This document shows, one piece after another, positions 1 to 12,909 of a DNA stretch of 12,909 bases (its first letter is position 1; every line of letters starts with the position of its first letter). Source of the stretch: a bacterium (GTDB taxonomy: Bacteria > Desulfobacterota > DSWW01). Under the pieces are notes generated by a model. That model did no database searches. It was not told the origin of the DNA and saw nothing but the letters and a program-made list of their open reading frames with translations. The stretch covers positions 1 through 12,909 of the forward strand of contig JAUWSZ010000019.1 in assembly GCA_030609865.1 (NCBI GenBank), in the 5' to 3' direction. The position numbers were made by a program, and so were the translations under genes.

Positions 1-546
1 CATGCCCACGCAGAGGGATTCCCTCACTCGCTCCTGGGCGGCGTCGGCGATGGCAGCGGCCTGCTTGAGGAGCTTGATCTCCTCGGAGTCCTTCACGTAC
101 GTAACGCGGTCGATCACCTCGAGGGAGTTGACGAATTTGGCCTTTGGCAGGGACTCCTGCAAAATTTCCAGCTCCGTGGCGAACAGATAGCCGGCCATCA
201 TCCGGGGGGAGTGGCCCAGCTCTATGCCTATGGTCGCCCCCTCGAAGCCCAGCTTCTTGATCTGGTTTACCGTCACCTCCCAGAGTTCCATGTCCGGAAG
301 GGGGGCACAGCCGACAACGTTGTCCATCCAGGAATCGTCCTTCACGCGTTCGAAATCCATCAGCAGGGTGTTCAGACCCACGTACCCGTCCTTTGAGACG
401 AGGGCAACGCTCCTCCAGGGGATGAAGGCCCCGCCGATGTAGGTTACGCTCTTCCCCCTCGTCGCGACGAGCAGATCGATGCCCTTCGAGGTCATCTCTT
501 CCTGGATTTTTACGATCCGCTTGAAGTAATCGATGTGCACGTCCAT
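1..546 (-). CDS. M24-family peptidase (Xaa-Pro aminopeptidase/creatinase-like), N-terminal part, cut by window edge
   Basis: Only the first 182 residues are present; the frame is open to base 1. The start ATG (546-544) has a perfect AGGAGG six bases upstream. Residues 1-145 look like a creatinase N-terminal domain, with the opening 'DYFKRIVKIQEEMTSKGID', then 'LLVATRGKSVTYIGG' and 'IGIELGHS'. Residues 146-175 give the hallmark domain junction of M24 proteins, 'RVTYVKDSEEIKLLKQAAA', where an invariant-like K-x-x-E-E-I precedes the first helix of the pita-bread catalytic domain. Family members use two metal ions to cleave X-Pro peptides or C-N bonds of creatine-like substrates. The metal ligands lie beyond the window, so activity and substrate cannot be judged. 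The stop of the upstream thioesterase gene overlaps the Shine-Dalgarno, which implies translational coupling and one operon. Confidence 0.82.
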   Translation of the reverse strand, partial: MDVHIDYFKRIVKIQEEMTSKGIDLLVATRGKSVTYIGGAFIPWRSVALVSKDGYVGLNTLLMDFERVKDDSWMDNVVGCAPLPDMELWEVTVNQIKKLGFEGATIGIELGHSPRMMAGYLFATELEILQESLPKAKFVNSLEVIDRVTYVKDSEEIKLLKQAAAIADAAQERVRESLCVGM

Positions 547-557
547 GGAACACCTCC

Positions 558-1061
558 TCAAGTGTCTTCGTTGTCCCGTGCATCGGAGCGATCGCTTTGC
601 TCCTTCATTTTCATCCTGTATTCCGGCTCGATAGCCGCCCTGATCAGGTTCGCATCACAGCGGGAGATTACGTTCCCCTGCTCTTCCATCAGCTCGCACA
701 CCACATGGGCGATTCGCTTGCCGGAGCGCACGATGCGTGCCCGGGCCAGTACCGGTTGGCCCACCTCGATCTTCCCAAGATAGTTTATGTGCAGGTCGAT
801 GGTGAGCATGAAGCCTTCTTTTTCCACCGTTGCGGATGTCATGCCGATCACATCGTCCATGATGGCTGCCTGCATGCCGCCGTGGAGAAGGCCTGCGGGA
901 TTCGCCATCTCGGGCCGGGTGACGAAGCGCACCTCCATCTCCCCCTCGTTGCAGGAAACGATCCGCCCGTCAAGCCACCGGGTGACAGGTGGGGCGCCCT
1001 CGAGCTTCTTGCCGATCGCTGCCCGAAAAAGCTCGACCATGGGGTTCGTTCTGTCGCTCAT
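558..1061 (-). CDS. PaaI-like hotdog-fold thioesterase
   Basis: A 167-residue protein with the single hotdog domain of the PaaI/YdiI acyl-CoA thioesterase group, which hydrolyse CoA thioesters in the cytoplasm. The signature is 'NPAGLLHGGMQAAIMDD' at about residues 54-70: HGG (60-62) starts the central helix and D69/D70 is the usual acidic position. Later strands read 'TIDLHINYLGKIEVGQPVLA' and 'HVVCELMEEQGNVISRCDA'. The last 20 residues are charged and not part of the fold. The frame is open further up to a GTG at 1136, but a good sigma-70-type promoter (1119-1148) overlaps that GTG, so I chose the ATG at 1061. Its Shine-Dalgarno is weak (CCGGAA). The TGA stop (560-558) runs into the ribosome site of the M24 peptidase gene, suggesting coupled translation. 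The acyl-CoA substrate is not identifiable. Confidence 0.85.
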   Translation of the reverse strand: MSDRTNPMVELFRAAIGKKLEGAPPVTRWLDGRIVSCNEGEMEVRFVTRPEMANPAGLLHGGMQAAIMDDVIGMTSATVEKEGFMLTIDLHINYLGKIEVGQPVLARARIVRSGKRIAHVVCELMEEQGNVISRCDANLIRAAIEPEYRMKMKEQSDRSDARDNEDT

Positions 1062-1118
1062 GTGCACGCTTTTTCCGGAGAGAGTGAGGGCAAAGGGGAA
1101 TTTTCTCACGTCCGAGGG

Positions 1119-1148
1119 ATCATAGATAAAAAGCACTCAGGGTGTCAA
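1119..1148 (-). promoter_or_regulatory. Sigma-70-type promoter for the thioesterase/M24 operon
   Basis: Read on the minus strand: TTGACA (1148-1143), an 18-base spacer, then TATGAT (1124-1119). The -35 is consensus and the -10 matches five of six. Transcription would begin near 1112, giving a leader of about 50 bases to the ATG at 1061. The site rules against the upstream GTG (1136) as start. No experimental support is available. Confidence 0.55.
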
Positions 1149-1196
1149 CGAGAGGACCACCCCCTGTCCTGCATCTCCTGCGAAGGGGTCGGGGTT

Positions 1197-1216
1197 TCTC
1201 GAGGCGTTCCTCGAGA
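1197..1216. repeat. Perfect 8-bp inverted repeat between genes
   Basis: TCTCGAGG (1197-1204), loop CGTT, CCTCGAGA (1209-1216). It lies between the RuvC-like gene's end and the thioesterase promoter. There is no T-tract on either side, so it is not a convincing intrinsic terminator. It could be a protein-binding palindrome, a Rho-linked hairpin or chance. Confidence 0.4.
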
Positions 1217-1260
1217 GCAGCCTTGGGAGTAAGACTCTACACCCCTCCAGTACGACAGGG

Positions 1261-1389
1261 ATGAACAGAGGGGACAAAAGGGTGGCCCTCAATATGGGCA
1301 TGCTGGTCGTACCCCTCTTCTTCCTGTTCCTGCTGAGGCGGGGGTTGATCCGCAAGTGGGAGGCGATACGCGTTCGATCGTCCTCGTAG
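1261..1389 (+). CDS. Possible small membrane protein (42 aa), unverified
   Basis: An ATG-to-TAG frame of 42 codons lies in the 330-base gap between two minus-strand genes and ends two bases from the RuvC-like stop, so the two would be convergent. The peptide has a basic start (MNRGDKR), a short hydrophobic run 'MLVVPLFFLFLL' at residues 14-25, and a basic tail (RRGLIRKW), which is the pattern of a small inner-membrane protein with one segment. Against it: the purine run ACAGGG directly abuts the ATG, so there is no well-spaced Shine-Dalgarno, the hydrophobic stretch is short for a bilayer, and no promoter is obvious. ATGs at codons 12 and 14 are alternatives. I recognise no family. Apart from this frame, the gap 1062-1391 holds only the promoter at 1119-1148 and the palindrome at 1197-1216. 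Confidence 0.25.
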   Translation: MNRGDKRVALNMGMLVVPLFFLFLLRRGLIRKWEAIRVRSSS

Positions 1390-1391
1390 GC

Positions 1392-1859
1392 TCATCTCCT
1401 CACCTCGGAAGGTATGCGTTTCAACCAGCCCGCTTCCAGTACGCCCCACAGCCCGAGGACGATGGCTTCCGCGGCGTCGTGTCGCAGGGACGTGGGCCGT
1501 GGCGCCCCGGACCATTCGATAATCTTTCGGGCCATCTCGTCGGCGCTCTGCTTCGCCTTCGGGCCGCTCGACTGCTCGCGCCTGTAGAGCAGCCTGCTCC
1601 GCCACACCTCTGCACTGACGCGCCGCACCGAGACGTTCCGGCCTTTCGCCTCACGCTCCCAGATTTCGGCCAGGGCCCTGTCCCCCTCCAGCACCATCCA
1701 TCCCAGGTCTGGAATTTCCCCGAGAACGCCGTTGGCGCCGCGCCGGAGCCGATCCCTGCTGCCGAAGTTCTTCGATCGGTACCAGATCAACCTCCCGCTC
1801 TGCCCGTACAGTGCGAGGCCTGTTCGGAGACCGAGATCCACGGCCAGGAGTGAATCCAT
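1392..1859 (-). CDS. RuvC/RNase H-fold protein (putative Holliday-junction-resolvase-like nuclease)
   Basis: A 155-residue protein with the layout of the RuvC branch of the RNase H superfamily. Strand 1 is 'LLAVDLGLRTGLALYG' with D8. A central acidic strand is 'WMVLEGDRALAEIW' (E58, D60). A C-terminal helix is 'RHDAAEAIVLGLWGV' (H127, D128, E131), equivalent to the HxxD/HDxxD motif of resolvases. These give the D-E-D triad expected for two-metal catalysis, so the protein looks catalytically intact. RuvC itself is a little longer and has a different motif context, so this is a relative, not the housekeeping ruvC. It is not next to ruvA, ruvB or a mobile element. The ATG at 1859 was chosen because AGGTG lies six bases upstream and the fold begins at once; the frame extends to 1967 through repetitive DNA without family features. 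Function is uncertain. Confidence 0.65.
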   Translation of the reverse strand: MDSLLAVDLGLRTGLALYGQSGRLIWYRSKNFGSRDRLRRGANGVLGEIPDLGWMVLEGDRALAEIWEREAKGRNVSVRRVSAEVWRSRLLYRREQSSGPKAKQSADEMARKIIEWSGAPRPTSLRHDAAEAIVLGLWGVLEAGWLKRIPSEVRR

Positions 1860-1926
1860 TGCGATCACCTGTTCCGTTTCGATTTGTTTGGGCTCCGTTT
1901 CTCCCTCGGTGGAGTGGGTGGGGGCC

Positions 1927-1959
1927 TGACCCCTGATCCCGGACCCCTGACCCCCGATC
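1927..1959. repeat. Short tandem GACCCCTGA repeat upstream of the RuvC-like gene
   Basis: GACCCCTGA occurs at 1928-1936 and again at 1942-1950, a period of 14 bases, within a run of related CTGACCCC/CCCGATC units. It sits between the stop of the phosphotransferase gene (1972) and the RuvC-like start. Similar TGACCCC repeats are scattered between genes in many GC-rich genomes. No coding or promoter role is visible. Confidence 0.5.
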
Positions 1960-1971
1960 GCAAGCAACCCG

Positions 1972-2931
1972 CTAGGCCGCTTGACCCCAGAAGTCCTTCA
2001 GGGCCTCACGGTTGTCGATCAGCAGGTTTATGTACGTGACCTCCAGATCGATCATTTCCTTGTCTCGTCTGCGCAGCCAGTCCGACAGCCAGGCAAACCG
2101 AATCGCAACCACCCATTCGACGAGATATTCCCAACCTGCGCGGGAGATGGCACCGGCCTTTGCCATCTCTGATATCAAGGAGAGCACAAGGCCTTGGTTC
2201 AAGCCGGCCGGATCCTCGAAGCCCACGCAGCCGATCAGGTTTGCCATGTCGTACACTTCGGGCTTGTACCCCAGGAACTCCCAGTCGATCACGGACTTGA
2301 TGCCGTCTTCGGACCAGATCACGTTCAGCGCGTGGAAATCGCCGTGGCAGAAGACGATCGGAAATTTGTCGTGAACGTGGACGAACTGCTGTCCAATGTA
2401 GTCGAGAGGCTGCTTCAGCGCCTTGCGTGTTTCCGGGTTGTACCTTCCCATGGTCTCGAGCAACTCACCCATGAAGCCGGTGATTGAGAAGGGCCTTTCC
2501 TCGTCGAAGAAGGGGATGCCCTGCGCCTTGGTTCGAAGATCCAGGAGAAAGTCCGCGCATGCCTTTCCCCGCCATCTGTCGAGCACGTAGGCGGGTCTTG
2601 GCAGTGGAACGCCCTCCACGTAAGGCCTGATCTGCCATTCCCGGGTCCCGTGGAGAACGACCGATTCGGCCCTTTCGTCCGACAGATAGGGGTGCACGGC
2701 CCTGAGGCCCTTCCCGCGAAGATGGGCGAGTGTCTTGCTGATCGTGAGTTTGTGTTCGTGGAGGTCTGATGCCGGGTTTTCCAGCACCCACAGCCCGTGG
2801 TCCTCGTCCTCGATGGCGATGCGGTATACCGTCCGCTCCGGACTGCCCGCGATATCGATATCCGGGCGGAATTTCCTGAATTTTACGCTCCAGGACGAAA
2901 CGATTTCTCTGATTGATTCATCAGTATACAT
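1972..2931 (-). CDS. Aminoglycoside phosphotransferase-fold (APH/choline kinase-like) kinase
   Basis: A full-length 319-residue small-molecule kinase of the APH/homoserine kinase/choline kinase fold. The catalytic loop (Brenner motif) is 'FCHGDFHALNVIW' (H196-G-D198-F-H200, N203). The metal-binding DFG-equivalent is 'VIDWEFLG' (D216). The N lobe includes 'TVYRIAIEDEDHGLWVLEN', followed by a region with 'IRPYVEGVPLP', the hinge-like motif of this family. The start ATG is preceded by CCGGAG at five-base spacing. The substrate could be an amino alcohol, sugar or amino acid; nothing here points to antibiotic resistance. A strong minus-strand promoter at 3017-3045 would drive it with a leader of about 80 bases. 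The RuvC-like gene follows after about 110 bases of repeat DNA. Confidence 0.82.
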   Translation of the reverse strand: MYTDESIREIVSSWSVKFRKFRPDIDIAGSPERTVYRIAIEDEDHGLWVLENPASDLHEHKLTISKTLAHLRGKGLRAVHPYLSDERAESVVLHGTREWQIRPYVEGVPLPRPAYVLDRWRGKACADFLLDLRTKAQGIPFFDEERPFSITGFMGELLETMGRYNPETRKALKQPLDYIGQQFVHVHDKFPIVFCHGDFHALNVIWSEDGIKSVIDWEFLGYKPEVYDMANLIGCVGFEDPAGLNQGLVLSLISEMAKAGAISRAGWEYLVEWVVAIRFAWLSDWLRRRDKEMIDLEVTYINLLIDNREALKDFWGQAA

Positions 2932-2994
2932 AAGACTCCGGCTCTCACGCCTTCGCTGTCTACTTTTTCAGCGAGTTCCCTGCTCGCCAGAGGT

Positions 2995-3021
2995 TTGACA
3001 CTGCGGCAACTAAATGATAAT
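2995..3021 (+). promoter_or_regulatory. Promoter for the rubredoxin-flavodoxin genes
   Basis: TTGACA (2995-3000) is a consensus -35. GATAAT (3016-3021) matches the -10 in five of six positions at a 15-base spacing, which is short and may require an activator. The predicted leader is about 75 bases and contains a hairpin at 3060-3076. The -10 overlaps that of the divergent promoter and a Fur-like box. Confidence 0.45.
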
Positions 3022-3030
3022 AGTTATTGT
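3015..3030. promoter_or_regulatory. Fur-like operator in the divergent promoter region
   Basis: The AT-rich stretch TGATAATAGTTATTGT matches the left half of the Fur 7-1-7 consensus (TGATAAT) exactly and the right half (ATTATCA) in four of seven positions. It covers the -10 elements of both divergent promoters, so a bound repressor would shut both. Iron control of a flavodoxin/rubredoxin pair is a known theme. The site is imperfect and unverified. Confidence 0.35.
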
Positions 3031-3045
3031 TAACAGTCCAGTCAA
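3017..3045 (-). promoter_or_regulatory. Promoter for the APH-fold kinase gene
   Basis: On the minus strand: TTGACT (3045-3040), a 17-base spacer, TATTAT (3022-3017). Both hexamers match the sigma-70 consensus in five of six positions at ideal spacing. This is the best-looking promoter in the window. Confidence 0.6.
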
Positions 3046-3059
3046 GCAGTAGTTCTCGA

Positions 3060-3076
3060 TCCGGCAATCTGCCGGA
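3060..3076 (+). promoter_or_regulatory. Small hairpin in the rubredoxin leader
   Basis: TCCGGCA, loop ATC, TGCCGGA: a perfect 7-bp stem inside the predicted 5' leader, ending about 28 bases before the GTG start. It leaves the ribosome site (GGGGGA) free. It may stabilise the leader; no T-tract follows. Confidence 0.4.
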
Positions 3077-3104
3077 ACCCACCCAATAATCAGGGGGAAA
3101 CAAC

Positions 3105-3320
3105 GTGGCAAAGCCGGAAGAGATGTACCAGTGTCAGGCGACCGCAACTTGCGGCTACATTTACAACCCGGACCGGGGCGACAAGAAGGGCAAAATCCCC
3201 AAGGGGACCGCCTTTGCTGATCTGCCCGACGATTGGAAATGCCCGTCCTGCGGGGCCTCCAAGAAGTCCTTCAAGCCCCTGGCCGGACCCGGGTCGGTCA
3301 TGGAGGAGCAGAAGCAGTAG
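3105..3320 (+). CDS. Rubredoxin with enlarged first cysteine loop
   Basis: A 71-residue one-iron redox protein. The second ligand knuckle is canonical: 'DDWKCPSCGASKKSF' (C46, C49), preceded by 'GTAFADLP'. The first knuckle is unusual: 'YQCQATATCGYIYNP' places C10 and C16 five residues apart instead of two. From memory, sulfate-reducer rubredoxins with C-x4-C exist; five is longer still. The rest, including 'CGYIYNPDRGD', is typical, so iron binding by four cysteines remains likely, with altered potential or partner choice possible. It is about 15-20 residues longer than classic rubredoxin, mostly in a tail rich in Glu/Gln/Lys. The start is GTG at 3105 with GGGGGA six to seven bases upstream. 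It precedes the flavodoxin gene by 73 bases, and the pair probably acts in cytoplasmic electron transfer or oxygen/peroxide defence. Confidence 0.9.
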   Translation: MAKPEEMYQCQATATCGYIYNPDRGDKKGKIPKGTAFADLPDDWKCPSCGASKKSFKPLAGPGSVMEEQKQ

Positions 3321-3393
3321 GGCTTGCCGGGGAACTCGGAGTAACGAGCCTGGATCTTCAAAATTCCTACAAACAAGGAAAGGAGAATTCAGA

Positions 3394-3840
3394 ATGAGCA
3401 AGGTTTTGATCGCCTACGACAGCAGAACAGGGCACACGGGGAAGATGGCGGAATTCGTGGCGGAAGGTGTTCGAATGGGTGGAAACGAGGTCGACAGCAA
3501 GAAGATCAGTGAGCTCAAGAAGGAGGATGCCCTCAAAGGGTACGATGCATACGTTCTGGGCTGCCCGACATACCATCGGGACATGACCGGCGGAATGAAG
3601 ACCTTTCTGTTCCTGATGGAGAAGGCAGGACTCGAAGGAAAAGTAGGCGGCGCCTTTGGATCCTACACGCACAGCGGAGACGCCCCGGGCATCATCTACG
3701 ACACGATGGAGTACGTGTTCAAGATGAAGATGAGTGACCTTGGGTCCTTCAACCTGAAGGAGGCCCTTGTGGGTGACAAAGAGGGCCTTCGTGCCTGTCA
3801 GGACTATGGAAAGGGCATCAACGAGAAGCTCGAGAAGTAG
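3394..3840 (+). CDS. Flavodoxin (FMN-binding, short-chain)
   Basis: A complete 148-residue flavodoxin-fold electron carrier. The FMN phosphate loop is 'DSRTGHTGKMA' (T12-G-H-T15), matching T/S-x-T-G-x-T. The 50s loop is 'GCPTYHRDMTGGMKTFL' (57-72). The 90s loop is 'GSYTHSGDAPG' (89-99), with aromatic Y91 placed to stack on the flavin. The size and 'GGAFGSY' motif resemble the flavodoxin domain fused to diiron oxygen reductases (FprA/ROO), so this could be a detached partner of such an enzyme or a NAD(P)H:quinone-type flavodoxin. The start ATG has AGGAGA at good spacing; a longer reading from 3214 overlaps the rubredoxin gene and is rejected. Co-transcription with rubredoxin from the promoter at 2995 is likely, and control by iron through the Fur-like box is plausible because flavodoxins often replace ferredoxin under iron limitation. 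Confidence 0.88.
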   Translation: MSKVLIAYDSRTGHTGKMAEFVAEGVRMGGNEVDSKKISELKKEDALKGYDAYVLGCPTYHRDMTGGMKTFLFLMEKAGLEGKVGGAFGSYTHSGDAPGIIYDTMEYVFKMKMSDLGSFNLKEALVGDKEGLRACQDYGKGINEKLEK

Positions 3841-3853
3841 TCTGCTGCAACAC

Positions 3854-3886
3854 AAAAAATGGCCTCCCCCTTACACGGGGGAGGCC
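3854..3886 (-). terminator. Strong hairpin; intrinsic terminator for minus-strand transcripts
   Basis: A perfect 10-bp stem, GGCCTCCCCC (3861-3870) and GGGGGAGGCC (3877-3886), with a TTACAC loop. Six A's at 3854-3859 become a U6 tract on the minus strand, so it should stop transcription coming from the DUF3179 gene. In the plus direction only TT follows, so it would end flavodoxin mRNA weakly or just protect its 3' end. It starts 20 bases after the flavodoxin stop. Confidence 0.75.
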
Positions 3887-4224
3887 TTCGGAGGGGGGAA
3901 GGAGGGTTGGGTTGAGGGTTGACCGGGTTTCTCTGTTTGTTGCTGTCCCTTTATGATCATCTTTGCCGTCGCCGGGCATGGAATGTTTGAATGCCTTCCC
4001 GATTCACCGGAGCCACGCAGGCTCTGTTCCCTTGTTCTCTAACAAGATGCGTGCCAGAGCGGGCGTGGAGGCGGGAGCACGTTTCTAAGCATCGATGGTT
4101 GTTGAGAAAATTCGCTGCAAAGGCCCACGCAAGCTTCCGGGCAAGGGGCGATCAGGCCCCTCCATGCCGGAGCCGATTCTCTCTTTGATCAGGCGGGCCT
4201 CTCATTTTGATAAGAACGCGGGCC
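3887..4224. other. Gene-free stretch between convergent genes
   Basis: The short frames in this stretch (for example 3991-4188) have no ribosome site or family features. It holds a G-rich stretch at 3893-3927 and a weak 5-bp palindrome near 4146-4161. I see no RNA gene or promoter of note. Confidence 0.5.
3893..3927 (+). other. Potential G-quadruplex
   Basis: Five runs of at least three G's (3893-3898, 3904-3906, 3909-3911, 3916-3918, 3925-3927) separated by loops of two to six bases satisfy the usual G3+N1-7 rule on the plus strand. It begins six bases after the terminator hairpin, in DNA with no gene. It could act as a replication or transcription block or be a by-product of polypurine composition. 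Confidence 0.4.
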
Positions 4225-5277
4225 CTAAGGTGCGATTCTGGTGTTGGGATAGAAGGTGCTCCACGCGAACCAGAAGGCAGCCGTCACCCGCAGGGGTTCA
4301 AGGCGCTCGCCCTTTCGCTTCCCCTTTACACAGACGCCTCGATCGAGGTCCCAGATGGAACCGGTCTCCTTGTCTGCGTATTCCCCCGGCTCGGGGCCCT
4401 GCCGGAAGGTAAGGCCTCCCTTGCCCCTCCGGGCGATGTAGGCCCGGACCCCGTTGTCGGATGTACGGACGACGAGGACCTCCCTTTCGCCGAGGGTCGC
4501 CCCAAGAAGGTCACCCTTTTTCATCTTCTTGTCCGGAACGGCAAGAGAGTGGGGCCCGTCCGTGATACCGTGGACAAGCTCCTTGCCGGGCATCCGGTCC
4601 CTCAGCCATTCTGTTCGAAACAGCCCATATCTGGTGGGGTCCTTGAAGTAGGCCTCGTAGTTGGAAGAACGGATTTCCCTGGACTTCTTCAGCAGCTTCG
4701 TGTCCGGATGGGTTCGGTGCCAGTCCGACCACGTTGTCTGCACGACGGGAACCGTGGAGAGGGTGAGCCCCTTGTGTTCTCCCGCCAACCCCTCGCCGGT
4801 GATGTGGCTCCAGAGGTTCCCGGTCTCGAGATCCTGCATGACCAGGCCATTGCGCCAGAGCTTGCCGGAGACGATCAGGGTAAGCGGCTGCTTGTCGACT
4901 CGACGGACGTAGACTACGCCCGTGTGGCAAAGGGGTCACCAGGTAACGGCGATCGGAGTCCCGCCGATCTGGTCGTTGACGATTTCGTGGGCATCGAGTT
5001 GCCAGAGAGAATAGGCCCTCGTTTCCCCGCCGTAGAGAAGCCCCATCACGGGCTCGTCCGGGGACATCTGCTGGCGAGCTTCTTCGCCCGTTACGTATAC
5101 GGGATCCATGATAGCGGGAATAGCCCCCGGGGGCAGCACCTCGTAGATGGGATCACCGTCGACAACCGGGAACACTCCCGCCGGGTTCTCGCTGCCGTAG
5201 CCGTTCGAGACGAGAAGAACCGCGCCTATGAGCGCGGTGGTTGCCACTAAGAAGACATGTTTGAATTTGAATTCCAT
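4225..5277 (-). CDS. DUF3179 selenoprotein candidate (UGA-encoded Sec114, U-x-x-C motif)
   Basis: A 350-residue DUF3179 protein read through one in-frame TGA at 4938-4936. Residues 1-28 carry a basic start and a hydrophobic segment (about 8-24), a signal peptide or anchor, so the domain should face outside the cytoplasm. Family motifs before the TGA: 'LPPGAIPAIMDPVYVTGEEA', 'RAYSLWQLDAHEIVNDQIGG' and 'TPIAVTW'. The TGA is codon 114, then P-L-C-H-T-G, so the normal CPLC becomes U-P-L-C (U114, C117). Motifs after it: 'VSGKLWRNGLVMQDLETG', 'NLWSHITGEGLAG', 'HRTHPDT' and C-terminal 'FWFAWSTFYPNT'. No frame shift is needed and the final stop is TAG. A SECIS-like hairpin follows the TGA. The ATG has GGAGGA close upstream. 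DUF3179 has no settled function; a U-x-x-C pair suggests thiol/disulfide or peroxide chemistry, which is inference. The gene lies behind the ECF sigma/anti-sigma pair, with a matching promoter. A nonsense mutation or read error is the alternative. Confidence 0.85.
4903..4923 (-). promoter_or_regulatory. Candidate bacterial SECIS element
   Basis: On the mRNA, ACGGGCGUA pairs with UACGUCCGU (nine pairs including one G-U) around a GUC tip. The stem begins 12 bases after the UGA and the tip lies 21 bases after it, inside the window used for SelB-dependent elements. The tip context A-GUCU-A resembles the GGUCU loop of the E. coli fdhF SECIS, and the G-U wobble sits where a helix irregularity is tolerated. 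This is hand folding only. Confidence 0.6.
4936..4938 (-). other. In-frame UGA codon, probable selenocysteine insertion site
   Basis: This TGA separates two same-frame segments of 113 and 236 codons of one DUF3179 protein and replaces the first Cys of the CPLC motif. TGA is used as a true stop in the thioesterase, RuvC-like, ThDP enzyme, lutA, lutB and lutC genes, so general reassignment of TGA is excluded. Confidence 0.8.
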
Positions 5278-5300
5278 TCTTCCTCCATGCGAAAGCCGTC

Positions 5301-5319
5301 ATCCCCGCGAAGCGGGGAT
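5301..5319. repeat. Palindromic intergenic repeat (CCCCGC-GAA-GCGGGG)
   Basis: ATCCCCGC (5301-5308), GAA, GCGGGGAT (5312-5319): a perfect 8-bp palindrome of the widespread 'CCCGCGAAGCGGG' dispersed-repeat type. It lies 24 bases upstream of the DUF3179 start, in its predicted 5' leader, just before the ribosome site, so the hairpin could influence translation. Confidence 0.6.
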
Positions 5320-5359
5320 CCATTGGCGCAGTGTGCTGATGGGCTCCCCCTCATCCTGA

Positions 5360-5383
5360 CCTTCTCCCCAAAAGGGGAGAAGG
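5360..5383. repeat. Palindromic intergenic repeat (10-bp stem, AAAA loop)
   Basis: CCTTCTCCCC (5360-5369), AAAA, GGGGAGAAGG (5374-5383): perfect 10-bp stem. The flanking 'CCCTCATCCTGA' text is typical of a dispersed repeat seen between genes in many GC-rich proteobacteria. No U-tract follows on either strand, so it is not a standard terminator. It lies in the predicted DUF3179 leader. Confidence 0.6.
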
Positions 5384-5418
5384 AATTGCCAATTAGACAA
5401 GTGGTAGTACACTCGCAA

Positions 5419-5444
5419 TACGTCTTCAAGGGACAAAAAGTTAC
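5419..5444 (-). promoter_or_regulatory. ECF-type promoter upstream of the DUF3179 selenoprotein gene
   Basis: On the minus strand: TGTAACT with its -35 core GTAACT at 5444-5439, a 16-base spacer, then CGTA at 5422-5419. It repeats the -35 word and spacing of the site upstream of the sigma gene and lies in the intergenic DNA between the anti-sigma stop (5487) and the DUF3179 start (5277). The predicted leader is about 135 bases with two hairpins. The -10 differs by one base from CGAA. Confidence 0.5.
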
Positions 5445-5486
5445 AGGTCGGAGAATAGTCAGGGGAGGGGGAAGGGTCCCAGCTGC

Positions 5487-6191
5487 CTACCATCTCGGCA
5501 GCACCCTGCCGATCAACGCGCCGGTCGCCGCGAGCAGAGCCACGGCGCCGAGGTGCCAGGTGACGGTGTGCAACGGGTCCACGGCAGGGCAGTGCAGATG
5601 AATGGCGGCATCGGACAGAAGGCCGGCCCCCAGGCCTGCAAGGGCCCCTGCGAGGACAGAGGAGACGGCCGCTCCCCGCAAGATGAACCGGAGGGAAACA
5701 AGAAAGATGGGAATGGCGATCAGGAGCTGCCAACCCGCGCAAGGCAGGCCCATTCCAGGTGCGCTCCCGACACAGAGGCCGGGATGATCCCGGGCAACGA
5801 GATGCGGCGCCGCCAGGGCCGCTGCCAGGGCCAGGCCGAAAGCAGTGGCGAGGAGAATCGAGGAACGGCTGTACCTCTCCCCCGAGCCGGGTACGGACCA
5901 GCGCATGGCAAGCCAGAACACCCCGGCCCCGGCAAGTAGCTCCAAACAGGCAGGACCGTATGCAACCGCCCAGGGGACCCTCCCCAGGTCGGCACGCAGG
6001 GACGTTGCCATCAGCACGAGGGCGCCGAGGCCCACGGCGAGAATGGCCAGGATCAGGGCACGCTCGAGGGGAGAACGCAGCGGACGGACAGGAAGGCTCT
6101 GTTCGGTCAGCCCGAGGAGCCTGGTCTCCTCGAACGGTGGGTGTTCAACAGATGAAAGCCCCCAAGGTTCATTAGAATCGCCTCTAGGCAT
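5487..6191 (-). CDS. NrsF/DUF1109-like membrane anti-sigma factor
   Basis: A 234-residue integral membrane protein with about six hydrophobic segments (roughly 44-63, 75-97, 110-129, 153-171, 175-193 and 212-230) after a soluble N-terminal tail that would hold the sigma factor. The C-terminal 'LLSDAAIHLHCPAVDPLHTVTWHLGAVAL' (191-219) matches the DUF1109/NrsF signature L-H-C...P...W-H. Cysteines are C82, C140, C151 and C201; C151 and C201 are 50 residues apart, the same distance as the pair I recall as functional in Caulobacter NrsF. That supports a metal or thiol sensor. I chose the ATG at 6191 because GAGGAGG lies six bases upstream; it overlaps the sigma stop by 8 bases. An ATG at 6206 would add five residues but has its purine run too close. 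Translation is coupled to the sigma gene. Confidence 0.8.
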   Translation of the reverse strand: MPRGDSNEPWGLSSVEHPPFEETRLLGLTEQSLPVRPLRSPLERALILAILAVGLGALVLMATSLRADLGRVPWAVAYGPACLELLAGAGVFWLAMRWSVPGSGERYSRSSILLATAFGLALAAALAAPHLVARDHPGLCVGSAPGMGLPCAGWQLLIAIPIFLVSLRFILRGAAVSSVLAGALAGLGAGLLSDAAIHLHCPAVDPLHTVTWHLGAVALLAATGALIGRVLPRW

Positions 6192-6753
6192 CCTCATCCT
6201 CCTCATTCCCCTTATTCTGTCGCAAGAGGTCCCGCATCGCTCCGAGGGCCCGGTGGACTCTTACCTTGATGGCCCCCTCGGAGATGCCGAGGACCGCGGA
6301 GGCCTCCCGCACGCTGAGCCCCGCCACCTTGGTCAGGACGAAGGCCTCTCGCTGGCCCCCGGGCAGTCCACTCAGTGCGCGTTCCACTTGTTTCATGCTC
6401 GCGGAACGCTCCGTCTGGTCGAGCGCGTCGGGAGACGCAGTGTTCATGAATCCATCTTCGTAGCCCACCTCCCGCCGCCTCCCTCTCTTCCTGAGAGCGT
6501 CGATGGCAACGTATCGAGCGATGGCGAACAGCCAGGGCTTTACCGGGCTGTCGGGCCGGTATGTGTGGCGAACCTTGTGAATCCGCAGAAAAACCTCTTG
6601 TAGAAGATCCTCGGCCAACGCTCGGTCATGGACAAACCTGTAGATATAATTCAACATTCCCGGGGCCACCTCCCGGTAGAGTTCGGCCAGGACCTCGCCG
6701 TCGCCCCGCTGGTAGCGTCCCATCCACTCCGAGAGGCGATCTGCAGCCTGCAT
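6184..6753 (-). CDS. ECF RNA polymerase sigma factor (NrsF-partnered, SigF-like)
   Basis: A 189-residue sigma-70 family protein with only regions 2 and 4. Region 2 (about 20-92) includes 'YIYRFVHDRALAEDLLQEVFLRIH' (2.1-2.2, core binding) and 'RPDSPVKPWLFAIARYVAIDALRKR' (2.3-2.4, -10 recognition). Region 4 (about 122-178) has 'LSGLPGGQREAFVLTKVAGLSVREASAVLGISEGAIKVRVHRAL', a helix-turn-helix for the -35. The acidic tail 'NKGNEEDEDA' overlaps the anti-sigma gene. The ATG at 6753 has AGGAG eight bases upstream. It probably directs RNA polymerase to TGTAACT-N16-CG(A/T)A sites: one precedes its own gene (autoregulation) and one precedes the DUF3179 gene. Sequestration by the downstream membrane protein keeps it off until stress. 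The inducing signal is not known from sequence. Confidence 0.92.
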   Translation of the reverse strand: MQAADRLSEWMGRYQRGDGEVLAELYREVAPGMLNYIYRFVHDRALAEDLLQEVFLRIHKVRHTYRPDSPVKPWLFAIARYVAIDALRKRGRRREVGYEDGFMNTASPDALDQTERSASMKQVERALSGLPGGQREAFVLTKVAGLSVREASAVLGISEGAIKVRVHRALGAMRDLLRQNKGNEEDEDA

Positions 6754-6775
6754 TCCGCTGACTCCTACAATCTAT

Positions 6776-6801
6776 TTCGTTCCTGCGGCCGGGAGAGTTA
6801 C
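6776..6801 (-). promoter_or_regulatory. Autoregulatory ECF promoter of the sigma/anti-sigma operon
   Basis: On the minus strand: GTAACT (6801-6796), a 16-base spacer, CGAA (6779-6776). I recall GTAACC-N16-CGAA as the Caulobacter SigF promoter, whose sigma factor is also held by NrsF; this differs by one base. The -10 ends 22 bases before the ATG, giving a short leader that includes the AGGAG site. Confidence 0.6.
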
Positions 6802-6921
6802 ATCAATGCGTTGCGGCCCCTTCTGCCTGGAAGCGAGGCCGGAGATGAACGGCAAAAAGGTGCGATACTCTGTTGGACGCCCAAAGTCCGCCTTTTGTAG
6901 CAAGATCCCGGGGAACATCGA

Positions 6922-6950
6922 TTGCAAACGAGGCAACGGTGACGTAAAGT
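6922..6950 (+). promoter_or_regulatory. Possible housekeeping promoter for the MBL hydrolase gene
   Basis: TTGCAA (6922-6927), 17-base spacer, TAAAGT (6945-6950). Each hexamer matches consensus in four of six positions at ideal spacing. It lies about 55 bases before the ATG at 7005, in the intergenic region shared with the divergent sigma operon. Modest evidence only. Confidence 0.3.
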
Positions 6951-7004
6951 TGGCCTGAGGGACGTGTAATGTAGAGGCCGGCAATCGCAGACAGGAGCGG
7001 AAAG

Positions 7005-7970
7005 ATGGGCAGCAAAGACCCCCAACTTGGCTTGGTGCAGCTCACGGATCGAGCTTACGGGTACATGCAAAGGGATGAGGGGCTCGGGTGGAGCAACGCA
7101 GGGTTGATCGCCGGGAAGGATGAGGCACTCCTGATCGATACCCTCTTCGATCTGCCCCTGACAAAGAAGATGCTCGACGCAATCGCGTCCAGGGTCGGGA
7201 AGCCCATAAGACGCGTGGTGAACACGCATCACAATGGTGATCACTTCTGGGGAAACCAATTGGTCTCGGATGCGGAAATCATCGCCCATCGAATGTTCCG
7301 ATCCGAGATGATGAAGATGACGCCCGAGGTGAGCCAGGCCGTCATGACCGCGCCGGCCGACACCCCTGCTGTGGCCTTGCTGCAGAAATCGCTCGCACCG
7401 TTCGATTTCTCCGGGATCGAGCTCACGCCGCCGACCCTTGTCTTCGACAAGCACCTGACCCTGTACATCGACGATCGGGAGGTGGAGCTGATCCACGTGG
7501 GTCCCGCACACACCTCTACGGACGTTATCGTGTTTTTCCCGGAAGAGAGGGTGCTGTACGCGGGCGACATCATCTTTCGTCTGTGCACGCCGATCGGTTG
7601 GGAGGGAACGTTCCACCATTGGACCCTGGCACTCGATCGAATCGTGGAACTCGGCCCGGAGATGATCGTGCCGGGCCACGGTCCCCTGTGCGGACTGGAA
7701 GGGGCGACCGAGATGCGTGAGTACCTCCAGTACGTGTACAAGGAAGCCAGGGTCTGTTTCGAGCGGGAGATGACAGAGAAGGAGGCGGCCAGGCGGATCG
7801 ACCTCGGTCCTTACGCGGAGTGGACCGAGCCGGAGCGGCTCATCTTCAATGTCGCACGGGCCTATCGGGAGTTCCGTGGTGAGCCCCACGACAAACCGGT
7901 GGATTTCTTCGAGATGGCCGAGGTGATGGCCGAAATGAAGCGATCCCACTGCGCCCGGGAAATGCAATAG
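7005..7970 (+). CDS. MBL-fold metallohydrolase with an H-to-N change in the metal motif
   Basis: A 321-residue metallo-beta-lactamase-fold hydrolase. The metal motif is 'NTHHNGDHFWGN' (T74-H-H-N77-G-D79-H80): compared with the usual T-H-x-H-x-D-H, the second histidine is asparagine. The remaining ligands are present: H169 ('HVGPAHTSTD'), D188 ('YAGDIIF') and H225 ('VPGHGPL'). The N-terminal 'SNAGLIAGKDEALLIDT' is the usual strand leading to the metal site. I recall MBL subgroups carrying T-H-x-N-G-D-H, so the enzyme is probably active with an altered first metal site, not dead. The tail (about 240-321) is helical and may shape the substrate pocket. The ATG has AGGAG seven bases upstream. It lies 114 bases before the ThDP enzyme gene, on the same strand. 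The substrate (ester, thioester or lactone) is unknown. Confidence 0.85.
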   Translation: MGSKDPQLGLVQLTDRAYGYMQRDEGLGWSNAGLIAGKDEALLIDTLFDLPLTKKMLDAIASRVGKPIRRVVNTHHNGDHFWGNQLVSDAEIIAHRMFRSEMMKMTPEVSQAVMTAPADTPAVALLQKSLAPFDFSGIELTPPTLVFDKHLTLYIDDREVELIHVGPAHTSTDVIVFFPEERVLYAGDIIFRLCTPIGWEGTFHHWTLALDRIVELGPEMIVPGHGPLCGLEGATEMREYLQYVYKEARVCFEREMTEKEAARRIDLGPYAEWTEPERLIFNVARAYREFRGEPHDKPVDFFEMAEVMAEMKRSHCAREMQ

Positions 7971-8030
7971 CCCCCTGCCGCGGCCCGTGAATCCTCGCTG
8001 CAGCGCTCGGTTCTCCCAGCCTTCCGAAGC

Positions 8031-8059
8031 TTGACAAATCCCGGGATAGGGACACTCGA
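8031..8059 (+). promoter_or_regulatory. Weak possible promoter ahead of the ThDP enzyme
   Basis: A consensus TTGACA at 8031-8036 is followed after 17 bases by ACTCGA, a poor -10. If used, it would need an activator or another sigma factor. It would allow the ThDP-lut genes to be expressed apart from the MBL gene. Confidence 0.2.
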
Positions 8060-8084
8060 ACCGCGAACGTGAGGAGTAGGGAAC

Positions 8085-9791
8085 ATGGCAGAGAATCCGA
8101 TTTCCCTTTCCGGGGCACAAGTGCTCGCCGCCTGCCTCGAACGAGCCGACGTCCGGCGGATCTACGGGATCGTCGGCACCTCGAATATTGCATTCGTGAA
8201 CGCCCTTTACGACAAACAGGACAAGATCCGGTACGTTTCCACCCGGCACGAGCAGGTTGCTGCAAGCATGGCCGACATGGAAGGCCGGTTGACCGGCAGG
8301 CCGGGTGTCTGCCTGACCCACTCCGGGCCGGGCACGCTGAACGCCACGATGAGCATGGCGAACGCGTACAAGGACTGCTCTCCGCTCATCCTTATCTCCG
8401 GGGCGGTTCGGCCCGCCCTGAAAGGCTCTGACGGCCTGATCGAGGCGGATCACGGCAAGGTGATCGGACCGGTCTGCAAGGGCGCCTTCCAGGTCATGGA
8501 CCTGGCCGAGATGCCCGCTGTCTTCTCATCCGCCTACCGTCTTGCCATGACCCCGGCAAAGGGGCCCGTGCTGATCGAAGTCCCGGAGAACCTCTGGCAG
8601 GCCGAGGGGAAGGTCGACCTGGATGCCATCGATCTCACCCTGCCGTCCACCGGGGCAGTGGATCAGGCTGCCGTGGAGGCGGTGTTTCAGGCCTTCATGG
8701 ATGCGGATCGACCGGTTCTGCTCACGGGTGCGGGCGTCTTCGAGGCGGATGCGGCTCCGCTTGTGCTGCGGCTGGCCGAGGAGGCAAATGTTCGGGTTGT
8801 CACCACCGGAAACGGGCGAGGCGTGATTCCCGAGTCTCACGACCTGTGCCTTGGCCGTGTCGGATTCTTCGGAAACCCGGTGGCAGACAAGGCGCTCGAG
8901 CAGGCGGATCTGATCCTGGGGCTCGGGTGCTGCCTGTCGGACCTGATCACCTGGGAGTACACGGTCGAGCTCGCCGGCAAGGTGGTCATCGTGAATGCCG
9001 ACCCGGAGGCGGCCTTGATACAGCCTGAGTCGTACCTCGTGGATCTCCAGTTCGTGGGTGGGGATGTGGGGCTGTTCCTGGACGAGTTTGTCCGGCGGTT
9101 CGATGCCGATCCTGTGAGAAAATCGGACGACTGCATGGATTCGATCCTCCCGGTGAAGGAGCAATGGGAGGCACAGCTCGGGGCGGCGATTGCTTCGGAC
9201 AGGACGCCTCTCTCGGCGGGCCGGGTGGTGAGGGCCCTGTCCGATCTTGCCCCCAAGGATGCGGTCTTCACGGGTGGGGCAGGGCTCAGCACCCTGTACG
9301 TAAACTGCTTCGCCCGGATCGAGGCCCCAAGGTCCTTTTTCGGGCCGAACAACTTTGGGGCCATGGGGTTCGGCTTCCCGGCGCTGCTCGCCTCGGGAAT
9401 CATCACGCCGGATCGCCCGTGCTTGTGCATCCTCGGTGACGGCGACTTCATGATGACCCTCCAGGACATCGAGACCGGGATTCGGGAAGGGGTGACCGGC
9501 GTCGTACTCATCCTGAACGACAACTGCTACCGGGCGCTCCGGTACAGCCAGCAAATCATATACGAGGGCAGGATCTACGGAACGGAGCACTCCAATCCGG
9601 ACTTCGTCAAGCTGGCCGACGCTTTCGGTGCTGCCGGCTACGTCATCGAGACACCGGACCAGATTGTGCCTGTGCTGAAGGAAGCGATGGGTTGTGGGAA
9701 ACTGGCGATCGTGGATGCGCGAATCGATCCGGAAGACCCTGCGCCGGCCAACATCGAGGCCATCCTGAAGATGCGCGGCCTTGCCGGATGA
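8085..9791 (+). CDS. Thiamine diphosphate-dependent enzyme (acetolactate synthase/2-oxoacid decarboxylase family)
   Basis: A full-length 568-residue ThDP enzyme with the three-domain order of the acetohydroxyacid synthase/pyruvate oxidase/benzoylformate decarboxylase group. The N-terminal Pyr domain (about 8-175) has 'STRHEQVAASMADMEGRLTG' with catalytic E56, which activates the cofactor. The central domain (about 190-340) includes 'RPVLLTGAGVF'. The C-terminal PP domain has the cofactor Mg motif from G451-D-G-D to N478-D-N ('LGDGDFMMTLQDIETG' ... 'LILNDN'). It would decarboxylate or carboligate a 2-oxo acid such as pyruvate in the cytoplasm. There is no small regulatory subunit nearby, and the setting next to lutABC argues against branched-chain amino acid synthesis. 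The ATG has GAGGAG about eight bases upstream. The exact reaction (decarboxylase, lyase or oxidase) cannot be told by eye. Confidence 0.88.
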   Translation: MAENPISLSGAQVLAACLERADVRRIYGIVGTSNIAFVNALYDKQDKIRYVSTRHEQVAASMADMEGRLTGRPGVCLTHSGPGTLNATMSMANAYKDCSPLILISGAVRPALKGSDGLIEADHGKVIGPVCKGAFQVMDLAEMPAVFSSAYRLAMTPAKGPVLIEVPENLWQAEGKVDLDAIDLTLPSTGAVDQAAVEAVFQAFMDADRPVLLTGAGVFEADAAPLVLRLAEEANVRVVTTGNGRGVIPESHDLCLGRVGFFGNPVADKALEQADLILGLGCCLSDLITWEYTVELAGKVVIVNADPEAALIQPESYLVDLQFVGGDVGLFLDEFVRRFDADPVRKSDDCMDSILPVKEQWEAQLGAAIASDRTPLSAGRVVRALSDLAPKDAVFTGGAGLSTLYVNCFARIEAPRSFFGPNNFGAMGFGFPALLASGIITPDRPCLCILGDGDFMMTLQDIETGIREGVTGVVLILNDNCYRALRYSQQIIYEGRIYGTEHSNPDFVKLADAFGAAGYVIETPDQIVPVLKEAMGCGKLAIVDARIDPEDPAPANIEAILKMRGLAG

Positions 9792-9799
9792 ACCTGTCC

Positions 9800-9827
9800 T
9801 TGTGAATGCGGAAGCTGAATGTCACAA
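9800..9827. promoter_or_regulatory. Inverted repeat TTGTGA-N16-TCACAA before lutA
   Basis: Perfect 6-bp half-sites at 9800-9805 and 9822-9827 in the 80-base gap before lutA. The halves resemble CRP half-sites, but CRP spacing is six bases, not 16. The right half also overlaps a CACAAT that could serve as a -10, with TTGTGA as a -35 at 17 bases. It may be an operator or a weak promoter. Confidence 0.3.
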
Positions 9828-9871
9828 TGGATTTATAGGTCAACAGCGACCCATCATGAGCGAGGGACCCC

Positions 9872-10612
9872 ATGAGCAACCCTTCCCTATTCATTCCCTG
9901 TATGGTTGATCTCTTCCTCCCTGAAATCGGAGAGGCATGCCTTCAGATGCTCCGGCGGCTGGATCTCGCCCCGGTCTACCATCCGGAGCAGACCTGTTGC
10001 GGCCAGCCGGCGATTCATGCCGGGTACGTGAGAAAGGCCAAGGATTCGGCCAAGCACTTCATCGAGGTCTTCGGGGAAGACGAGGCGGTGGTCTGTCCCT
10101 CCGGCTCGTGCGTCTGCACGGTCAAGGATCGTTATCCGGAGCTCTTGCAGGATGAATCGGATTGGCTTCGCCGGGCAGAGGACCTGGCCCCGCGGGTCTA
10201 TGAGTTCTCCCAGTACCTCGTGGATGTTCTCCATGTCGAAGATGTGGGTGGCGCCTATGCAGGGAAGGTGGCCTATCACGAATCCTGCCGGGTTCTGAAC
10301 GGGTTGGGGGTTTCCGAGCAACCGAAGAAGCTGATTCAATCCGTGAAGGGAGCCGAGCGGGTTCCCATGCAGGACGCCGAGGTCTGTTGCGGGTTTGGCG
10401 GTGAGTTCTCCACGAACTACCCGGAGATATCCGAGGCCCTGGTCGACGAAAAAGTGGCCAACTACCTGGCCAGTGGGGCCGATGTGCTGGTGGCCTGTGA
10501 CCCGGGTTGCCTGCTCAATATCGGAGGATACCTGAAACGGAATCATCCGGAAAAGAAGGCCGTGCACATCGCCAGTTTTCTGGCGGAAGCCAACCAGGGT
10601 GGGAAGAGATGA
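9872..10612 (+). CDS. lutA: LutA-type Fe-S oxidoreductase subunit (CCG domains)
   Basis: A 246-residue protein with two cysteine-rich CCG domains, the form found in LutA/YkgE of the LutABC lactate oxidation complex and in heterodisulfide reductase HdrB-like subunits. The first domain has 'TCCGQPAIHAGY' (C42-C43-G) with 'CPSGSCVC' (C75, C80). The second has 'AYHESCRVLNGLG' (C139), 'EVCCGFGGEFS' (C172-C173-G) and 'VACDPGCLLNI' (C209, C213). These bind a cubane or non-cubane Fe-S centre. The N-terminal 'LFIPCMVDLF' is the usual LutA start. ATG 9872 has GAGGGA about five bases upstream. The stop overlaps the lutB start as ATGA (10609-10612), so the two are translationally coupled. Together with LutB and LutC it should oxidise L-lactate to pyruvate at the cytoplasmic face. 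Confidence 0.9.
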   Translation: MSNPSLFIPCMVDLFLPEIGEACLQMLRRLDLAPVYHPEQTCCGQPAIHAGYVRKAKDSAKHFIEVFGEDEAVVCPSGSCVCTVKDRYPELLQDESDWLRRAEDLAPRVYEFSQYLVDVLHVEDVGGAYAGKVAYHESCRVLNGLGVSEQPKKLIQSVKGAERVPMQDAEVCCGFGGEFSTNYPEISEALVDEKVANYLASGADVLVACDPGCLLNIGGYLKRNHPEKKAVHIASFLAEANQGGKR

Positions 10613-12063
10613 AGATCAAGTCAGAGCAATTCAAGGAAGTGGCCAGGGAGGAGTTGAAGACGAGGCACACCCGTGCTCATCTGGATCTTGTGGGCCTCGT
10701 CCTGAGAGAGAGGCGCAAGGCCACGATGGGTTTGTTCCCAGACCCCGCGGCAGCCCTCGACCTGGGAAGGGCGATTCGGGCCGAATCGGTCGAAAGACTG
10801 CCGGAACTCCTCGAGGAATTCGAGAAGAACGCCACCGCCAAGGGCGCAGTCGTTCTCTGGGCCCGAGATGGCCGCGAAGCGAATGATCACATCCTGAGGA
10901 TCGCCAAAGAACGCAACGTGCGGCTCGTCACCAAGGGGAAATCCATGGTGACCGAAGAGACGGCCCTCAACGATGTCCTGGTCGAGAACGGGCTCGAGGT
11001 CTTCGAGACGGATCTCGGCGAGTTCATCATCCAGCTCCTCGGAAGACCCCCATACCATATTCTAGGCCCTGCGGCGAACATACCCGTCCAGGAGATATGC
11101 GATCTCTTCCTGGAAAAGGGCATCATGAAGGAGCCGACCCTGGATCCGATCGAGCTCGGTCACGCTGCAAGGGTTTTCCTGAGAGACAAGTTCCATTACG
11201 TTGAAATGGGCATCACCGGCGTGAACATGGCGGTCGCTGAGACAGGCACGATCATCAACGTGGAAAACGAGGGGAACATACGGCTCACCAAGTCGTCTCC
11301 GAGGATACAGGTGTCGGTGATGAGCCTGGAGAAGGTCGTGCCCACGATGCAGGATGCCATGCACATGCTCCGGCTCCTGTGCAGGAACAGCACGGGCCAG
11401 CTGCTCGGCTCCTACGTATCGATGGACAGCGGTCCGAACAAGGGCAGCGAGGTGGATGGCCCCAGGGAACTCCACATCGTCATGCTCGATAACGGCCGCT
11501 CGAGCTTCTACCAGGACCCGGAGGCTCGTGAGATTCTGCGCTGCATCCGCTGCGGGGCGTGCATGCTCGAGTGTCCCGTGTACGGAAAGATCGGTGGATA
11601 CCCGTACGGCTGGGTCTATTCGGGCCCTATGGGGCAAGTCATCAATCCCCTGATCCTCGGTCAAGCGAGGACCCAGGATCTCTATAGGGCCTGCACGCTC
11701 TGTGGGGGCTGCAAGGTCGTTTGTCCTGCCGGGATCGATCATCCACAGAAGTTTCTATCTTACAGGGCCAAGGATGTGGAAGGGGACTCGACTTACAGGG
11801 CGAAACAACGGCCGTGGACAGAGTCGACTTTCATGGAGATGTTCACCTGGGCCACGAAGCGACGCTGGCGATGGGACCTGGGCATCAAGGCCGCCCGGCC
11901 TTTCATCAACAGGCATGTGCAAGAGGGATTCATCCGAGGAATGAAGGGTCCCCTCGAAGGGTGGTTCAAGAGCCGGGACTTTCCTGCCATGGCTCGGAAG
12001 ACATTCCATGACAGGATGCGGGAGAGAGGGACAAAGGGCCCCGATGGCCCGTCGAAGTCCTGA
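10609..12063 (+). CDS. lutB: LutB-type LUD domain/4Fe-4S protein
   Basis: A 484-residue LutB/YkgF homologue of usual length. Residues 60-300 form the LUD domain, with 'LVTKGKSMVTEETALNDVL' (106-124), 'GITGVNMAVAETGTIINVENEG' (201-222) and 'HIVMLDNGRS' (289-298). The C-terminal part is a double-cluster ferredoxin domain: 'CIRCGACMLECPVYGKIGG' (C312, C315, C318, C322) and 'CTLCGGCKVVCPAGID' (C362, C365, C368, C372), enough for two 4Fe-4S clusters. The final 100 residues are basic and include 'MFTWATKRRW', typical of the family tail. The frame is open upstream to 10507, but the ATG at 10609 overlaps the lutA stop and starts exactly where the family starts, so it was chosen. It is the likely electron conduit of the Lut complex. 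It is 38 bases from lutC. Confidence 0.92.
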   Translation: MKIKSEQFKEVAREELKTRHTRAHLDLVGLVLRERRKATMGLFPDPAAALDLGRAIRAESVERLPELLEEFEKNATAKGAVVLWARDGREANDHILRIAKERNVRLVTKGKSMVTEETALNDVLVENGLEVFETDLGEFIIQLLGRPPYHILGPAANIPVQEICDLFLEKGIMKEPTLDPIELGHAARVFLRDKFHYVEMGITGVNMAVAETGTIINVENEGNIRLTKSSPRIQVSVMSLEKVVPTMQDAMHMLRLLCRNSTGQLLGSYVSMDSGPNKGSEVDGPRELHIVMLDNGRSSFYQDPEAREILRCIRCGACMLECPVYGKIGGYPYGWVYSGPMGQVINPLILGQARTQDLYRACTLCGGCKVVCPAGIDHPQKFLSYRAKDVEGDSTYRAKQRPWTESTFMEMFTWATKRRWRWDLGIKAARPFINRHVQEGFIRGMKGPLEGWFKSRDFPAMARKTFHDRMRERGTKGPDGPSKS

Positions 12064-12101
12064 TGAGCAGCTTACGGACAGTAGAAGGGAGATAGGGGAA
12101 G

Positions 12102-12791
12102 ATGTCTAAGACAGCAAAAGACGAGATTCTGGACAAGCTGAAGGCCGCCCCACAAGCACAGCCGCCTCCCAGGCCGATCATGCCCCCGTTGAATGAACTG
12201 GCGTGGAACAAGGAAGAGATGATCGAGAAGTTCGTCGAAAATCTGACCCTCCTCGGGTGTGCTGTTCATCGGGTCCGCGATTCCGAGGAGACCCTGGACA
12301 AGCTGACCGAAATCTCCCGGGCAGAGGGGCTGACCAGGGTCCTGGTCTCAGAGGATGATGTGGTTGCGCCGCTGGATCTACCCGGGTGGGGCAAGAAGAG
12401 CAACATCGAGGTCTTCACCCCGAAGGATTGCCGGGACCGGGAGGAGTTCAAGAGGGTCGCCTTCGATGAGGTGCAGGCCGGCGTTACGGGCGTTGACTTT
12501 GCCGTGGCCGAGTCGGGCACGCTCTGCCTGATCCATGACGAGAGCCAGCCACGCCTTGTTTCCCTTGCCCCGATACGACACATTGCGGTCGTTCCCGTAG
12601 ACAGGGTTCGCCCGGTTTATGAGAGCGTGACAGACAAGATATTTGAGGCGGGAGGGAAGGCCCCCAGCCATCTCACGTTCATCTCCGGACCGAGCATGAC
12701 GGGTGACATACAGGCCACGCTCTTCACCGGGATGCACGGGCCCAAGACCGTAACCGTCATCCTGGTGGAAAAGATGTCCAGCACTGTTTGA
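12102..12791 (+). CDS. lutC: LutC-type LUD domain protein
   Basis: A 229-residue LutC/YkgG homologue, a single LUD domain without Fe-S cysteines. Key motifs are 'DEVQAGVTGVDFAVAESGTLCL' (about 125-146), 'RLVSLAPIRHIAVVPVDRV' (about 153-171) and the C-terminal 'HLTFISGPSMTGDIQATLFTGMHGPKTVTVILVE', where the P-S-x-T-x-D-I and H-G-P elements are the family hallmark. The N-terminal 30 residues form a charged helix and a Pro-rich linker. The start ATG follows AGGGGAAG; a GGAGAT lies further up. It completes a lutA-lutB-lutC set in the standard order. The TGA stop is followed by simple-sequence DNA; no terminator is visible before the window edge. Confidence 0.92.
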   Translation: MSKTAKDEILDKLKAAPQAQPPPRPIMPPLNELAWNKEEMIEKFVENLTLLGCAVHRVRDSEETLDKLTEISRAEGLTRVLVSEDDVVAPLDLPGWGKKSNIEVFTPKDCRDREEFKRVAFDEVQAGVTGVDFAVAESGTLCLIHDESQPRLVSLAPIRHIAVVPVDRVRPVYESVTDKIFEAGGKAPSHLTFISGPSMTGDIQATLFTGMHGPKTVTVILVEKMSSTV

Positions 12792-12797
12792 GGCGAT

Positions 12798-12829
12798 CTC
12801 GTCCTCGTCCTCGTCGTCGTCCTCGTCGA
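12798..12829. repeat. GTC/CTC simple-sequence tract
   Basis: A 32-base run of CTC and GTC triplets begins seven bases after the lutC stop. It is a low-complexity tract, triplet-periodic, that reads as poly-Asp/Glu on the minus strand. No gene is supported there. The remaining bases to 12909 show no clear feature. Confidence 0.6.
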
Positions 12830-12909
12830 TCATGCACTGCGCGCTTTCTTCACACACATGAGTGGATGTCGTGAATCTGTTTCGCCGTTTCGTATGCATG
12901 GACACATTC

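What the first reader, a model, noticed from the sequence alone, without database searches (positions are those of the whole stretch)
4225..5277. DUF3179 gene with an in-frame UGA at the conserved Cys: probable selenoprotein
Two same-frame segments join across a single TGA into one 350-residue DUF3179 protein. The TGA falls precisely on the first Cys of the conserved CPLC motif, giving U-P-L-C, the classic Sec/Cys exchange in a redox C-x-x-C. Family motifs flank it on both sides, the gene ends with TAG, and TGA is a normal stop in neighbours. Sequence facts are seen directly; family motifs are from knowledge of DUF3179; Sec insertion and redox function are inference. I cannot say whether DUF3179 selenoproteins are already catalogued.
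Basis: partly seen in the sequence, partly recalled or inferred. Interest (0 to 1): 0.93.

Follow-up and report, generated by a model that had tools for sequence, protein, structure and literature searches.

The report
DUF3179 selenoprotein on Rieske-like fold
An uncultured bacterium carries a DUF3179 gene whose in-frame UGA codon lies exactly where relatives in several phyla have either UGA or cysteine and is followed by a conserved RNA hairpin, so it is predicted to encode a selenocysteine protein; the family is already on published selenoprotein lists, but its fold (predicted to resemble cluster-less Rieske domains) and its job are not established.

The parts
4225..5277 (-). DUF3179 gene, 350 codons, one in-frame TGA; predicted selenoprotein
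4936..4938 (-). TGA, codon 114, predicted Sec codon
4903..4923 (-). Predicted bSECIS hairpin: 9-bp stem (4923-4915 with 4911-4903), apical loop GUC at 4914-4912, 21 nt after the UGA
5197..5265 (-). Hydrophobic N-terminus (about residues 5-27), likely export signal; read by eye, no signal-peptide program run
   Evidence: helix 4-25
4669..5172 (-). N-terminal repeat (residues 36-203) holding codon 114; predicted Rieske-like fold
4228..4596 (-). C-terminal repeat (residues 228-350), no Sec/Cys at the matching place; predicted Rieske-like fold
5282..5286 (-). Shine-Dalgarno-like GGAGG upstream of the ATG
   Evidence: by eye

Best explanation
The gene at 5277-4225 (minus strand) is an unbroken DUF3179 frame whose in-frame UGA at codon 114 is very likely decoded as selenocysteine with the help of the hairpin 21 nt downstream, giving a predicted exported protein that likely works through one reactive selenol. 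Shown by sequence: the frame, UGA/Cys exchange in one column across phyla, the hairpin and its covariation in UGA genes only, and the internal duplication. Inferred: that SelB and tRNA-Sec read this UGA in the window's own organism (machinery seen only in the nearest relative found), export, and the chemistry. Predicted by modelling: two Rieske-like halves without the [2Fe-2S] ligands, with residue 114 at the end of a strand in the N-terminal half. Committed mechanism (untested): a selenol redox centre served by the highly conserved His97-Glu98, not a Cys-Cys or Sec-Cys pair, since +3 is dispensable. The confidence given is for Sec decoding; for the single-selenol redox mechanism it is about 0.5.
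For: Column 114: 55 UGA, 69 Cys, 9 other, 2 without the column, of 135 loci (3 loci fetched twice removed from 138). Of 120 listed (302 found) database relatives, 102 begin after the site, as gene callers would cut them; 16 span it with Cys, 1 with Glu, 1 with Arg. Hairpin with stem of 7 or more, G in the first two loop bases, 16-37 nt from the UGA: 42 of 55 UGA, 6 of 69 Cys, 0 of 9 other. Covariation in UGA rows: 81.5% of cells paired, 7 of 9 pairs changed on both sides, 0 of 500 shuffles as high; in Cys rows 40.9% and no excess; RNAalifold finds the same stem unprompted. Nearest relative found, G001: UGA, tRNA-Sec 73.5 bits, SelB 365, SelA 590. Across the 9 UGA genomes: SelA 9, tRNA-Sec 8, SelD 8, SelB over cut-off 5 of 9. 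In G002, genome of the closest Cys locus, none of these 4 was found.
Against: No genome is held for the window. No SelD was found in G001, and SelB misses its cut-off in 4 of 9 UGA genomes; completeness of these genomes is not given. The window's hairpin alone folds no better than 52 of 200 shuffles, and mean folding energy does not separate UGA from Cys genes (-13.2 vs -13.4). Over all genomes tested tRNA-Sec does not separate UGA from non-UGA carriers: 67 of 81 vs 75 of 96, Fisher p 0.57. In control (b) one of five measures is higher when slid by -1 (31 cells against 29). Window versus L001: third-position conservation at the hairpin (17 of 21) is matched by other stretches. Function has no direct evidence, and no conserved neighbour was found.
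Confidence: 0.9

Rival explanations
1. Nonsense mutation, pseudogene or sequencing error: the TGA is damage and the gene is dead or misread.
For: A single base difference separates TGA from a Cys codon; one relative (L045, same gene as L204) does carry an extra TGA where relatives have Trp.
Against: The same column is TGA in 55 of 135 loci from several phyla; the frame stays open for 236 codons after it with similar GC3 (0.73 before, 0.78 after); the hairpin covaries.
Confidence: 0.02
2. UGA is read through or recoded as an ordinary amino acid (for example Trp) rather than Sec.
For: Read-through is all that the DNA shows.
Against: The column is never Trp in the rows read: UGA 55, C 69, S 6, H 2, N 1; E and R once each. 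TGA ends other genes of the window. SelA, SelB and tRNA-Sec occur in the nearest relative found.
Confidence: 0.03
3. Two separate products: a 113-residue protein ended at the UGA and an independently started C-terminal protein.
For: The 204-aa ORF 4839-4225 has its own ATG, and databases list such fragments.
Against: The cut falls inside the N-terminal repeat; start sites of the fragments differ among relatives, as gene callers' artefacts would; Cys relatives such as L002 are one chain.
Confidence: 0.03
4. Sec is real but works as a metal or cofactor ligand (perhaps with His97) rather than as a redox catalyst. (A rival on function only, so its odds are not shared with the three above.)
For: Predicted Rieske-like fold, a scaffold of metal proteins; His97 in 130 of 131 rows, with 16 residues between it and the site in 125 of them, like the Rieske His-to-Cys spacing; the +3 residue is dispensable.
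Against: Profile and structural register put residue 114 before box I, not on a cluster ligand; no CxH...CxxH in any of 138 rows; Ser, His or Asn replace it in 9 rows.
Confidence: 0.35

Closest known systems
DUF3179 selenoprotein family (PF11376, listed UxxC/T, one Sec; credited to Zhang & Gladyshev 2007, NAR 35:4952)
   Same: Same Pfam family, same Sec motif U-x-x-C, one Sec per chain. Seen as table rows in PMC9312934 and PMC13188914 (passages found by term search); the 2007 paper itself is not held.
   Different: In the passages I saw there is no fold, no SECIS analysis of this family and no +3 Ala/Ser/Val form.
Rieske [2Fe-2S] domain proteins (e.g. naphthalene dioxygenase ferredoxin 2qpz, carbazole dioxygenase ferredoxin 2de5)
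   Different: The cluster motif CxH...CxxH is absent; residue 114 lies outside the ligand positions; profile comparison with Rieske is weak for the C half (probability 66, pair E 5.6e-5) and nil for the N half (probability 1).
NirD-type nitrite reductase small subunits (2jo6, 3c0d, 4aiv)
   Same: Rows in both fold comparisons; recalled as Rieske folds that have lost the cluster, which is the same situation.
   Different: No Sec, no tandem duplication, cytoplasmic (all recalled).
UxxC thioredoxin-like selenoproteins
   Same: Sec in a U-x-x-C motif (review table).
   Different: Here the +3 Cys is dispensable and the predicted fold resembles Rieske domains.

Membership tests
DUF3179 (PF11376) | Profile score above Pfam's cut-off over the whole domain | tested here: met
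   251.3 bits against 27, profile 3-292 of 292
Bacterial selenoprotein | In-frame UGA aligned with Cys of homologues | tested here: met
   55 UGA and 69 Cys of 135 loci
[quoted passage not shown]
   9-bp stem, loop GUC, 21 nt; covariation. Prediction only
Bacterial selenoprotein | selA, selB, selC, selD in the same genome | tested here: inconclusive
   Own genome not held; G001 has SelA, SelB, tRNA-Sec, SelD not found
Bacterial selenoprotein | Se present in the protein | not testable with these tools
   needs 75Se labelling or mass spectrometry
Rieske protein | Rieske fold | tested here: inconclusive
Rieske protein | C-x-H-x(15-17)-C-x-x-H cluster ligands | tested here: not met
   0 of 138 rows with a relaxed spacer of 10-25
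Dithiol (C-x-x-C) oxidoreductase | Second Cys conserved | tested here: not met
   +3 is Cys in 26 of 55 UGA and 44 of 69 Cys genes

The most novel reading that the evidence does not exclude
DUF3179 is a Rieske domain that lost its iron-sulphur cluster, was duplicated, and took up a single exported selenol (Sec114 with His97-Glu98) as its reactive centre: a selenium enzyme on a Rieske scaffold, carried as Sec in at least five phyla and exchanged for Cys, apparently where the selenium machinery is gone; single-repeat lipoprotein-like forms suggest that the N-terminal half suffices.
Probability: 0.35. Interest if true: 0.7.

Novelty: new member of a known kind. Interest (0 to 1): 0.45.

Why it matters
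It supports with independent lines a selenoprotein family that I found in print only as a table entry, shows that databases start most listed close relatives after the UGA (102 of 120), and turns a domain of unknown function into testable claims: a cluster-less Rieske-like fold, one sufficient selenol, an N-terminal half that may stand alone. If true, it would be a setting for selenium chemistry that I have not seen described.

Tried and rejected
Rejected: (1) damage, (2) ordinary read-through, (3) two products (see rivals). (4) Sec on a Rieske cluster ligand: 16 residues lie between His97 and the site in 125 of 131 rows, like the Rieske His-to-Cys spacing, but the half-to-half alignment, the C-half-to-Rieske alignment and the structural ranges (ranges only, no residue pairs are printed) put residue 114 in the hairpin before box I, so I read the spacing as coincidence. 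(5) Multi-Sec DUF3179: 14 loci taken from partial or multi-stop matches were read; in 13 the family profile is matched only up to positions 156-204 (N half), with a UGA at the site, and the extra TGAs lie at or after the likely end; the 14th (L204) is a two-repeat form with a second TGA at a conserved Trp. (6) A conserved operon: 12 window proteins were compared with 157 loci, most with only 1.5 kb flanks or less: the flavodoxin recurs in L001 (where two other genes lie between), ECF sigma relatives of 24-34% identity in 8 loci, an MBL match of 23% in one, the rest in none. Whether 8 is more than chance for so common a family was not tested. 20 neighbour ORFs of nine relatives show no shared Pfam family except histidine kinase/receiver domains (three loci) and an FlpD-domain gene in two Krumholzibacteriia, L005 and L007.

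Null or weak results: window hairpin alone z -0.55; ARAGORN and Rfam at gathering threshold found nothing in the window; PDB sequence search with the single protein found nothing; the whole-family profile gave 9 hits up to E 10, 7 of them Rieske proteins, best E 0.11, but profiles of each half gave no Rieske hit (two CyaY, two lectins); NCBIfam gave no family for this protein; tRNA-Sec does not separate UGA from non-UGA carriers overall. The UTLC comparison (11 of 12 UGA genomes with tRNA-Sec against 0 of 8 Cys genomes) was chosen after one search was seen and concerns two sister clades, so it counts as one event. Foldseek support was weak for the N half (best E 0.038) and modest for the whole (best E 7.7e-4). 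No thioredoxin-fold row was listed; that is no proof of absence.

Rows left out: A1 holds 57 of the 121 proteins held; A4 holds 60 N halves (a script's pick under 62% identity, capped at 60), A5 34 of 60 C halves picked; A6 25 of 28 Rieske domains extracted from 30 loci (three with long spacers dropped). Only fetched loci (best-scoring, at most 30 a call) were read, not every match.

Papers: search listings; passages by term search in PMC9312934, PMC13188914 and PMC9230427; no paper read whole. 'DUF3179' occurs in 3 held papers; none of the passages seen mentions a Rieske fold. A search for selenoprotein with Rieske found 37 papers, of which the 15 listed are by title not on DUF3179. This is not proof that the fold is unpublished.

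Full report
What is there. On the minus strand, 5277-4225, one frame of 350 codons runs from ATG to TAG with a single internal stop, TGA at codon 114 (4938-4936). The read-through protein is DUF3179 over its whole length (PF11376, E 1.7e-74). Of the 13 genes listed, 6 end in TGA and only this one holds an in-frame stop.

Column test. One scan of genome contigs gave 27 loci. PF11376 scans of the phyla of four of those genomes (395, 347, 80 and 82 genomes; matches in 44, 112, 36 and 25) gave 110 more loci, the best-scoring ones, not every match. With the window that is 138 rows, 135 after removing three loci fetched twice (L107, L109, L134). In the column of codon 114: TGA 55, Cys 69, other 9 (Ser 6, His 2, Asn 1), no residue 2. 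The UGA rows come from Thermodesulfobacteriota, Calditrichota, Acidobacteriota, Krumholzibacteriota and Eiseniibacteriota (titles). On a quick tree of 152 rows, with the site residue masked by pattern, Sec/Cys needs at least 7 changes; the window sits in a starred clade of 24 rows, 23 UGA and 1 Cys; the tree has no root, so gain and loss cannot be told apart. Of the 120 listed protein relatives (302 found) 102 begin after the site, 16 span it with Cys, one with Glu and one with Arg.

The second position. In the 55 UGA genes the residue three after the site is Cys 26, Ala 17, Thr 6, Ser 4, Val 2; in the 69 Cys genes Cys 44, Thr 25 (duplicates removed). Ala or Val does not occur with Cys at the site in these rows. 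So the conserved reactive group is the first residue, and a C-x-x-C pair is not the general mechanism.

SECIS. The window has a 9-bp stem with loop GUC 21 nt after the UGA. By one script (loop 3-9, G in the first two loop bases, 16-37 nt, at least 2 GC pairs) stems of 7 or more occur in 42 of 55 UGA, 6 of 69 Cys and 0 of 9 other genes; of 6 or more in 47, 12 and 2; of 5 or more in 51, 26 and 5. The named stem pairs in 81.5% of cells in UGA rows, with 7 of 9 pairs changed on both sides; all five measures exceed all 500 shuffles, and four of five exceed every slid version (the count of doubly changed cells is 31 at slide -1 against 29). In Cys rows 40.9% pair, with no excess over shuffles. RNAalifold, given only the UGA alignment, returns the same stem with 7 pairs. 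Against: the single window hairpin is not unusually stable, mean energies of the two groups are nearly equal, and related rows are not independent.

Machinery. The window's genome is not held. The nearest relative found, Syntrophobacteria MAG G001, matches 5.6 kb of the window at 88% DNA identity and its DUF3179 piece at 81% with TGA in place; it has tRNA-Sec (73.5 bits), SelB (365 bits) and SelA (590 bits), no SelD found. Over the nine UGA genomes: SelA 9, tRNA-Sec 8, SelD 8, SelB above cut-off 5, with partial SelB-like matches below it in two more (G005, G010). The closest Cys locus of that call (L002, 51%) lies in G002, where none of the four was found. Over all genomes tested, however, tRNA-Sec is common in both groups: UGA 8 of 9, 36 of 45, 23 of 27; non-UGA 16 of 18, 25 of 30, 34 of 48, so presence alone does not discriminate (p 0.57). 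For 15 of the 27 UGA genomes and 24 of the 48 non-UGA genomes the state was taken from the tool's stop count, not read by me; weaker copies may be hidden because one search's list was cut. Within one Acidobacteriota subfamily (U/C-T-L-C) 11 of 12 UGA genomes have tRNA-Sec and 0 of 8 Cys genomes do, a post hoc choice of two sister clades.

How it likely works. SelB would bring Sec-tRNA to the UGA at the hairpin; the likely exported product would carry one selenol in its N-terminal half, 17 positions after the conserved His97 (His 99% and the following Glu 93% of rows). Whether it reduces a substrate or binds a metal is open; I favour a selenol redox centre. No gene neighbourhood helps.

Known or new. 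DUF3179 is a listed selenoprotein family (PMC9312934, PMC13188914; passages), so this is a new member. The Rieske-like fold, the +3 Ala/Ser/Val forms and the single-repeat forms were not in the passages I saw.

Noticed in passing
window 6753-5487, minus strand: ECF sigma factor gene overlapping an NrsF-type anti-sigma gene by 23 bases, same strand and about 210 bases upstream of the DUF3179 gene. ECF sigma relatives (24-34% identity) lie in 8 of 157 DUF3179 loci compared, NrsF in none; a regulatory link is possible, not tested.
   Followed up: partly
window 12792-12868 and 5301-5320: Intergenic stretch with partial copies elsewhere in the relative's genome (G001 C394 and C606), and a GC-rich palindrome between NrsF and DUF3179: perhaps dispersed intergenic repeats.
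   Followed up: no
window 7005-12791: MBL-fold hydrolase, acetolactate-synthase-like TPP enzyme and LutA/LutB/LutC-like genes in one direction: perhaps a lactate or 2-oxoacid pathway.
   Followed up: no
window 3105-3840: Rubredoxin followed by a short-chain flavodoxin, an electron-carrier pair; the flavodoxin is 94.6% identical in L001.
   Followed up: no
L110, L111, L113-L116, L119, L121 and L022: DUF3179 forms with Ser, His or Asn at the Sec/Cys site (9 of 135); 8 of them form one clade from the phylum of G005: possibly inactive or differently used.
   Followed up: partly
P0006 and P0009: Relatives (52% and 50%) with Glu or Arg instead of Sec/Cys at the site; not known whether real or assembly errors.
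   Followed up: no
genomes G869, G871 (phylum of G003): 9 and 10 DUF3179 matches per genome (some are fragments of one gene), with and without TGA.
   Followed up: no
L150-L161: In the U-T-L-C subfamily the downstream hairpin sits closer to the UGA (about 14-15 nt) and seems to keep pairing in Cys relatives L142-L149; seen by eye, not counted.
   Followed up: no
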